Shown here one piece after another: positions 1 to 47,774 of a stretch of DNA of 47,774 bases. The translations under genes were made by a program, and so were the position numbers. The notes beneath the pieces are model-generated. The model did not search any database and was not told where the DNA came from. It was given only the letters and a program-made list of their open reading frames with translations. Source of the stretch: Phocaeicola massiliensis B84634 = Timone 84634 = DSM 17679 = JCM 13223. Its GTDB lineage: Bacteria; Bacteroidota; Bacteroidia; Bacteroidales; Bacteroidaceae. The DNA lies in assembly GCF_000382445.1 (NCBI RefSeq), contig NZ_KB905472.1, forward strand, positions 1,826,909-1,874,682. Reading direction: 5' to 3'. Each line of letters begins with the position of its first letter. The stretch's first letter is position 1.

Positions 1-3
1 TTG

Positions 4-60
4 CAGTGGACCGTACAGTCTGCTACAGTGGACTGTACAGTCCATTGCCGCAGACTGTAA
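4..60. repeat. Degenerate 22-bp intergenic repeats
   Basis: CAGTGGAC is followed by GTACAGTC twice with a period of 22 bp (starting at 4 and 26), and a third partial unit (CAGACTGTA) follows. Each unit holds the palindrome-like core GACTGTACAGTC. The organisation (short palindromic core, about 22-bp spacing, between genes) resembles the CGTATG repeats at 15692-15760, although the base sequence differs. Between this and position 270 I see no gene. Function unknown. Confidence 0.5.
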
Positions 61-270
61 TAATCTTCCGTTTAAAAGAACTTGGCTGACCCGTGGAAAC
101 GGCTTATTCTTCCCTTTGCTTGTGATATGATATTAAAATCCCCAAGAATAATAAGTGACCCGATTTTTTTCAAAACATTATGCCCACACACTTTTTGACT
201 TGATCCGGAATCAGTGGGAATTCATTAATCGCAGCTATAGTTAAGCATATTCATATAAGAAAAAGGGATA

Positions 271-339
271 TAAAAAAAGAAGGGTATCTATCCCAGACAC
301 CCAATCTTCATTAACCTTAAATCTAATACCATGAAAAAC
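271..339 (-). ncRNA. Short minus-strand transcript with its own promoter and terminator
   Basis: On the minus strand a perfect TACCTTTG -7 box (346-353) lies a few bases upstream of this segment. The segment ends in a hairpin (282-302, arms GGGTGTCT and AGATACCC) followed by a T-rich run (271-281), a good intrinsic terminator. The expected RNA is only about 70 nt. It contains a possible 14-codon ORF, MVLDLRLMKIGCLG, whose stop falls inside the terminator hairpin, so it could be a leader peptide/attenuator or a free small RNA. The promoter-to-terminator layout is that described for Bacteroidales-1-type RNAs, but I cannot confirm family membership without a covariance-model search. No protein gene follows on this strand inside the window. 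Confidence 0.55.
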
Positions 340-345
340 ACAGTG

Positions 346-353
346 CAAAGGTA
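346..353 (-). promoter_or_regulatory. -7 box of the small transcript
   Basis: TACCTTTG on the minus strand matches the Bacteroidetes TAnnTTTG consensus exactly. A TTTG lies 15 nt upstream, shorter than the usual 19-21 nt, so the -33 element is doubtful. Confidence 0.55.
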
Positions 354-463
354 TAGGTTTTATGTTATCAAACATAATAAACGGACAACTTTCCTCTTTT
401 ATTTAACCATTTTTATATCTTAAGCTAACTTCAGTCATAAGCAGTAGCTATATATACTTATAA

Positions 464-498
464 CTGTATTCGGGTATAAAACCTACACCCGAATACAG
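464..498 (-). terminator. Terminator of the rlmI-like operon
   Basis: A perfect 12-bp inverted repeat, CTGTATTCGGGT (464-475) and ACCCGAATACAG (487-498), lies 8 nt downstream of the stop of the minus-strand methyltransferase gene. The tail on the minus strand is AT-rich but has no long T run, so efficiency is uncertain. Confidence 0.65.
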
Positions 499-506
499 AC
501 AATACA

Positions 507-1691
507 TTATTCGACATACAGTACCAACCCTTTCAGGTATTCACCTTCAGGGTGGTAAATATTAACAGGATGGTCACCCGGTTGTGTAAGTTGATGCAAA
601 ATACGCACACTACGTCCGCTTTGAGCAGCAGCAGTAAACACAGCATTACGGAAATTCATTTTATCCACTACCTGCGAACAAGAGAAAGTAAACAAAATTC
701 CTCCCGGTTTAATTTTCTCAAATGCTTTAGCATTCAGCTTGGTATATCCGCGCAAAGCATTTCGAAGCGCATCTTTATGCTTAGCAAAAGCCGGTGGATC
801 AAGGATAATCAAGTCATACTGATCCCCCATACGATCCAAGTACTTGAAAGCATCTTCAGCATAAGCCTGATGACGAGAATCACCGGGAAAATTAAGCTCT
901 ACATTCATATTTGTCAAATCGATGGCTTTGGCAGAACTGTCTACCGAATGTACCAGGTTTGCACCTCCGCGCATGGCATAAAAAGAAAACCCTCCGGTGT
1001 AACAAAACATATTCAGCACATTACGACCTTTGGAGTAACGTTCCAACAAATGACGATTCTCACGTTGATCGACAAAGAAACCTGTCTTCTGTCCTTTTAA
1101 CCAATCCACATGAAACTTCAAGCCATATTCCATAGCAATATTCTCGGGACTTCCTCCTTTAATAAAACCATTTTCAGGTTCCAAATCCGCTTTAAACGGT
1201 AAAGTGGTTTCCGACTTATAATAAATATTCTGAACAACATCTCCCATCACTTCCGACAAAGCTTCGGCTATTTCCATGCGGTAAACGTGCATACCTGCAG
1301 AGTGTGCCTGCATTACTGCCGTATGGTCATATACATCTATAATAAGTCCCGGCAAATTATCTCCTTCTCCATGTACCAGACGATAAGTATTATTGATTGG
1401 ATTACCTGCCAATCCCAAGCTCCGGCGCAAATCATATGCTACTTCCAAACGATGTTTCCAAAAATCATGATCAATTTCCTTCTGTCTAAAGGTAAGCACA
1501 CGCACGGCAATACTTCCGATTTGGAAATGTCCGCAAGCAATAAATTCTTTCTTTGATGTATATACATCTACGATTTCGCCTTCTTCGGGTTCTCCCTCTA
1601 TGTGATGGATAGCCCCCGAAAACACCCAAGGGTGAAAACGTTTCAACGATTCTTCTTTACCCGGTTTCAGGTATACTTTTTTATAAGCCAT
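507..1691 (-). CDS. Class I SAM-dependent rRNA methyltransferase, RlmI-like
   Basis: A 394-residue cytosolic enzyme predicted to transfer a methyl group from S-adenosylmethionine to the C5 of a cytosine in 23S rRNA. The N-terminal ~80 residues read as a PUA-type RNA-binding domain (KRFHPWVFSGAI). The Rossmann domain follows, with glycine motif I (NMFCYTGGFSF, near residue 228) and the motif IV segment LDPPAFAK (near 298). A C-terminal FSCSQ cysteine motif fits the RlmI/YccW family, and the length is right for it. The exact target base (E. coli RlmI makes m5C1962) is inferred only from family. Its ATG overlaps the 3' end of the exonuclease gene by 11 bp, so the two are co-transcribed and probably coupled. 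Confidence 0.88.
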   Translation of the reverse strand: MAYKKVYLKPGKEESLKRFHPWVFSGAIHHIEGEPEEGEIVDVYTSKKEFIACGHFQIGSIAVRVLTFRQKEIDHDFWKHRLEVAYDLRRSLGLAGNPINNTYRLVHGEGDNLPGLIIDVYDHTAVMQAHSAGMHVYRMEIAEALSEVMGDVVQNIYYKSETTLPFKADLEPENGFIKGGSPENIAMEYGLKFHVDWLKGQKTGFFVDQRENRHLLERYSKGRNVLNMFCYTGGFSFYAMRGGANLVHSVDSSAKAIDLTNMNVELNFPGDSRHQAYAEDAFKYLDRMGDQYDLIILDPPAFAKHKDALRNALRGYTKLNAKAFEKIKPGGILFTFSCSQVVDKMNFRNAVFTAAAQSGRSVRILHQLTQPGDHPVNIYHPEGEYLKGLVLYVE

Positions 1692-2331
1692 CGATAGTTA
1701 CTGTTGATTCTATTGGTTCATTTTGTATTATCTCATAATTGCCCGTGCTTTCCAATTCGGACAGGCAGTTGTAAATTTCCACACAAGCCCATGCATCAGT
1801 AGCGGCATATAGTTTCTGCCCTTCACTCAGCACATCAGCTTCCCAATTGGAGAGACGCTGATTTTTTGAAATCTTCTCACCGAAAAGATTAGCATATATC
1901 TTTTGCAAGCTCCTGTCCTCAATACCGAACTTACCTACATATTCTTGCAATTCTATCCAATTTCCACGATCAGGATGCATATCCTGGCGTTTACGCAATG
2001 AGTTGAAATCATCTTTCAGTGACAGACCTATCTTGAGGGTATCACTCATCAGAAACTCCTGCAACGAATCAGGCATGCCAATACGGTTAAGCCTGAACAG
2101 AAAACAAGTGTCCTGAGTAGAAATTTGCAATAATGCCACCTTGTGGGTGGTTCCCCGTTTGAATGAGGGACGAGTTTCCGTATCCACCCCCACTATACGC
2201 TGGTCTTTAAGATAGGCCACTGCTTTTTCGGCATCACTTTCGGTATAAACTACGAATATACGTCCCGGGAAAAGCACTTTGGGCATTGCAGCTATTTCTG
2301 CTTTACTTATACTTTTTTTTATTAGCTTCAT
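1681..2331 (-). CDS. 3'-5' exonuclease, RNase D/DnaQ-like fold
   Basis: A 216-residue protein with the DEDD exonuclease pattern. The first acidic motif is GVDTETRPSF (near residue 49), the second lies in LSLKDDFNSL (near 105), and the final YAATDAWACVEIY (near 175) is the DEDDy-type Tyr-x3-Asp motif. The DNA_pol_A_exo1/RNase D catalytic domain covers most of the protein and there is no HRDC domain, so it is a stand-alone exonuclease. Substrate (structured RNA or DNA 3' ends) cannot be told from sequence. The start ATG shares an ATGA overlap with the stop of the DUF5063 gene upstream, and its 3' end overlaps the methyltransferase gene, making a tight three-gene operon. Confidence 0.85.
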   Translation of the reverse strand: MKLIKKSISKAEIAAMPKVLFPGRIFVVYTESDAEKAVAYLKDQRIVGVDTETRPSFKRGTTHKVALLQISTQDTCFLFRLNRIGMPDSLQEFLMSDTLKIGLSLKDDFNSLRKRQDMHPDRGNWIELQEYVGKFGIEDRSLQKIYANLFGEKISKNQRLSNWEADVLSEGQKLYAATDAWACVEIYNCLSELESTGNYEIIQNEPIESTVTIDGL

Positions 2332-2903
2332 AATAATCGGTTCTCATCTTCCATTTCCGAATAGCCTTCATCCATTACGTCTTCTTCGGTAGAATTATAT
2401 TTCACATCGTGTAAGGCACGCATAGTATTCACCAAACGTTGTCCCCAAAATTCTTCAAAATGCTCTTTACAGATCACTAGTGAATCATTCATCGTCTCAT
2501 TCAGTCCCAATTGAAATACACTGATAAAATCTTTCAAGTCCTGATAAATATCAGCCAAATCTTCGGAAATACATTTTTTTATAGGTGTATCACTATATGC
2601 CATATCAGGCAAAAAGACTTCCAGATAGTCATCTTTAGAGCCCAACACTTCAGCTACAGCCATACGTATCAGTTCATAATCTTCTTCTGTTACGAATGCT
2701 TCGGGGTCAAACTCCCCTATTCGTTCGCAAGGAGGTATCATGGATGCTTTTAAATAAAGCAACGGAAGAATCTTGAGGGCGGTGTCTACAAATATGCCCC
2801 GCTTGGCATCACGTGTTCTTTCCAAAAAGCCGCAATATTCGGCAGCTACCGTCACAAACTCCACTGTATTTTTGTCAAATATCACCTGACTATACTTTTC
2901 CAT
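2328..2903 (-). CDS. DUF5063 family protein
   Basis: A 191-residue acidic protein of the DUF5063 type, largely helical, with no signal peptide or membrane segment. Function unknown. I place the start at the ATG at 2903 (MEKYSQVIFDKN). A longer frame would open with a TTG at 2924, but that TTG is part of the promoter -7 box at 2922-2929 and so lies upstream of the transcript. It is the first gene of the operon with the exonuclease and the RNA methyltransferase, an association that suggests a role in RNA metabolism, which is inference only. The family assignment is from memory of similar Bacteroidales proteins. Confidence 0.7.
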   Translation of the reverse strand: MEKYSQVIFDKNTVEFVTVAAEYCGFLERTRDAKRGIFVDTALKILPLLYLKASMIPPCERIGEFDPEAFVTEEDYELIRMAVAEVLGSKDDYLEVFLPDMAYSDTPIKKCISEDLADIYQDLKDFISVFQLGLNETMNDSLVICKEHFEEFWGQRLVNTMRALHDVKYNSTEEDVMDEGYSEMEDENRLL

Positions 2904-2921
2904 AACATTAAAATTGAATCG

Positions 2922-2929
2922 CAAAGGTA
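2922..2929 (-). promoter_or_regulatory. Promoter -7 box of the DUF5063 operon
   Basis: TACCTTTG on the minus strand, a perfect TAnnTTTG, about 20 nt upstream of the ATG at 2903. A TTGG lies about 21 nt further upstream in the -33 position. It is divergent from the ftsK promoter, and the two boxes are 43 bp apart. Confidence 0.7.
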
Positions 2930-2972
2930 AGAAAAAAGAGATTAATTAAGCCAATAATTAATGATTTTCATG

Positions 2973-2980
2973 TACATTTG
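2973..2980 (+). promoter_or_regulatory. Promoter -7 box of ftsK
   Basis: TACATTTG matches TAnnTTTG exactly and ends 26 nt before the ftsK ATG. No clear TTTG is seen at the -33 position. Confidence 0.65.
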
Positions 2981-3006
2981 CGAAATAATAAATTGCATTA
3001 ATAAAT

Positions 3007-5472
3007 ATGGCTAAGAAAAAAACAGATAAAGAGACCGAACCTAAAAAGATTTCGAAAAATCGGTTTACTACATTTTTCAAGAGTGAGACGACACATTTTG
3101 TTATAGGACTCATCAGTGTGATATTTTCCGTTTACTTATTGCTGGCCTTTATTTCCTTCTTCTTCACAGGAGCGGCAGACCAAAGCATATTGGACAACCA
3201 ACAACCGGGCGAACTGATGCAAACCACCAATCATGTAAAGAACTATGCCGGAGCACGCGGTGCACAACTGGCAGAGTTTCTCATCAACGAATGTTTTGGA
3301 ATTGCCGCCTGTTTTATCATTCTTTTCCTCGCTGTTGCAGGAATGAAAATGATAAAAGCTTACCAGTTCCGTGTGTGGAAATGGTTTATGTCCTGTTCTA
3401 TCCTGCTCGTTTGGTTCTCCATTACACTGGGATTTATTTTCGACGGAACGTTCAGCGACAGTTTTATCTACCCCGGAGGGCTGCACGGGTATAATGTAAG
3501 CGCATGGTTGGTTTCTCAAATCGGTATGCCCGGTTTAGGACTGCTTTTGCTGATAACAGCCCTTCTCTTCTTTGTCTATCTGAGCAGTGAGACTATCAAT
3601 ATGATTCGTAAGGCACTTCATCCCAATTTCAAAAGGAAGAAGAAAGATACCGCCACAGCAACCGACAATGAGAACAATGATACCAGTATCAAACCTAAAA
3701 GGGAAGAAAAGAAAGAATACTCCAATCCACAACCTGCCGTGGTAGACTTTGAATTGGAACAACCCATGAAAGTGGAAGTCGGCAGCAAAGAGGAAGAAGT
3801 ATCCAACACTCCATTCCCTTTTGAGGAAAAACAGACGAGTGAGCCTCAACGCCCTATGCCTACAGAGGCAAATGAAGAAGAGGAAGACAATGACGAACCT
3901 GACTTTACCGTATCCGATGATACATCAGAAGAGGATGCAGAATATAAAGGTCCTGCCTTGCAGCCTTATAATCCGCGCCTCGATCTGGAAAACTATAAGT
4001 TTCCCACTCTCGATCTGCTGAATCAATATGAAGATAATGGACCTAATATCGACATGGAAGAACAGAATGCCAACAAGGATCGCATTATCAAAGTATTGCG
4101 CAGTTTTGGCATTGAAATAAGTTCTATCAAAGCCAGTGTGGGACCTACTATTACATTGTATGAAATCACTCCGGCAGAAGGCGTGCGTATCTCTAAAATC
4201 CGTAATCTGGAAGATGACATAGCACTGAGTTTGTCTGCATTGGGTATCCGTATCATTGCCCCCATACCGGGTAAAGGTACTATCGGTATAGAAGTTCCGA
4301 ATGCCAATCCGCGCATTGTGCCGATGCAATCTATCCTCAACAGCAAGAAATTTCAGGAAACCACCATGGAACTACCGATAGCATTGGGAAAAACAATCAC
4401 CAATGAAGTATTTATGGTAGACCTGGCTAAAGCACCACATATGCTGGTGGCCGGTGCTACGGGACAAGGTAAGTCCGTAGGGTTGAATGCCATTGTTACT
4501 TCCTTATTATATAAGAAACATCCGGCAGAGCTGAAATTTGTCATCGTAGACCCGAAGAAAGTGGAATTCTCTGTTTATACCCCGATAGAAAGACACTTCC
4601 TTGCTAAACTACCTGACGGAGAAGATGCTATCATCACCGATGTATCAAAGGTGGTGCAAACACTGAACTCGCTCTGTATAGAAATGGATACACGTTACGA
4701 TTTGCTGCGCAAGGCCGGATGCCGTAATATTAAAGAATATAATGCCAAGTTCATCAGTCGTCAGCTAAATCCTGAAAAAGGGCATCGTTTCATGCCTTAC
4801 ATCGTAATTATCATCGATGAGTTCGGTGACTTGATTATGACTGCCGGCAAAGAAGTGGAATTGCCTATTTGTCGAATCGCGCAATTGGCACGTGCAGTAG
4901 GTATTCATGCCATCATCGCTACCCAGCGCCCGACAACAAATATCATCACCGGTACTATCAAAGCCAACTTCCCGGCCCGTGTCGCCTTCCGTGTGGCTGC
5001 CATGATGGACTCCCGCACCATCCTCGACCGTTCGGGTGCACAACAGTTGATTGGTAAAGGTGATATGCTTTACTTACAAGGCAATGACCCCGTACGTGTA
5101 CAATGTGCTTTCGTTGATACTCCCGAGGTGGAACGCATCGCAAACTATATCAGCAAACAACAAGGATATCCCACAGCCTTCATGCTTCCCGAATATGTGG
5201 GTGAAGAAAGTGAAAGCAGCATAGGAGAAGTGGACATGAACCGCCTTGACCCGATGTTTGAAGATGCAGCCCGTCTCGTAGTCATTCACCAACAGGGTTC
5301 TACCTCACTGATTCAGCGTAAATTCTCTATCGGTTACAACCGTGCCGGACGTATCATGGATCAATTAGAGAAAGCAGGTATCGTAGGTCCCACTCAAGGA
5401 AGTAAAGCACGTGATGTACTTTGCATGGACGAGACTGACTTGGAAATGAAATTGAACAATCTGCAACAATAA
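3007..5472 (+). CDS. ftsK: FtsK/SpoIIIE DNA translocase
   Basis: An 821-residue septal DNA pump that moves chromosome dimers and termini through the closing septum. The N-terminal ~200 residues hold about four membrane segments. A long acidic, low-complexity linker (about 210-325, rich in E, D, K) follows, then the alpha/beta motor. Walker A is GATGQGKS at about 483-490 and Walker B is IVIIIDEFGDL with D604-E605. The C-terminal ~65 residues (EDAARLVV...GYNRAGRIMDQLEKAGIVGP) are the gamma winged helix that reads polar KOPS-like sequences. All parts are present. It heads a run of four plus-strand genes with 16-, 28- and 28-bp gaps. Confidence 0.96.
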   Translation: MAKKKTDKETEPKKISKNRFTTFFKSETTHFVIGLISVIFSVYLLLAFISFFFTGAADQSILDNQQPGELMQTTNHVKNYAGARGAQLAEFLINECFGIAACFIILFLAVAGMKMIKAYQFRVWKWFMSCSILLVWFSITLGFIFDGTFSDSFIYPGGLHGYNVSAWLVSQIGMPGLGLLLLITALLFFVYLSSETINMIRKALHPNFKRKKKDTATATDNENNDTSIKPKREEKKEYSNPQPAVVDFELEQPMKVEVGSKEEEVSNTPFPFEEKQTSEPQRPMPTEANEEEEDNDEPDFTVSDDTSEEDAEYKGPALQPYNPRLDLENYKFPTLDLLNQYEDNGPNIDMEEQNANKDRIIKVLRSFGIEISSIKASVGPTITLYEITPAEGVRISKIRNLEDDIALSLSALGIRIIAPIPGKGTIGIEVPNANPRIVPMQSILNSKKFQETTMELPIALGKTITNEVFMVDLAKAPHMLVAGATGQGKSVGLNAIVTSLLYKKHPAELKFVIVDPKKVEFSVYTPIERHFLAKLPDGEDAIITDVSKVVQTLNSLCIEMDTRYDLLRKAGCRNIKEYNAKFISRQLNPEKGHRFMPYIVIIIDEFGDLIMTAGKEVELPICRIAQLARAVGIHAIIATQRPTTNIITGTIKANFPARVAFRVAAMMDSRTILDRSGAQQLIGKGDMLYLQGNDPVRVQCAFVDTPEVERIANYISKQQGYPTAFMLPEYVGEESESSIGEVDMNRLDPMFEDAARLVVIHQQGSTSLIQRKFSIGYNRAGRIMDQLEKAGIVGPTQGSKARDVLCMDETDLEMKLNNLQQ

Positions 5473-5488
5473 ATTGTTTAGTAGAATC

Positions 5489-6106
5489 ATGCTTAAATTA
5501 AAAAAGATATATTTATTGGTGTTGGCATTCTGCCTTTCGACCGGTGTGTTTGCCCAAAAGGACAAACAAGCCCGCGAAGTGCTGGACAAGACAGCCGCGG
5601 CTATGAAAAATGCCGGAGGAATACGTGCTGTATTCGGTGGTACATCCAACGGTACATTACTGCTAAAAGGAGAACAATTCTATTTGAACAGCGGAGGTGT
5701 ACAAAGTTGGTTTGATGGGAAAACACAATGGAGTTATTTGGAAAGCAGTGGCGAGGTGAACATAAGCAGCCCTACCCCGGAGGAATTGCAAGGAATTAAT
5801 CCTTACTCCTTGTTGTCACTTTATAAAAACGGTTACAACTATAAGTATACAGGAGTTAAAAAACATAATGGCAAGCAAGGGTATGAAGTCATCCTGACTC
5901 CTGAACAAGAACAGAACGTGACCTCCATCACCTTATTTGTGTCAAAAACATACGAACCGTTATATATCAAGATACTGCAAAGTAACAAAACGGTCAACGA
6001 GATAATCGTATCTTCTTATCAAACCCACCAGCCATTGGATGATGCATCATTCAGGTTTGATAAAAGAAAATATCCGGATGCCGAAGTGATTGATTTAAGA
6101 AACTAA
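5489..6106 (+). CDS. LolA-like outer-membrane lipoprotein carrier
   Basis: A 205-residue exported protein resembling LolA, the periplasmic chaperone that ferries lipoproteins from the inner to the outer membrane. The start is the ATG at 5489 (MLKLKKIYLLVLAFC), followed by a signal peptide ending near VFA-Q. An upstream TTG frame only adds residues ahead of the signal peptide. The mature part has the LolA/LolB-type half-barrel pattern (GIRAVFGGT, GTLLLKGEQFYL, WFDGKTQWSY, YEVILTP, SITLFVSK, ISSY). It is the usual gene behind ftsK in Bacteroidetes and starts 16 bp after the ftsK stop, so the two are co-transcribed. Confidence 0.8.
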   Translation: MLKLKKIYLLVLAFCLSTGVFAQKDKQAREVLDKTAAAMKNAGGIRAVFGGTSNGTLLLKGEQFYLNSGGVQSWFDGKTQWSYLESSGEVNISSPTPEELQGINPYSLLSLYKNGYNYKYTGVKKHNGKQGYEVILTPEQEQNVTSITLFVSKTYEPLYIKILQSNKTVNEIIVSSYQTHQPLDDASFRFDKRKYPDAEVIDLRN

Positions 6107-6134
6107 CAAATATAAAGTAACGAAAGAAATAATT

Positions 6135-7082
6135 ATGAGTACAGAGAAAGTAAAATGCCTGATTATCGGTTCAGGCCCTGCAGGTTATACTGCCGCCATC
6201 TATACAGGACGTGCCAACATTGCTCCTGTCCTTTATGAAGGACTTCAGCCGGGCGGACAGCTCACTACTACTACCGACGTAGAAAATTTCCCCGGCTATC
6301 CCGAAGGTATCAGTGGTCCACAATTAATGGAAGACTTACGCAAACAGGCAGAACGCTTCGGCGCAGATATCCGCACAGGTATTGCCACTTCTGCCGACCT
6401 GAGCAAACGTCCTTACCGCATCACCATTGATAACGAAAAGGTAATCGAGACAGAAACGGTTATCATCTCTACAGGAGCCACTGCCAAATATTTAGGACTG
6501 GACGATGAAAAGAAATATGCAGGTATGGGAGTCAGTGCATGTGCCACTTGCGACGGATTCTTTTACCGCAAAAAAACAGTTGCCGTGGTAGGTGGTGGCG
6601 ATACAGCCTGTGAAGAAGCAGTTTATTTGGCCGGTCTAGCCAAACAAGTTTATCTGATTGTACGTAAACCCTTCTTGCGCGCTTCTAAAATCATGCAGGC
6701 ACGCGTAATGAACCATCCGAACATTAAAGTGCTGTTTGAGCACAATGCAACAGGTCTATATGGTGAAAACGGTGTAGAAGGCGTTCATTTGGTGAAACGT
6801 GCAGGCGAATGCAACGAAGAGCATTACGACCTTCCTATCGACGGTTTCTTCCTGGCTATCGGTCATAAGCCCAACTCTGACATATTCAAACCATACATTG
6901 ATACAGACGAAGTAGGTTATATCATTACCGAAAACGGTACTCCCCGCACCAAAGTTCCCGGAGTATTTGCGGCAGGAGACGTGGCCGACCCGCATTATCG
7001 TCAGGCTATCACCGCAGCAGGAAGTGGCTGCAAAGCCGCTATCGAGGTAGAAAGATACCTCTCTGCCAACGAGCTTTTATAA
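6135..7082 (+). CDS. trxB: Thioredoxin-disulfide reductase
   Basis: A 315-residue FAD/NADPH flavoenzyme that reduces thioredoxin in the cytosol. It has the FAD-binding GSGPAGYTAA at about 12-21, the redox-active CATC (C136 and C139), the NADPH-binding GGGDTACEEA, and the closing FAD motif GVFAAGDV. Length and domain order are those of low-molecular-weight bacterial TrxB. It sits 28 bp after the LolA-like gene in the ftsK operon. Bacteroides rely on thioredoxin as the main disulfide reducing system because they lack glutathione, which is background knowledge. Confidence 0.96.
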   Translation: MSTEKVKCLIIGSGPAGYTAAIYTGRANIAPVLYEGLQPGGQLTTTTDVENFPGYPEGISGPQLMEDLRKQAERFGADIRTGIATSADLSKRPYRITIDNEKVIETETVIISTGATAKYLGLDDEKKYAGMGVSACATCDGFFYRKKTVAVVGGGDTACEEAVYLAGLAKQVYLIVRKPFLRASKIMQARVMNHPNIKVLFEHNATGLYGENGVEGVHLVKRAGECNEEHYDLPIDGFFLAIGHKPNSDIFKPYIDTDEVGYIITENGTPRTKVPGVFAAGDVADPHYRQAITAAGSGCKAAIEVERYLSANELL

Positions 7083-7110
7083 AAAACAATAACCCACAAC
7101 AAACAACACT

Positions 7111-9930
7111 ATGACACACTTTCTTAAGAAGCTAGTGGCTGCCTGGTTCATTCTAGGCAGCGTTGCGGTGGGATTTGCCCAGCAAATGCCACCTATCCCT
7201 ACGGACGCCAATGTCCGCATCGGTAAATTAGAGAACGGGCTGACGTATTACATCCGCCATAACAATCTGCCCGAAAAAAGAGCTGATTTCTACATCGCTC
7301 AAAAAGTCGGTTCCATTTTGGAAGATGACAATCAGCGCGGTCTGGCGCACTTCTTGGAACATATGTGCTTCAACGGGACAGAGAACTTCCCAGGAAAAAC
7401 ATTAATCAGCTATTTGGAAAGTATCGGTGTACGTTTCGGTGAAAATCTGAATGCTTATACTGCCGTAGACGAAACCGTTTACAACATTGACAACGTGCCT
7501 GTCATCCGCGATGGAATTATAGATTCCTGTCTGCTTATCCTGCACGATTGGGCAGACGGACTGACACTCGACCCAAAAGAAATTGACAACGAGCGCGGTG
7601 TTATCCATGAAGAATGGCGCACACGCACGGGAGCCATGATGCGCATGTACGAAAAAATACTTCCCACAGCCTATCCGGACAGTAAATATGGTCACCGTTT
7701 ACCCATCGGAACGATGGAAGTAGTAGACAATTTTCCTCATCAGGCATTACGTGACTATTATGAGAAATGGTATCGTCCCGACCAACAAGGTATCATGATC
7801 GTCGGTGATATCGATGTAGACAAAGTGGAAGCCAAGATTAAAGAAATTTTCTCTCCCATCAAAATGCCGGAAAACCCGGCCGAGCGCAAGTACTTCCCTG
7901 TACCTGACAACAAAGAAGCAATCGTAACTATCGCCAAGGATAAAGAACAAACTAACACAATTATTTATCTCTGGCATAAACATGACATCGTTCCCAACGA
8001 GGCCAAGAAGAATATGGACTATCTGGTCATGAACTATATGAAGTCTATGATAAACAATATGCTCAACGCCCGTTTAAACGAATTGAAAGAAACTCCGCAA
8101 CCTCCTTTCATCTACGCTGTAACTGAAGACGGAAACTTCTTCCTGTCCAAGACGAAGGATGCCTTTACCGGCATTGCCGTAAGCAAGGAAGACGGAATAG
8201 ACACAGCACTCTCTGCATTGACACGTGAAATAGAACGTGTACGCCAATTCGGTTTCACTGCTTCCGAATATGCACGTGCCAAAGCTGACTATCTGCGCCA
8301 ATTGGAATCAGCCTATAATGAACGCGATAAAGTAAAAAATAACGCATATGTGAACGAATATGTGCGCCACTTCATTGACAACGAGCCTATTCCGGGAATT
8401 GATGCAGAATATGCCATCATGAATCAAATTGCCCCTAACATTCCGGTAGAAGCAATTAACTCATTCATCCCATCACTGGTAAATGACAGCAACATTGTGG
8501 TCAATATCTTCTGCCCTGAAAAAGAAGGCATGAAATATCCTACCGAACAAGAAATTATGGATGTGCTCAACAAAGTGAAAGCAGAGAAACTCACTGCGTA
8601 TGAAGATAAGGTATCTGATGAGCCACTGATAGCTGAACAACCGAAGGCCGGCACCATTGTGAAAACGGAAGAAGGTCCGTTCGGTTCTACCGTACTCACT
8701 TTATCAAACGGTGTACGTGTCATCTTGAAAACAACAGATTTCAAAGCAGACGAAATTCGTATGCGCGCATTCAGTCCCGGTGGTAACTCCTTGTTCCCCG
8801 ACAATGAAATTCTTCAGATAAAAGTACTGAACGATGTAGCCGGATTGGGCGGACTGGGTAACTTCAGCAATGTAGACTTGGAAAAAGTGTTAGCCGGGAA
8901 AAAAGCCAGTATCAGTACTGCCGTAAACGGCCTGAGCGAAGGAATGAACGGAAGCTGCTCACCTAAGGATTTAGAGACCCTACTACAGTTGGTTTATCTG
9001 AGTTTCACCGCTCCACGTATGGATCAAAATGCATTTGAATCATACAAAAGCCGCACTAAAGCCGCACTTGCCAATCAGGAAGCCAATCCACAAATCGCAT
9101 TGTCTGACTCACTGCAGAAAGCAATGTATATGAACCATCCGAGAGCATTGCGCGTCAAAGCGGATATGATTGACAAAATTGACTACAAGCGAATCATGGA
9201 AATGTATAAAGACCGCTTCAAAGATGCCGGTGATTTTACTTTCCTCTTTGTCGGAAACATAACCTTGGATGAAGCCAAACCACTTATTGAAACTTATCTG
9301 GGCGGATTACCAACTATCCATCGTACCGAGAATTTCCGCGATACAAAAATGGATATCCGCAAAGGCAAATACACCAACGTATTCAGTAAAAAACTGGAAA
9401 CTCCATTAGCCAGCGTATTGATAATCGCCAGTGGCAAATGCGAATACACATTAAAGAACGATGTGCTGATGTCTTTCCTCACCCAATCATTGGATAAAGT
9501 GTATCTGGAGAGCGTTCGCGAAAAAGAAGGCGGTTCATATGGTGTGAGTGTCTACGGACAACTCAGCCGTTATCCGAATGATGATGAAGCTTTCCTGCAA
9601 ATCTATTTCGATACTGATCCAGCCAAACGTGAAAAGATGACACAAATCATCATGAACGAACTGCAAAAGATAGCACAGGATGGTCCGGCTGCCGAACACA
9701 TAAACAAAACAAAAGAGTTTATGCTGAAGAAACATACCGAGCAAATGAAAGAAAACGGTTATTGGTTGAATATACTGAACCAATATTATTGGTATAAAGC
9801 CGATATGGACAGCAACTTCCAACAAGTGGTGGAAAGTATCACCCCAGAAGATGTCAAGCAGTTTGCCAAAGCCCTGCTGGAACAAAACAATTGCATTGAA
9901 GTCAGCATGACTTCCGGTGAAACAAAATAA
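7111..9930 (+). CDS. M16 family zinc metallopeptidase, exported
   Basis: A 939-residue insulinase/pitrilysin-like protease. A signal peptide (about residues 1-24, ending GFA-Q) sends it to the periplasm or outer membrane. The inverted zinc motif H80-F-L-E83-H84 lies in the first domain, and the distal glutamate region is ERGVIHEEW. Two M16 halves follow, the second lacking a zinc motif, as usual. The length is typical of Bacteroidetes M16 proteins. It follows trxB by 28 bp. Likely role: degradation of peptides in the cell envelope; the substrate is unknown. Confidence 0.92.
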   Translation: MTHFLKKLVAAWFILGSVAVGFAQQMPPIPTDANVRIGKLENGLTYYIRHNNLPEKRADFYIAQKVGSILEDDNQRGLAHFLEHMCFNGTENFPGKTLISYLESIGVRFGENLNAYTAVDETVYNIDNVPVIRDGIIDSCLLILHDWADGLTLDPKEIDNERGVIHEEWRTRTGAMMRMYEKILPTAYPDSKYGHRLPIGTMEVVDNFPHQALRDYYEKWYRPDQQGIMIVGDIDVDKVEAKIKEIFSPIKMPENPAERKYFPVPDNKEAIVTIAKDKEQTNTIIYLWHKHDIVPNEAKKNMDYLVMNYMKSMINNMLNARLNELKETPQPPFIYAVTEDGNFFLSKTKDAFTGIAVSKEDGIDTALSALTREIERVRQFGFTASEYARAKADYLRQLESAYNERDKVKNNAYVNEYVRHFIDNEPIPGIDAEYAIMNQIAPNIPVEAINSFIPSLVNDSNIVVNIFCPEKEGMKYPTEQEIMDVLNKVKAEKLTAYEDKVSDEPLIAEQPKAGTIVKTEEGPFGSTVLTLSNGVRVILKTTDFKADEIRMRAFSPGGNSLFPDNEILQIKVLNDVAGLGGLGNFSNVDLEKVLAGKKASISTAVNGLSEGMNGSCSPKDLETLLQLVYLSFTAPRMDQNAFESYKSRTKAALANQEANPQIALSDSLQKAMYMNHPRALRVKADMIDKIDYKRIMEMYKDRFKDAGDFTFLFVGNITLDEAKPLIETYLGGLPTIHRTENFRDTKMDIRKGKYTNVFSKKLETPLASVLIIASGKCEYTLKNDVLMSFLTQSLDKVYLESVREKEGGSYGVSVYGQLSRYPNDDEAFLQIYFDTDPAKREKMTQIIMNELQKIAQDGPAAEHINKTKEFMLKKHTEQMKENGYWLNILNQYYWYKADMDSNFQQVVESITPEDVKQFAKALLEQNNCIEVSMTSGETK

Positions 9931-9942
9931 TCGTTCTTGCCT

Positions 9943-11424
9943 ATGCTTTTTACGATTATAAGAAGAAATGAAAAACTTGCCGCAAAGCGGAGTCCGATGT
10001 TCGACAAGAACCGCTTTGCCAAGTTTTTAATCTATTTCATGGTAGCATATTGGGCAGCGCTCCTCTTATTTATGGGGGTAACGCTGCCCTCAGCTTTTGA
10101 ATCGGCAGCTCCAAGCATGGAGCCTTATCACATCCTCAATCAAGGATTAATATATGTGTTAATAACTGACTTTCTAGTGCGTTTTGTGATTCAAACCGCC
10201 ACTTCTCACGAAATCAAGCCTTATCTGCTTATGCCGGTCAAGAAAAAAAAACTGATAGACACCCTATTGCTTCAGTCGGCAACAAGCCTTTACAACCTCT
10301 TTTGGTTTTTCCTTTTCGTACCTTTCGCTTTTCTTTCCATCTTCCGCTTTTATGGAATGACCGGAATAATATGCTACCTGACAGGTATATGGTTACTCAT
10401 GGTATTGAACAATTATTGGTATCTGTTATGCAAGATGCTGCTCAACGAAAAGACCGTGTACTTATTGCTTCCGTTGGCTGTATATAGTCTGTTGGCCATA
10501 GCTGAATTCATTCCCGAAGGCAATCCCATCAGCACTTTCACCATGAATCTGGGAGAAGGATTTATCGAAGGAAGTCTGCCGGCCTATCTGAGTGTCATTA
10601 TCCTTATCCTGCTAATGATATTCATCAACCGTACTTTGCAAATTCGTTTGCTCTATAGCGAAATATCCAAGGTGGAAGATACGAAGATAAAACACGTATC
10701 AGAATATAAATTTCTGGACCGTTATGGTGAGATAGGCGAATACATTCGTTTGGAACTGAAGTTGTATCTCCGCAACAAAACGGTAAAGACACAGTTCCGC
10801 ATGGGATTTATCATCATGATTGCTTTCTCATGCGTGCTTGCCTTCACCGATGTCTACGACAGAATGACCAATTTTATCTGCATCTACAATTTTGCCATCC
10901 TGCCCGTCATGACATTGGGACAAGTGATGTGTTTCGAAGGGAATTATCTGGATGGTCTGATGAGCCGCAAAGAATCCATATACAATTTGTTACGGGCTAA
11001 ATACTATTTGAACTGCCTGATTCTGTTGATTCCTTCCCTCATCATGATTATCCCAATCATCCGGGGGAAAATATCCCCCTTGATGGCGGTATCTTATCTG
11101 CTCTTCACCGTAGGAGCAGTATTCTTTACCCTGCTCCAACTGGCAGTCTACAATAAGAAAACGCTCCCACTGAACGCCAATGTAATGCGCAGCAACAGAG
11201 GCAGTTCGCTATTCCAAAGCTTCCTTATCTCATGTGCCCTCTTCATGCCACTGATAGTCAACTCTACATTGACCACTTTCTTGGAGCAGAACACGGCATT
11301 TATCATCATGATGCTCATAGGACTGACATTGACTGTAACCCATACCATTTGGATAAAGAATATCTATAACCGTTTCATGAAACGCCGCTATGACAATATG
11401 GAAGGTTTTCGTGATTCCCGATAA
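9943..11424 (+). CDS. DUF5687 membrane protein, ABC permease partner
   Basis: A 493-residue integral membrane protein with about 10-12 hydrophobic segments and no ATPase motifs. It resembles the DUF5687 family, which is found beside an ABC ATPase and is taken to be its permease. The start is the ATG at 9943 (MLFTIIRRNEKLAAK); a TTG two codons upstream is less likely. It starts 12 bp after the M16 gene and ends 12 bp before the ATPase gene, so the pair makes a simple two-gene ABC-2-type exporter. Substrate unknown. Confidence 0.75.
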   Translation: MLFTIIRRNEKLAAKRSPMFDKNRFAKFLIYFMVAYWAALLLFMGVTLPSAFESAAPSMEPYHILNQGLIYVLITDFLVRFVIQTATSHEIKPYLLMPVKKKKLIDTLLLQSATSLYNLFWFFLFVPFAFLSIFRFYGMTGIICYLTGIWLLMVLNNYWYLLCKMLLNEKTVYLLLPLAVYSLLAIAEFIPEGNPISTFTMNLGEGFIEGSLPAYLSVIILILLMIFINRTLQIRLLYSEISKVEDTKIKHVSEYKFLDRYGEIGEYIRLELKLYLRNKTVKTQFRMGFIIMIAFSCVLAFTDVYDRMTNFICIYNFAILPVMTLGQVMCFEGNYLDGLMSRKESIYNLLRAKYYLNCLILLIPSLIMIIPIIRGKISPLMAVSYLLFTVGAVFFTLLQLAVYNKKTLPLNANVMRSNRGSSLFQSFLISCALFMPLIVNSTLTTFLEQNTAFIIMMLIGLTLTVTHTIWIKNIYNRFMKRRYDNMEGFRDSR

Positions 11425-11436
11425 AATAAATAATAT

Positions 11437-12147
11437 ATGAATATCACAATAGAGCAACTAAAAAAGAACTTCGGAGCGAAAGTAGCCGCAGATATAGAAA
11501 ACTATACCATCCAAAGCGGTGACATGCTGGGCTTGGTAGGCAACAACGGTGCCGGAAAAACAACCCTGTTCCGACTGATACTGGACTTGCTGAAAGCAGA
11601 CAGCGGAAGCATATGCATCGGCAATTTCAATGTGAGCAAGAGTGAAGAATGGAAAAACGTGACCGGAGCATTTATCGATGACAGTTTTCTGATTGATTAT
11701 CTCACTCCCGAAGAATATTTCCATTTCGTAGGGAAAATGTATGGTCTGAAAAAAGATGAAGTAGATGAACGGATTAGTAAGTTCAACCGCTTTATGAATG
11801 GAGAAGTGATCGGACAGAAGAAACTTATCCGCAACTACTCGGCAGGCAACAAGCAGAAAATAGGTATTATCTCCGCGATGTTGCATCAACCGCAAGTATT
11901 GATATTGGATGAACCGTTTAATTTTCTCGATCCCACTTCACAATCGGTAATCAAACATATCCTGAAAGCCTACCATGAAGAAACCGGAGCGACTATTCTG
12001 ATTTCAAGTCATAACCTGAATCATACAGTCGATATCTGTCCACGCATCGCATTACTTGAAAACGGAAAGATTATTCGTGACATTGATAATCACGATTACT
12101 CTGCCGAAAAAGAATTGGAAGACTATTTTAATATAAAAGAAGAATAG
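11437..12147 (+). CDS. ABC transporter ATP-binding protein
   Basis: A 236-residue nucleotide-binding subunit. Walker A is GNNGAGKTTLF (near residue 36), the signature motif is NYSAGNKQKIGI (about 131), Walker B is VLILDEPFNFLDP (about 152) and the switch histidine is in ISSHNL. The signature is the degenerate YSAGNKQK form seen in ABC-2-type exporters. It presumably powers the DUF5687 protein encoded just upstream. Confidence 0.92.
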   Translation: MNITIEQLKKNFGAKVAADIENYTIQSGDMLGLVGNNGAGKTTLFRLILDLLKADSGSICIGNFNVSKSEEWKNVTGAFIDDSFLIDYLTPEEYFHFVGKMYGLKKDEVDERISKFNRFMNGEVIGQKKLIRNYSAGNKQKIGIISAMLHQPQVLILDEPFNFLDPTSQSVIKHILKAYHEETGATILISSHNLNHTVDICPRIALLENGKIIRDIDNHDYSAEKELEDYFNIKEE

Positions 12148-12151
12148 AACA

Positions 12152-12676
12152 ATGAAGAAACTCCTCCCCCATTTGCTGATACTGAACATACTAGCCGTAC
12201 TACTGGCTTCATGTGGCACATCTGCCCCAAGCTATAACTACAAAGAACTGGCACGTGCCTCTATACGTCTAAACATAGATATAGACATGAAAGATAACCA
12301 TCGGTTGTATGTAGAATCAGCAAAGTGGTTGGGAGTTCCCTATCGAGGAGGAGGCAACAATAAAAGAGGCATAGACTGTTCGGGATTGACTTCGCATTTA
12401 TACAAAAAAGTCTATCGCAAGAAGTTGGAACGCAACTCTGACGACCAGCGTACCAAAAACTGCCGTAAGGTAAGCAAAAGCAAACTACGCGAAGGAGACT
12501 TGGTGTTTTTCCACAACGGACGCAAGAAAAGAACTGCCAGCCACGTGGGAATCTACCTGAAGGATAATAAATTTATCCATGCAAGTACCAGTCGCGGAGT
12601 GATTGTCAGTAGCCTGAATGAAGAGTATTATCGCAAGCACTGGCTTTCAGGCGGTCGGGTATCCGATATAAAATAA
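12152..12676 (+). CDS. NlpC/P60 (C40) peptidoglycan hydrolase, lipoprotein
   Basis: A 174-residue cysteine peptidase that cleaves murein stem peptides. The signal peptide ends in the lipobox LLASC with C21 as the lipidation site. The NlpC/P60 triad is C76 (in GIDCSGL), H131 (SHVGIYL) and H143 (FIHAST). It starts 4 bp after the ABC ATPase gene, so it belongs to the same transcript. Related proteins include Spr/MepS-type endopeptidases. Confidence 0.9.
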   Translation: MKKLLPHLLILNILAVLLASCGTSAPSYNYKELARASIRLNIDIDMKDNHRLYVESAKWLGVPYRGGGNNKRGIDCSGLTSHLYKKVYRKKLERNSDDQRTKNCRKVSKSKLREGDLVFFHNGRKKRTASHVGIYLKDNKFIHASTSRGVIVSSLNEEYYRKHWLSGGRVSDIK

Positions 12677-12722
12677 ACAATTATTTCCTCCGAAAAATTT
12701 TAAAATTCATCTATTAATTCCA

Positions 12723-12730
12723 TATCTTTG
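12723..12730 (+). promoter_or_regulatory. Promoter -7 box of the HAD/DUF3667 gene
   Basis: TATCTTTG, a perfect TAnnTTTG, 15 nt before the ATG at 12746. The TTG at its end opens a longer reading frame but should be read as promoter, not as start codon. Confidence 0.65.
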
Positions 12731-12745
12731 CCTGAAAAGCGCAAA

Positions 12746-14548
12746 ATGGAATACAAGACTTATTTATTTGACTTCGACTATACTTTGGCCGACTCATCAC
12801 GTGGAATCGTAATTTGCTTCCGCAATGTGTTAACACGCCACGGACACACCGATGTAACCGATGAAAGTATCAAACGCACCATCGGAAAAACACTTGAAGA
12901 CTCATTCAGCATCCTGACCGGCATCACCGACAAAAATACACTCATCTCCTATAAAAAAGAATATGTGAAAGAAGCGGACATACATATGACCGCCAATACC
13001 AAGTTCTTCCCCGAAACCGTTGCAGTGCTGAAAGCCCTGAAAAAGAGAGGAGCCCAAATTGGTATCATCTCCACCAAATATCGCTACCGCATCCATGAAA
13101 TGGTGGACCAGCATTTCCCAAACAAATTCTTCGACATCATCATCGGCGGAGAGGATGTGAAAAAGGCAAAGCCAAGCCCTCAAGGACTTCTGAAAGCACT
13201 ACGCTGCCTGCATCGCAAGAAAAAAGACACATTATATATAGGTGACAGCATCATCGACGCACAAACCGCCCTATTAGCCGGAGTAGACTTCGTAGGCGTA
13301 CTGAACGGCATGACCACGCGCGAAGAACTTGCCGAATACCGACACCGGCAGATTCTGCCCGACCTCACCCTGCTGCCGCTGATAAACAAGGAGACCACGC
13401 CTCCCCTTCTTCAGCGGTTGGTGCCCCATAAAACCCTCATCTATTACCGGCTTCTTCATCAAAAACAAATCAGAGGGAAGAAAGAACTGCCCAAAGACCA
13501 ACAACCCCACACATGCAAGAACTGCAGAAAGACGTTTCAAGGCAACTTCTGTCCCGATTGCGGACAGACACAAAATACGCCACGCTTCACTATTCGCAAC
13601 GCCTTCCAGAACATATTAAGCGGATTTTTCAATATCGATAATGGATTCAGCCGCAACCTGCTGGAATTTCTCTACCGTCCCGGATATATGATAAGAGATT
13701 ATATAGATGGAAAACGAGTGCATTACTTCAAACCATTCCAAAGCCTGTTTGTACTGGCTGCCCTTTATATCATGTTTGTCCAGCTGATAGACCCGGAGGC
13801 ACTGAAAAACAGAGATAAAGAATACAAAGAAACTCCCACATACGAACAACTGATAGACAATATCAAAGAGCAGAAAGAATATGCCATCAAAGACAGTGCC
13901 CGGATATATCTGGGACAAAGTCTGCTCTATGCCGACAGCGCCCGAATAACGGATACCGACATCACCATGGAAGATAAAATAAACGTAAAATTGAAAGACA
14001 AGCCGGATAATACAAGAACCGCAACCGACGACAACGATGACATTGTTGACGATTTAACAGAGGCCGGTATAGCTGTCGGTGTAGCATTAGACGAATATAA
14101 AGAGAACTTCCTAAGCGAAAACAAATATATTTCAGCCGTTTACAATTTAATGAGAAGTTGGATTCATGGAAATAAAGCTTTCAGTATACTGCTTTTACTA
14201 CCGGTTTTCACATTGGCAAGCCGATGGAGTTTCCGCAAATCTCTTGTCGGTCATCGGTTTAACCTGACCGAACAATTCTTTGCACAGGTATATATTGCCT
14301 GTCAGATACTCTGGATATCCCTTCTCATCCTGCCTTTCACCCGGGAAGCCCACCTGAATGACATCTTCGATTTGAGCTATGAAGCCATCTTCCTCCTGTT
14401 CGTATGGGACTATCGGCAGCTGTTCAACCTGTCATGGTGGAAAAGCTTCAAACGAACTACCGTCATGTTCTGCTATTGTGCATTGATTATGCTATTGGCG
14501 GCAACCTTATTCATCACATTACTTGCAACAATTGCCTACCTCAGATAG
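12746..14548 (+). CDS. HAD phosphatase fused to a DUF3667 zinc-ribbon membrane protein
   Basis: A 600-residue two-part protein. Residues 1-215 form a HAD-IA phosphatase like phosphoglycolate phosphatase/PpaX: nucleophile motif D9-F-D11-YTLADSS, motif II ISTKYR, a KPSPQG lysine loop and motif IV GDSIIDAQTA. After a basic linker, C257-x2-C260 and C269-x2-C272 make a zinc ribbon (CKNC...CPDC), followed by a DUF3667-like region with about four or five membrane segments around an acidic loop (about 355-455). The frame is open throughout and both halves look complete, so this is a true fusion. The start is the ATG at 12746. The HAD substrate is unknown; the architecture suggests a phosphatase tethered to the inner membrane. 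Confidence 0.75.
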   Translation: MEYKTYLFDFDYTLADSSRGIVICFRNVLTRHGHTDVTDESIKRTIGKTLEDSFSILTGITDKNTLISYKKEYVKEADIHMTANTKFFPETVAVLKALKKRGAQIGIISTKYRYRIHEMVDQHFPNKFFDIIIGGEDVKKAKPSPQGLLKALRCLHRKKKDTLYIGDSIIDAQTALLAGVDFVGVLNGMTTREELAEYRHRQILPDLTLLPLINKETTPPLLQRLVPHKTLIYYRLLHQKQIRGKKELPKDQQPHTCKNCRKTFQGNFCPDCGQTQNTPRFTIRNAFQNILSGFFNIDNGFSRNLLEFLYRPGYMIRDYIDGKRVHYFKPFQSLFVLAALYIMFVQLIDPEALKNRDKEYKETPTYEQLIDNIKEQKEYAIKDSARIYLGQSLLYADSARITDTDITMEDKINVKLKDKPDNTRTATDDNDDIVDDLTEAGIAVGVALDEYKENFLSENKYISAVYNLMRSWIHGNKAFSILLLLPVFTLASRWSFRKSLVGHRFNLTEQFFAQVYIACQILWISLLILPFTREAHLNDIFDLSYEAIFLLFVWDYRQLFNLSWWKSFKRTTVMFCYCALIMLLAATLFITLLATIAYLR

Positions 14549-14600
14549 GCGATACTAAAAAGATGAGTATATGATTTGAATAAAAAAAGAGCAGAAAGTT

Positions 14601-14631
14601 TTTGAAGTTCAAAATAATATCAGTAATTTTG
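14601..14631 (+). promoter_or_regulatory. Promoter of rplU-rpmA
   Basis: TTTG (14601-14604), 19 nt, TAATTTTG (14624-14631): a full match to the Bacteroidetes TTTG-N19-TAnnTTTG promoter. Transcription should start near 14638, leaving an untranslated leader of about 80 nt before rplU. Confidence 0.8.
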
Positions 14632-14643
14632 TGCCCGATTTAG

Positions 14644-14691
14644 TCCGTGGAGGTCGAAAAGAGACTTCAGAGATGATGTCCACCTTACGGA
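14644..14691 (+). promoter_or_regulatory. Structured 5' leader of rplU, probable L21 autoregulatory element
   Basis: In the rplU leader TCCGT (14644-14648) pairs with ACGGA (14687-14691) and AGGT (14651-14654) with ACCT (14682-14685), closing a 27-nt internal region that could fold further. The stem lies 26 nt before the ATG. Ribosomal protein operons are often repressed by their own product binding such leaders, so this is a candidate L21-binding leader. I infer this from position and folding only. Confidence 0.45.
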
Positions 14692-14717
14692 GAAAACCCG
14701 TTTAATATAAAAATAAC

Positions 14718-15035
14718 ATGTACGTAATTGTAGAAATTAACGGTCAGCAGTTCAAAGCTGAAGAAGGCAAAAAGCTGTTTGTACACCACATTCAGGATGC
14801 AGAAAGCGGAAAAACTGTTGAGTTTGAAAAAGTTTTGTTGGTAGACAACAATGGAACAGTAACTGTAGGTGCTCCTACTGTTGATGGTGCTAAAGTAGTT
14901 TGTGAAGTAGTTTCTCCGCTGGTAAAAGGCGACAAAGTACTCGTATTCCACAAAAAGAGAAGAAAAGGTTACAGAAAACTGAACGGTCATCGTCAGCAGT
15001 TTACAGAGTTAACTATTAAACAAGTTATTGCTTAA
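14718..15035 (+). CDS. rplU: 50S ribosomal protein L21
   Basis: A 105-residue ribosomal protein of the large subunit, binding 23S rRNA. The opening [22 protein letters not shown] and the C-terminal basic [19 protein letters not shown] segment are characteristic of L21. It is first in a two-gene operon with rpmA, 22 bp upstream of it, as in most bacteria. Confidence 0.97.
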
Positions 15036-15057
15036 TCATTTAAAATTTTAAGAAGAA

Positions 15058-15321
15058 ATGGCACATAAAAAAGGTGTAGGTAGTTCTAAGAACGGCCGTG
15101 AATCAGCAAGTAAGAGATTAGGCGTTAAGATATTTGGTGGACAAGCTTGTAAAGCAGGAAACATCATCGTTCGTCAGAGAGGTACAGAATTCCATCCGGG
15201 CAACAACATCGGTATGGGTCGTGACCACACTCTTTTCGCTTTGGTAGATGGTACAGTATGTTTTAAAGTAGGTCGTGAAGATAAGAGATCAGTATCTATC
15301 ATTCCGGCTGTGGAAGCATAA
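15058..15321 (+). CDS. rpmA: 50S ribosomal protein L27
   Basis: An 87-residue large-subunit protein whose N-terminus reaches the peptidyl transferase centre. The sequence [21 protein letters not shown] and the [20 protein letters not shown] segment are diagnostic. It starts directly at MAHKKG, without the cleavable N-terminal extension found in Firmicutes. An intrinsic terminator follows. Confidence 0.97.
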
Positions 15322-15352
15322 TTCGGTCCCCTACAAAAAAAGAATTAAAAAG

Positions 15353-15388
15353 AAGATTGTGTCAGTATTTTGACACAATCTTTTTTTT
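15353..15388 (+). terminator. Intrinsic terminator of rplU-rpmA
   Basis: A perfect 12-bp stem, AAGATTGTGTCA (15353-15364) with TGACACAATCTT (15371-15382), 6-nt loop, and a run of eight T (15381-15388). This is a textbook Rho-independent terminator 31 bp after the L27 stop. Confidence 0.93.
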
Positions 15389-15550
15389 ATGTACAAAGCC
15401 CGGACTTTGTTATTGGCTCACCTGCCAAACCATAAAGAAGAGCTTTTACTCTTAAAAGTTCACCCTGTTCTTCAGATAACTTCCGGAAGTGTCCTTTATG
15501 TATCAGCCTTTCCAACGGCTTACCAAGTCCCGACAAAGGGTAAAAAAGAT

Positions 15551-15665
15551 CAAAGTGTTTTTAAAAAAGCTCGTTATCTTTTGGAAAAAGCTCCTTTTCT
15601 TTTTTTAAAAGACCATTATCTTTTTGAGAAAGCTCTTGCTCTTTTTACAAAACGTCTTTGTCTTT
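15551..15665. repeat. Degenerate 21-bp tandem repeats, heptad-coding in one frame
   Basis: Five successive imperfect units of about 21 bp, pattern AAAGCTC-n-TTATCTTTTTGG, run from about 15573 to 15665 after a looser first copy. In one plus frame they read KKARYLL, EKAPFLF, LKDHYLF, EKALALF, TKRLCLF, a seven-residue repeat. The open frame (15389-15679, 96 codons) starts right behind the rpmA terminator without a promoter or ribosome-binding site, so I do not call it a gene. Confidence 0.5.
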
Positions 15666-15689
15666 TTGGAAGTACATAATTTCACGTTA

Positions 15690-15762
15690 GTACGTATGAG
15701 CCTGTACGGACGTATGCGCAGCCTTACACATACGTATGTGAAGCTCCATGCGGACGTACGTG
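15690..15762. repeat. ACGTATG palindromic intergenic repeats
   Basis: ACGTATG or ACGTACG occurs at 15692, 15710, 15732 and 15754, spaced 18, 22 and 22 bp, with related spacer words (AGCCTGTACGG, GCAGCCTTACACA, AAGCTCCATGCGG). The copies carry palindromic TACGTA or CGTACG. Together with the 21-bp repeats they fill the gap between rpmA and the thiamine genes; I see no gene in 15389-15851. Confidence 0.5.
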
Positions 15763-15851
15763 TAAAAGCATGCTTTCCGACATGAAATGAAGCAAGCCTT
15801 CTCTATTTTACGGGTAATTCCCAAAAAGGCATTGAAATCTTTAAAAAAGAA

Positions 15852-16487
15852 TCATATCACCCTGAAAACAAGCACTTTGCCGTGTACATGAATAATAAAC
15901 CGATTGCCGATAGCTTCATTCAATGTCCCCTGCCACCAATTCGTAAAAGCAGAAAGAGGATAAACCAAGCCGTCTGCCGAAAGTTCCGTAGCCCCCATAT
16001 TAAAAACAGAAACCTGTTGAGTCGGAAAAGATTCAAACACGCTATCTTCTTTAATAGGTATAAACAGCCCATAATCAGTCAACATCCTCACTTCTGCCTG
16101 CTCCATATAGTCAGCAAGCAGACTGATGTTTCCCAAAGTATGATCTTCCCGCTTACCGGTAGCCCCCATAATCGTAATATCCCGCCTTCCCTGAGACAGA
16201 CAGAAACGAAATGCCTTACTCAAATCATTCGTATCCTGCTCCGTTTCACGATGAATGAGATGAACATAGCGTTCCTTTATCTCCGGCAATAACGAATCAC
16301 CATCACCCACAATAGCAGCCGGCATCTTCCCAAAGCGAAGATATGTGTTGACCGCCCCGTCACAACAAACCACATAAGGACACTCCCTCAACCATTCCTT
16401 AGCCAAAGAAGAAGAAGGGAAGTCTCCATCTGCCAATATAATAGTTTGAGGTATATTTATTTGTTCCGGTAATTTATATTCTTTCAT
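15852..16487 (-). CDS. Thiamine diphosphokinase
   Basis: A 211-residue cytosolic kinase that converts thiamine to thiamine diphosphate with ATP. Hallmarks are CCDGAVNTYL, the metal/phosphate motif VGDGDSL, EQDTNDLSKA and GATGKREDHTLGN, followed by a C-terminal beta domain that binds thiamine. The start is the ATG at 16487, whose ATGA overlaps the pnuT stop; a longer frame reaching 16514 would intrude on pnuT. Pairing with a PnuC-type transporter makes a salvage unit: import thiamine, then trap it by phosphorylation. Confidence 0.92.
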   Translation of the reverse strand: MKEYKLPEQINIPQTIILADGDFPSSSLAKEWLRECPYVVCCDGAVNTYLRFGKMPAAIVGDGDSLLPEIKERYVHLIHRETEQDTNDLSKAFRFCLSQGRRDITIMGATGKREDHTLGNISLLADYMEQAEVRMLTDYGLFIPIKEDSVFESFPTQQVSVFNMGATELSADGLVYPLSAFTNWWQGTLNEAIGNRFIIHVHGKVLVFRVI

Positions 16488-17047
16488 TCTGTTACATTCA
16501 TTAATTGTTTCCACCTTAGATACCCCCCAAAAGCTATCACGGCATAAAGTCCATAAAGAAAGGAAGTAAAATAAAGATCTTTATAAAGATATAACCCGCA
16601 AGATATAATATCTACAACAAGCCACACCAACCATTGCTCCACATATTTATGTGCCAACATCCACATAGCTATAATACTTAAAGCTGTAGTAAAACTATCC
16701 CACCATGGTATTGTACTGTCTGTATACGTTGCCAATATCCCACCTATCAACGCAAACACAAGGCATAGAACAACAAACAAAGGCATAAACAACTTGCGAG
16801 GAGTAAAAGTAATCAATTTCTCCTGCCTGCCGGGAACATGCCTCAACCATACCCACCAGCCATAGATACCCGCCAGCAAATAATAAACACTGATACCCGA
16901 ATCTGCATACAGCCCCACCTGATAGTACACAACTATATAAATGGCAGGCATAATGACACTCACAGGCCACAACCAAATGCTTGCCTTGTACTCAAACCAC
17001 AAATAAAGCAGCCCGACAAGAGTACCCACTATTTCAAGATAATTCAT
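16484..17047 (-). CDS. pnuT: PnuC-family vitamin transporter, probably thiamine (PnuT)
   Basis: A 187-residue inner-membrane protein with about seven hydrophobic segments and the aromatic-rich PnuC pattern (YLWFEYKASIWLWPVSVI, YGWWVWLRH, WMLAHKYVEQWLVWLVVD). PnuC proteins are facilitators for nicotinamide riboside or, in the PnuT branch, thiamine. The substrate is inferred from translational coupling (ATGA overlap) with thiamine diphosphokinase, the arrangement known for PnuT in Bacteroides. No TonB receptor gene and no room for a TPP riboswitch is present upstream: only 118 bp separate it from serS. Confidence 0.82.
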   Translation of the reverse strand: MNYLEIVGTLVGLLYLWFEYKASIWLWPVSVIMPAIYIVVYYQVGLYADSGISVYYLLAGIYGWWVWLRHVPGRQEKLITFTPRKLFMPLFVVLCLVFALIGGILATYTDSTIPWWDSFTTALSIIAMWMLAHKYVEQWLVWLVVDIISCGLYLYKDLYFTSFLYGLYAVIAFGGYLRWKQLMNVTE

Positions 17048-17078
17048 CTTCCGTTCATTTTCATATTAAATCCAAATG

Positions 17079-17086
17079 CAAAAGTA
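17079..17086 (-). promoter_or_regulatory. Promoter -7 box of pnuT
   Basis: TACTTTTG on the minus strand, a perfect TAnnTTTG, 31 nt upstream of the pnuT ATG and divergent from the serS promoter. The short leader leaves no room for a riboswitch. Confidence 0.6.
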
Positions 17087-17120
17087 ACGAATAACTCATA
17101 CACCTTACCATTTTTTTATC

Positions 17121-17128
17121 TATCTTTG
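17121..17128 (+). promoter_or_regulatory. Promoter -7 box of serS
   Basis: TATCTTTG, perfect TAnnTTTG, 37 nt upstream of the serS ATG. Confidence 0.65.
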
Positions 17129-17165
17129 TCCACTAATTAAAGAAATATCAAAAAGAGTAAAAGAT

Positions 17166-18440
17166 ATGCTTACTATTAAACAAATTACCGACAACACGGA
17201 AGGAGTTATCCGCGGATTGGAAAAAAAGCACTTCAAAGATGCAAAAGCAACCATTGAACAAGTGCTTGCATTTAATGATAAAAGACGTAATACACAGAAT
17301 CAATTAGATAAAAATCTGGCAGAGGTCAACTCTATCTCGAAATCCATCGGTCTGCTCATGAAAGAAGGCAAAAAGGAGGAAGCAGAAACAGCTAAAGCAC
17401 GCGTTGCTGAAATCAAAGAAATCAGCAAAACCCTGCAAGCCGAAATGGACCAAGCTCAAGAAGACATGACCAATCTGCTCTATACCATCCCCAATGTTCC
17501 CTATGATGAAGTACCCGAAGGCTTTGGGGCCGAAGATAACGTAGTGGAAAAGATGGGAGGTATGGAAACCGAGCTCCCTAAAGATGCACTTCCCCATTGG
17601 GAACTTGCCAAGAAATATGACTTAATCGATTTTGACTTGGGCGTAAAAATTACCGGCGCCGGTTTTCCTGTATATAAGGGTAAAGGAGCACGCTTGCAAC
17701 GCGCACTCATAAACTTCTTCCTTGACGAAGCACGTGCTTCCGGTTATGACGAAATTATGCCTCCGACGGTTGTCAACACCGCCTCCGGTTATGGAACCGG
17801 ACAATTGCCTGACAAAGAAGGACAGATGTATCACTGCGAAGTAGATGATTTATATTTGATTCCCACTGCCGAAGTGCCTGTGACAAACATCTATCGCGAT
17901 GTTATTTTGGATGAAAAGCAATTGCCTATCAAAAATTGTGCATACACTCAATGTTTCCGTCGTGAAGCCGGCTCATACGGTAAAGATGTTCGCGGTCTGA
18001 ACCGCTTGCACGAATTCTCCAAAGTAGAATTAGTCCGCATTGACAAGCCCGAACATTCCAAACAATCACATCAGGAAATGCTGAATCACGTAGAAGGTCT
18101 ATTACAAAAGCTGGAACTCCCCTATCGTATTCTCCGTCTTTGTGGCGGTGATATGAGTTTTACAGCTGCTCTTTGCTTCGATTTTGAAGTATATTCGGAA
18201 GCACAGAAACGCTGGTTGGAAGTCAGCTCCGTTTCAAACTTCGACACATATCAGGCTAACCGTCTGAAATGCCGCTATCGCAACGCAGACAAGAAAACCG
18301 AACTTTGCCATACATTGAACGGTTCAGCATTGGCATTGCCGCGCATCGTTGCTGCACTGCTTGAAAACAATCAGACTCCCGAAGGAATCCGTATCCCCAA
18401 AGCATTGGTTCCCTATTGTGGATTTGACATGATTGACTGA
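17166..18440 (+). CDS. serS: Seryl-tRNA synthetase
   Basis: A 424-residue class II aminoacyl-tRNA synthetase that charges tRNA-Ser. The N-terminal ~110 residues form the long antiparallel coiled coil that grips the tRNA-Ser variable arm. The catalytic part shows TAEVPVTN, motif 2 (CFRREAGSYGKDVRGL...FSKVEL) and motif 3 (GSALALPRIVAALLEN). Length is normal. It is a single gene bounded by its own promoter and a terminator. Confidence 0.97.
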   Translation: MLTIKQITDNTEGVIRGLEKKHFKDAKATIEQVLAFNDKRRNTQNQLDKNLAEVNSISKSIGLLMKEGKKEEAETAKARVAEIKEISKTLQAEMDQAQEDMTNLLYTIPNVPYDEVPEGFGAEDNVVEKMGGMETELPKDALPHWELAKKYDLIDFDLGVKITGAGFPVYKGKGARLQRALINFFLDEARASGYDEIMPPTVVNTASGYGTGQLPDKEGQMYHCEVDDLYLIPTAEVPVTNIYRDVILDEKQLPIKNCAYTQCFRREAGSYGKDVRGLNRLHEFSKVELVRIDKPEHSKQSHQEMLNHVEGLLQKLELPYRILRLCGGDMSFTAALCFDFEVYSEAQKRWLEVSSVSNFDTYQANRLKCRYRNADKKTELCHTLNGSALALPRIVAALLENNQTPEGIRIPKALVPYCGFDMID

Positions 18441-18502
18441 TATACTATGGTGTAATCGGTTACAAATTTCATATACAATAACAAGACTTAGTCATATAGC
18501 AT

Positions 18503-18535
18503 AAGCCACCCATATAAAAGGGTGGCTTTTCTTTT
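18503..18535 (+). terminator. Intrinsic terminator of serS
   Basis: AAGCCACCC (18503-18511) pairs with GGGTGGCTT (18520-18528), 8-nt loop, then TTCTTTT. It lies 63 bp after the serS stop and its T tract merges into the -33 element of the next promoter. Confidence 0.85.
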
Positions 18536-18563
18536 GTCGTTAGAAAATATAATCATAACTTTG
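18533..18563 (+). promoter_or_regulatory. Promoter of the fused flavoprotein gene
   Basis: TTTG (18533-18536), 19 nt, TAACTTTG (18556-18563): perfect consensus and spacing. The leader to the ATG at 18623 is about 50 nt. Confidence 0.78.
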
Positions 18564-18622
18564 CAAACAATTATCAAATTGATATCCAAGCAAGAAGAAC
18601 AACTAACTTATAGTATAGCAAA

Positions 18623-20926
18623 ATGAATAAGATTATTTCAAAAGAACATTTCTCAGAAAAGGTCTTTAAGCTGGTGATAGAGGCTCCTCTTATTGCAAAG
18701 TCTCGCAAAGCAGGACACTTTGTAATCGTCCGTGTAGGCGAAAAAGGCGAACGTATGCCGCTGACCATAGCCGGTGCAGACCCCATAAAAGGAACCATCA
18801 CATTGGTAGTGCAAGAGGTAGGACTCTCCTCTACCCGTCTTTGCGAACTGAATGAGGGTGATTACATCACTGATGTTGTAGGTCCATTGGGAAAAGCTAC
18901 CCACATCGAAAACTTCGGAACCGTAGTCTGTGCCGGAGGAGGAGTCGGCGTTGCCCCAATGCTTCCTATTGTCCAAGCATTAAAAGCCGCCGGAAACCGT
19001 GTCATCACCGTATTGGCAGGACGCAGCAAAGAACTGATTATTCTCGAAAAAGAAATGCGTGAAAGTTCTGACGAAGTAATCATTATGACAGACGACGGCT
19101 CATATGGTCGTAAAGGACTGGTGACAGAAGGTGTAGAAGAAGTGATAAAACGCGAAAAAGTAAACAAATGCTTCGCCATCGGTCCCGCCATCATGATGAA
19201 ATTTGTCTGCCTGCTGACTAAGAAATATGAAATACCTACCGATGTATCTCTGAACACCATCATGGTGGACGGAACAGGTATGTGTGGCGCATGCCGCATC
19301 ACCGTGGGAGGCAAAACACGCTTCGTATGCGTGGATGGTCCTGAATTTGACGGACATCAAGTGGATTTCGATGAAATGCTAAAACGTATGGGAGCTTTCA
19401 AAGAGATTGAAAGGGAAGAAATTCATAAACTGGATACAGACAAACAACCCGAAACTTGCGAAGCGACCAAGGAACTTGATGGACGTGATGCCCCTTGGCG
19501 TACAGAGTTGCGCAAAGCGATGAAACCCAAAGAACGCATGGCCATTCCCCGTGTCAAGATGAATGAGCTGGATGCAGAATACCGTTCGCATAGCCGTAAA
19601 GAAGAAGTAAACTTGGGACTGAACGAAGAACAAGCCATAACGGAAGCCAAGCGTTGTCTGGATTGCCCCAACCCGACTTGCATGAATGGCTGCCCGGTAG
19701 GAATCAATATTCCTAAATTCATTAAAAACATCGAACGCGGAGAATTCCTCGAAGCTGCAAAGACTCTGAAAGAGACCAGTGCTCTGCCGGCTGTATGTGG
19801 TCGCGTTTGTCCACAAGAAAAACAATGCGAATCGCAATGTACACATTTGAAAGCCGGACACGAAGCTGTTGCCATTGGTTACTTGGAACGTTTTGCAGCT
19901 GATTACGAACGTGAAAGCGGGCAAATATCCGTCCCACACATAGCAGAAAAAAACGGTATCAAGATAGCCGTCATCGGTTCAGGTCCTGCAGGACTTTCCT
20001 TTGCCGGAGATATGGCCAAGCTGGGCTATGAAGTAACTGTATTCGAAGCATTACATGAAATCGGCGGCGTATTGAAATACGGCATCCCTGAATTCCGCCT
20101 GCCCAACAAGATTGTAGATGTGGAAATCAATAACTTGGCAAAGATGGGTGTCACCTTTATGAAAGATTGCATTGTAGGCAAAACCATCAGTGTGGAAGAT
20201 TTGGAAGCCGAAGGTTTCAAAGGTATATTTGTCGCATCAGGCGCCGGCCTGCCCAACTTCATGAACATTCCGGGGGAAAACTCCATCAACATCATGTCTT
20301 CCAATGAATACCTGACCCGTGTAAATCTGATGGATGCAGCCAGCGATGATTCTGATACTCCGGTGGTATTTGGAAAGAATGTAGCCGTTATCGGTGGAGG
20401 CAACACTGCCATGGACTCTGTCCGCACCGCCCGCCGTTTGGGAGCAGAGCGCGCCATGATTATTTACCGCCGTTCAGAGGAAGAAATGCCGGCACGTTTG
20501 GAAGAAGTAAAACACGCCAAGGAAGAAGGAGTGGAATTCATGACTCTCCACAACCCCATTGAGTACATCGCTGACGAAAAAGGGCGCGTCAAACAAGTAG
20601 TATTGCAAAAGATGGAATTGGGTGAACCAGATGCTTCGGGTCGCCGCAGTCCTGTAGCCATTCCGGGAGCAACAGAAACCATCGATATAGACATGGCTAT
20701 TGTCAGTGTGGGCGTATCTCCCAACCCGATCGTTCCCAGCTCTATCAAAGGATTGGAATTGGGACGTAAAGGAACTATCGCTGTAAACGATAATATGCAA
20801 TCATCCATCCCGACTATCTATGCCGGTGGAGATATCGTTCGCGGAGGAGCAACGGTGATTCTGGCAATGGGCGACGGACGCAGAGCCGCTGCCGCCATGC
20901 ATGCACAATTAACTCAGCAGAAATAA
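18623..20926 (+). CDS. Fused PyrK/NfnA-like FNR subunit and GltD-type NADPH oxidoreductase
   Basis: A 767-residue fusion of two flavoprotein subunits. Residues 1-~280 are a ferredoxin-NADP reductase-type domain like PyrK/NfnA, with a [2Fe-2S] motif starting MC221GAC224 and continuing to FVCVDG. Residues ~330-767 match the GltD/NfnB subunit: cysteine motifs CLDCPNPTCMNGCPVG and CGRVCPQEKQCESQC for two [4Fe-4S] clusters, FAD motif GSGPAGLSFAGD, NADPH motif GGGNTAMDSVRTARRLGAE and the closing YAGGDIVRGG. In anaerobes the separate subunits form NfnAB, which couples NADH and ferredoxin to NADP reduction by electron bifurcation. Databases often call the fusion dihydroorotate dehydrogenase B/glutamate synthase; the bifurcating role is my inference. 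Confidence 0.85.
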   Translation: MNKIISKEHFSEKVFKLVIEAPLIAKSRKAGHFVIVRVGEKGERMPLTIAGADPIKGTITLVVQEVGLSSTRLCELNEGDYITDVVGPLGKATHIENFGTVVCAGGGVGVAPMLPIVQALKAAGNRVITVLAGRSKELIILEKEMRESSDEVIIMTDDGSYGRKGLVTEGVEEVIKREKVNKCFAIGPAIMMKFVCLLTKKYEIPTDVSLNTIMVDGTGMCGACRITVGGKTRFVCVDGPEFDGHQVDFDEMLKRMGAFKEIEREEIHKLDTDKQPETCEATKELDGRDAPWRTELRKAMKPKERMAIPRVKMNELDAEYRSHSRKEEVNLGLNEEQAITEAKRCLDCPNPTCMNGCPVGINIPKFIKNIERGEFLEAAKTLKETSALPAVCGRVCPQEKQCESQCTHLKAGHEAVAIGYLERFAADYERESGQISVPHIAEKNGIKIAVIGSGPAGLSFAGDMAKLGYEVTVFEALHEIGGVLKYGIPEFRLPNKIVDVEINNLAKMGVTFMKDCIVGKTISVEDLEAEGFKGIFVASGAGLPNFMNIPGENSINIMSSNEYLTRVNLMDAASDDSDTPVVFGKNVAVIGGGNTAMDSVRTARRLGAERAMIIYRRSEEEMPARLEEVKHAKEEGVEFMTLHNPIEYIADEKGRVKQVVLQKMELGEPDASGRRSPVAIPGATETIDIDMAIVSVGVSPNPIVPSSIKGLELGRKGTIAVNDNMQSSIPTIYAGGDIVRGGATVILAMGDGRRAAAAMHAQLTQQK

Positions 20927-20933
20927 CAGATAC

Positions 20934-20997
20934 ATTAGACACAGAAGACACGGATTTGCATGAACTTATTCTCCATTCCGTGAAATCTGTGTCTAAT
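20934..20997 (+). terminator. Long inverted repeat after the flavoprotein gene
   Basis: ATTAGACACAGA (20934-20945) and TCTGTGTCTAAT (20986-20997) are perfectly complementary, and CACGG/CCGTG extend the stem inside. It begins 7 bp after the stop codon. There is no T tract, so it may be a transcript-end hairpin or a REP-like repeat rather than a strong intrinsic terminator. Confidence 0.55.
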
Positions 20998-21094
20998 CAT
21001 AACATATACCATCATTAACTAAATAATTCTTAAACATTCCGGGTAATAAACAAATAATAACGCTGATTTAACCGGTATTATAGCTACTCCTAGT

Positions 21095-21102
21095 TACTTT
21101 TG
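21095..21102 (+). promoter_or_regulatory. Promoter -7 box of the DUF4858 gene
   Basis: TACTTTTG, perfect TAnnTTTG, 32 nt upstream of the ATG at 21135. Confidence 0.6.
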
Positions 21103-21134
21103 CCAACATATAATCACGTATAAAGAGAAAACAA

Positions 21135-21890
21135 ATGACCCAAAGGGTAAGTCTCAGCATATTACTCTGTACCTTAGCGGCACTGACAGCACAAGCACAA
21201 TGGAGCAAACAGGATTCTCTCCGTTTACAGCAATTGTTAAATGGAGAGGAAGAATTAATCATCAACAAAGAAGCTGTAAAATCAATTCATTTTGACTTTA
21301 AACCGACTAAGGATGCCATCCAAGGAAGTCCGATGATATCTCAAGACAAACCATGGATGAAATTTCTAGATGCCTTACCCAAAAACTTTGGAGATACCAC
21401 CCAATGGATAAAACCCCAATATGTTCGCTTTACCCCTTACACCCCCTATACAAGATGGGATGAAGACCCGGTAAATGATCCGATTATCACCAATGAGAAA
21501 GAACTGAAAATATCCATGGTGTTAAATGTAAACAGCGCAATCAAATATGATGTAAGGGAACAACGTGTTATACTTACCGGCAAAAATAACAATGCCATTC
21601 AAGTCAGCGTAGGAGCAACATATACTTTCGATGCCGAAAAATTACTTTATGAAAACCTTACCACACGAGGACGTGCCATCAAACGCAACCGCAAACATGC
21701 CAATGCCTGGAAAAGCTATATGGACTATATACCAACCCTGCAGGATACCGTAAAGAAAGACACTACCCTAATGATGGAACTTCTGCGTAAACAAGCCGAA
21801 AGGCTCTACCCGGGAGTAGTGGAATCTTCTGACTCACTACTTCTTAAAAACAAAGTAAACGGCCAAAACCAGACAAAGGAAAGCCGCTAA
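21135..21890 (+). CDS. Exported DUF4858-like protein
   Basis: A 251-residue protein with an N-terminal signal peptide (SLSILLCTLAALTAQAQW, cleavage near AQA-Q). The rest is soluble, lysine- and threonine-rich, without cysteines or recognisable catalytic motifs. It resembles Bacteroidales proteins filed under DUF4858; that family call is from memory and moderately certain. Function unknown. Its last 54 bp overlap, tail to tail, the severed 3' end of the DMT-type gene on the other strand. Confidence 0.65.
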   Translation: MTQRVSLSILLCTLAALTAQAQWSKQDSLRLQQLLNGEEELIINKEAVKSIHFDFKPTKDAIQGSPMISQDKPWMKFLDALPKNFGDTTQWIKPQYVRFTPYTPYTRWDEDPVNDPIITNEKELKISMVLNVNSAIKYDVREQRVILTGKNNNAIQVSVGATYTFDAEKLLYENLTTRGRAIKRNRKHANAWKSYMDYIPTLQDTVKKDTTLMMELLRKQAERLYPGVVESSDSLLLKNKVNGQNQTKESR

Positions 21891-22050
21891 ATGATTCCAC
21901 TTCAGTTCCGTTTTAAAAGCCCAAACTGAAAATAGAGTAAACACGGCTAACGTAATCACTTCTTGTATTACTTTTAACTGCATGATATCAAACGGCCCTC
22001 CGTTATCGCGAAAGCCTAAACGATTGGCAGGCACCTGAAGACAATACTCA
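21837..22050 (-). pseudogene. 3' fragment of the DMT-type membrane protein gene, cut by the element
   Basis: The minus strand encodes VPANRLGFRDNGGPF...NHLAAFLCLVLAVYFVFKK, the C-terminal ~68 residues of a four-helix DMT-type (DMT_6-like) small membrane protein, with no proper start. The matching N-terminal part lies 11.3 kb away at 33383-33550. Joining the two through a single ATACTCA gives 375 bp, exactly 125 codons, reading AFFEY-CLQVPANRLGF. The element's own copy reads AFFEY-SCQIPANRIGY there. The gene was therefore split by insertion rather than lost by decay, and excision should restore it. Confidence 0.9.
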
Positions 22051-22082
22051 CTTAACTAAATAGACTTGCCCAAGTGAAATTT
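22044..22082. other. attL: core repeat and attP half-site
   Basis: The crossover core ATACTCA (22044-22050) is followed, inside the element, by CCCAAGTGAAATTT (22069-22082). This arm is an inverted copy, with two differences, of AAATTTCCAGTTGGG at the right end (33353-33367). In the circular form the arms would lie 19-35 bp either side of the core, the dyad expected for a large serine integrase attP. Confidence 0.75.
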
Positions 22083-22096
22083 TATACCTATATTTG
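22066..22096 (+). promoter_or_regulatory. Promoter of the serine recombinase
   Basis: TTGC (22066-22069, near-consensus -33), 19 nt, TATATTTG (22089-22096, perfect -7). The promoter overlaps the attP arm at 22069-22082, so recombinase bound to its site could repress its own gene. Confidence 0.6.
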
Positions 22097-22119
22097 CTTC
22101 ATAATCAATATATTACATT

Positions 22120-23934
22120 ATGATAAAAATTATAGGATACGCACGAGTTTCTACTACAAAACAAGACTTATCTCGACAAAAGCTAAAGATTAAGGAGTTC
22201 TGTGAGAACAACAATTATGAGTTAATTGAAATTATTGAGGACTTTGGAATATCTGGTGTGGTTGCAGACAGAAAAGGTTATATCGAATTACAAAGTAAAA
22301 CCTACAAAGATGCAGACATGATAGTAATTTCTGAGTTATCACGTTTGAGCAGGCAAGAAGATGTAACAGAGACAGTTTACAACATTCAACAGATTATTAA
22401 TAAAGGATTATCTGTAATACTCTTAGATAGTCCCAGTAAAATTTATGAAGCTAATAAACTTTTAGACATTACAGAAATACTTATCCTCACTATCAAAGCA
22501 TGGGCAGCAGCACAAGAAAGATTGGATATTAAAAAGAAGAACCAAGATGGGAAGCAAGCTCTCTTCCAAGCTTATCCTTATGCAGTTGTAGACCAAAAAA
22601 TACCTTATGGATATAAAGCAGTTCCTAACCCCAATGGGAAACGTCCTAAATATATTTTAGAAGAAGTACCAGAAGAAGTAGAGAATATAAAAAGACTCTT
22701 CGCTTTAGTAAACTCTGGTAAGACACTGGGAGCAGTAGCCAGATATTTCAATGAAAGGAATATTACTTTTAGAGGATATTACAGCACTGTTGCCATTCTA
22801 AGCAACTATATCCATAGTGATATTTATAGAGGAATCAGAAGAAGAACACAGAGATTAGGTAGAGAAGAACCTTATACCATCGAGGTTAGAATAAAACCTA
22901 TTATCAGTGAAGAGGATTTTATGAAAGCACAAGAGCTGATTAAAAACAACTATAAAAATACTCCAACTGGAAAAGTCAATCATAATCCATTAAAAGGAAT
23001 CATCAGATGTAGATGTGGGAGAGCCATGACTGTAAAAGACAAAAAGCCAGCAGCAGGAATTTCAAAACTAACATATAGATGTAGCTGTGTTGATAGGAAA
23101 TCTCATCCAGACTTCTGTAAATATAATATTGATGAAGTTTCTTACGACCTTACGAATGAAATATTATATAGTCTTTTCAAATCTATGCACACAGCAGAAT
23201 ATATCAACTTCTTTAGAAACCAAACAGACAATAGAGTTACAGAGCTACAAGAGGAAATAGCTGGAATTGAGAAACGTTTGTCTGCCCTATATCTTGATAA
23301 AGAGAACTTATCTAATGAAAGCCAAGATAATGCCAATAAGTTTCTACTAACCACCAACCCTACCCTTTTAAACATTATCCAAGAGAAACAGAACCAGTTA
23401 GATGAGAAGATAAAATCTATTGATAAAGAAATTATAAGATATAAAAAGTCACAGAGTAAAAAGATGGCAGACATCGAAAGGATTAAAGATAATAATGGTA
23501 AAGAGAAGCTTCAAAACCTTAGCATCGAAGAACAAGGAGAACTATATCATAAATATTTGGAGAGAGTGAATTATATTCCTGTCACTACCATGCAGGGATA
23601 TTATATTGTACAGTTCCTTAATGGAATTAAATTCTATATAGCTATTACGAAAGTCAGAAGCATTGCAATGGCTTCTCTCCTATTAGACAACTGGACGATT
23701 GATGAAAAAGGAATTATAACAGCTAACTATGATACTTTAAAGTCCAGTGATATGAAGAACTTTAGCATAGAAATGATTAGGAAAACAAAGACTATGACTT
23801 TACAAGAATATCTTAAATCAGACCTTGCAAAAGAAAGAGCCTTGCATCTTGACCTTAGTTATAGAGAAAGATATTTAGAAGAACTACATAAAGCAGGTTT
23901 GGATGGTAGGCTTAGACCATTAAAAAAGGAATAA
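22120..23934 (+). CDS. Large serine recombinase (integrase/excisionase of the element)
   Basis: A 604-residue site-specific recombinase. The resolvase domain (1-~150) carries the nucleophile S11 in IGYARVST, and SELSRLSRQ holds further catalytic arginines. The recombinase domain spans about 165-285 (IPYGYKAVPNPNGKRPKYILEEVPEEVENIKRLF). A zinc ribbon follows with C297, C299, C321, C323 and C333, and then a coiled coil (~355-460) typical of large serine integrases. It lies 70 bp from the left end and reads inward. It should join attP to attB by a 2-bp staggered cut within ATACTCA; excision normally needs an extra directionality factor, and the small proteins nearby are candidates. Confidence 0.93.
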   Translation: MIKIIGYARVSTTKQDLSRQKLKIKEFCENNNYELIEIIEDFGISGVVADRKGYIELQSKTYKDADMIVISELSRLSRQEDVTETVYNIQQIINKGLSVILLDSPSKIYEANKLLDITEILILTIKAWAAAQERLDIKKKNQDGKQALFQAYPYAVVDQKIPYGYKAVPNPNGKRPKYILEEVPEEVENIKRLFALVNSGKTLGAVARYFNERNITFRGYYSTVAILSNYIHSDIYRGIRRRTQRLGREEPYTIEVRIKPIISEEDFMKAQELIKNNYKNTPTGKVNHNPLKGIIRCRCGRAMTVKDKKPAAGISKLTYRCSCVDRKSHPDFCKYNIDEVSYDLTNEILYSLFKSMHTAEYINFFRNQTDNRVTELQEEIAGIEKRLSALYLDKENLSNESQDNANKFLLTTNPTLLNIIQEKQNQLDEKIKSIDKEIIRYKKSQSKKMADIERIKDNNGKEKLQNLSIEEQGELYHKYLERVNYIPVTTMQGYYIVQFLNGIKFYIAITKVRSIAMASLLLDNWTIDEKGIITANYDTLKSSDMKNFSIEMIRKTKTMTLQEYLKSDLAKERALHLDLSYRERYLEELHKAGLDGRLRPLKKE

Positions 23935-23950
23935 CTTCATCCTTTTTAAT

Positions 23951-23958
23951 TATCTTTG
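23951..23958 (+). promoter_or_regulatory. Promoter -7 box of the 284-residue orphan gene
   Basis: TATCTTTG, perfect TAnnTTTG, 24 nt before the ATG at 23983. It contains the TTG at which a longer frame would begin, which argues for the later start. Confidence 0.6.
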
Positions 23959-23982
23959 CTTCCAAACCATATAAGCAAAGAT

Positions 23983-24837
23983 ATGAGACCAATTGAAAGA
24001 CTTGAAGAAACTTATTTCCCTAAAGGTATAAAGTTACTTGAATACATGGAGGAAGTAGCAGTACTTTATGTACCAGATTATGATATAGACCATGAAACAG
24101 GAGAACAATATATTTATGGCACAACCGCCTTACCCTTATTCATAAGAAGATACAATCAGAATAAGCTATATGGTAACTTCACATACGAAGATTATATAGC
24201 CAATGAGGACATACAGAATACACTAAAAGGTTTAGGAATTGATATAGATAAGTTCTGGTTTCTACTTCTGTTCATCTTTGACTATACTTGTGGAACGTGC
24301 TTGGATGGAATGAAAGCTACAGGCATTGGAATAGAACAGCTCACCAAATTCGCCAAAGCCATAGCTGACAACCATAAGGAGATTAACCAATTTGGAGTGA
24401 GTTTTAAGAAACCTATCACTATCTCTGTAAAAGTAGAGGGCAAGCATCAGATAGTAATTGACAATGCCAATGCAATAGGCTACTTGGCTACTACCATCAT
24501 CAATAACCTAAAGGAGATAGAGGAACATCCTTGGATGCAGAGCCAACAAGTCAGCATAAGCACCCATGCAGAAGAAAAGGAATCCATTCAGATATACCTA
24601 TTTTATAAAATGTTTAACGACTTCTTCAATCTATCTCCATATAATAAGCAGTTTAATGTCAGACAAAAGAAAGGAAGCACCATATCACTTAGTAAGACAT
24701 TGCTCATATCAAGGCTTATCTATTTCACCAAGTTATCCAAACATAATAAATTCTCAGAAGATGAAGATGTTTTAAAAGGCTACATCAAGCAATATAAAGA
24801 CAAGAGAATTGATACTGCGAACAGCATATATTGCTAA
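23983..24837 (+). CDS. Orphan element protein, 284 residues
   Basis: I do not recognise this protein. It starts MRPIERLEETYFPKG at 23983. It is soluble with no signal peptide. The centre (FWFLLLFIFDYTCGTCLDGMKATGIG) is hydrophobic with two cysteines, and the C-terminal third is basic and could bind DNA (NVRQKKGSTISLSKTLLISRLIYFTKLSKHNKF). It follows the serine recombinase by 48 bp but has its own promoter and ends at a strong terminator, so it is a separate unit. Its place next to the integrase makes it one of several candidates for a directionality factor or regulator, although it is larger than most such factors. Confidence 0.75.
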   Translation: MRPIERLEETYFPKGIKLLEYMEEVAVLYVPDYDIDHETGEQYIYGTTALPLFIRRYNQNKLYGNFTYEDYIANEDIQNTLKGLGIDIDKFWFLLLFIFDYTCGTCLDGMKATGIGIEQLTKFAKAIADNHKEINQFGVSFKKPITISVKVEGKHQIVIDNANAIGYLATTIINNLKEIEEHPWMQSQQVSISTHAEEKESIQIYLFYKMFNDFFNLSPYNKQFNVRQKKGSTISLSKTLLISRLIYFTKLSKHNKFSEDEDVLKGYIKQYKDKRIDTANSIYC

Positions 24838-24858
24838 TAAACTTCTGATAATTAACAC

Positions 24859-24908
24859 AGTCCTGCTTCATGCCATTAAGAGGGTACATGAAAGCAGGAC
24901 TTTTTTTC
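24859..24908 (+). terminator. Intrinsic terminator after the orphan gene
   Basis: AGTCCTGCTT (from 24859) pairs with AAGCAGGACT (ending 24901). CATG on each side extends the stem past one bulge, and T7 follows at 24901-24907. The T tract runs into the first copy of the 100-bp repeat. Confidence 0.85.
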
Positions 24909-25074
24909 TCTCTTTTAATCCTGCCATTATATCCCATCTTTGCAGCGTCAAAAACGATAGCGGACGAGCTGACAATTAAGAGGGGAAGTAAAACCACTCA
25001 TTAATTTCTCTCTTTTAATCAGCCCAGAAGCAAGTAGTTTTGCAACATCAAAATCAATTAAAGCTGGAGCGCAC
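24875..25074 (+). repeat. Diverged 100-bp tandem repeat with a promoter in each copy
   Basis: Two head-to-tail units are exactly 100 bp apart. ATTAAGAGGG lies at 24875 and 24975, TTTCTCTCTTTTAATC at 24905 and 25005, and the -7 regions at 24935 (CATCTTTG) and 25035 (TAGTTTTG), each followed by GCArCrTCAAAAwC. Conserved blocks separated by diverged spacers suggest that the blocks are protein-binding sites. The downstream copy has the perfect promoter and serves the DGQHR gene at 25099. Confidence 0.75.
25035..25042 (+). promoter_or_regulatory. Promoter -7 box of the DGQHR gene
   Basis: TAGTTTTG, perfect TAnnTTTG, 56 nt upstream of the ATG, inside the second 100-bp repeat unit. The equivalent CATCTTTG at 24935 has one mismatch and may be a weaker second promoter. 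Confidence 0.6.
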
Positions 25075-25098
25075 CAGTCTAAAAACTGCAAAGAAAAT

Positions 25099-26007
25099 AT
25101 GATGACTATTTATTTTTATGGCAGCAATCGTGAAATCGTAGCAGAGAATGTAAAGAAGTGCTATTCTATGATTGAGAAATATGGCTTCAATGCAGCAATG
25201 GGTAAGATTAAGTTAGTTGGCAGCGAGGATTTAACAGGAGAGAAATTATTAAAAGTTTCCATTGTACCTAAGTCCAATGCCAAACCTCTTTCAATAGACA
25301 ACTGGATGCTGAATACAGAAGAGGTTACAGATGCTACTGAAAGAGCAGCAGCTAAAGCTCCTGTAGATGGACAACACAGAATGATAGCCATGTTCATACT
25401 GGAGGTAGAAGGTTTTCTTGATTTTAATGAGGAAGAAATGACTGAAACCATTAAGAAGCCAGAGAATATGAGTTTAGCATTATTTACAGCTTCTATCAAC
25501 AATGGCAGACCTTGGAATTATAAAGACTTTAGCAAATCAAAGTTCCAAACAGGAAACGAGAGAATTGATTATATTGAAGCACAAATTCAAGAAACAGGAT
25601 TGAAGTCTGACGTAATCTATAGTTTTTACACATTAGGACAAGCAGAGATTAAAGCCAATGTCGCCAAAGACCTTAAAATGGGCATAAACAGACTACCTAA
25701 ATCTTTAAAGTTAAATGCAACCACCCAAGAGTTAGGCGATAAAGTTCTAAAGGCTTTCAAGAGTAGTAAAATCTCTGAATCCACATATAACAATGGAAGA
25801 TTAGCTAAAGGATTTAAGTTGTTCTACAATGAATACAAACCTGAGATTAACCAAATCCAACAGTTAGTTGCCATGATTGACAAAGATGTGTGGTTTAGTA
25901 ATCAGAAACCAGACGGTAGTGCTGAAGCCAAACAATATTATAAGAATTTTGAGAAATGGTTCCAATATATGAATGAGAATAGCAACAAGCCTGTAGAAAC
26001 CGCATAA
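25099..26007 (+). CDS. DGQHR-motif protein, ParB/sulfiredoxin-like fold
   Basis: A 302-residue cytosolic protein with the sequence PVDGQHRMIAM, D90-G-Q-H-R94. This motif marks a branch of the ParB/Srx nuclease-like fold (compare the DGQHR and ParB N-terminal domains). Upstream of it is IVPKSNAKPLSIDNWMLNTEE, as in ParB-like domains where an N-terminal strand precedes the motif. The C-terminal ~150 residues are helical and lysine-rich. Roles of relatives include partition, transcription control and ATP/CTP-dependent switching; which applies here is unknown. The 100-bp repeats upstream are candidate operators for it. Confidence 0.65.
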   Translation: MMTIYFYGSNREIVAENVKKCYSMIEKYGFNAAMGKIKLVGSEDLTGEKLLKVSIVPKSNAKPLSIDNWMLNTEEVTDATERAAAKAPVDGQHRMIAMFILEVEGFLDFNEEEMTETIKKPENMSLALFTASINNGRPWNYKDFSKSKFQTGNERIDYIEAQIQETGLKSDVIYSFYTLGQAEIKANVAKDLKMGINRLPKSLKLNATTQELGDKVLKAFKSSKISESTYNNGRLAKGFKLFYNEYKPEINQIQQLVAMIDKDVWFSNQKPDGSAEAKQYYKNFEKWFQYMNENSNKPVETA

Positions 26008-26020
26008 CCAATTAACAATA

Positions 26021-26043
26021 AAGTCCATGTGACAGGTGGACTT
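26021..26043 (+). terminator. Short hairpin after the DGQHR gene
   Basis: AAGTCCA (26021-26027) and TGGACTT (26037-26043) form a 7-bp stem with a 9-nt loop, 13 bp after the stop. There is no T run, so it is only a weak terminator candidate. Confidence 0.35.
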
Positions 26044-26208
26044 ACTCTCCCCAAGTTCTTAGACATTCTGAATAGCCTCAAGTCTGATTACTAAATGTGT
26101 GGTCTTATCATTAGTCCCTCATTCATGGAATTACTATCTTTACAGTACCACAAACAGATAATCCCACCACACAGATTGACGGACTACAAACTATTCAGAA
26201 TATCTAAA

Positions 26209-26382
26209 ATGGAAGAATTTACTTATGAACAGATAAGGGTTAAGGCTCTTAAACAGGGAATAAAAGATAACAAGGTTCACATTGGATTGTGGGCTAATCT
26301 TAATAACTATCTAAAGACAAGGAGAAAAAAGAATGGAAAGGTTATTACTTATTATATCGCATTACAGAAGTTGGCTTACTGA
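26209..26382 (+). CDS. Small basic protein, 57 residues
   Basis: A frame starting at ATG 26209 (MEEFTYEQIRVKALKQGIKD) encodes 57 residues, strongly basic at the end (LKTRRKKNGKVITYYIALQKLAY). A longer reading up to 26095 is possible, but a near-consensus -7 box (TATCTTTA, near 26146) lies inside that extension, which favours the short form. A small basic protein in an integrative element is a typical excisionase or regulator, but no motif proves it. Confidence 0.45.
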   Translation: MEEFTYEQIRVKALKQGIKDNKVHIGLWANLNNYLKTRRKKNGKVITYYIALQKLAY

Positions 26383-26458
26383 CAAGATAAAAATTGAAAC
26401 TGAGAGATTCATATTGTCAAATTTGGGAGGTGTGCTTATTCACTTTTTACTGCGTGTC

Positions 26459-26499
26459 TAAACACCCCCTCTCTACATTCCTACGCTACATTCCAATAA
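26459..26499. repeat. Candidate replication-origin repeats upstream of the Rep-like gene
   Basis: The 13-bp TAAACACCCCCTC (26459-26471) recurs at 27605-27617, so the two copies bracket the Rep-like region. Directly after the first copy CTACATTCC occurs twice, 13 bp apart, like short iterons. No long AT-rich run or DnaA box is obvious. Confidence 0.4.
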
Positions 26500-26568
26500 G
26501 ACCTATGCAATGTCCTTGCGGACACCACACAGGTAATCTGTAAGCTGGGAGTGACTAAAATCAATGAT

Positions 26569-26781
26569 ATGTGGATTTATAACAATCATTTCTATAACAA
26601 GCTGAGCGAACTTAGGAAGTCAAACAAATTAAGTTCCTCTAAAATGAGATTCTTATTAAAGACCAACCAAATCATTTTAATTAAGCATATTGAGCGATTG
26701 CCTTATGAGCGAAGAAAAACTACCATTCAAGGAATACACAGTAATGAGCAACAATCTGATTCAAAAGTTAGGTTGTGCTGA
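26569..26781 (+). CDS. Possible small protein overlapping the Rep-like gene
   Basis: A 70-codon frame, basic (KLSELRKSNKLSSSKMRFLLKTNQIILIKHIERL), resembling a helix-turn-helix stretch. It overlaps the first 77 bp of the Rep-like gene in another frame, which weakens the case. It could be a copy-control or leader product. Its start could also be the GTG at 26551. No promoter is evident. Confidence 0.3.
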   Translation: MWIYNNHFYNKLSELRKSNKLSSSKMRFLLKTNQIILIKHIERLPYERRKTTIQGIHSNEQQSDSKVRLC

Positions 26782-27520
26782 TGTTTACAGGACATACGTG
26801 TTACTATTGACAGCAGACAAAAACACATTGATTACTGACACCACGATAGACCAGCTTGCATCATTTGTTGGTGATAAACCTGCCAACTATAAAGGTGGTA
26901 AGAGTTCCAAATCATTCAATGACAAGTTAAGAGCCACAGGGGAAGTTACTATACAGAAAAAGGATAGTGGCAGGGATGACAGGACTTGGACAGATTATAT
27001 ATTCTCTCCAGTCTGTTTTGGGCATTACAGAAGAATCAACAGGGAGTTTTACGATTCATACAACAATACTCTGGATTTAAAACTAAGAGGATTCATCCTT
27101 AAATTGTTCAGTGCAGCAGAACCACACAGCCATACTATTACTTTACCTGTAAGGAGAATGAAAGAACTAATCCACATGGGACATGACACTATTTCCAGAT
27201 ACATAGAGCAACTAAGGGATATGGACTTATTGGATGAAGTTGGGGATTCAATCATACTAAAGGCTAAAGGTTTGCTTATAGACCTACCCAAAGATAAATA
27301 TGTGGAGGAAGTGAAAGCAGTCTTTGAACACATGATAGCATTTAACGAGAGCAGAGGAAACCCCATTTCAAGGGAGTGCATGATTTATAAGAAGTACAAG
27401 GAGAATAATTTTGAGGGAGTTAAGGATATGCACGCTCTTATGAAATCATTATCAAATGGGTTGGTAGGCAGGAAGCAGGAGGTAAAAGACAAGGAAGAAC
27501 TACCAGACCTATTCCTATGA
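26705..27520 (+). CDS. Winged-helix replication-initiator-like protein
   Basis: A 271-residue soluble protein starting MSEEKLPFKEYTVMSNNLIQK at 26705; a TTG-initiated extension upstream is unlikely. It has two apparent winged-helix units: residues ~20-75 (YRTYVLLLTADKNTLITDTTIDQLASFV) and ~125-185 (LRGFILKLFSAAEPHS...LIHMGHDTISRYIEQLRDMDLLDEV). This two-winged-helix plan is that of plasmid Rep proteins (RepA/Rep_3 style), but a DNA-binding regulator is also possible. The flanking 13-bp direct repeats and upstream iteron-like words support Rep. The stop overlaps an ATG (ATGA) of a 47-codon frame running to about 27660, too short for me to call. Confidence 0.5.
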   Translation: MSEEKLPFKEYTVMSNNLIQKLGCADVYRTYVLLLTADKNTLITDTTIDQLASFVGDKPANYKGGKSSKSFNDKLRATGEVTIQKKDSGRDDRTWTDYIFSPVCFGHYRRINREFYDSYNNTLDLKLRGFILKLFSAAEPHSHTITLPVRRMKELIHMGHDTISRYIEQLRDMDLLDEVGDSIILKAKGLLIDLPKDKYVEEVKAVFEHMIAFNESRGNPISRECMIYKKYKENNFEGVKDMHALMKSLSNGLVGRKQEVKDKEELPDLFL

Positions 27521-27878
27521 ATCAGTCTAAGCTACCATCAATAAGCATACCATTATCAGCATTTCCAATTTTAAAGAGTTATACACGAGACACCCCTACC
27601 CACATAAACACCCCCTCATGGCTCTTAAATAAAAAAGAATGCTTTAGAAATGTAGTCTGATAGCTGACTGAAATAAGCATTCTTATTAATCCAAGAACAG
27701 GCACGATGCACTATTATCACAACCAACCTATAATTTACTAATGCTCCTCATTTCCTTTGAAAGAATCTTTAGGGAAAGACATAGGACAGCCTAAAATACA
27801 GGTGAAGAAATTCACTTGTGTTTTAGGTCTGTTCTTGTTAAATCCATTCAATCAATAACCATTTAATTCAATTTCATT
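27521..27878. other. Non-coding interval with two inverted repeats
   Basis: This gap holds the second TAAACACCCCCTC (27605-27617), an inverted repeat AAGAATGCTT/AAGCATTCTT (27635-27644 and 27675-27684), and a long hairpin at 27784-27834. Apart from a 47-codon frame overlapping the Rep-like stop, no coding potential is seen. It may contain the element's origin or the control region of the DUF3871 gene. Confidence 0.45.
27784..27834 (+). repeat. Long perfect-loop hairpin upstream of the DUF3871 gene
   Basis: CCTAAAATACAGGTGAA and TTCACTTGTGTTTTAGG fold into a 17-bp stem (two G-U pairs) closed by GAAA, and GACAG/CTGTT lengthens it after a bulge. There is no T tract. It ends 44 bp before the ATG at 27879, so it could be a 5' leader element, a protein-binding cruciform or a single-strand origin. 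Confidence 0.6.
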
Positions 27879-28898
27879 ATGAGAGATTTAGTAATTATGC
27901 CAGCTATGGCACAGCGTAGAGAATCATTAAACATGGGTGAGTTTGCAGAAGAAGCAATCATTGTAGAAGAAGTTGCAGCACCCAAAAGAGTAAATCATTT
28001 CATTGAAGCAAATACACAGGAAGTAACCTTGCAGCATCTACAACAAGACTGCATCATTCCAAGTTTTGCATCAATGGAAGAAACCATTAGCCACCAATCC
28101 TTTATAGGTGCAGTAGTGGATGCTGCTAAGGATTACTTTCATGGAGAGCAGTTTGATATGCCAGAGATTAGAATCTCACACCCTATCAATGGTAGAATAC
28201 CAAGTGCATTAGGTAAGAAGGCTTCTGAACTGACTGATAAAGAGAAAACTTTGTTCTATCAGAGAATGTGCTTCTGCTTTGAAATTCCATCCATTGTACA
28301 TGATGAATACGGTAATCGTTTAGCATTATCCATTGGTGGAGTGAGAGCATATAACGAGATTAACCTGTACAGTAAGAAATCTGTGGAGAGATTTAAAATC
28401 TTCATAGGCTTTCGTAATCGTGTGTGCTCAAATTTAATGCTTACTACTGACGGTTTACAGGATAAGATAGAAGTCCTAAGCGTACAGGAACTATATGCAG
28501 CAGCATTGAATCTGTTCCATGCTTACAACCCATCCAAAGACCTGCATCTATTAAGGACACTTGGGCAGATGTCAATCTCTACAAGCGAGTTTTGTCAGAT
28601 AATAGGCAGGATGAGATTATATCAAGCTCTTACACCCAACCAACAGAAACGCTTACCTCGTCTATTGTTGGGTGACAGTCAAATTAATGCAGCTTGCAGA
28701 GCATTCGTTTCTGATGCGAACTTTAAAAGTACAGGAGACAGCATTACTGGTTGGCAGCTCTTAAACCTGCTCAATGGTTCTGTAAAGTCAAGTTACATTG
28801 ATAACTTCTTGGAGAAGAATCTTAACTGCACAGAGTTCGTACAAGGCATCCAACGTGCCAAATTAGGAGATAGTGAATACGCTTGGTTCTTGGGCTGA
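27879..28898 (+). CDS. DUF3871 family protein
   Basis: A 339-residue soluble protein matching the DUF3871 pattern seen in Bacteroidetes mobile elements (EISHPINGRIPSALGKKASELTDKEKTLFYQRMCFCFEIP...ALSIGGVRAYNEINLY...FKIFIGFRNRVCSNLML). It is reminiscent of phage/plasmid DUF932-type proteins of unknown role. It is followed by a terminator and then RadC. I assign the family by recognition; its activity is unknown, but its frequent company with rep and radC genes suggests a role in element DNA maintenance. Confidence 0.75.
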   Translation: MRDLVIMPAMAQRRESLNMGEFAEEAIIVEEVAAPKRVNHFIEANTQEVTLQHLQQDCIIPSFASMEETISHQSFIGAVVDAAKDYFHGEQFDMPEIRISHPINGRIPSALGKKASELTDKEKTLFYQRMCFCFEIPSIVHDEYGNRLALSIGGVRAYNEINLYSKKSVERFKIFIGFRNRVCSNLMLTTDGLQDKIEVLSVQELYAAALNLFHAYNPSKDLHLLRTLGQMSISTSEFCQIIGRMRLYQALTPNQQKRLPRLLLGDSQINAACRAFVSDANFKSTGDSITGWQLLNLLNGSVKSSYIDNFLEKNLNCTEFVQGIQRAKLGDSEYAWFLG

Positions 28899-28919
28899 GT
28901 GGATTGTTGATTGAGAGAG

Positions 28920-28956
28920 GAAAGGGCATCATTAACTTGGTGTCCTTTCTTTATTT
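28920..28956 (+). terminator. Intrinsic terminator after DUF3871
   Basis: GAAAGGGCA (28920-28928) pairs with TGTCCTTTC (28941-28949), followed by TTTATTTCT. It shares the AAGGGCA...TGTCCTT words with the hairpin after radC, so the two may derive from one another. Confidence 0.7.
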
Positions 28957-28983
28957 CTACCAACTTATTAAACATTGTACATT

Positions 28984-29430
28984 ATGGATATAGATTATAC
29001 TGTGGGTGAAGTGGAACTGTCTTACAAACCCAAATTCAAGAAACTGCATAAGGTAGTCAGTTCAGAGGATGCTTACAGATACTTGCTTCCTACCTATAAG
29101 GAGGGTACAATCTGTTACAAAGAATACTTCAAAGTCCTGTTCTTAAACCAAGCCAAGCAAGTTTTAGGTTACACTCTCATATCAGAGGGTGGAATTACTG
29201 AAACTTGTGCTGATGTAAGAGTAATTCTACAAGCTGCATTGCTTACCAATTCAGTAGCCATTATTCTTGCACATAACCATCCAAGCGGTAGCATGAAACC
29301 AAGTAGGCAGGATATGGAGATTACTAAACAGGTCAAGGATGCTGCAAGACTTATGAGAATTACAGTTTTAGACCACCTCATATTAACAGATACAGGATAT
29401 TACAGCTTCGCAGACGAGGGAGAATTATAA
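28984..29430 (+). CDS. radC: RadC/JAB-domain protein
   Basis: A 148-residue protein with the JAB1/MPN+ metalloprotease-like motif in ILAHNHPSGSMKPSRQD (H-x-H-x7-S-x2-D), and the preceding DVRVILQAALLTNSVAIIL strand. It lacks the N-terminal helix-hairpin-helix of chromosomal RadC, so it is the short mobile-element form. The start is the ATG at 28984 (MDIDYTVGEV). Despite its name, RadC has no proven DNA-repair role; short forms are common on integrative elements and may process DNA or ubiquitin-like conjugates. Confidence 0.88.
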   Translation: MDIDYTVGEVELSYKPKFKKLHKVVSSEDAYRYLLPTYKEGTICYKEYFKVLFLNQAKQVLGYTLISEGGITETCADVRVILQAALLTNSVAIILAHNHPSGSMKPSRQDMEITKQVKDAARLMRITVLDHLILTDTGYYSFADEGEL

Positions 29431-29434
29431 TAAG

Positions 29435-29471
29435 GTAAAGGGCACTCAATTTCTAAGTTGGGTGTCCTTAC
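29435..29471 (+). terminator. Terminator-like hairpin after radC
   Basis: GTAAAGGGCACTCAA and TTGGGTGTCCTTAC form a ~14-bp stem with one bulged A and an 8-nt loop, 4 bp after the radC stop. The following sequence is TTAATAAT, a weak U tract. Confidence 0.6.
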
Positions 29472-29476
29472 TTAAT

Positions 29477-29559
29477 AATATTCACTTCTACTATTAGTGA
29501 ATGTTCCTTTAGTAATCAGTGAGTTAGTAAATCCAACTCAGAATTAATATTCACTTCTA
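29477..29559. repeat. Direct and inverted repeats before the short tyrosine recombinase
   Basis: AATATTCACTTCTA occurs at 29477-29490 and again at 29546-29559. The first copy also forms the dyad ATTCACT/AGTGAAT (29480-29486 and 29496-29502). The complement AGAAGTGAAT recurs near 30460. The second copy lies 26 bp upstream of the recombinase ATG, so these are plausible binding or recombination sites of that enzyme. Confidence 0.5.
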
Positions 29560-29585
29560 TTCGTTTCATTATAAAACAGAATATT

Positions 29586-30173
29586 ATGTCACTTAAATAT
29601 TCAAGCACAACCGCAGACTATCTTATATGGTCTGAAGCAATGAACCTCATACGAAAGTTAGCCAAAGACGAGAATTATAAAATCTCACTTCTTATAGCTT
29701 TGGGATGCTTCACAGGATTAAGAATATCTGATATTCTATCTCTAAGGTGGAAACAGATATTAGGTGCAGACGAATTTACAGTAATTGAGCAAAAGACAGG
29801 TAAGGTAAGAATTATCAGACTGAACCCCCAATTACAGCAGCATATTAAAGAGTGCTACGAGCATATAAATCCAGTTGGAATCAATGCGCCAATTCTTATA
29901 AGTCAGAAAGGCACTATCTTCACAGTCCAGAGAATCAATATCATTCTTAAAGAGGTGAAGAAGAAGTACAAGTTAAAGATTAAGAACTTTAGCTGCCATT
30001 CGCTTAGAAAGACTTTTGGTAGGCAGGTCTATAACATGAACAGCGATAACGCAGAGTTGGCATTAGTAAAGTTGATGGAACTGTTCAACCATAGTTCTGT
30101 TGCCATTACTAAAAGATACTTGGGATTAAGGCAGGAAGAAATCTTACAGACTTATGACTGTTTGAGCTTCTGA
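29586..30173 (+). CDS. Short tyrosine recombinase, catalytic domain only
   Basis: A 195-residue protein consisting almost entirely of the phage-integrase catalytic domain. R46 (TGLRISDIL), K70 (EQKTGK), H138-x2-R141 (CHSLRKTF), H169 (FNHSS) and the nucleophile Y178 (KRYLGL) are all present. The N-terminal SAM-like core-binding domain of XerC/D and lambda-type integrases is missing. Such minimal recombinases are known as invertases and accessory recombinases. Because the serine enzyme explains integration, this one may act on the repeats beside it, on multimers of the circular form, or on another site. It ends before 740 bp of non-coding DNA. Confidence 0.85.
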   Translation: MSLKYSSTTADYLIWSEAMNLIRKLAKDENYKISLLIALGCFTGLRISDILSLRWKQILGADEFTVIEQKTGKVRIIRLNPQLQQHIKECYEHINPVGINAPILISQKGTIFTVQRINIILKEVKKKYKLKIKNFSCHSLRKTFGRQVYNMNSDNAELALVKLMELFNHSSVAITKRYLGLRQEEILQTYDCLSF

Positions 30174-30913
30174 TTATTGGGACAGGATTATTAAGATTCA
30201 TCTTTATAGTGGTCTGAATGATTCTGTCCCAAATCAATAGAATATTGAGCTTAGATATATCTAAAGTCCAATCTTAGTAGTTTGGCATTTCAGCTTTATA
30301 GAAGTAGTTCTATTCCATAAGTTTACAGACTTTAGAATTATCTCAACTCTTATTAATAATGTCGCAGGTAGCACTTCTTGAATATCCAACAATATGCTGA
30401 CTTAAAGATGATAATTCATGGTTGGTAAGAATATTCAGAATTTAGTCCTTATATGGGAAGAAGTGAATTTGATACCCACATGGATTTAGAGAGTTTAGAT
30501 GCAACTCTGACTAAATATCTCATGCAGACTATGTTTAATGGCACGATAATTACTATTTGTCCTCACTTCATGCCTATTAATTTAGAACCTTTCATTATCT
30601 TTGCACCAATTCCAACGAGCTAATGAGATAGGGAGTTGGAAGGACATAATTTAATGAGAGCATAACGAATTATCCTCTATTTGGAATCTGGACAATTTCA
30701 TAAGTTAGGGATAGTAGTTCAATATGCTCATGCTAATGCTATATACCTGCTTCATCTTTATGGAGTAGTGAATATATACATTCAGCATGGGCTATTGTCT
30801 ATTACTTAACTTAGGGCAGTCCAGAGCCTCAAATAGGGTAATATTCAATAGTTCCCATGCTCTTTTATTTTATAATAGCTTATCCATAGGGAACAGGTAG
30901 GCACAAGAATAAA
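30174..30913. other. 740-bp structured non-coding region
   Basis: No convincing gene is present; the best frame is 56 codons (30453-30623). Structures seen are the inverted repeat TTGGGACAG/CTGTCCCAA (30177-30185, 30224-30232), a perfect 14-bp palindrome TTAGATATATCTAA (30251-30264), a perfect -7 box TATCTTTG (30596-30603), and a long stem AGCATGGGCTATTG/CAATAGTTCCCATGCT (30784-30797, 30846-30861) followed by CTTTTATTTTA. The GTTCCC of that stem can instead pair with GGGAAC at 30889-30894. The region could encode an RNA of about 260 nt or hold recombination sites. Confidence 0.5.
30784..30870 (+). terminator. Terminator-like stem with a competing downstream partner
   Basis: The stem is 7 + 6 bp around a 2-nt bulge and is followed by a U-rich tract. 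GTTCCC (30851-30856) could alternatively pair with GGGAAC (30889-30894), 20 bp before the 119-residue gene. Two exclusive foldings, one with a terminator, are the layout of an attenuator. Confidence 0.4.
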
Positions 30914-31273
30914 ATGATAATGGATAAGAGAACTGCAACCTTTATTCAACAGATTACAAATAGATTCAACCAATTCAATATTGTTCATCAAGTAATGGAG
31001 AACGATTATAACACATCTAATTCAGTTTTGGATGAACCATTTACTTGCGATTATCAAATTAGCATATGGCTTCAAAACAATAAGTTAGGACACCAAGACT
31101 TGTACATGTACTTGAATAAAAAAGATGATTTAAGCTTAGTAGCCGTTAAGACCACTCATACAACGCCTAAATTATTAGAAATATGTCAGCGATTGGGCAT
31201 GCTTTATGGCGTTCCATTCAAGACAATAACAAAGGATAAGATTGGAAGAGATAGTTACTACTTTATCTTCTAA
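30914..31273 (+). CDS. Orphan protein, 119 residues
   Basis: Not recognised. It is a soluble, mixed alpha/beta protein starting MIMDKRTATFIQQITNRF (an ATG two codons later is equally possible). The middle, CDYQISIWLQNNKLGHQDLYMYLNKKDDLSLVAVKT, looks like strands and the end, EICQRLGMLYGVPFKTITKDKIGRDSYYFIF, like a helix-strand unit. It lies behind the structured non-coding region and 39 bp before the next small gene. Composition is like the rest of the element. Confidence 0.6.
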   Translation: MIMDKRTATFIQQITNRFNQFNIVHQVMENDYNTSNSVLDEPFTCDYQISIWLQNNKLGHQDLYMYLNKKDDLSLVAVKTTHTTPKLLEICQRLGMLYGVPFKTITKDKIGRDSYYFIF

Positions 31274-31312
31274 CTTTTTTAATTCTGAATAACAACCATT
31301 CAATTATAATAT

Positions 31313-31651
31313 ATGAAAGATAAATCTAAACACAATCTAAATCAATTCATTAAGAAGCTGCAATATCATGGAGCGATACAAAGAATGAATGATATGACAG
31401 GAAGATACAATGAGAAAGTTTCACTAAATGATTTGAACATGAAACTTCCTTGTGGAGCTTATATAACTTCAATGATATTATTAACTGACACAGAAGATAA
31501 TATAAAAGCTATAGCATGCCGTGGGACAAACCTTTCATCGTTACAGAAAGAAGTTTGGTGGTCTAATATATTCATGGGATTACCTGTGAGGATTAGTGGT
31601 ACAGACTTCGACAGTCTTTATCAACTTATCATATTCGCAACATTAATTTAA
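31313..31651 (+). CDS. Orphan protein, 112 residues
   Basis: Not recognised. It starts MKDKSKHNLNQFIKKLQYHG, with a basic N-terminal helix, then strand-like segments (GAYITSMILLTDTEDNIKAIACRG). There is no signal peptide. It ends 9 bp before the lipoprotein gene, so the two are probably co-transcribed, and follows the 119-residue gene by 39 bp. Confidence 0.6.
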   Translation: MKDKSKHNLNQFIKKLQYHGAIQRMNDMTGRYNEKVSLNDLNMKLPCGAYITSMILLTDTEDNIKAIACRGTNLSSLQKEVWWSNIFMGLPVRISGTDFDSLYQLIIFATLI

Positions 31652-31660
31652 TCAATATCA

Positions 31661-32869
31661 ATGAGAACAATAAGATTATTAGCAACCTCTCTATTGGTTG
31701 CATTAAGCATGGGAGTTAGTTCCTGTGGGGATGATGAATTGGAGGTTAATCCACCCTTAAACAATGTAGAACAGATGTGCTTGGAATATGGAATTACAGA
31801 CTATCAGAATATTGAATTACTAAGTCTGTTTGAACATGGAAATAATACTATTATCAATTTAGGTCAAGCAAACTTCTCTGGACTAAAGGATGACAAACTA
31901 TGGCTTGCATCATTCAAGGTAGAGGACAAATCACCCATCATTAATTGGACTGACGAGTTGCCATTTAATAGAAATCATAGGATATACAAAGGTTATGGAG
32001 AATATGAAGATGTCACTATTCAACAGATAACTCTATTGCAAGCAATGCCATTCAATCAAGACTTTGTAGCATCATTAAGTTACAGCTTTGGGAAAGACTA
32101 TAGCTATCACGCCTTACTGTTTAAGCAAAGTTCACAAACAAAAGAAATTCAACTCAAAGATAGTGGATTTGGCATAGGTGCATGGTACGAAAATTCTATC
32201 ATAAATGGTAAATGCTGTTACTCGTTGTCTGGTGATACTATTTACGTAGCAGAGAAAGGCTTTGGCTATCAAAATGTAGGAACAGTTTACAGTTCTGACC
32301 TTATATCACACCAAGAAGCTATATTTACTTGTAGAGACGAAGAAGGTTTCTTCGTTGGCAGAAGAAGTTTCAAATTAGGTCAAAACTTTTGGAAAGTTAA
32401 AGTCGCAGAGCTTAGCAACGAACCTGCTGATGCCAAAATTGAGGTAAGTGTAGAAGATAAGTCCAAGCAAGTTTGGAAGTACAATGTCAATATTATCCAT
32501 TACGATGGGACAAAGAAGGATGTAACATTTGAAGTAAATATTGACAACGGTACAATTAAAGGAGAGGATAATTATACTTCTCTCATTATAGGCAAATGGA
32601 AAATGACAAGTGGTAACGCTATCGCCACCCATGTAACTTATAAAAATGACAGTACATTTGAATATACAAGTACAGAAGATAGCTCTTACAAGGAAGTGGG
32701 CAAGTACAAGATAGACGGTAACAAGCTCTATGAAATGTACAGCGATGAAGAAGAATGGATTATCAATGATATTCTGTTACTTAATTCTATGACCTTATCA
32801 GTGCAGGAATTGGAAGCTGATGGAGTAACACCCACAGGTCAGAAGTACTCTTATCAGAGAGTGGAATAA
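31661..32869 (+). CDS. Lipoprotein with C-terminal lipocalin-like domain
   Basis: A 402-residue surface or periplasmic lipoprotein. The signal peptide MRTIRLLATSLLVALSMGVSSC has its lipobox cysteine at 22. The long middle part (about 40-300) is beta-rich with no family I can name. The final ~85 residues (LIIGKWKMTSGNAIATHVTYKNDSTFEYTS...GKYKIDGNKLYEMYSDEEEW) follow the lipocalin-like pattern of many Bacteroides lipoproteins: GKW opening, DGTF-like turn and a GxYxIxG strand. It is the only clear envelope gene of the element and so its most likely cargo. Confidence 0.75.
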   Translation: MRTIRLLATSLLVALSMGVSSCGDDELEVNPPLNNVEQMCLEYGITDYQNIELLSLFEHGNNTIINLGQANFSGLKDDKLWLASFKVEDKSPIINWTDELPFNRNHRIYKGYGEYEDVTIQQITLLQAMPFNQDFVASLSYSFGKDYSYHALLFKQSSQTKEIQLKDSGFGIGAWYENSIINGKCCYSLSGDTIYVAEKGFGYQNVGTVYSSDLISHQEAIFTCRDEEGFFVGRRSFKLGQNFWKVKVAELSNEPADAKIEVSVEDKSKQVWKYNVNIIHYDGTKKDVTFEVNIDNGTIKGEDNYTSLIIGKWKMTSGNAIATHVTYKNDSTFEYTSTEDSSYKEVGKYKIDGNKLYEMYSDEEEWIINDILLLNSMTLSVQELEADGVTPTGQKYSYQRVE

Positions 32870-32933
32870 AAGATTTACGCATACTAAAAGTGAGCAGCAT
32901 TTGAATAAACTCTTATGCTGCTCTTTTCTATAA

Positions 32934-33305
32934 CTATTTCATAAATACAAAATAAACAGCCAATATCAAGCAAACGAAGGCAGCTATATGATTCCAGTGC
33001 AAAGCTTCACCTTTAAAGAATACAGTTGTAAAAACTGTGAATATAATAAGAGTTATTACTTCTTGAAGAACTTTCAACTGCATCAATGAAAATGGTCCTC
33101 CATTACCTACATATCCAATGCGATTCGCTGGAATTTGACAAGAATACTCAAAAAAAGCTATTGACCAACTAAAGGCTATTACACCTATCAAAGGAAGAGC
33201 AGCAAACCAAGAATATTCCTGCTTCATCTTTAAATGACCATACCAAGCAAAAGTCATAAAGACATTTGATACTATAAGCAATAAAATTGTGTAGAGAGCT
33301 TTCAT
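32934..33305 (-). CDS. Element-borne intact copy of the DMT-type target gene
   Basis: A 123-residue inner-membrane protein with four hydrophobic helices, DMT_6-like, resembling half-size multidrug/metabolite transporters. It can be aligned end to end with the split host gene: identical blocks are SNVFMTFAWYGHLKMKQE, SWFAALPLIGVIAFSW and GGPF, with conservative changes elsewhere. It lies on the same strand as the severed 5' fragment and begins only 32 bp after that fragment's stop, so it takes the position of the disrupted gene in the ttcA-like operon. It has no clear promoter of its own. It also contains the 15-bp ATACTCAAAAAAAGC (33144-33158) present at the host crossover site. Confidence 0.88.
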   Translation of the reverse strand: MKALYTILLLIVSNVFMTFAWYGHLKMKQEYSWFAALPLIGVIAFSWSIAFFEYSCQIPANRIGYVGNGGPFSLMQLKVLQEVITLIIFTVFTTVFFKGEALHWNHIAAFVCLILAVYFVFMK

Positions 33306-33337
33306 ATTATTCTAATTCTACTATACATTATTATATA

Positions 33338-33550
33338 TCAACATAAAGTGTTAAATTTCCAGTTGGGTTTTTCCGTTTTATTATACTCAAAAAAAGCAAC
33401 CGCCCAACTAAAAGCAATCACGCCAATCAATGGAAGTGCCGCAAACCAACTGAATTCCTGTTTCATCTTTAAATGCCCATACCATGCAAAAGTCATGAAC
33501 ACATTCGAAAAAATCAATAAAATGATTGAATAAATACCTTGAGATACCAT
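33338..33550 (-). pseudogene. 5' fragment of the DMT-type gene, chimeric with the element end
   Basis: Host-derived codons run from ATG 33550 (MVSQGIYSIILLIFSNVF) to the core at 33383 (AFFEY). The frame then continues for 14 codons of element sequence (NKTEKPNWKFNTLC) to a stop at 33338. The product would have two helices and is probably non-functional. The ATG lies 7 bp after the ttcA-like stop, so the gene was the second one of that operon. Its other half is at 21837-22050. Confidence 0.9.
33353..33389. other. attR: attP half-site and core repeat
   Basis: AAATTTCCAGTTGGG (33353-33367) is the inverted partner of CCCAAGTGAAATTT at 22069-22082. It sits 15 bp inside the second ATACTCA (33383-33389). 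Right of the core, host sequence continues AAAAAAGCAACC. Confidence 0.75.
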
Positions 33551-33557
33551 TTTGTTC

Positions 33558-34304
33558 TTAATCTATTTTATCAGGAAGTAAATCCTCCTGTATGTTTGTC
33601 ATACTTCCCCATAAGCTATAACGTGCCTCGGGATTCAATTTCTCTAAAGATTTCAACACCTCTTTCATGTCCGAACGATTTGACTGGCTTTCGTAAGGAC
33701 AATTCTTTATCTGCCGACGATACCCCCGAACACGAGCCATATCTGACAAATCAGACTCATGCACCAAGCACATGGGACGAATGATAGTCATGTCAAACTT
33801 ACGCATCACCAACCGAGGCGGCATAGTTCCAAATGCCCCTTGAAAAGTGATATTCATCAACAATGTTTCCAAAATATCATCCATGTGATGCCCCAATGCT
33901 ATCTTAGTACATCCATGCTCTTTAGCAACTGTGAAAAGAGCCTTCCTCCGATTCCACGAACAAAGGAAGCACGGAGATTTACGAGTATCAGTTGACAAAT
34001 CGAACGATGTTTCAAAATACACAAATGGCACTCCCAAACCCTCAGCATAATTCTTCAAGTATTCCAAATCGGACTGATAAGGAATATTCGTCATGCCAAT
34101 GTGTACTGCCATAACCGTAAAACGTGGTTTTAAGATACGAGAACGCTTTGCCAACAATTCCAATAACGCCAACGAATCTTTACCTCCGGACAAACCAACC
34201 AATATCTTATCTCCATCTTCAATAAGACGATATTTCACCATCCCCTTGTTAAAGCGTTGCTCCACACGGCGCATTATTTTATCTTCTTCCGTAAATTGTG
34301 CCAT
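33558..34304 (-). CDS. TtcA-like tRNA 2-thiolation ATPase
   Basis: A 248-residue PP-loop enzyme. The ATP-pyrophosphatase motif is GLSGGKDSL (near residue 48), the PCFLC cysteine pair follows (near 112-116) and then GHHMDDILETLLMN. This is the TtcA/TilS-like group that thiolates tRNA using a bound Fe-S cluster. The third family cysteine may be that of KNCPYESQSN. The start is the ATG at 34304 (MAQFTEEDKIMRRV); an upstream ATG frame overlaps the promoter box. It is first in an operon whose second gene is the disrupted DMT-type gene. Confidence 0.87.
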   Translation of the reverse strand: MAQFTEEDKIMRRVEQRFNKGMVKYRLIEDGDKILVGLSGGKDSLALLELLAKRSRILKPRFTVMAVHIGMTNIPYQSDLEYLKNYAEGLGVPFVYFETSFDLSTDTRKSPCFLCSWNRRKALFTVAKEHGCTKIALGHHMDDILETLLMNITFQGAFGTMPPRLVMRKFDMTIIRPMCLVHESDLSDMARVRGYRRQIKNCPYESQSNRSDMKEVLKSLEKLNPEARYSLWGSMTNIQEDLLPDKID

Positions 34305-34326
34305 ATCTGTTTTTAGAAATCGGGCA

Positions 34327-34334
34327 CAAAAATA
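34327..34334 (-). promoter_or_regulatory. Promoter -7 box of the ttcA-like operon
   Basis: TATTTTTG on the minus strand, perfect TAnnTTTG, 22 nt before the ATG at 34304. By position it should drive ttcA, the severed 5' fragment and, by read-through, the element's replacement copy. Confidence 0.6.
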
Positions 34335-34407
34335 CATGAAAAGAATGATTTATGGAAGATTTCATAAAATAGAATGAAGTAAAGTGGCATAATTCCAATA
34401 AATATTG

Positions 34408-34415
34408 TATTTTTG
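34408..34415 (+). promoter_or_regulatory. Promoter -7 box of the TPR/propeller gene
   Basis: TATTTTTG, perfect TAnnTTTG, 31 nt before the ATG at 34447. Confidence 0.6.
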
Positions 34416-34446
34416 AATTTAGAATAGTACAAATATTGCAGATAAA

Positions 34447-35859
34447 ATGATACGCAAAAGATACATAGCCTGCCTGTTTGCCTTAGGGCTGACGAGCAGC
34501 ATGATGGCGCAAAACCTCGAACAAGCTAAAAAACTTTTCCTTGAAGGAGAATTTGAAAAGGCCAAACCTGTGTTTCAGAGTTTGGTGAAAAAGGCCCCAT
34601 CCAATGCCAATTATAATTATTGGTATGGTGCTTGCTGCTATGAAACCGGAGAAAAAGTTGAAGCACAACCCTATCTGGAGAAAAGTGCGGCACGCAAAGT
34701 GATTGATGCATTCAAATATCTGGGAAAGCTATATTATGATATGTACCGCTTCGAAGATGCAGTGGACAACTACGAGCAACACATCGAATGGCTGGAAAAG
34801 AAAAAACGACCAACCGAAGCAGCTGAATCCGAATTAGAAATTATCAAACAAGGCGCACGCATGATTAAGGGTGTGGAAGACGTAGCCGTAATAGATAGCT
34901 TTGTGGTAGACAAGAACGAATTTCTGAAAGCATATAAAGTGAGTCGTGAATCAGGTACTTTACATCAAGACAACTCCATCGCAGGCACTATTTACCAGTC
35001 AGAAATGGGTAATAAAATAATTTATGGTGATCAAGACCCTGATGGAAAAATGCAACTTTACTCACGCATAAAGCTGATAAATAACTGGAGCGATCCGGAA
35101 CCTTTAAATACCCTGAATGAACAGGGAAATGTCAACTACCCCTATCTGATGGCAGACGGAGTAACACTATATTATGCTTCTGATGGAGAAGGCTCGTTGG
35201 GTGGATATGACATATTTGTTACTCGCTATGACTCAGAAAGTAGTAGCTACTTACGACCGGATAATATTGGAATGCCCTTTAATTCACCGGCCAATGATTA
35301 TATGTATGTCATTGATGAATTAAATAATTTAGGATGGTTTGCATCCGACCGCTATCAACCTGAAGACAAGGTCTGTATTTATGTTTTTGTTCCAAATGAA
35401 ACGAAGGTAGTATACGATTATGAAAATACTGACCCGACAACACTTAAAGAGGCAGCTAGCTTGCGTTCTATCCGAACCACTTGGAAAGATACAGATAAAG
35501 TACGTATTGCCAAACAAAAGTTAGCTGCCCTGATATATGCCAAAGATACGGAAAAGAAGGAAGGAGACTTTTTATTTATAATAGATGATTCCACTGTCTA
35601 TCACACTCTCAATGATTTCCGCTCCACCCCTGCACGAGCCGCATACCAACAAGTGATGCAGAAGCAAAAAGATTATGATATGCTCTCCAAAAATCTTGAA
35701 GAGAAACGAGAGCAATATGCTCAAAGCAATCGTTCACAAAAGAAAGCCCTCGCTCCCGGCATACTTGACTTAGAAAAACGGACCGAACAGCTTTTGAAAG
35801 AAATTGAAAAGCTTACTCTGAACGTACGAAACGAAGAGATAAAGAAATTAAAACACTAA
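34447..35859 (+). CDS. Exported TPR and PD40-propeller protein
   Basis: A 470-residue secreted protein with a signal peptide (about 1-21, SMMA-Q). Residues 22-125 form tetratricopeptide-type repeats (NLEQAKKLFLEGEFEKAKPVFQSL; YLGKLYYDMYRFEDAVDNYEQHI). The middle has PD40/WD40-like propeller strands (YGDQDPDGKMQLYSR; LYYASDGEGSLGGYDIFVTR; GWFASDRYQ), and the end (about 395-470) is a charged coiled coil. This build is common in Bacteroidetes envelope proteins related to the OmpA-linked TPR/PD40 group. It is probably a periplasmic scaffold; the exact role is unknown. nfeD follows 11 bp later. Confidence 0.8.
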   Translation: MIRKRYIACLFALGLTSSMMAQNLEQAKKLFLEGEFEKAKPVFQSLVKKAPSNANYNYWYGACCYETGEKVEAQPYLEKSAARKVIDAFKYLGKLYYDMYRFEDAVDNYEQHIEWLEKKKRPTEAAESELEIIKQGARMIKGVEDVAVIDSFVVDKNEFLKAYKVSRESGTLHQDNSIAGTIYQSEMGNKIIYGDQDPDGKMQLYSRIKLINNWSDPEPLNTLNEQGNVNYPYLMADGVTLYYASDGEGSLGGYDIFVTRYDSESSSYLRPDNIGMPFNSPANDYMYVIDELNNLGWFASDRYQPEDKVCIYVFVPNETKVVYDYENTDPTTLKEAASLRSIRTTWKDTDKVRIAKQKLAALIYAKDTEKKEGDFLFIIDDSTVYHTLNDFRSTPARAAYQQVMQKQKDYDMLSKNLEEKREQYAQSNRSQKKALAPGILDLEKRTEQLLKEIEKLTLNVRNEEIKKLKH

Positions 35860-35870
35860 TACAAGCTAAA

Positions 35871-36338
35871 ATGGAAGCACTTATTATCATCGCTCTAATA
35901 TTGGCCGGTCTACTTCTCTTTATTGTAGAAGTATTCCTTATTCCAGGTATTAGTATTGCCGGAATAGCGTCAGTTATTTGTATCTTGTATGCTAATTATT
36001 ATGCCTTTTCCGCTTTAGGGCCGGAAGCAGGCTTTCTTACACTGGCAGTTTCAGCTGTGGGATGTATCGGTATCACCGCGTGGTTTATGCATTCCAAGAC
36101 AATGGATAAACTATCTTTAAAGAAAAGCCTCGACTATAAAATCAACCCATTGAAAGGATTGAATATTAAAGTCGGTAACAAAGGTATCACAGTTACTCGT
36201 CTAGCCTTGATCGGTAATGCTGAGATAAGCGGACATATTATAGAAGTCCGTTCTGCCGACGGACTGATAGATGAAAAAACACCTATCTATGTAGAGCGTA
36301 TCGTAGAAAATACGGTCATTGTACGTAAACTCAAATAA
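35871..36338 (+). CDS. NfeD-family membrane protein
   Basis: A 155-residue protein with two or three membrane helices ([57 protein letters not shown]) and a C-terminal OB-fold-like domain ([53 protein letters not shown]). This is the short NfeD form that partners with flotillin-like FloA, encoded 31 bp downstream. The pair organises membrane microdomains. Confidence 0.87.
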
Positions 36339-36369
36339 CATAAATATTCACACTAAAATACGAATTACC

Positions 36370-37368
36370 ATGATTGAACCCAACTATCTTCCCTTCATTC
36401 TCATTGGAGGCGGAATTATTTTTGTAATATTATTTTTTCATTATGTACCATTCTTCCTTTGGCTTTCAGCCAAAGTATCAGGTGTACGCATCTCATTAAT
36501 ACAGTTATTCTTAATGCGCATCCGAAATGTCCCGCCATACGTCATCGTCCCGGCAATGATTGAAGCGCATAAAGCCGGTTTGAGTACTATCACTCGCGAC
36601 GAGCTGGAAGCACACTATATGGCAGGCGGACACGTAGAAAAAGTGGTACACGCATTGGTTTCTGCTTCTAAAGCTAACATCGAACTTTCTTTTCAAATGG
36701 CAACAGGAATTGACTTGGCAGGTCGTGATGTATTTGAAGCCGTGCAAATGTCTGTCAATCCGAAAGTAATTGACACTCCTCCTGTTACTGCCGTAGCAAA
36801 AGATGGTATCCAATTGATAGCCAAGGCACGCGTTACCGTACGCGCTAATATACGTCAATTAGTAGGTGGCGCAGGAGAAGACACCATTTTGGCACGTGTA
36901 GGCGAAGGTATCGTATCCTCTATCGGATCGTCCGAGAACCACAAATCGGTATTGGAGAATCCGGATTCAATCTCCAAACTGGTACTCCGCAAAGGCTTGG
37001 ATGCCGGAACAGCTTTTGAAATTCTATCAATCGATATTGCGGATATAGATATAGGTAGAAACATCGGTGCAGCCTTGCAAATTGATCAAGCTAATGCAGA
37101 CAAAAATATCGCACAAGCCAAGGCTGAGGAACGTCGTGCCATGGCAGTCGCACTGGAACAGGAAATGAAAGCGAAAGCCGAAGAAGCACGCGCCAACGTA
37201 ATCCAAGCAGAAGCTGAAGTACCCAAAGCCATGGCTGAAGCATTTCGTAGTGGCAATCTAGGCATCATGGATTATTATCGTATGAAAAATATACAGGCAG
37301 ATACCTCCATGCGCGAAAATATTGCAAAACCCGAAACAAGTTTCGGCAATGAACCGTTAAGCAAATAA
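36370..37368 (+). CDS. floA: Flotillin-like protein FloA
   Basis: A 332-residue membrane-associated scaffold. An N-terminal hydrophobic segment ([25 protein letters not shown]) anchors it; the SPFH/band-7-type domain follows, then an alanine/glutamate-rich coiled coil with repeated AEA/KAEEAR (about 240-295). Sequence blocks such as [48 protein letters not shown] and [19 protein letters not shown] are diagnostic of FloA/YqfA. The start is the ATG at 36370 (MIEPNYLP); an upstream TTG/ATG frame overlaps nfeD. Confidence 0.93.
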
Positions 37369-37514
37369 TAACTTAGGACGTACTGATTATATCTACCATA
37401 GAAGCAAGCTCTCATGAAGTTACCCGATATTCCGAAAAGATATCAAATGTATGCATCCATAGATCTTCTTCTATTATTTTGAAAAAATATTTATTATAAA
37501 AACAATTAAAAGCA

Positions 37515-38399
37515 ATGGCCATGAAAAAATATTATGCCGAATCTGAATTGATTATCAATCCTGATGGTTCTATTTTTCACCTTCATGTAAAGCCGGAACA
37601 ACTAGCAGATAAAATAATTCTTGTGGGTGACCCGGGTCGTGTAGCTTTAGTAGCTTCCCATTTCGACACCATAGAGTGTGAAGTAGAAAGTCGTGAGTTT
37701 AAGACCATTACCGGAACCTATAAAGATAAACGTATTACGGTAGTTTCTACAGGTATTGGCTGCGACAATATAGATATCGTAATGAACGAATTGGATGCTT
37801 TGGCTAATATCGATTTTAAAAGCCGTTATGAGAAAGATAAGTTACGCCAACTGCAACTAGTACGCATAGGTACTTGTGGAGGTTTGCAACCTTATACTCC
37901 TGTAGGTACATATATCTGTTCAGAAAAGTCTATCGGTTTTGATGGATTGCTTAATTTTTATGCCGGCCGTAATGAAGTATGTGATCTCAAAATGGAACAA
38001 GCATTCATCAATTATATGGGTTGGGAAGGCAATGTATGCATCGCACATCCTTACGTTATTAATGCAGACAAAGAACTCATTGACCGCATCGCACAAAATG
38101 ATATGATTCGCGGGGTAACTATCGCAGCCGGAGGCTTCTTTGGACCACAAGGACGGGAGCTCCGTATCCCTTTGGCCGATCCCAAACAAAATGAAAAAAT
38201 TGAACAATTTGAATATGAGGGATACCATATCACTAACTTCGAAATGGAAAGTTCTGCACTTGCAGGGCTTGCACGCTTAATGGGTCACAAAGCGATGACT
38301 GTATGTATGGTTATTGCTAACCGATTAATAAAGGAAGCCAACACAGGATATAAAAATTCTATTGACGAACTGATAAAAAAAGTTTTAGAACGAATATAA
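37515..38399 (+). CDS. Nucleoside phosphorylase
   Basis: A 294-residue enzyme of the PNP/UDP family that splits nucleosides with phosphate. The phosphate-binding GDPGRVALVASHF, VVSTGIGCDNIDIVMNEL, the core VRIGTCGGLQ and the nucleoside/ribose-binding FEMESSALAGLARLMGH are all present. The last resembles uridine phosphorylase and related members; base preference (uridine or purine) cannot be settled by eye. The start is MAMKKYY or two codons later. It stands 146 bp after floA and 9 bp before the fRMsr gene. Confidence 0.88.
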   Translation: MAMKKYYAESELIINPDGSIFHLHVKPEQLADKIILVGDPGRVALVASHFDTIECEVESREFKTITGTYKDKRITVVSTGIGCDNIDIVMNELDALANIDFKSRYEKDKLRQLQLVRIGTCGGLQPYTPVGTYICSEKSIGFDGLLNFYAGRNEVCDLKMEQAFINYMGWEGNVCIAHPYVINADKELIDRIAQNDMIRGVTIAAGGFFGPQGRELRIPLADPKQNEKIEQFEYEGYHITNFEMESSALAGLARLMGHKAMTVCMVIANRLIKEANTGYKNSIDELIKKVLERI

Positions 38400-38408
38400 T
38401 CACTACAG

Positions 38409-38894
38409 ATGGAAGCCAATTTCAAACAAACAACTACTGATAAAGAAGAACGCTACAGCCTCTTCCTACCCCAATTCGAGCTTCTAATTTCGAACGAAAA
38501 GGAAGAAGTTAGTGTTCTTGCCAATGCCTGTGCCGCCCTTCATGAAGCCTTTGGTTTTTTTTGGGTAGGTTTCTATCTAGTCAAAAATGATAAACTCATT
38601 CTCGGTCCTTTTCAAGGAAGTGTCGCTTGTTACCATATCCGCAAAGGAAAAGGAGTATGCGGAACTTCATGGGCTGAATCTCGTACACTGATAGTACCTG
38701 ATGTGGAACAATTCCCCGGACACATTGCATGCAGCTCCCTCTCCCGTTCCGAAATAGTAGTCCCTATCCTTGCTGATGAACAAGTAAAAGGAGTGTTGGA
38801 CATTGATAGCGACGTATTAAACTCTTTTAATGAAATAGACCGCTACTACTTGGAAAAAGTAGCTGCCGTCATAGCTAAAACATTGTACTATTAA
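38409..38894 (+). CDS. Free methionine-R-sulfoxide reductase (GAF domain)
   Basis: A 161-residue cytosolic GAF-fold enzyme that reduces free methionine-R-sulfoxide. The three cysteines C74 (GSVACYHI), C84 (GKGVCGTSW) and C108 (HIACSSLSRSEIV) keep the exact spacing of the E. coli enzyme (84, 94, 118). SSLSRSEIVVPI and GVLDIDSDVLNSF are further family hallmarks. The electron donor is thioredoxin, whose reductase is encoded in this window at 6135. It is 2 bp upstream of mnmE and likely co-transcribed with it. Confidence 0.92.
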   Translation: MEANFKQTTTDKEERYSLFLPQFELLISNEKEEVSVLANACAALHEAFGFFWVGFYLVKNDKLILGPFQGSVACYHIRKGKGVCGTSWAESRTLIVPDVEQFPGHIACSSLSRSEIVVPILADEQVKGVLDIDSDVLNSFNEIDRYYLEKVAAVIAKTLYY

Positions 38895-38895
38895 G

Positions 38896-40296
38896 ATGAA
38901 AATGATAAACCAAGATACTATCTGTGCAATTGCCACCGCTCAAGGAGGAGCCATCGGAATTATCCGTGTATCCGGTCCTAGAGCTATTGAAATAACTTCA
39001 CACCTATTTATCCCTGTACAAGGAAAACCATTAACCGAGCGAAAGCCTTATACTCTTACTTTCGGAAAAATCCTTTCTCCACAAGGAGAAGTTATCGACG
39101 AAGTATTGGTTTCTTTATTCCGTGCCCCCCATTCTTATACCGGTGAAGACAGCACAGAAATCATGTGTCATGGTTCATCCTATATTTTACAACAAGTAAT
39201 ACAACTCCTCATCCAGAGCGGATGCCGATCCGCATTGCCTGGTGAGTACACCCAACGTGCTTTTCTGAACGGAAAGATGGACTTGAGCCAAGCCGAAGCC
39301 GTAGCTGATTTAATCGCTTCTTCTTCTGCTGCAAGTCATCGTCTGGCAATGAGCCAAATGCGCGGTGGATTCAGTAAAGAACTTGCCGAACTACGTAATC
39401 GGTTGCTACACTTCACTTCGTTAATGGAGTTGGAACTGGACTTTAGCGACCATGAAGAATTGGAGTTTGCCAACCGCAGTGAACTGAACGAACTCGCTGC
39501 CCATATCGAACAAGTCATTGCACGATTAGCACACTCTTTCAGCGTAGGAAATGCCATCAAAAACGGTATTCCGGTAGCGATTATCGGAGAAACGAACGTT
39601 GGAAAATCCACTTTATTGAATGCATTGCTAAATGAAGAAAAAGCCATTGTAAGCGATATCCATGGAACCACCCGCGATGTGATAGAGGATACAATAAATT
39701 TACAAGGCATTACCTTCCGGTTCATTGACACCGCAGGCATCCGTCAGACATCCGATACCATTGAAAGTCTAGGGATAAAGCGCACTTTTAAAAAAATGGA
39801 ACAATCCCATATCATTTTATGGATGATAGACTCTACAGATGTCAAAGGGCGGCTCGAAGAGTTACAAACCGAAATTCTTCCGCATTGCCAAAGTAAGAAA
39901 CTGATTATTCTGTTCAATAAATCAGAATTGTTACTGCCCATACAAAAAGAAGAACTAGCAACTATGTTTGCCAATATTGAAACGGAGAAGTTATTTATTT
40001 CCGCCAAGAAACGAGAAAACATAACCACTTTGGAAGAGAAATTAGTGCAAGCAGCTACTTTGCCGGAAATCAGTCTTAATGATATTATTATCACAAATGC
40101 AAGACATTACGAAGCATTAGTCCAAGCCCTGAACTCCATTCATAGAGTACAGGAAGGATTACAATCGGATCTACCAGGAGATTTGGTAAGCGAGGATTTA
40201 AGACAATGTATCTTCCATCTTTCAGATATTGTGGGAGATGTAACTAATGATGAAGTGCTTGAAAATATATTTAAAAACTTCTGCATCGGCAAATAA
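38896..40296 (+). CDS. mnmE: tRNA modification GTPase MnmE
   Basis: A 466-residue GTPase that, with MnmG, modifies U34 of certain tRNAs. The N-terminal tetrahydrofolate-binding domain (DTICAIATAQGGAIGIIRVSGP) and the central helical domain are followed by the G domain: G1 GETNVGKST, G3 DTAGIRQT, G4 NKSE. The C-terminal FCIGK carries the essential cysteine. The start is the ATG at 38896 or two codons later. Its last 18 bp, TTCTGCATCGGCAAATAA (40279-40296), are the mnmE/thdF end used as attachment site by SGI1-type islands, and a tyrosine integrase gene lies just beyond. Confidence 0.96.
   Translation: MKMINQDTICAIATAQGGAIGIIRVSGPRAIEITSHLFIPVQGKPLTERKPYTLTFGKILSPQGEVIDEVLVSLFRAPHSYTGEDSTEIMCHGSSYILQQVIQLLIQSGCRSALPGEYTQRAFLNGKMDLSQAEAVADLIASSSAASHRLAMSQMRGGFSKELAELRNRLLHFTSLMELELDFSDHEELEFANRSELNELAAHIEQVIARLAHSFSVGNAIKNGIPVAIIGETNVGKSTLLNALLNEEKAIVSDIHGTTRDVIEDTINLQGITFRFIDTAGIRQTSDTIESLGIKRTFKKMEQSHIILWMIDSTDVKGRLEELQTEILPHCQSKKLIILFNKSELLLPIQKEELATMFANIETEKLFISAKKRENITTLEEKLVQAATLPEISLNDIIITNARHYEALVQALNSIHRVQEGLQSDLPGDLVSEDLRQCIFHLSDIVGDVTNDEVLENIFKNFCIGK
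40279..40296. other. Probable island attachment site at the mnmE 3' end
   Basis: TTCTGCATCGGCAAATAA encodes the terminal FCIGK and stop. SGI1 in Salmonella integrates into the equivalent last 18 bp of thdF (mnmE) with a tyrosine integrase (established knowledge). Here a tyrosine integrase gene and foreign restriction genes begin immediately after. The other end of the island is not in the window. Confidence 0.55.
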
Positions 40297-40316
40297 TACA
40301 AAGAAAAGAAAAGCAT

Positions 40317-40388
40317 AAAAAGAGAAAATATAAATCCGTAAAATGCGATAAATCAATGATTTTATGAGAATTTGTATTTTCTCTTTTT
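40317..40388 (+). terminator. Long inverted repeat after mnmE
   Basis: AAAAAGAGAAAATA (40317-40330) and TATTTTCTCTTTTT (40375-40388) are perfectly complementary over 14 bp with 44 nt between them, and the right arm is T-rich. It may end the mnmE transcript or be part of the recombination site. Confidence 0.5.
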
Positions 40389-40423
40389 CTCCATACTTTC
40401 TGCCTGTTTTCATATTTTTTTTG

Positions 40424-40431
40424 TATTTTTG
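40424..40431 (+). promoter_or_regulatory. Promoter -7 box of the island integrase
   Basis: TATTTTTG, perfect TAnnTTTG, 93 nt before the integrase ATG. The leader behind it holds the GGGACA/TGTCCC cluster. Confidence 0.55.
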
Positions 40432-40479
40432 TCCCCAGATTGTCCCCCATAAGGGACACGAGGGACAAAATTCTGTCCC
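40430..40479. repeat. Cluster of five GGGACA/TGTCCC motifs
   Basis: TGTCCC at 40430, 40441 and 40474, and its complement GGGACA at 40453 and 40462, five copies in 50 bp. They begin at the -7 box of the integrase promoter and fill the leader. Direct and inverted repeats at this place suggest integrase or excisionase arm-type sites or an operator. Confidence 0.55.
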
Positions 40480-40523
40480 CCGAAGACAATGAATCACATC
40501 TCTCATTAAAATAGGAACAGGCT

Positions 40524-41549
40524 ATGACTAAGAAAACAACAATCCAGAAAGAGCCCGTAAAATTACGGGAAAAGAAGTTGGCAAACGGTAACGTGAGCTT
40601 GTATCTCGACATCTACAGAAATGGTAAACGTCAGAAAGAGTATTTGAAACTTTATCTGATCGATGCCACTACTCCACTGGAGCGTGAGCAGAACAGACAG
40701 ACATTGGCAACCGCTCAGGCTATAAAATCCAAACGCCTCATTGAAATGCAGAACGGAGAGTATTCTTTCACTCGCCAATTCAAAGAAGATACTCCTTTTT
40801 TGGAATACTATCGGAAGATGGTTGAAGAAAGACACAAGAATCCGGAATCTGAAGGAAACTGGGGTAACTGGAGAAGCTGCTTGCGTTATCTCGAAATCTA
40901 TTGTGATGAGAAAACCACATTCAAAGATATTACTCCGGAGTTTATAAACGGCTTCAAGGATTTTTTGAACAATGTGGAAAAAGACACTCACAAGCGTACC
41001 GGTCCACGTAGGGAAAGGGATGTGTTTCAAGGATTGTCCCAAAACTCAAAAGTCTCTTATTTCAATAAGCTCCGCGCCTGTATCAACCAGGCTTACGATG
41101 AAAGAATCATACCTGTAAATCCTTTGCGTGGAATCGAGGGATTCAAAGCCGCAGAAGTAAAGCGTGACTATCTGACCTTGGAAGAGGTAAAACAGTTGGC
41201 TGCTACTCCTTGCCGCTATCCTATTCTAAAAAGAGCTTTCCTCTTTTCATGCCTGACCGGACTTCGTAAAAGCGATATTCAGAAACTCACATGGAGCGAA
41301 GTTCAAAAATTTGGAGATTACACGAGAATCGTCTTCAAACAAAAGAAGACTGGCGGACAAGAGTATCTTGACATTTCCTCACAGGCAGAAAAATACCTCG
41401 GTGAAAGAGGCAACCCGGAAGATCCCGTCTTTACAGGATTTACATACGGAGCTTGGACTTCATTGGAATTACAGCGTTGGAGCATGGCTGCCAATATCAA
41501 TAAGAATCTGACCTTCCACTGCGGGAGTCACAACAAAATCTTTTATTGA
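40524..41549 (+). pseudogene. Truncated tyrosine integrase of the island
   Basis: 341 codons of a Bacteroidetes-type integrase: Arm-type N-terminus (KLREKKLANGNVSLYLDIYRNGKRQKEYLKL), SAM-like core-binding domain (~100-205), and the first half of the catalytic domain with the active-site arginine in CLTGLRKSDI and lysine in FKQKKTGG. The frame then runs LTFHCG-SHNKIFY and stops, where intact relatives have an FHxxRHT box followed by the LGH histidine and the tyrosine nucleophile. About 60-70 residues, including two or three catalytic ones, are gone, and I find no trace of them in the following 390 bp. It must be inactive; sequence past position ~41520 appears to be of different origin. Confidence 0.85.
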
Positions 41550-41943
41550 TTGAATATCAACGAATTAAGTATTTAAAAGAATGTAACTGCTAACGATTTA
41601 GAAACGAGCTATATTCTTTTTCTTTCAGAACTTTGCAATATACAAAGAACGCTTTATTTACGAGTGCAAAGATAAATCTAAAATCTGAGAAACTATCTTT
41701 TTTGCTCTTAATTTACATATTTTTAAGAGGTGAACATTGATTGTCTATCTCTTTTGTAAATTACGACATTGCTTTCAAGTCAAGACCTAAAAACAGAACC
41801 ATAAAGTTTCAAAAATAAGCATAAAAAGTGGGATTTGTAGCATCTTCGACTAAAATCACCTTATAAAATGCTAAAATTTTGCCTATTTATGATAGATTAT
41901 CGCAATAAATTATTATTTTTGTAGGGTAAAATGCAATAAAAAT
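41550..41943. other. 394-bp AT-rich gap between the broken integrase and the restriction locus
   Basis: No gene is visible. A perfect minus-strand -7 box (TATCTTTG, 41667-41674) points toward the broken integrase but drives no recognisable frame. The plus-strand promoter of the XRE gene lies at 41914. The gap probably contains the deletion or insertion junction that removed the integrase C-terminus. Confidence 0.5.
41914..41921 (+). promoter_or_regulatory. Promoter -7 box of the XRE-hsd operon
   Basis: TATTTTTG, perfect TAnnTTTG, 22 nt before the XRE ATG at 41944. Confidence 0.6.
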
Positions 41944-42156
41944 ATGAAGTTAAATCGCATAAAGGCAGTTTTAGAGGAGAAAGGTATAAGCCAAACTTGG
42001 CTTTCCAAGAAAATGGGCAAGAGTTTTAGTACGGTCAATGCCTATGTGTGCAATCGTACCCAACCAAACCTTACAACGCTTCTTGAAATTGCACAAATAT
42101 TGTCTGTGGATATGAAGGAACTTATCTCGGACGAGAAAGAACGTAGTGCTAAATAA
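41944..42156 (+). CDS. XRE-family regulator of the restriction operon
   Basis: A 70-residue Cro/C1-type helix-turn-helix protein: IKAVLEEKGISQTWLSKKMGKSFSTVNAYVCNRTQPNLTTLLEIAQILSV. The recognition helix is around SFSTVNAYVCN. It precedes hsdM by 13 bp and is the first gene of the operon, the position of controller proteins that delay or limit restriction gene expression. It probably binds at its own promoter. Confidence 0.88.
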   Translation: MKLNRIKAVLEEKGISQTWLSKKMGKSFSTVNAYVCNRTQPNLTTLLEIAQILSVDMKELISDEKERSAK

Positions 42157-42169
42157 AAGACAAAACATA

Positions 42170-44263
42170 ATGGAACAGTCACAATATAACTTTTTGTTCT
42201 CGTTTATCTGGAACATAGCCAATGACGTACTTGTGAACGCTTTCAACAAAGGCGATTACAAGAAGGTCATTCTGCCTATGTTGGTGTTGCGCCGCATTGA
42301 CGTGCTGCTCGAACCGACAAAGGATGCTGTTATACAGATGAAAGAACAGCTTGACAAAAACAAGATAGAAAACCAAGCGCCAGTGTTGTATGACATTACT
42401 GGCTACCCATTCTACAACACCTCCAAGTTTACGATGAAGACTTTGAAAAGCGAGATTGACCCTCTTCGCCTTAAAATGAACTTCATTGAATATCTGAACG
42501 GCTATAGCAAGGATGTGCTCGACATCATCGAAAAGCTGCACCTTCGACAGGTTGTTGACAACCTCACGGAAGCGGAGCGTTTGGGAAGTATCATCGAGAA
42601 ATTCACGTCCGACAAAATAAACCTCAGCTCAAAGCCTGTCTTTGACGGCGAGGGCAATCTCTTGCATCCTGCTCTTGACAACCACACTGTGGGAATGATG
42701 TTTGAGGAGCTCCTGCGACGCTTCAACGAAGAGAACAACGTGACAGAGGCTGGTGAACATTTCACACCAAGAGACTACGTGAAGCTGCTTGCCGACCTTG
42801 CCGTACTTCCTGTTGCTGACAAGATAAAGGCTACAACATACAGCGTATATGATGGAGCTTGTGGCACTGGCGGAATACTAACCATTGCGCAAGAGCGCAT
42901 CAAGCAGATTGGCAAGGAACAGGGGAAAGATGTGGCAATCAACATTTACGGACAGGAACTATTGCCAGACACTTATGCAACTTGCAAGGCAGACCTTATG
43001 ATTTCGGGGCATATCAAATCTTTCCAATACAACTACGCTGGTGAGGAACGAGAGTATATCGCTTTCGACTCCACTATTTCTCGTGACGGTCATGCTGGAG
43101 AAACATACGACTTCTGCATCTCCAATCCTCCTTTCGGCACTCCGTGGAAAGAGGACTTGAAGAAACGTGGATTGAAGGAGACAGAAAAGGCAAAGTTTAC
43201 GGACTCTCGCTTTAATATCGCCATAGGCAATGGCGAGAATCGCAAGGATATAACATTCTTGCCCGACATCGGCGACTGCCAGATGCTGTTTCTTGCCAAC
43301 AACCTCAGTCGAATGGTGGATGATACGGAACAGGGTACGAGAATCGTGGAAGTGCATAATGGCTCCTCACTTTTTACGGGTAATGCAGGAAGCGGAGCAA
43401 GCAACCTGCGCCAGTACATCATCGAGAACGACATGCTGGAGGCTATCATAGCCATGCCAGAAAACGACTTTTACAATACAGGCATAGGCACATACATCTG
43501 GGTAGTAACCAACCGCAAGGAGGAACGCCGCAAAGGATATGTGCAGTTGATTGATGCAACCGACATCAAGTCTCCGTTGCGCAAGAACCTTGGTAAGAAG
43601 AACTGCGAGACTAACGAAGCGGACCGCAACGAAATTGTCAAGATGCTGCTCGACTTCAAAGAAACAAAGAAAAGCAAGATCTTCCCGAATAAGGAATTTG
43701 GCTACTATAGCGTGACCGTGGAGAGACCTCTTCGTCTTGTTTATGAGAACCTTGACGAAATCGCACTGCCCGACTTGAAAAACAAGGGCGATGTGGAACT
43801 TTTGCAGCGAGTGGTTGAGGCATGGAAAGAAAACTTGGGCGGTCATACCGTGGGTGATTTCGCATTGTTCTTGATGTTGGAACAGATGAGAGTGAAAGTG
43901 CCTGCGTCAAAGGTGAAATTGGTGCGTCAATATCTCGGCAAGCACAATGACAAGGCTGATGTTTGCTTCGCTAAGCCGACAAAGCGTGACAGTGCGGTCG
44001 TGACAGACCCATCATTGCGTGACACAGAGCAAGTGCCGCTCCTCTACCCTGGAGGTATTGATGCCTTCATGGAAAAGGAAGTGCTACCGTATGCGCCCGA
44101 TGCGTTCTACGATGCTGCAAATGTGGTTGTTGGCTACGAGTTGTCGTTCACCAAGTACTTTTACAAGCCTGTAGAACTGCGCACCATTGCCGACATCACA
44201 ACCGATATCAACGGCATAGAGGGCAGACTGAAAGGCGTACTTAAAGATATTTTAAACGTCTAA
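42170..44263 (+). CDS. hsdM: Type I restriction-modification methyltransferase subunit HsdM
   Basis: A 697-residue N6-adenine methyltransferase. The HsdM_N helical domain spans 1-~160, and the catalytic domain has the SAM motif YDGACGTGGIL (near residue 230) and the catalytic motif NPPFGTPW (near 319). The C-terminus is longer than in E. coli HsdM. The start is the ATG at 42170 (MEQSQYNFLF); the in-frame GTG upstream overlaps the XRE stop. With two HsdM per HsdS it methylates the recognition sequence. All motifs are intact, so modification should be active if a functional HsdS is made. Confidence 0.95.
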   Translation: MEQSQYNFLFSFIWNIANDVLVNAFNKGDYKKVILPMLVLRRIDVLLEPTKDAVIQMKEQLDKNKIENQAPVLYDITGYPFYNTSKFTMKTLKSEIDPLRLKMNFIEYLNGYSKDVLDIIEKLHLRQVVDNLTEAERLGSIIEKFTSDKINLSSKPVFDGEGNLLHPALDNHTVGMMFEELLRRFNEENNVTEAGEHFTPRDYVKLLADLAVLPVADKIKATTYSVYDGACGTGGILTIAQERIKQIGKEQGKDVAINIYGQELLPDTYATCKADLMISGHIKSFQYNYAGEEREYIAFDSTISRDGHAGETYDFCISNPPFGTPWKEDLKKRGLKETEKAKFTDSRFNIAIGNGENRKDITFLPDIGDCQMLFLANNLSRMVDDTEQGTRIVEVHNGSSLFTGNAGSGASNLRQYIIENDMLEAIIAMPENDFYNTGIGTYIWVVTNRKEERRKGYVQLIDATDIKSPLRKNLGKKNCETNEADRNEIVKMLLDFKETKKSKIFPNKEFGYYSVTVERPLRLVYENLDEIALPDLKNKGDVELLQRVVEAWKENLGGHTVGDFALFLMLEQMRVKVPASKVKLVRQYLGKHNDKADVCFAKPTKRDSAVVTDPSLRDTEQVPLLYPGGIDAFMEKEVLPYAPDAFYDAANVVVGYELSFTKYFYKPVELRTIADITTDINGIEGRLKGVLKDILNV

Positions 44264-44282
44264 CCGTTAATGATATTTGTGT

Positions 44283-44861
44283 ATGAAAAAATATGAATCA
44301 TATAAAGACAGCGGTGTGGGATGGATTGGAGAAATTCCGAGCCATTGGAGTTGCGTTAAGGTAAAACATCTACTTCGTGAGAGAGTTGACAAATCGGAAG
44401 ATGGCATTGGCGAACCTCTTTCAATGAGTCAGAAGTATGGCTTAATTCCAACCTCACAAATGGATGTCGTTACAAATCTTGCCACTTCTTATGTTGGAGC
44501 AAAACGTACAAGGCAAGGCGATATGGTATTAAACAAGCTAAAAGCCCATTTGGGCGTCTTTGCTTTGTCTGCTTACGATGGACTTGTAAGTCCAGACTAT
44601 GCCGTATATTACGGAACAGGCAGAGCGGATTTAGAATATCTTGAATATTTGTTTAAGACCCCATTGTATGTGTCTGAGTTCATCAAAAAGACAACAGGCG
44701 TAGCTATTGGATTCAATCGTTTATATACGGATGACTTGTTTAGCATACCTGCACATTATCCTCCTATGCAAGAGCAAAAGAGAATTGTTGACTATTTGAA
44801 AGATAAAACCCTTAAAATTGAGCAATATGTTTCCGCAAGAGAGAGAGAGAGAGCTGTTTGA
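44283..44861 (+). CDS. hsdS: HsdS specificity subunit, N-terminal half (out-of-frame state)
   Basis: A 192-residue first half of a type I specificity protein: the conserved lead-in YKDSGVGWIGEIPSHW, target recognition domain 1, and the first conserved helix ending QEQKRIVDYLKDKTLKIEQYVSARERERAV. The frame is lost at an (AG)8 tract (44838-44853) and stops at 44861. With nine AG units the codons would read ARERER-ELFDSLKQ and continue into the second half. A single-domain HsdS may still pair to recognise a symmetric site, as shown for truncated S subunits elsewhere. The start is the ATG at 44283. Confidence 0.9.
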   Translation: MKKYESYKDSGVGWIGEIPSHWSCVKVKHLLRERVDKSEDGIGEPLSMSQKYGLIPTSQMDVVTNLATSYVGAKRTRQGDMVLNKLKAHLGVFALSAYDGLVSPDYAVYYGTGRADLEYLEYLFKTPLYVSEFIKKTTGVAIGFNRLYTDDLFSIPAHYPPMQEQKRIVDYLKDKTLKIEQYVSARERERAV

Positions 44862-45558
44862 CAGTTTAAAGCAATCAGAGATTGCAAATGTTGTCACAAA
44901 AGGATTAAACCCGAATGTTCGCATGAAAGATTCGGGCATATTTTGGGTACCCCAAATTCCGAGTCATTGGAAAACAACAAAACTAAAGCATATTTTAGTT
45001 AAATTATACAGAGAAAAGTCGGAAGATGCTGAACTGCTTGTTTGTTCTAATAAAGGAAAAGTTATAAAGAAAGGTGATACCAAGATGGGACTTGTTGCAG
45101 ACAACAATGACATCTATCAAGGAGTTTGCAAAGGGGACTTGCTTATACATGGCATGGATACGTGGCATGGGGCAATAGCCATATCTGACTATGATGGAAT
45201 GTGTACTCCTGTTGTTCATGTTTGTGATAGTAATCAAAACAAGAAATTTGTTGCATTTTATCTTCAATTTATGGCTTTATCTAAGGTATTTAAACTCATA
45301 TCAAACGGAGTTCGGCAAAATACAAGTGATTTCCGTAGTTGGGATAAAGTTGGTGCTATACCTATAATGTTGCCACCTCTTGAAGAGCAGCAAGCCATTG
45401 TTGATTACATAGAAGCCAAGCTATCAAAGATAGACAGTTGCATGGCAGACCTCCAAACAGAGATTGACTATCTCAAGGAATTCAAACAACGTTTGATAAG
45501 TGATGTAGTGACAGGGCAGATATGTGTGGCAAAGCCACAGAAAGGAGAACAACAATGA
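44827..45558 (+). CDS. hsdS: HsdS specificity subunit, C-terminal half
   Basis: A 243-residue second half: connecting helix ELFDSLKQSEIANVVTKG, lead-in VRMKDSGIFWVPQIPSHWKTTKLKH, target recognition domain 2, and the closing conserved helix LPPLEEQQAIVDYIEAKLSKIDSCMADLQTEIDYLKEFKQRLISDVVTGQI. An ATG at 44827, just before the AG tract and in this frame (MFPQERERELFD), could start it independently when the tract is out of phase. Alternatively it is only translated as part of a full-length protein after a tract change. The stop overlaps the next ATG. Confidence 0.88.
   Translation: MFPQERERELFDSLKQSEIANVVTKGLNPNVRMKDSGIFWVPQIPSHWKTTKLKHILVKLYREKSEDAELLVCSNKGKVIKKGDTKMGLVADNNDIYQGVCKGDLLIHGMDTWHGAIAISDYDGMCTPVVHVCDSNQNKKFVAFYLQFMALSKVFKLISNGVRQNTSDFRSWDKVGAIPIMLPPLEEQQAIVDYIEAKLSKIDSCMADLQTEIDYLKEFKQRLISDVVTGQICVAKPQKGEQQ
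44838..44853 (+). repeat. (AG)8 tract, probable phase-variation switch in hsdS
   Basis: Eight AG dinucleotides, directly after GCA. Eight units end the N-terminal frame at TGA 44859-44861, seven would end it slightly later, and nine restore a single hsdS frame through both target recognition domains. Slipped-strand mispairing at such tracts is a known way of switching hsdS genes. Confidence 0.85.
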
Positions 45559-45770
45559 ACAAGGAACAGCAAGACAAAGCAATGTTTGTATCGTTCTGCA
45601 TAGAGCAATACGCAAAAGCAAAGAATATGGCTACTGAAGATGTTGTGAATTTGTTTGAGCAATATGGCATCGCAGAGCATTTCTGTGAGTTCTATGATGT
45701 GCTTCACACACAAGGCGGACAGTGGCTGGTTGAAGAAATTGATAAAATGATAAACGAAAGAAGAAAATGA
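45555..45770 (+). CDS. DUF3791 family protein
   Basis: A 71-residue protein starting MNKEQQDKAMFVSFCIEQYAKAKNMATEDVV, with the DUF3791 pattern FCIE.YA...(8)...LF..YG...F..E.YD.LHT.G..... The ATG overlaps the hsdS stop (ATGA), and its own TGA overlaps the DUF3990 start. DUF3791 proteins usually sit next to DUF3990 genes, which suggests that they work as a pair, possibly as antitoxin. Helical, no catalytic motif. Confidence 0.82.
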   Translation: MNKEQQDKAMFVSFCIEQYAKAKNMATEDVVNLFEQYGIAEHFCEFYDVLHTQGGQWLVEEIDKMINERRK

Positions 45771-46255
45771 GCAAAGTATATCATGGAAGTATCGAGGAAG
45801 TTAGAAACCCAGAGATACGTCAGCCAAACCGTTCTCTTGACTATGGCTCTGGCTTCTACACAACAACCTCTTACGAACAGGCTAAGAAATGGGTAGAGCG
45901 AAGGATGAAAGATAAAGGATTATCTGTTGGTTATGTGAATGTCTATGAGTTGGATGACGAAGTAATAAATGACATGAAGTCACTTTTCTTCGAGAAACCA
46001 ACAGAGGAATGGGTGAATTTCGTAATGAAAAACCGTACCGAGAGGGAGTTCACCCACGACTATGACATCGTGTATGGTCCTGTGGCAGACGATAGCGTTT
46101 ATACTCAGTTCACACTCTATGAAGGCGGCATCATCAGTATGCCTACTCTCATTCAAGAGTTGAAGACATATAAATTGGTTGACCAGTATCTTTTCCACAC
46201 GGAGAAATCGCTGCTTGCCATTAAATTTGTAGAATCAAAAATTATAAAATTATGA
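45767..46255 (+). CDS. DUF3990 protein, ADP-ribosyltransferase-like
   Basis: A 162-residue protein starting VYHGSIEEV (H6), then LDYGSGFYTTTSYEQAKKWVERR, VNVYELDD, and DYDIVYGPVADDSVYTQFTLYEGG. The H-x-G-S opening followed by GxGFYTTT is the signature of DUF3990, a family placed with ADP-ribosyltransferase (ART) folds; the tyrosine-bearing strand and helix match NAD-binding ART elements. It is probably a toxin or effector that modifies a host molecule, coupled by ATGA overlaps to small proteins on both sides. The target is unknown. Confidence 0.82.
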   Translation: MSKVYHGSIEEVRNPEIRQPNRSLDYGSGFYTTTSYEQAKKWVERRMKDKGLSVGYVNVYELDDEVINDMKSLFFEKPTEEWVNFVMKNRTEREFTHDYDIVYGPVADDSVYTQFTLYEGGIISMPTLIQELKTYKLVDQYLFHTEKSLLAIKFVESKIIKL

Positions 46256-46470
46256 ATGCAAAAATAACGCAAGACAACTTGTATATGTTGCTGCCATTAA
46301 AGATAGGATGGCTTGCCCCTTGGCTCTCAGAAGACAAGGGCATAAGCCTTACGGATGCAATCAACCGTATATATCGCTCAAAACTCTATAAGAAGCTATC
46401 CACCGAAAGTACCCAATACTGGCACTTGGGACCAGTGGACTTATACAATGAGCTGAAGAAAGAATTTTAA
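46252..46470 (+). CDS. Small DUF3791-like protein, third gene of the cassette
   Basis: A 72-residue protein, MNAKITQDNLYMLLPLKIGWLAPWLSEDKGISLTDAINRIYRSKLYKKLSTESTQYWHLGPVDLYNELKKEF. The pattern (helical start, SLxDAxxxxYxSxLYxxLxxESTxxWxLGPxxLYxxL) is that of small proteins found with DUF3990. Its ATG overlaps the DUF3990 stop (ATGA), so the three cassette genes are translationally chained. It ends 11 bp before hsdR. Possible antitoxin or specificity partner. Confidence 0.75.
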   Translation: MNAKITQDNLYMLLPLKIGWLAPWLSEDKGISLTDAINRIYRSKLYKKLSTESTQYWHLGPVDLYNELKKEF

Positions 46471-46481
46471 ATTGAAAGCGT

Positions 46482-47687
46482 ATGCCAACAGACATATCAG
46501 AGAAGGAACTCGAAACAATACTCGTCAGCTATCTTCGTGACCACCAAGGTTATGAGGAAGGCGTATCAAGCGACTACAACAAGGAGTTTGGCTTGGACAT
46601 GGAACGAGTGAAACGATTCATCCTCTCTACACAAAAAGAAAAGGTGAAGAACACGGCGTGTTTCGCCTCTCCTACTGAGGAACGAAAGTTTTTCAGCAGG
46701 TTCAGTGCAGCCCTAAGCAAGCGTGGTGTGACGGACGTGCTGCGCAAGGGTTTCAAGTACATATCTGAGATATTTGATATGTATTATCCCACTCCATCGG
46801 CACTCAACCCAACTGCACAGCAATACTACGACAAGAACATATTCTGCGTAACCCGTCAGCTCTATTACAGCAAGGAGAAAACGGACAGCATTGACGTGTA
46901 CATATCATTGAACGGTCTGCCAATCATGACGATGGAGCTGAAAAACCATTATACAGGGCAGACCGTGGAAAACGCCATCAAGCAATATAAAGAAGATAGA
47001 GACCCGAAAGCAGACCCGACGGCACTAATTTTGCAAAAACGCCGTTGCGCCGTACATTTTGCCGTGGACGATGACGACATCATGATGTGTACGGAGCTGA
47101 AAGGCAACGCCTCATGGTTCTTGCCATTCAACAAAGGCGTGAATGGCGGTGCAGGTAATCCTGTTAGCCCAAATGGAGTGCGCACAGCTTACCTGTGGGA
47201 GGAAGTTCTTGGTAAACGTTCTCTCTCTGACATCTTGGAGAACTACGCCCAAATCACTTTTAAGGAGAAAGAAGTAAAGAACAAGAAGACTGGCAAAAAA
47301 GAAAAGAAGACAATAGAGAGCATCATTTGGCCTCGCTACCATCAGCTCGACTGTGTTCGTCAGCTTCTCAAAGCCACTCGTGAAGGTGGTGTCGGACAGA
47401 AATTCCTCATCCAACACTCGGCAGGCAGTGGCAAGAGTAATTCCATCACGTGGCTTGCCTACCAGCTTGTGGGGTTGCTTGACGGCACTACCCCTATATT
47501 AGACACAGTGATAGTTGTGACCGACCGCGTGAATCTTGATACCCAGATTCGAGACAACATCAACTCCTTCAAGCGATTGTCTAATCTTGTGGACTGGGCA
47601 GACTCTTCGCAGACATTGAAGGATGCCTTGCAGGACGGCAAGAAGATTATCATTACCATCGTGCATAAGTTCCCATATATACCTTAA
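46482..47687 (+). pseudogene. hsdR: HsdR restriction subunit, truncated by foreign sequence
   Basis: 401 codons of a type I restriction endonuclease subunit that is normally about 900-1,100 residues. The N-terminal nuclease motif (IDVYISLNGLPIMTMELKN) and helicase motif I (QHSAGSGKSNSITW) are intact, followed by VVTDRVNLDTQI. At IIITIVHKFPYI the frame leaves the family sequence (expected to continue toward the DEAH motif) and stops one codon later at 47685-47687. The helicase core and the translocation domain are absent, so restriction should be lost while methylation persists. The remainder may lie beyond an insertion at about 47683. Confidence 0.85.
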
Positions 47688-47774
47688 TTCCGCAACATAA
47701 TTGATAATTATTTTTATAAGTTCCTGAGCAACATTTTGTTGCCCAGGTTTTTGCCATGTCAGCGTTTTCACTTA
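47684..47774 (-). mobile_element. Probable end of an insertion interrupting hsdR
   Basis: Sequence after the hsdR break is unrelated to the family. A minus-strand frame enters from beyond the right edge (MKTLTWQKPGQQNVAQELIK..., ending in the hsdR junction) and could be the C-terminus of a transposase. The hairpin CCTGAGCAAC/GTTGCCCAGG (47723-47732, 47738-47747) followed by TTTTT lies inside it. Too little is present to name a family. Confidence 0.45.

What the first reader, a model, noticed from the sequence alone, without database searches (positions are those of the whole stretch)
22044..33389. Integrative element that breaks a host gene and brings its own replacement copy
The element splits a DMT-type membrane gene at ATACTCA; the halves (21837-22050 and 33383-33550) rejoin in frame to 125 codons. 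At its right end it carries a complete diverged copy (32934-33305) of the same gene. tRNA-targeting elements restore the end of the tRNA they enter, but a serine-recombinase element that carries a full-length protein-coding substitute for its target is a different and much less documented solution. It would make insertion into a useful gene neutral for the host.
Basis: partly seen in the sequence, partly recalled or inferred. Interest (0 to 1): 0.93.

Follow-up and report, generated by a model that had tools for sequence, protein, structure and literature searches.

The report
Gene-breaking element carrying a substitute gene
A likely mobile DNA element, found in eight bacterial genomes, splits the same small membrane-protein gene at the same point each time and carries a complete, different version of that gene at one end, which likely keeps the function alive; in one related species only the carried copy and a trace of the element's end are left.

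Summary
Confirmed, and it generalises. An 11.3-kb serine-recombinase element (22044-33389) splits a DMT_6/DUF486 gene at a conserved Glu-Tyr codon pair; the flanks rejoin to an intact 124-residue ORF. A full 123-residue copy lies just inside the right end, in the host gene's orientation. All 8 of 8 distinct recombinase loci of at least 37% identity have this layout; the copy starts 32-34 nt (61 nt in the most distant) behind the stop of the truncated host ORF. In the seven close elements the copies are 92-99% identical to each other whatever the host, while the broken targets differ down to 62%; the copies evolve under purifying selection. The eighth (recombinase 37% identical) has a copy from another branch of the gene tree (AU p = 0.008), so the layout probably arose twice. 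In a sister species the element is gone except its right end, and the copy is the only DMT_6 gene left. Most likely the copy rescues the broken gene by taking its place in the ttcA operon; transcription and function are inferred. The strategy has a published precedent (recA mobile elements of Vibrio, phage-type integrase), so I call this a new variant of a known kind.

The parts
22044..33389 (.). the integrated element with both core repeats (ATACTCA at 22044-22050 and 33383-33389); crossover inside TACTC
   Evidence: rejoined ORF; core shared by the seven close elements narrows to TACTC
21837..22050 (-). 3' part of the split DMT_6 gene
33383..33550 (-). 5' part of the split DMT_6 gene
33338..33550 (-). 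truncated ORF: the host 5' part plus 14 element-encoded codons, 70 residues; stop 32 nt before the copy's ATG
32934..33305 (-). intact substitute copy, DMT_6, 123 residues
33143..33150 (.). core-like sequence AATACTCA kept inside the copy (GAG-TAT codons)
22120..23934 (+). large serine recombinase, 604 residues
   Evidence: start at element position 77
23956..24837 (+). element protein B, no family; 93-97% in six close elements (partial in G050), 34% in the G282 element
25099..26007 (+). element protein C, no family; 93-95% in five close elements, 30% in the G282 element
26690..27520 (+). element protein D, 276 residues, no family; 89-92% in five close elements
27879..28898 (+). DUF3871 protein
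28975..29430 (+). RadC-like JAB-domain protein
29586..30173 (+). short tyrosine-recombinase-like protein, 195 residues
31661..32869 (+). 402-residue protein, no Pfam family; converges on the copy
33558..34337 (-). ttcA-like host gene, 7 nt upstream of the split gene, same strand

Best explanation
This is a serine-recombinase element that splits a DMT_6 membrane-protein gene and carries an intact, diverged copy of that gene at its right end, where the copy likely takes over the broken gene's place in the ttcA operon. Shown: the split, the intact copy, the single-gene state of genomes without the element, the same layout in 8 of 8 elements, purifying selection on the copy, and one genome in which only the copy and the element's right end are left. 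Inferred: the recombinase integrates by an attP x attB crossover inside TACTC at the Glu-Tyr codons of the gene; transcription that would have run from ttcA into the target runs through its truncated 5' part and, about 32 nt after the stop, into the copy; the low DNA identity of copy and target (65.6-77.4%) keeps recombination between them rare. The copy would make insertion nearly free of cost, and it can outlive the element, so that the host's gene is swapped for good.
For: Layout in 8 of 8 distinct loci, in hosts of two families. Copies 92-99% identical in protein among the seven close elements against 62-92% for their targets: the copy travels with the element. Purifying selection: dN/dS 0.06-0.17 in the 18 of 21 copy pairs with dS above 0.1; each of 9 copies keeps 50 or 51 of 51 columns invariant in 43 other rows. 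Fixed place: copy ATG 32-34 nt after the stop of the truncated ORF in 7 of 7, 61 nt in G282; the target follows ttcA on the same strand wherever ttcA was found, 30 of 36 element-free or fossil loci and 7 of 8 element hosts. Fossil in G015: copy intact and the only DMT_6 match, right end and core readable (score 103, shuffled maximum 27), old gene reduced to a short remnant, no recombinase relative. Two origins of the copy: one clade rejected, p-AU 0.008 (the group was named after the tree had been seen).
Against: No expression or function data; the DMT_6/DUF486 function is unknown to me and 192 of 393 order genomes have no match at E <= 1e-8, so the gene is not indispensable everywhere, though 36 of 37 good-quality genus genomes have a match. 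A weak terminator-like stem lies on the transcribed strand at 33421-33396 in the 5' part (3 such sites found in the stretch, 1.1 expected), and a promoter-like site right before the copy (33354-33327) means that it might be transcribed from inside the element instead (5 such sites found, 6.7 expected). In G004 ttcA lies 359 nt away and in G050 no ttcA was found. The copy keeps the recombinase's core and attB-like flanks, which should expose it to attack.
Confidence: 0.8

Rival explanations
1. The copy is chance cargo, or an older host duplicate that happens to lie beside the insertion.
For: Elements carry variable cargo between about 8.6 and 9.6 kb of the element; genomes with two DMT_6 matches and no known element exist (G055; G152 and G270, not examined).
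Against: 8 of 8 elements have it, always at the right end and in the target's orientation; copies resemble each other, not the host gene; 50 of 54 genus genomes with a match have one.
Confidence: 0.03
2. The copy is mainly a hold on the host (addiction): once the native gene is broken, any sloppy loss of the element that takes the copy along is costly, so the copy keeps the element in place rather than sparing the host.
For: The copy is the only intact DMT_6 gene of the window's genome; in G015 nearly everything but the copy was lost.
Against: In G015 the host lost the element while keeping the copy, so the hold failed. Precise excision would restore the native gene, which rejoins intact in 8 of 8.
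Confidence: 0.1
3. The copy serves mainly as a renewed landing site: it keeps an attB so that further elements can stack at the locus.
For: All 7 close copies keep GAG-TAT although GAA is commoner in natural genes (23 of 35); their half-sites are within 2-3 mismatches of 23 of those of used targets; PWM scores 52.8-56.5 lie within the ranges of used targets (42.1-59.9, leave-one-out) and natural genes (40.2-63.7).
Against: One recombinase match per carrier genome wherever whole genomes were searched, so no stacked elements seen; selection over the full protein is more than a short site needs; on the circle, attP and the copy's site about 240 bp apart could react with each other.
Confidence: 0.06

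Closest known systems
recA mobile elements of Vibrio cholerae S24 (PMC4405046) and V. parahaemolyticus 090-96 (PMC4334540); passages read
   Same: The element disrupts a coding gene at a fixed site, carries a complete, divergent (24% in V. parahaemolyticus) copy at one end with the integrase gene at the other, and precise excision restores the native gene.
   Different: There a phage integrase and recA; a functional copy, excision and movement were tested at the bench for V. cholerae. Here a large serine recombinase and a DUF486 gene, eight elements in two lineages, the copy placed behind the truncated ORF in the host operon, and a fossil in which only the copy survived; nothing tested at the bench.
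Genomic islands in tRNA genes (PMC4383910, start of abstract seen in the listing)
   Same: The island brings sequence that makes good the target that it splits.
   Different: There island sequence regenerates the tRNA gene at the junction; here the target stays broken and a separate full gene is brought.
Serine-integrase ICEs and prophages that disrupt coding genes and excise when the gene is needed (streptococcal ICEs, comK prophage A118: passages of PMC4701971; SPbeta in spsM: PMC4191935, start of abstract in the listing)
   Same: Serine recombinase, crossover inside a coding gene, gene restored on exact excision.
   Different: They rely on dispensable targets or on excision; no substitute is mentioned in what I read.
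Engineered insert-and-rescue gene drives (recalled, no call)
   Same: Insertion into a gene together with a divergent rescue copy.
   Different: Engineered, nuclease-based, with a rescue recoded to resist cutting; the copy here keeps the recombinase's core.

Membership tests
Large-serine-recombinase integrative element | Recombinase with resolvase catalytic domain and Recombinase domain near one end | tested here: met
   Pfam Resolvase 1.2e-21, Recombinase 4.9e-12; PHROG integrase 7.1e-61; element position 77
Large-serine-recombinase integrative element | Short shared core, one fixed site across hosts | tested here: met
   Same Glu-Tyr codons in 8 of 8; core TACTC in the seven close ones, TGTATTCGAA in G282
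Large-serine-recombinase integrative element | Excision and integration by the recombinase | not testable with these tools
   Only intact rejoined targets and presence in several host species speak for it
Conjugative or mobilisable element (ICE/IME) | Relaxase or type IV secretion genes | tested here: inconclusive
   None among the 10 window proteins scanned per library; some short ORFs and most genes of the other elements were not scanned
recA-mobile-element-like 'break and substitute' element | Target coding gene split at a fixed site, empty site rejoins intact | tested here: met
   8 of 8 rejoined ORFs of 122-124 residues
recA-mobile-element-like 'break and substitute' element | Complete divergent copy of the target at one end | tested here: met
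   8 of 8; own copy against own target 65.6-77.4% in DNA
recA-mobile-element-like 'break and substitute' element | Copy shown to be functional | not testable with these tools
   Only purifying selection, kept invariant residues and survival in G015
recA mobile elements proper (the Vibrio family) | recA target, carried recA and phage-type integrase | tested here: not met
   Target and copy are DMT_6 and the terminal recombinase is of the serine type: it works like one but is not a member

The most novel reading that the evidence does not exclude
A natural insertion-and-rescue system that swaps host genes: serine recombinases of one superfamily have at least twice recruited a full substitute of the gene that they break and slotted it in as the next gene of the host's operon. 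When the element decays, the host keeps the foreign version, so a gene of the core genome is replaced at its own locus without homologous recombination. The copy keeps the recombinase's core, so the landing site is passed on as well.
Probability: 0.45. Interest if true: 0.85.

Novelty: new variant of a known kind. Interest (0 to 1): 0.74.

Why it matters
Elements that cut protein genes are usually thought to hit dispensable genes or to excise when the gene is needed. This is another answer, seen in eight elements, two recombinase lineages and hosts of two families, with empty sites, filled sites and a post-element fossil to compare. It offers a route by which a single gene can be exchanged between species at its native place, which would mislead gene trees, and it makes a testable natural counterpart to engineered insert-and-rescue designs (the latter recalled).

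Tried and rejected
Viral contigs hold no relative of the recombinase or of a roughly 49% identical one. PADLOC gave nothing for 10 window proteins. PDB gave no relative of the copy (three antibody chains at E 0.57-0.63, taken as chance). The paper search for DUF486 led to PMC11968277, whose hits are DUF4867. Whether other copy-like natural genes (L019-L029, L031) are older domesticated copies: none of the 35 loci other than G015 exceeds its shuffled maximum for the element's right end, although L023 and L026 just pass the 95% mark, so not claimed. Whether the copy is recoded to escape its recombinase: not borne out. A family search around G282 reached only 4 genomes. The roughly 49% identical recombinases, several named Butyricimonas, could not be placed in genomes: the order search with one of them found only G000 and G282. 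In some searches at most 3 candidates per genome were scored, so weaker relatives may be missed. Left out of the 8-of-8 count: two G010 loci (recombinase 32-33% identical, no DMT_6 match in the 20 kb around each) and L015 (24%, Clostridiaceae, not examined). In G050 and G103 the two element ends lie on different contigs and were assumed to belong together. The right ends were parsed wrongly for four elements and for all but the window; corrected.

Literature: nine searches were answered; four of them returned no paper. No paper on this DMT_6 element turned up in them; the library lacks most subscription journals, so absence from print is not claimed.

Full report
The observation. The window holds an element of 11,339 bp (core to core) between two ATACTCA repeats at 22044 and 33383. 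On both sides lie pieces of one DMT_6 (PF04342, DUF486) gene on the minus strand. Joined at the repeat they read as a 124-residue protein and a stop. Just inside the right end, also on the minus strand, 32934-33305 encodes a complete 123-residue DMT_6 protein (E 5.6e-44), 74% identical to the rejoined target. The genome's three DMT_6 matches at E <= 0.001 are this copy and the two halves. A 604-residue large serine recombinase starts at element position 77.

Relatives. In 100 related genomes the recombinase was found at E <= 1e-60 in 4: the window's own, G004 and G050 at 99% identity, and G010 at 33% in two places. The named genome collection gave Bacteroides salyersiae, B. faecalis, B. timonensis and Mediterranea massiliensis at 97-99% besides G050 (titled Phocaeicola sp.) and G004. 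An order-wide search found 2 of 393 genomes at E <= 1e-100, the window's own and G282 of another family, 39% identical (37%). In the family 3 of 399 genomes had it at E <= 1e-80, in the genus group of B. salyersiae 3 of 109 at E <= 1e-120. By record titles the seven close elements are in three genera; by the group codes told, in at least two (g1 and g42). One protein cluster (P0008, 99% identical) stands for 1,870 member sequences.

The layout holds in all. In the seven close elements and in G282 (8 of 8) the flanks rejoin to intact ORFs of 122-124 residues, and a full copy of 122 or 123 residues sits at the right end in the target's orientation. Element lengths are 11.3-14.3 kb in the five of seven that lie on one contig and 20.2 kb in G282. 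The core shared across the seven is TACTC, at the Glu-Tyr codons. All 7 targets read GAG there, against 12 of 35 natural genes (0.0006 if loci were independent, which they are not). In G282 the ends share TGTATTCGAA at the same codons, with GAA.

The copy belongs to the element. Copies are 92-99% identical in protein and 91.9-99.7% in DNA among the seven, while the targets range from 62 to 92% in protein. Own copy and own target are 65.6-77.4% identical in DNA over the eight. Among copies dN is 0.003-0.040 and dS 0-0.292; in the 18 of 21 pairs with dS above 0.1, dN/dS is 0.06-0.17. Of 51 columns invariant in 43 natural and target rows, each of 9 copies (G015's included) keeps 50 or 51. In the tree of 52 proteins the seven copies and the G015 gene are one side of a branch (76/70, not well supported), while the G282 copy groups elsewhere; a tree that holds all 9 together is rejected with p-AU 0.008, the group having been named after a first tree was seen. 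The substitute was therefore probably acquired twice, or exchanged in one lineage.

Placement. The target gene follows a ttcA-like gene on the same strand in 30 of 36 loci without the full element (-4 to 137 nt apart; G015, 127 nt, is one of them); in the other 6 no ttcA was found in the stretch fetched. In element hosts the gap is 7-30 nt in 6 of 8, 359 nt in G004, and no ttcA was found in G050. The truncated host ORF runs 14 codons past the Glu-Tyr into the element in 7 of 7 and 4 codons in G282; it stops 32-34 nt before the copy's ATG in 7 of 7 and 61 nt in G282. The copy thus stands where the operon's next gene would stand. That it is transcribed from there is inferred. Promoter-like sites are at chance level (5 found, 6.7 expected), one of them right before the copy; of three terminator-like sites (1.1 expected) one weak stem lies in the 5' part of the target on the transcribed strand. 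Between the copy and the converging gene I read by eye an inverted repeat with a T run (about 32892-32927); the scan, which allows loops up to 8, did not list it.

Fossil. G015, whose ttcA pairs with the window's (96% identity; 100/98), has no recombinase relative at E <= 1e-60 and one DMT_6 match, 97% identical to the element's copy. Upstream of it the element's right end and core are readable (local score 103, shuffled maximum 27; none of the other 35 loci exceeds its own shuffled maximum), followed by a short remnant of the old 5' part; neither the old 3' part nor the recombinase was found in the 20 kb around it. dN/dS of this gene against the seven close copies is 0.04-0.08. A host has thus kept the substitute and lost the original.

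Against. The gene's function is unknown, and 192 of 393 order genomes lack a match at E <= 1e-8, though 36 of 37 good-quality genus genomes have one. Not each single match is proven intact: one has an inner TAG (G024) and one is cut by a contig end (G012). The copy still carries the core and attB-like flanks, which should make it a target; one recombinase match per carrier genome was seen, so no stacked elements. Second DMT_6 matches without a known element exist in G055, G152 and G270 and were not examined. No relaxase or secretion gene was seen among the proteins scanned, so how the element moves between cells is open.

What is known. The recA mobile element of V. cholerae S24 has the same logic and was tested at the bench; a relative in V. 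parahaemolyticus carries a recA 24% different (PMC4405046, PMC4334540; passages). In the passages read of PMC4701971 all insertions of 29 streptococcal ICEs with serine integrases disrupt coding genes, with excision offered as the way to limit the cost. In the passages read of PMC10083194, a survey of large serine recombinases, target genes are treated as disrupted; no carried substitute is mentioned there. I place this as a new variant of a known kind.

Noticed in passing
L065:17039-19264 and L066:1346-2987 (inside the G282 element): Ubiquitin-like conjugation genes as cargo: a Prok-E2 / ThiF / JAB protein, a DUF6791-ThiF protein and a multiubiquitin protein; PADLOC E1-E2 and JAB models match. 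Possibly a defence system.
   Followed up: partly
window 23956-24837 and 25099-26007; L066:4705-6554; L074:13621-14637: Two proteins without family (B and C) recur in the distant G282 element (34% and 30%), and a B relative (28%, E 4e-14) lies right after the 33% identical recombinase of G010, so B goes with this recombinase group beyond the DMT_6 site.
   Followed up: partly
L074:11130-11798 and L075:9596-10255 (G010): Both G010 recombinases start beside a VapE-like C-terminal piece (Pfam; the two pieces are 55% alike). Whether a split gene or a substitute is involved was not tested.
   Followed up: partly
window 27879-28898: The DUF3871 gene comes in two forms on otherwise similar elements: 97-99% in G100, G102 and G103, 55% in G004 and G101, as if exchanged as a module.
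   Followed up: no
window 29586-30173: A short tyrosine-recombinase-like gene (195 residues) inside the serine-recombinase element, 96-97% identical in four other elements; not found in the incomplete G050 and G103 sequences.
   Followed up: no
L022-L029 (natural loci of the genus): Their ttcA groups with that of G004 (95/80), but their DMT_6 gene is of the copy-like type while G004's own target is not. This could be older gene swapping; no element remnant was found upstream.
   Followed up: partly
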